Source of the DNA: Caryophanales bacterium
GTDB lineage: Bacteria > Bacillota > Bacilli > Alicyclobacillales > SLC66
Direction of reading: 5' to 3'
Length of the DNA stretch: 8,039 nucleotides
Assembly: GCA_027341705.1 (NCBI GenBank)
Contig: DAIELO010000043.1
Coordinates: 1 to 8,039 of the forward strand
Position numbers and translations under genes: made by a program. Positions 1 to 8,039 of the stretch are shown here, one piece after another. Below the pieces are notes generated by a model. The model was given only the letters and a program-made list of their open reading frames with translations. It had not been told where the DNA came from and searched no databases. Position 1 is the stretch's first letter; every line of letters starts with the position of its first letter.

Positions 1-372
1 ATCGATCCGAACAGCATTGATACTCGCAATTCGGATCGTGACACTCACTTACGCTCTGTCGACTTTTTCAAGGTTGAGGAACAACCACATATTACCTTTG
101 AAAGCACCCATCTCGTGCATAAAGGTGACAACGAGTACGTTCTGGAAGGGAATCTTTCTATCATAGGAACTACCAAGCCGGTCGCGTTGGATTGCGAAAT
201 TCAGGGTCCCGCAAAAGATCCTTGGGGCAACGATAAAATTGGTGTCGTAGCATCCGGAAAAATTAACCGCGCGGATTTCGGTTTGATTTGGAATGCCGCT
301 CTAGAAGCCGGTGGCGTACTGGTGGGCGACGCAGTCAAGCTAGACATTGAAATGCAATTTGCCAAAAGCTAA
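1..372 (+). CDS. YceI-family protein (3' part, 5' end outside the window)
   Basis: The frame is open from base 1 to the TAA at 370-372, so 123 C-terminal residues are present and roughly the first 50 are missing; the Met at 115 is internal. The residues read like the core of the YceI lipocalin-like family: 'SIDTRNSDRDTHLRS' and 'FFKVEEQPHITFEST' near the left edge, then 'GTTKPVALD', 'GPAKDPWGNDK', 'INRADFGLIWNAALEAGG' and 'LVGDAVKLDIE'. YceI proteins are small beta-barrels that bind isoprenoid or other amphipathic molecules. Many are secreted, but Firmicute members often lack a signal peptide, and the N-terminus is not visible here. A strong terminator follows 18 bases after the stop, so this gene ends its transcript. 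The family call is secure; the ligand is unknown. Confidence 0.95.
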   Translation: MDPNSIDTRNSDRDTHLRSVDFFKVEEQPHITFESTHLVHKGDNEYVLEGNLSIIGTTKPVALDCEIQGPAKDPWGNDKIGVVASGKINRADFGLIWNAALEAGGVLVGDAVKLDIEMQFAKS

Positions 373-390
373 TTGAATCAAATGCAGATC

Positions 391-424
391 ATAGGGCGGC
401 TGACAACCGTCCTATTTCTTTTTT
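391..424 (+). terminator. Intrinsic terminator of the YceI-family gene
   Basis: ATAGGGCGG (391-399) pairs with CCGTCCTAT (407-415) over 9 bp with a single G-U wobble. The loop is seven bases, and TTTCTTTTTT (415-424) follows. This is a textbook rho-independent terminator, placed just after the YceI stop. It separates that gene from the next cluster. Confidence 0.88.
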
Positions 425-468
425 CAGTCCATATAATCAAACAACATGCAAAGTTCAATACAACGCGT

Positions 469-474
469 TATAAT
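469..474 (+). promoter_or_regulatory. Possible -10 box (TATAAT) for the small gene and PP2C gene
   Basis: A perfect TATAAT lies 27 bases before the Shine-Dalgarno site of the 64-residue ORF and downstream of the YceI terminator, where a promoter is needed. I see no good -35 at 16-18 bases spacing. A second TATAAT at 432-437, within CATATAATC, is an alternative and could also be read as a sporulation-type -10. The position is suggestive but the promoter class is unresolved. Confidence 0.3.
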
Positions 475-513
475 TGATGGGATCTATGATCTATAAGAAT
501 GGGAGAGATTATT

Positions 514-708
514 ATGCCAAGAGCAGAAAACCGCAAGCGTCAACCCAACTCACATGGAAATGTGCCAAGCAGTGGTAAACGCAATAAGTCAAATGAGATC
601 GCGAGTGGGACAGAGCACCAAACCGCGTTAGATAAAAAGCAACAGTTGGTAGAGAAGATGCGTAAACTTCAATCTGCACAAAAATCACCTGTAAAAGATT
701 TAGAATAA
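514..708 (+). CDS. Small basic hydrophilic protein, function unknown
   Basis: I do not recognise this 64-residue protein. The start at 514 is chosen because GGGAGAG (501-507) sits six bases before it; an in-frame ATG at 499 would place that ribosome site inside the gene. The protein begins MPRAENRKRQ and is rich in Lys, Arg, Asn, Gln and Ser, with no Cys, Trp, Phe or Tyr and no membrane segment. Residues ~1-40 look disordered, and ~43-57 (LDKKQQLVEKMRKLQ) could form a short amphipathic helix. Composition recalls small spore-associated or nucleic-acid-binding proteins of Bacilli, but there is no motif to prove that. It lies after a terminator and 23 bases before the PP2C gene, so the two may be co-transcribed. 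Confidence 0.6.
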   Translation: MPRAENRKRQPNSHGNVPSSGKRNKSNEIASGTEHQTALDKKQQLVEKMRKLQSAQKSPVKDLE

Positions 709-731
709 CTAGTCCAATACTGACATAAGGG

Positions 732-3317
732 ATGGCATTGGTATTGACTGATAAATCGATAATAACTAAGGGATTGGTCTCTCTCTCTGCCGTTCGATCC
801 TCTGTTTCCTTACCTCATCAACGTTACTTTGCCAAACACGATCGTCGAATTTTGCGCATGACGAATGGTGTTTTTTACCTATTTTTCATTATTTTTTTGA
901 TACTTGCCCTGAACCAAGGCATCACCTTATACCATCAAACAAAGGTGAAACTGCAATCCCAAGCTTCAATGACCGCATTTCGCACAGCGCTTCAAATTCG
1001 TTCACTAGCGGATCAGCGGTATGATGATTTAGTTTTTTTGCAAAGCCTCTTATTTTCCTATGCTTCCGACCATTTACGCCCCACCTCCAAGTTACAAACC
1101 ATATTTACTGCATTTCAGCATTCCCACCCTGGCATTACCTCCGTGGATATTGAAGATCCGTCAGGGCAACACATCATTTGGTCAAGTCAGAAATTATCTT
1201 CATCACCGATTCCTTTGCCAAATTCTTTTACGCAGATACTAGGTCGTCCACAGGAACTTATTGGTGTTCCCACCTATGCCACAAGCCTACATCAGTGGGT
1301 GATCCCGATGAAAATTCGAGTAATCGATACACATCATCATGTACTTGGGTATATTAGTACACCTTTTCAAGTCTCCAATTTCTCACAAGTAAACATACCA
1401 CCCAATATGATGGTCACGCTTTGGGATGCACAACGACACACGATCATCTCCCAATGGAATCATGGGAAGTGGACTACTCCCACTTCCTCGGTAGGCTCCG
1501 CAGAATCGCCACTCCCTTCTTCTCATACGGACACATCGACAACGATCAATGATCTCCCGTGGCAACTTCATATTCAATGGACGACTAGAGCAGTGCAACA
1601 AGCCTTTTGGCAATCAGAAAGCAATCTGATTTCTCCTATTTTTTCTATTTTTATGTTAATTTTTCTCATTGATTTTATCACTCAGCTTTTACTGCGACGT
1701 CTATTGCGCCAACGTTTCTATCAGCAAGCGATTTTATTGATTCAGCAAAAAGCGTTTTCAGTTTCGTCCTCCCTCGCGCTATACCAAACGGTGGTAGAGA
1801 CATTAGCAAACATGACCGATGGCATGCTGATCTACATCCAGCAGGGAGAGACAGAAGACCCTCATGCCCAAATCCTTGCTATCCAACAAAACACACGACT
1901 CACAAACCACCCCCTCCCTGTTGCCTCACTTACTTCCCCTGCGCTTTTGCAACAGACCATAAGCCAACAGGGAGTTCCTTGGTCGCATCCGATGACGGAG
2001 CAAGCGATCTTTTTTCATGATCAGGAGGCTGGATTACAACTGGTGGTGAAAAGTGAAGAACGCTTTTATTTTTCAAAAGAAATCATAAGTTTACTGACTG
2101 ACCTGACCTATACGCTTCAAAACATTTTAAAGCGATGGGAAGCCATCCGATTGCAAGAAGTTTCCAAACAGCAATTAGCCATGGAAGCTAAAATACGTTT
2201 TAATCTGATCAACAATATCGGCATTGGCATTTTCCTATCGTCCCTTGACCGCGTTATTCTTCGTGCGAATCACAGGATTACTGAACTGTTCGGCTATGAG
2301 GAGTACGAATTAATCGGTCAAAGTTTTCGCATCATTTATAGCAGTGAGGAACGCTTCCAGCATTTTGGATCGTATTACCATTTATTGTGCGATGCCACTC
2401 AGGGAATCATCCATCAGGAATATACGTTTCAACGAAAAGATAACACGATATTTACGGGAGAAATTTATGGCACTTTACTCGATCGTGACGATCCCTCCCA
2501 AGGTTTGATCTGGACGATTCAAGATATTACAGAAAAAATAACATTACAAAGTGAACTGCAGACACATCATGAACGCATGCAAAGTGAACTGGAACATGCT
2601 GCCACCTTGCAAAAAGCATTTTTGCCTCATCATTTACCTAAAGTATCGGGAGTTGCGATGGCGTGGGAGTATATCCCTAGTAGTTTTCTTGCTGGCGATA
2701 TGATCAATGTCATTCTGTTGGATAATCAACACCTTGGCTTTTACGTTCTCGATGTGATGGGGCACGGTGTCTCTGCTGCATTAAATGCCATTGCGATTAA
2801 TTATTTTATTCGACCTTCTGAAAATGAAAATGAACGTATGCAATCATATCATCCTGGCGAGTTACTGACGTCTATGAATGAGCGATTCGGAGATTTTCTC
2901 GTCACCGAATCTTATTTTACCCTCTTTTATGCCGTGCTTGACCTTGCCACTTTACGATTAACCTATGCCAGAGGCGGACATCCCGCGCCTATTTTCCTAC
3001 ATGATAATGGTGAAATTGACTATTTGGAGGAGGGAGATATGCCACTGGGAATTATGAGAGGGGTGACGTACCAATCGTTTGATTTACAAATGCAACTAGG
3101 GGATAAGCTGATGCTTTATTCCGATGGATTAACGGACGTGTTCAATGAAAAAGGAGAACAATTTTCATCACGACGCATCGCAAAAGAGATGGTCACCCAC
3201 CACGCGCTTAGCATCCATCCTTTAACCCACCACATCCTATCAACAATCGAAACCTTTACAGGCAAGAAACGGTGGAATGATGATGTCTCCTTAATGGGCT
3301 TGGAGATCACCCTGTGA
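732..3317 (+). CDS. Membrane sensor serine phosphatase: external domain, GAF-like, PAS, PP2C (RsbU/SpoIIE class)
   Basis: An 861-codon two-pass membrane protein. Residues ~1-42 are cytoplasmic and basic. A first membrane helix spans ~46-67, an external sensor region ~68-298, and a second helix ~299-321. A GAF-like region covers ~335-465, a PAS domain ~484-602 (NNIGIGIFLSS ... GYEEYELIGQSF ... WTIQDIT), and a helical linker ~603-625. The C-terminus (~626-861) is a PP2C phosphatase of the RsbU/SpoIIE type, with LQKAFLPHHLP, LAGDMINV (D656), DVMGHGVSAAL (D674), GGHPAPIF, YSDGLTD (D798) and NDDVSLMG (D850/D851). The metal-binding aspartates are all present, so it is probably active. Family members dephosphorylate anti-sigma-factor antagonists (STAS proteins) and so free sigma factors; no STAS or anti-sigma gene is visible here, so the target is unknown. 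Start choice is unsure: AAGGG (727-731) abuts the ATG at 732 but is six bases before an in-frame TTG at 738. It is not SpoIIE itself, which has about ten membrane helices. Confidence 0.95.
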   Translation: MALVLTDKSIITKGLVSLSAVRSSVSLPHQRYFAKHDRRILRMTNGVFYLFFIIFLILALNQGITLYHQTKVKLQSQASMTAFRTALQIRSLADQRYDDLVFLQSLLFSYASDHLRPTSKLQTIFTAFQHSHPGITSVDIEDPSGQHIIWSSQKLSSSPIPLPNSFTQILGRPQELIGVPTYATSLHQWVIPMKIRVIDTHHHVLGYISTPFQVSNFSQVNIPPNMMVTLWDAQRHTIISQWNHGKWTTPTSSVGSAESPLPSSHTDTSTTINDLPWQLHIQWTTRAVQQAFWQSESNLISPIFSIFMLIFLIDFITQLLLRRLLRQRFYQQAILLIQQKAFSVSSSLALYQTVVETLANMTDGMLIYIQQGETEDPHAQILAIQQNTRLTNHPLPVASLTSPALLQQTISQQGVPWSHPMTEQAIFFHDQEAGLQLVVKSEERFYFSKEIISLLTDLTYTLQNILKRWEAIRLQEVSKQQLAMEAKIRFNLINNIGIGIFLSSLDRVILRANHRITELFGYEEYELIGQSFRIIYSSEERFQHFGSYYHLLCDATQGIIHQEYTFQRKDNTIFTGEIYGTLLDRDDPSQGLIWTIQDITEKITLQSELQTHHERMQSELEHAATLQKAFLPHHLPKVSGVAMAWEYIPSSFLAGDMINVILLDNQHLGFYVLDVMGHGVSAALNAIAINYFIRPSENENERMQSYHPGELLTSMNERFGDFLVTESYFTLFYAVLDLATLRLTYARGGHPAPIFLHDNGEIDYLEEGDMPLGIMRGVTYQSFDLQMQLGDKLMLYSDGLTDVFNEKGEQFSSRRIAKEMVTHHALSIHPLTHHILSTIETFTGKKRWNDDVSLMGLEITL

Positions 3318-3390
3318 TTGTCACGTCACAGAAAATTCGATTGATTCAATTTCATCTGGTAATCCTGCATGTTTTAGCGTATGATAAATG

Positions 3391-3418
3391 TTGACAAATA
3401 TTTATACAAAAATAAAAC
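3391..3418 (+). promoter_or_regulatory. Probable sigma-A promoter of the riboswitch-controlled transcript
   Basis: A perfect -35 TTGACA (3391-3396) is followed after 16 bases by TAAAAC (3413-3418), a 4/6 match to TATAAT. The region is AT-rich. Transcription would start near 3425, at the very beginning of the aptamer, so either the riboswitch 5' arm is short or a slightly different -10 is used. The -35 is convincing; the -10 is weak. Confidence 0.45.
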
Positions 3419-3499
3419 GATAAAGGTAAACTTGCCGAAAGGTAAGGACACAAAGCCGCAGGTCTAAAGCGACATGCTATGACAGCTGGGTTGCCGTAA
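3419..3499 (+). ncRNA. Cyclic-di-GMP-I riboswitch (GEMM-I aptamer)
   Basis: The conserved GEMM-I elements occur in order. AGGTAAAC (3424-3431) begins the core. P2 is CTTGCC-GAAA-GGTAAG (3431-3446) with its GNRA-type tetraloop. GGACACAAAGCC (3446-3457) is the conserved joining strand. The tetraloop-receptor side is GGTCTAAAGC (3461-3470), P3 is closed by AGC/GCT, and GGGTTGCCG (3488-3496) is the 3' strand. As I recall the Vc2 numbering, the base equal to G20 is still G here, which fits c-di-GMP rather than the cGAMP-binding variants with A20. The aptamer lies ~75 bases before the ATG at 3573 of a small unknown gene on the same strand. It senses the second messenger that usually controls the motile/sessile switch. 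Confidence 0.93.
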
Positions 3500-3541
3500 A
3501 AATAGTGACAAGCATGATATATATGTTACGGTGCCTTTCTT
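3488..3541 (+). promoter_or_regulatory. Candidate expression platform: hairpin competing with the riboswitch 3' strand
   Basis: CCGTAA (3494-3499) is exactly complementary to TTACGG (3526-3531), and GG (3489-3490) can add pairs with CC (3534-3535) across a small internal loop. A T-rich run, TTTCTT (3536-3541), follows. CCG at 3494-3496 also belongs to the aptamer's conserved 3' strand, so the two folds exclude each other. If the late hairpin terminates transcription, ligand binding would prevent it and turn the gene ON. The T-run is interrupted, so termination may be weak. This is inferred from pairing only. Confidence 0.45.
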
Positions 3542-3562
3542 CGTTAATAAGAGAGGATATGA

Positions 3563-3586
3563 ATGCACTCCGATGGAATACAGTAG
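3563..3586 (+). CDS. Possible seven-codon leader ORF (MHSDGIQ)
   Basis: The strongest ribosome site in the riboswitch leader, AAGAGAGGA (3549-3557), is five bases before this ATG, which is out of frame with the following gene. The ORF reads MHSDGIQ and stops with TAG at 3584-3586. One base later an in-frame ATG (3588) of the downstream protein begins. This geometry suits translational coupling. The alternative is that the ribosome site serves the ATG at 3573 at an unusually long spacing of 15 bases and the short ORF is chance. Confidence 0.3.
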   Translation: MHSDGIQ

Positions 3587-3854
3587 CATGGAATTATATA
3601 AGTTGATTACAAATTTAGCTCATCGACAATCATATACTGAGCTGGAACAACTGTTAAACACGAATAAACACAATATCACGATCACCATGCTTAACGAACT
3701 TTTTGAATTGCCTTTACATGAATCGATTGTCAGCGAACACCCTGATTTGTATAGCACCATTGTAGAAGTAGCGGATTTAAATAAAGCGCACCTAACGTTA
3801 AGGCACACGATTCAAGTGGCCTCCATTAAGATGGCTATCGAAAAATCGGAATGA
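3573..3854 (+). CDS. c-di-GMP riboswitch-controlled small protein, function unknown
   Basis: A 93-residue soluble protein that I do not recognise. It begins MEYSSMELYKLITNLAHRQ and is mostly predicted helix, with amphipathic segments at ~6-24 and ~36-50 and a helical C-terminus ending MAIEKSE. It has no Cys, no membrane segment and no catalytic motif that I can see. Size and helicity would suit a small adaptor or regulator, but that is a guess. It is the only gene downstream of the c-di-GMP-I riboswitch on this strand before the convergent gene, so its expression should follow c-di-GMP levels. The start is uncertain: GTG 3531 has no ribosome site and overlaps the switching hairpin, ATG 3573 has GAGAGGA 15 bases upstream, and ATG 3588 would be coupled to the leader ORF. 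Confidence 0.75.
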   Translation: MEYSSMELYKLITNLAHRQSYTELEQLLNTNKHNITITMLNELFELPLHESIVSEHPDLYSTIVEVADLNKAHLTLRHTIQVASIKMAIEKSE

Positions 3855-3890
3855 ATGTGTGGAGAGCATGACACCGTAGTTTACAAGATT

Positions 3891-3918
3891 CCTGCCAGAA
3901 TGTCTACATTGTGGCAGG
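3891..3918. terminator. Long hairpin at the convergent gene junction, possible two-way terminator
   Basis: CCTGCCA (3891-3897) pairs perfectly with TGGCAGG (3912-3918). Inside, AATG (3899-3902) pairs with CATT (3907-3910) around a four-base loop, giving 7 bp, one G-G mismatch and 4 bp. It covers the stop codon of the membrane protein on the minus strand (3904-3906) and lies 37 bases after the stop of the plus-strand gene. Neither side has a strong T-run, so it may act mainly as an RNA 3'-end stabiliser or a weak terminator. Confidence 0.45.
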
Positions 3919-5424
3919 CAATCGCCTCCGCACATACACGGTGGCGTATTGGTCGTGAAATGCTAGCCTCCATACAGAAGGCAACAGTTTTACTTCGTTA
4001 TCCACGAGCGAACCATTACGTACGAGAATGTACCGCATCTTCCCGTACCCCCATGCCTTGGTAAGTGGCAATTGTCCTGAATCTACCTTCATTACGTTCA
4101 TCGTCAAATTCGGTTCAGTTTTTGGAGAAATAACGCCTGCCCACACGTCTTGCTGGCTCTCCAAATAATTCTGATCACCCCATAGCGTCAGTTCATCCGA
4201 ATATTGCATCGGCTCGTAACCAATGTAGTCCAAAGTATTCGCATGTTTCACCACGTATTGCAGGGCTGTATTATCCACCACTACAGCATCTTGAAACGCA
4301 TGAACGTTCGGATGTATCCAGGGATACAGAATGAGCAATGCCGCTGTTCCTACTGTCATCAGCCAACCAGTCAAGCGACTCGTGTTTGCATACCACAGCC
4401 GATCCCATGCTGCGATGTTACGTAACCTTGTCGCCCACGATGGCAGCCAGTCTTCCGCACGAAATGCCGAAAAAAACCATAAAATCCACAATGTATAAAA
4501 TGGTAAATTGCGAACTGAATGTAAGGCGAATAATCCCAAGAAGACGAGTACCACTCGATCCACGTTCTTCATCGTTCGCCACACCAACACACCCGCACCC
4601 GCCAGAACGATCATGATAGGGACACTAGAACCAGCAAAGCCCATCGGCATGACTTCGGTGATGTAACGATCGTAGGGCACCGATTGCCACAAAAACGGGT
4701 AAAGCAAATTGTACAAATGATTCGGCATGACCGCCACAATTTCCATCATCGTCACCGGCACGACCCACAATGACCGATATGACCGTGATACCACCATATC
4801 GATCACGAACAGCGGATAGAATAAGGCAAATCCGCCGTGCATCGACGCCCACAACGGCATAACCAGCAACCAGATCCATTGACTTTTCAACACGTGGACC
4901 GCGCGATGTACTTGCGTCAACGAATCCGATTTATCCCGCATTTGACGCCACCACAGGTAGAACACGAAAAAGAGATAGCTAAACATCTGCGGGCGATCCA
5001 CCAAAAAGTTGGACATGCCTGCCATGAACACGATCAAGGCGAACAATAGTGTGATCGTGGAACCATTCTTTTTTGTAAGCCAATAGGTCAGGAACATGCC
5101 ACTCCACAAGGCAAGTTGCACCAATGCCACTAAACCCGTCCAGCCTGTGTTGGCATAGAGAACGTACAATAAACCGTCTGTCAGCCATTCCGGCCCGGTC
5201 GACTGATACGGATGATTCACTACCCAAGAACTGGTCAACCGATAGTGAAACCCTTGCGTCAGTAAGTACCATCCGTTGCGAATCGCCCAACCAGTGTCAT
5301 CGTTGATCGTATTCGCGTGGAAGGCGCTGACGACACTCACAGCGATTATGACCACCATCAAAAAAAGCAATACCGCGTAGATGGCGTAGGCTTTCCTTTT
5401 GGCTGATTTTTCTACATCAGGCAT
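3904..5424 (-). CDS. Polytopic membrane protein of the GT-C-like (glycosyltransferase 39-type) class
   Basis: A 506-residue integral membrane protein. The start at 5424 has an excellent ribosome site, AAAAGGAGA (5431-5439). After a basic N-terminus, a helix at ~13-34 leads to NDDTGWAIRNG (41-51) and GPEWLTDGLLYVLY (77-90). This matches the family layout in which an acidic pair and 'W-R-G' in the first external loop precede '(H/P)EWL'. Later family marks are VDRPQMFSYLF (142-152), LWASMHGGFAL (191-201), MPNHLYNLLYPF (233-244) and RNLPFYTLW (305-313). About nine or ten membrane helices end near 370. Residues ~371-506 form a soluble, probably external domain ending WRLAFHDQYATVYVRR. GT-C enzymes transfer sugars from lipid-linked donors on the outer face of the membrane. 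I infer such a role from the D42/D43 loop and layout, but no substrate is indicated. A small ORF lies 60 bases upstream on the same strand, probably in the same operon. Confidence 0.88.
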   Translation of the reverse strand: MPDVEKSAKRKAYAIYAVLLFLMVVIIAVSVVSAFHANTINDDTGWAIRNGWYLLTQGFHYRLTSSWVVNHPYQSTGPEWLTDGLLYVLYANTGWTGLVALVQLALWSGMFLTYWLTKKNGSTITLLFALIVFMAGMSNFLVDRPQMFSYLFFVFYLWWRQMRDKSDSLTQVHRAVHVLKSQWIWLLVMPLWASMHGGFALFYPLFVIDMVVSRSYRSLWVVPVTMMEIVAVMPNHLYNLLYPFLWQSVPYDRYITEVMPMGFAGSSVPIMIVLAGAGVLVWRTMKNVDRVVLVFLGLFALHSVRNLPFYTLWILWFFSAFRAEDWLPSWATRLRNIAAWDRLWYANTSRLTGWLMTVGTAALLILYPWIHPNVHAFQDAVVVDNTALQYVVKHANTLDYIGYEPMQYSDELTLWGDQNYLESQQDVWAGVISPKTEPNLTMNVMKVDSGQLPLTKAWGYGKMRYILVRNGSLVDNEVKLLPSVWRLAFHDQYATVYVRRRLPATM

Positions 5425-5484
5425 GGGTCGTCTCCTTTTGTAATTTACTTTGCGACGACCGCTCCATATTATTCGTTAACTGAT

Positions 5485-5658
5485 TCATGCATACAAATCC
5501 AGCAACGTTGGCGCTTGACCGTGCATGATGTTATTGCCAGACGCCACCACGTAATTTTGCTCTTTTTGCCCCGCTTGCGCTGACACTTGTTGCAAATATT
5601 CGCGAATGAGTTGGGCTACGGATACCGTTTGCGGCGGTATCCCCAATTGCAGATCCAT
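5485..5658 (-). CDS. Small protein of unknown function, likely co-transcribed with the membrane protein
   Basis: A 57-codon ORF read from ATG 5658, beginning MDLQLGIPPQTVSVAQ and ending PTLLDLYA with TGA. GGTGAG (5663-5668) lies four bases before the ATG. GTG codons at 5667, 5670 and 5676 are in-frame alternatives but have no better ribosome site. The frame is open back to a TAG near 5719-5721. Residues ~14-25 (SVAQLIREYLQQ) look like an amphipathic helix; there is no signal peptide or membrane helix. I do not recognise the family. It lies just downstream of a good sigma-A-like promoter and 60 bases before the membrane protein, so a short operon is likely. It could also be the tail of a decayed larger gene, given the MBL-like fragment immediately upstream. 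Confidence 0.5.
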   Translation of the reverse strand: MDLQLGIPPQTVSVAQLIREYLQQVSAQAGQKEQNYVVASGNNIMHGQAPTLLDLYA

Positions 5659-5711
5659 GTCACTCACCACGCTCACTTTTTCTGTACATTCGCCGCGATT
5701 TGCTAATCCGC

Positions 5712-5731
5712 GAACATTCTAGTTCAAGAAT
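5712..5731. promoter_or_regulatory. Overlapping inverted repeats at the -10 and start site
   Basis: GAAC (5712-5715) and GTTC (5722-5725) form an inverted repeat with a six-base centre. ATTCT (5716-5720) and AGAAT (5727-5731) form a second one, also with six bases between. Both lie across the -10 box and expected start site of the minus-strand promoter at 5727-5755, where a repressor would act. The spacing is not that of the LexA/DinR box (four bases), so no regulator is named. Confidence 0.25.
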
Positions 5732-5755
5732 ACCCCAATCTACTCGCGCTTTCAA
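5727..5755 (-). promoter_or_regulatory. Sigma-A-like promoter, TTGAAA-17-TATTCT
   Basis: Read on the minus strand, TTGAAA (5755-5750) is followed after exactly 17 bases by TATTCT (5732-5727). Transcription would start near 5720 and run into the small unknown ORF and the 506-residue membrane protein. The -35 overlaps the stop codon of the MBL-like fragment upstream. Confidence 0.6.
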
Positions 5756-5844
5756 CGCATACAATTAGGTAAAAATCGGACGAATAATGATAAGTTTCGG
5801 GATGCAAACCATAGTGTGGCGTGGCGGATTAGTTGAAGTCTCAT
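5752..5844 (-). pseudogene. N-terminal remnant of an MBL-fold metallo-hydrolase gene (UlaG/RomA-like)
   Basis: A 30-codon ORF starts with ATG 5844, preceded by AGGTGA (~5853-5858) at about eight bases, and reads MRLQLIRHATLWFASRNLSLFV before a few unrelated residues and TGA. The first ~22 residues resemble the opening beta strands of small MBL-fold hydrolases of the UlaG-like group, which typically begin with M-x-L-x-L-I-R-H-A-T-L and continue F-L-V-D-P-M. Here the expected D-P-M and the later HxHxDH metal motif are absent in every frame downstream. The most likely reading is a gene whose body was deleted, leaving the ribosome site and start. It lies 30 bases after the HD-domain gene and may once have been in its operon. 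A functional short peptide is the less likely alternative. Confidence 0.5.
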
Positions 5845-5874
5845 TGAACATATCACCTATATTCTAGAATTTAA

Positions 5875-6504
5875 TTATTTTGTCAACACTTCATTGGTAA
5901 TCGCTTGAAGATCAATGCCGAACACGTGGCGTTCGCTTAGCATATCAGGCAAAATGATATCTAAAAAATACGTCACGCAATAAAGGTCTACATTTTGAAT
6001 CACGTTCAATGCATCTTTGTACATCTTAACAAAATCAGGTTCAATATTTCCTCTTTGGATTTCTTGGTACGCTTCGTACACCTGGTCCATTTTATCTGCG
6101 ACTTGCAAAATCTTTCCCTCTAAAGTTTCATTTTTTCCTTCTTTCAATTTCTCACGGTAAAGACTCTTAAATTCATCTGGAAGTTCTTTATCGATAAACT
6201 TCTTTGTCATTTCTTCTTCCACATCCAAAAGCAACTTGCGCAGTTCCATCGAAGCATATTTCACTGGTGTTTTAATATCGCCGATAAAAACCTCTGCATA
6301 ATCGTGGTTCAACGCTTTCTCATAAAGCGACTTCCAGTTGATGTTTGCGCCATTCATTTCTTCGACAGTCCCCAAAAATTGCGCATATTGAGCAACTTTG
6401 AAACTATGGCTGGAAATATTGTGCTCTTCGTATTTGAACTTCCCGGGAGCACGATAAATACGTTCCAATTCGTTTAAACTTTTGAAAAATGCGTGTATTC
6501 CCAT
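5875..6504 (-). CDS. HD-domain 5'-nucleotidase, YfbR-like
   Basis: A 209-residue soluble protein of the HD phosphohydrolase superfamily. The start at 6504 is chosen because GGTGGG (6512-6517) lies seven bases upstream; a GTG at 6516 would add four residues without a ribosome site. The metal ligands are in family order: H33 (ISSHSF), H67-D68 (NHDYAEV) and D137 (VADKMDQ), with E71 matching the catalytic glutamate and GDIKTPVKY matching the YfbR signature GD-TPVKY. Length and spacing fit Escherichia coli YfbR, a 5'-deoxynucleotidase that removes phosphate from dNMPs. R18 is conserved, but the next residue, Trp in YfbR as I recall, is Ala here, so substrate preference may differ. It is the second gene of the minus-strand block, separated from the chemoreceptor by a probable terminator, so it likely has its own promoter. 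Confidence 0.88.
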   Translation of the reverse strand: MGIHAFFKSLNELERIYRAPGKFKYEEHNISSHSFKVAQYAQFLGTVEEMNGANINWKSLYEKALNHDYAEVFIGDIKTPVKYASMELRKLLLDVEEEMTKKFIDKELPDEFKSLYREKLKEGKNETLEGKILQVADKMDQVYEAYQEIQRGNIEPDFVKMYKDALNVIQNVDLYCVTYFLDIILPDMLSERHVFGIDLQAITNEVLTK

Positions 6505-6549
6505 ATAAACACCCACCGTCTGGTTTTCAGTAAATGAACCTCCCCTACC

Positions 6550-6569
6550 AAAATGGCTGACACCATTTT
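6550..6569. repeat. Perfect inverted repeat before the HD-domain gene
   Basis: AAAATGG (6550-6556) pairs with CCATTTT (6563-6569) around a six-base loop. In the minus-strand transcript it sits just before a G-rich AGGGGAGG (6539-6546) and 46 bases before the ATG at 6504. AGGGGAGG is too far from that start to serve it. The hairpin could be an attenuator or a protein site; it has no clean T-run. Confidence 0.35.
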
Positions 6570-6618
6570 CAGGATGAGAATTCTTGTTATTTTATGTAAA
6601 AGCGCTGAATATTAGTCG

Positions 6619-6668
6619 CTCGGTAGCAACGCACCGAGGTTACTTACGTCACTGGATTTGTATGTAAC
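6619..6668. other. Two adjacent hairpins in the leader of the HD-domain gene
   Basis: CTCGGT (6619-6624) pairs with ACCGAG (6633-6638). Immediately next to it, GTTAC-T-TAC (6639-6647) pairs with GTA-T-GTAAC (6660-6668), 8 bp with one T-T mismatch around a 12-base loop. They abut with no unpaired base between them and touch the terminator hairpin at 6666-6700. Such a row of stems without coding potential suggests a structured RNA, most likely in the minus-strand leader of the HD gene. No known riboswitch class is recognised. Confidence 0.4.
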
Positions 6669-6700
6669 AAAATAAGGACGGTTTGTGTTGCTAACCGACC
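6666..6700 (-). terminator. Probable intrinsic terminator of the chemoreceptor gene
   Basis: On the minus strand GG-T-CGGTT (6700-6693) pairs with AACCG-T-CC (6683-6676), with one T-T mismatch and a nine-base loop. TTATTTTGTT (6675-6666) follows. It lies ~80 bases after the chemoreceptor stop at 6781 and ~160 bases before the next gene. Confidence 0.6.
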
Positions 6701-6780
6701 CGAGCATACCGAAAGTTACCTTGCACGAATATCTGCCTTAATGAAATTTTCATAGGAAACTGGCGAAATAACTCGCAAGT

Positions 6781-7635
6781 TTAATGCAATTTATTCCATT
6801 CATTAATTTTCCCAACCGATGCGGAAACAGATGTAATCGAACTAGCTAATTCCTCGATGCTAGCCGTTATTTCTTCGGAAAGCGAAGAGTTTTGCGATGC
6901 ATTATTGTTTACTTGATCAATCGATTGCTGGATAAAAGAGATTTGCGAATCAATTTCTTTCGTAGACGTCTTGGCTGCGGTTGCCAGCATACGTACTTCA
7001 TTCGCCACTACCGAAAAACCTCGACCATATTCACCAGCACGAGCAGATTCAATGGCTGCGTTTAACCCTAAAATTTGCGTTTGCATCGAAATATCATGAA
7101 GTAACCGACTCGCTTCTGCCATATTCTCAGATCGTTCATGTAATTGTTGAGCCACTGTCGCCAACTGTTCACCCTCAGAAACTAGCGTCATCGAAGATTC
7201 TGCAATCATGTGGCTTGCGGCGTCAATTTCTTGCATCGCATGGTTGATTTCATTTAGCTCTCGCCGTATTTCTTCCATGTGCGTTGTCGTATACCACCCA
7301 ATCGCACCAATAATTTGACTGAGTTCATTCAATACAGGCGCAGCGTATCCCACGTAAGCGATACCAAGCGTGGAGTTTGCAAAATCAACAAATTTTGTAT
7401 TTATACTTTTTTGTTGGATGGCCTCCGCAATCACCCATTTCGGATTAATCAAATCGTCCTTTCGGATTTTCAAGTCGAATTTTTCGCTGAATCCTGAATA
7501 CAGCACTTTTTCCGTATCGCAAATGAGCAAACAATGCGGTTCGCGAATCATCAAAATTGAATGTAAGACTGGTGCGACTTGTAAAGCAGCATCAATCGTT
7601 GTTATTTCCATTTCCCCCAAGAATGCTGTTCCCAT
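6781..7635 (-). CDS. Soluble methyl-accepting chemotaxis protein, YfmS-like
   Basis: A 284-residue cytoplasmic chemoreceptor. The start at 7635 is chosen because AGGGGG (7643-7648) is seven bases upstream; the ATG at 7641 is too close to it. Residues ~1-117 form a sensor domain without membrane helices (ends [11 protein letters not shown]). Residues ~118-284 are the signalling coiled coil, with the hairpin tip at ~181-218: [18 protein letters not shown] followed by [15 protein letters not shown], the CheA/CheW-binding sequence of the family. There is no HAMP domain and no C-terminal CheR-docking pentapeptide. Length and architecture match Bacillus subtilis YfmS, a soluble receptor. It should join a chemosensory array or act in the cytoplasm on an internal signal; the ligand is not evident. 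No other chemotaxis gene is in the window. Confidence 0.93.
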
Positions 7636-7672
7636 GTTCATTCCCCCTAAACTTCATCGGAATCCCACCATA

Positions 7673-7703
7673 AGTATACAGTAGTCAGATTACTAAATTT
7701 CAA
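7673..7703 (-). promoter_or_regulatory. Possible promoter of the chemoreceptor with a palindrome in its spacer
   Basis: On the minus strand TTGAAA (7703-7698) and TATACT (7678-7673) are 19 bases apart, longer than ideal. The spacer holds a near-perfect 15-base palindrome, AGTAGTCAGATTACT (7680-7694). The start site would be ~30 bases before the gene. No sigma-D motif of the kind driving many Bacillus chemotaxis genes is seen. Confidence 0.35.
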
Positions 7704-8039
7704 AGTTTTTCGTCATAACTTTCTCGGACAAAATGTGACAAATCACCAAAACAACTTTAAAATAAAAAAAGCAACTTATCTATCTTAACTCTTAGATCCC
7801 CAATATACCCATCATCCGCCATTTGCCGTGACTCTAATGGGTGCATCTTTCATGACCCCGTCCATAATCATGCTCTCCATCATACGATCGTAGAATATAC
7901 TATTACTTATACGTTTAAAATAGCACTTACAACATCACTCGTTCACTATCCCTTCTGTTTTGTGCATCAACTGAGAGGATGAAAGGAATGGATTTCTCGC
8001 ATTGCCATGATATCCACCACAGATTCTGTTTTCTTCGGT
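7704..8039. other. Right-end stretch with no confident gene; short open frames only
   Basis: This stretch is AT-rich, with an A-run at 7761-7771 and a CAACTT direct repeat on each side of it. It has no complete gene of normal size. On the minus strand three frames are open from the right edge. One ends at TGA 7967-7969 (reading TESVVDIMAMREIHSFHPLS near its end). Another runs to a TGA near 7940 and then continues after the stop to MDGVMKDAPIRVTANGG, ending at 7812. On the plus strand, ATG 7988 with GAGAGG (7973-7978) nine bases before opens a frame to the edge. A gene end entering from the right on the minus strand, a gene start on the plus strand, or decayed coding sequence are all possible. 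Confidence 0.35.

Follow-up and report, generated by a model that had tools for sequence, protein, structure and literature searches.

The analyzed window, i.e., the whole stretch of 8039 bp, begins with the end portion of a gene for a YceI-like protein (1-372), followed by a 69-aa ORF (499-708) and by a plus-strand gene (732-3317) whose 861-aa product carries PAS and SpoIIE phosphatase domains. Downstream on the same strand lie the two elements that are the subject of this analysis: (i) a c-di-GMP-I (GEMM-I) riboswitch aptamer (3415-3498, plus strand), and (ii) a gene for a 93-residue orphan protein that is predicted to be all-helical (from an ATG at 3573 to a stop codon ending at 3854, plus strand). 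The main genes beyond them are encoded on the opposite strand, namely a convergent gene (3904-5424, minus strand) whose 506-aa product has no Pfam match above the cut-off, a gene for a YfbR-like HD protein (5875-6516), and, third in this order, a gene whose product contains an MCP signalling domain.

One more 69-aa ORF (3855-4064, plus strand) starts immediately 3' of the small gene's stop codon and shares 161 of its 210 bases with the convergent 506-aa gene. The ORF has no match in Pfam and none in 59 related genomes, the latter being an empty answer that carries little weight here, whereas a 54% relative of the 506-aa protein is encoded in the related genome G001. Because of the overlap and the lack of matches, this ORF was not counted as a gene, and we take the riboswitch-controlled unit to consist of one gene, the 93-residue ORF. 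The earlier note had likewise named this ORF, which is as described there, as the sole gene under the riboswitch.

Among the neighboring genes, the one for the YfbR-like HD protein encodes a product that shares 92% identity with a G008 protein, 88% with one of G031, and 79% with one of G042. It has no match in G001, the genome that holds the best match of the window SpoIIE protein over its length (54%). This distribution suggests horizontal transfer of the YfbR-like gene. Matches of the PAS/SpoIIE protein number 19 in G001, 9-10 in G046-G048, and 0-3 in the remaining genomes of the order, with several of those in G001 and G046-G048 covering the PAS part only; by these counts, sensors of the PAS/SpoIIE type look expanded in the G001/G046-G048 lineage.

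A relative of the small gene was found in a Bacillota MAG on contig JAJZCW010000032.1 (locus L001; the relative spans 8001-8294 and the aptamer 7856-7938), and its product is 64% identical to the window protein. Comparison of the two genes over 91 aligned codons gave pS of 0.779 and pN of 0.233 (pN/pS about 0.3, with saturated synonymous sites), and the substitutions are distributed over the three codon positions as 24/17/54. Purifying selection relative to the L001 gene thus supports the 93-residue ORF as a real protein-coding gene. Its open frame is listed from a GTG at 3531, and a Shine-Dalgarno-like AGAGAGG (3550-3556, plus strand) lies 16 nt 5' of the ATG at 3573; the equivalent spacing in L001 is 14 nt. 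Two closer ATGs, at 3559 and 3563, lie in other frames and open frames of 15 and 7 codons, respectively, that overlap the main start. The L001 gene has an in-frame ATG 12 nt upstream of the start common to both genes, and one further homolog (cluster P0003) has five additional N-terminal residues. Given the 16-nt distance and the out-of-frame ATGs, the ATG at 3573 is the probable, not the certain, start codon.

The aptamer had been described in the earlier note as a clear GEMM-I element starting at 3419. The covariance-model check upheld the element itself and moved its start to 3415, since the claimed start drops the first four aligned bases: RF01051 matches 3415-3498 (plus strand) at full length with 82 bits against a gathering threshold of 35 (E 1.7e-15, model positions 1-87 of 87), and no other Rfam match in the window attains the gathering threshold. 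The P2 helix with a GAAA tetraloop and the P3 helix are present, and no pair is broken in the Rfam alignment. As read from the sequence, P1 comprises three pairs (A3417-U3497, C3418-G3496, and G3419-C3495); when the window aptamer is folded by itself, its minimum-energy structure lacks the canonical P1, while the L001 aptamer forms four pairs. Aptamers of the c-di-GMP-I class have a G at position 20, which contacts the ligand guanine, and a C at position 92, and A at position 20 marks variants for c-AMP-GMP. In what we take to be the Vc2 numbering, G3426 and C3494 appear equivalent to positions 20 and 92, so that G3426 would fit c-di-GMP binders and not c-AMP-GMP variants.

The small protein itself was reported in the earlier note to contain no familiar motif, and it indeed has no match in Pfam or in NCBIfam up to E 5. 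Among the seven family members, the Pfam search returned only MOM1 (E 0.055) and GMT-wHTH (E 0.11), one member each, and the NCBIfam search returned GldE in one of seven (E 0.017), a weak match that was not used. PilZ, GGDEF, EAL, and HD-GYP domains had no Pfam match in the window protein or in the family members. The PHROG matches are below threshold, with E 0.063 for the window protein and, in three of the seven members, phrog_12494 at best E 0.019. Comparison of the family profile with PDB sequences yielded no match below E 0.058; the MarR/MepR sequences at E 0.058-0.79 were likewise weak and unused.

A search of about 5.8 billion proteins returned four clusters with the single sequence, seven with a 5-row profile, and the same seven with a 7-row profile, which suggests that no further clusters are to be found at the given sensitivity. 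The seven are P0001, to which the window protein belongs, P0002, P0003, P0005, P0006, P0007, and the fragment P0004; the P0005 protein is identical to that of L001. In genome contigs, the single-protein query matched 64 stretches, none of them a relative, and a query with alignment A1 matched 71 stretches, one of them a relative (L001). None of the 48 stretches matched in viral contigs is a relative of the small protein, and the single match of the plasmid tblastn search (E 8) is unrelated. A relative is present in one of the 59 genomes of G001's order. Class-wide, 14 of 398 genomes yielded matches at an E of no more than 0.1; the 13 matches outside G001 were treated as chance, the best of them (3.2e-4) having two internal stop codons. 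Judging from these searches, the small protein is a new, narrow family, so far in very few Bacillota genomes.

In agreement with the claim that the protein is helical, its AlphaFold2 model consists of six helices (pLDDT 94.7). A Foldseek comparison of this predicted structure with the PDB gave no match reaching E 1e-3 (best E 0.34), and the further structure-comparison rows are within the background reached by helical models. The closest viral fold, an uncharacterized phage protein (A0A6J5M680; E 0.019, TM 0.65/0.60), is a lead only. Assignment to a known fold family was set aside, no PDB match being found at E 1e-3.

At L001, the aptamer is directly upstream of the relative (73.4 bits with RF03167, 80.7 bits with RF01051), and the neighbors are unlike those in the window: a divergent ABC transporter gene lies upstream, and the downstream gene, for an M50-like peptidase, is convergent, both labels being assigned from translations by inspection. 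The pairing of aptamer and small protein is kept in the one other locus with readable DNA (1 of 1). The check set in advance, whether homologs sit behind c-di-GMP leaders, thus returned an aptamer (73.4 bits) for the single readable homolog (1 of 1), in a different neighborhood. The SpoIIE phosphatase and the small protein were also considered as a conserved pair, and this was set aside because the L001 relative has other neighbors. In G001's order, c-di-GMP-I aptamers were found in 58 of 59 genomes versus the single genome with the small protein, the aptamer census having used stricter filters, so that its counts may be low.

Comparison of the two leaders between aptamer and Shine-Dalgarno sequence revealed that the longest common stretches are GCCGUAA, UACGG, and CCUUUCU, the very elements proposed here for the expression platform. 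In the unconstrained fold, GCCGUAA (3493-3499) forms an alternative stem with UUACGGU (3526-3532, plus strand), and this stem competes with the short aptamer P1 at 3495-3497; its counterpart in L001 pairs GCCGUA with UACGGC. An outer extension (3489-3491 with 3533-3535) is readable in the sequence and absent from the computed folds. The computed folds further contain a hairpin of CCUUUCUU (3534-3541) with AAGAGAGG (3549-3556, plus strand) that sequesters the Shine-Dalgarno sequence; it folds both with the aptamer set aside and with the aptamer enforced. The L001 hairpin, CCUUUCU/AGAAAGG, has 7 bp and also covers the Shine-Dalgarno sequence. CCUUUCU is complementary to the Shine-Dalgarno sequence in both leaders (AGAGAGG in the window, AGAAAGG in L001), which suggests translational control, and on these predicted folds regulation at the level of translation is likely.

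The direction of control was approached by folding with and without an enforced aptamer. The unpaired fraction of the window Shine-Dalgarno sequence is 0.67 in the free fold and drops to 0.086 once the aptamer is enforced. Dinucleotide shuffling of the window spacer never produced so large a difference (0 of 300), and a single shuffle (1 of 300) was equally closed in the bound state. For two shorter window transcripts, the values were 0.80 vs 0.004 and 0.50 vs 0.11. Since the site closes when the aptamer is enforced, translation is predicted to be OFF at high c-di-GMP, a direction that we hold with moderate confidence. The L001 site has a value of 0.019 both free and enforced, with 184 of 300 shuffles at least as good and 6 of 300 as closed in the bound state; being closed with and without the aptamer, it is not predicted to switch. 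Two leaders of G001 gave a weak difference (L004, Flp/TadE leader; 0.245 vs 0.168) and no difference (L006; 0.616 vs 0.623), respectively. The whole window leader is no better folded than its shuffles (z -0.80), 42 of 200 of which did equally well, and L001 does not conserve the pairing between the aptamer 5' arm and UCGUU. The spacing between Shine-Dalgarno sequence and start codon, 16 nt in the window and 14 nt in L001, is also long for translational control. A similar layout is seen in the L004 leader, on the reverse strand, where a stem uses the aptamer 3' arm and a hairpin lies over the Shine-Dalgarno sequence AGGUGG.

Taken together, we consider it fairly probable that the riboswitch governs a single-gene unit through translational OFF control, and that its product is a soluble six-helix adaptor or inhibitor. 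With c-di-GMP bound, the aptamer would keep its own strands, CCUUUCUU would pair with AAGAGAGG, and ribosomes would be excluded. In the absence of the ligand, the aptamer 3' arm GCCGUAA would pair with UUACGGU, the 5' arm would be engaged by pairing of AACGA with UCGUU and of AAAGGU with GCCUUU, and the Shine-Dalgarno sequence would be freed, so that the small protein would be produced when c-di-GMP is low. Since it has a compact helical fold and no recognized catalytic or c-di-GMP-binding domain, it may act as an adaptor or inhibitor, binding a partner in a motility, signalling, or sporulation network.

The same alternative stem could instead belong to a transcriptional ON switch, in which the ligand-free GCCGUAA/UUACGGU stem with the outer GG/CC pairs would be an intrinsic terminator followed by UUUCUUCGUU, and c-di-GMP would hold the aptamer 3' arm in P1/P3 and allow transcription to continue. 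This mechanism draws on the presence of the stem in both leaders, on its competition with P1, and on the short U-rich stretch that comes next in the window; GEMM riboswitches are described in passages of PMC9262584 as working as ON or OFF transcriptional switches. However, the U run is interrupted in the window, and in L001 the stem is followed by just UUUCU. A terminator scan of 3200-4000 found none at this site, its only match being at 3786-3808 on the minus strand, although the scan covers loops of 3-8 and the loop in question is longer. Moreover, the common CCUUUCU is better explained by its complementarity to the Shine-Dalgarno sequence. We thus regard a terminator as unlikely here, and as less likely than Shine-Dalgarno masking.

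Less probable still, at perhaps an outside chance, is an operon with the SpoIIE/PAS gene (732-3317), in which the riboswitch would lie inside a read-through transcript and the role of the small protein would be tied to the phosphatase. The two genes are on the same strand, only 97 bp separate the phosphatase stop codon from the aptamer, and no terminator-like site was found between them. On the other hand, the next upstream gene at L001 is divergent, so that the small gene there presumably has its own promoter; in the window, a weak promoter-like site at 3255-3284 (plus strand, 9 of 12 matches) is at the chance level (4 sites found, 2.7 expected). A linkage inherited once and now without function, through a decayed riboswitch or a non-functional protein, would suit a narrow family whose two readable loci could share a single origin, but is very improbable in view of the aptamer scores (82 and 73.4 bits), the purifying selection (pN/pS about 0.3), and the differing neighbors.

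The proposal that the protein is a candidate new c-di-GMP output is reasonable: the relative at L001 has the same leader, and the typical targets of the class were confirmed (see below). Direct riboswitch targets are among the few routes to unrecognized c-di-GMP outputs that start from sequence, and this locus offers a clean entry point, with one leader, one selected small domainless protein of confident predicted fold, and an apparently single-gene unit. A tentative further proposal, to which we give somewhat less than an even chance, is that the protein founds a new family of small helical c-di-GMP outputs, a standalone adaptor or inhibitor that would be produced only at low c-di-GMP and would connect the riboswitch regulon with a partner protein of this lineage by a route other than PilZ, EAL, GGDEF, adhesin, or chemotaxis proteins. 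The reach of the finding is limited by the very few genomes that contain the family and by the orphan small proteins already recorded under this riboswitch class, and the protein is probably a minor, lineage-specific c-di-GMP target.

Compared with PPR/TPR helical-hairpin repeats, the window protein has no Pfam repeat match up to E 1, and its best Foldseek PDB match has E 0.34; the structural Z score is within the chance range of helical models. As a member of the c-di-GMP-I class (RF01051/RF03167), the window aptamer is likewise full-length, above the gathering threshold, and 5' of a same-strand gene, and shows nothing notable; its expression platform looks Shine-Dalgarno-masking, with a direction that is only predicted.

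The other targets of this class were surveyed in G001, which holds seven c-di-GMP-I aptamer matches, and in the rest of its order. One ORF per locus was chosen by a simple rule at 36 loci, selected for top-scoring aptamers and not at random, and 30 of the 36 were scanned, six from G001 and 24 others, one per genome; the omitted loci are L005 (the small protein itself), L011, L013, L019, and L033 (doubtful ORF choice), and L029 (the same kinase as at L024), and at L004 the TadE gene was taken and a nearer Flp-like ORF passed over. In contrast to the window gene, these first genes are mostly recognizable, 28 of 30 having Pfam domains (E up to 1e-5): EAL (9), FapA (3), WecG-type glycosyltransferase (3), TadE (3), histidine kinase (2), MCP (2), and one each of CheX, CheA-like, CheW, sigma factor, TPR, and transglutaminase. 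EAL, chemotaxis, FapA, TadE, or WecG-type glycosyltransferase domains account for 23 of the 28, in line with the expectation that genes under this riboswitch usually serve motility, adhesion, chemotaxis, or c-di-GMP turnover. At their C termini, the EAL proteins of L021 and L028 carry a Spo0E-like domain (E 8.2e-11 and 1.9e-6, respectively), which may connect c-di-GMP with the control of sporulation. The first genes of L006 and L036 have no Pfam domain at E up to 1e-5; the latter (1761-2231, genome G042) encodes another orphan, of 157 aa, behind a c-di-GMP-I aptamer. Orphan targets of these riboswitches are thus a minority and not unique.

A close parallel is provided by Clostridioides difficile, for which passages of PMC11477304 describe five small hypothetical proteins under c-di-GMP-I riboswitches (CD1424, CD1981.2, CD1990.3, CD2309, and CD3368.2) and riboswitch-controlled small proteins of 58 aa without conserved domains. 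There, as in the window, a c-di-GMP-I riboswitch precedes a small domainless protein, of 58 aa versus 93 aa in a comparison made by description only. This precedent, as far as those passages of PMC11477304 describe it, makes a small-protein output less surprising than the earlier note had suggested: the small protein family is new, whereas the riboswitch class and the orphan small targets under it are already known.
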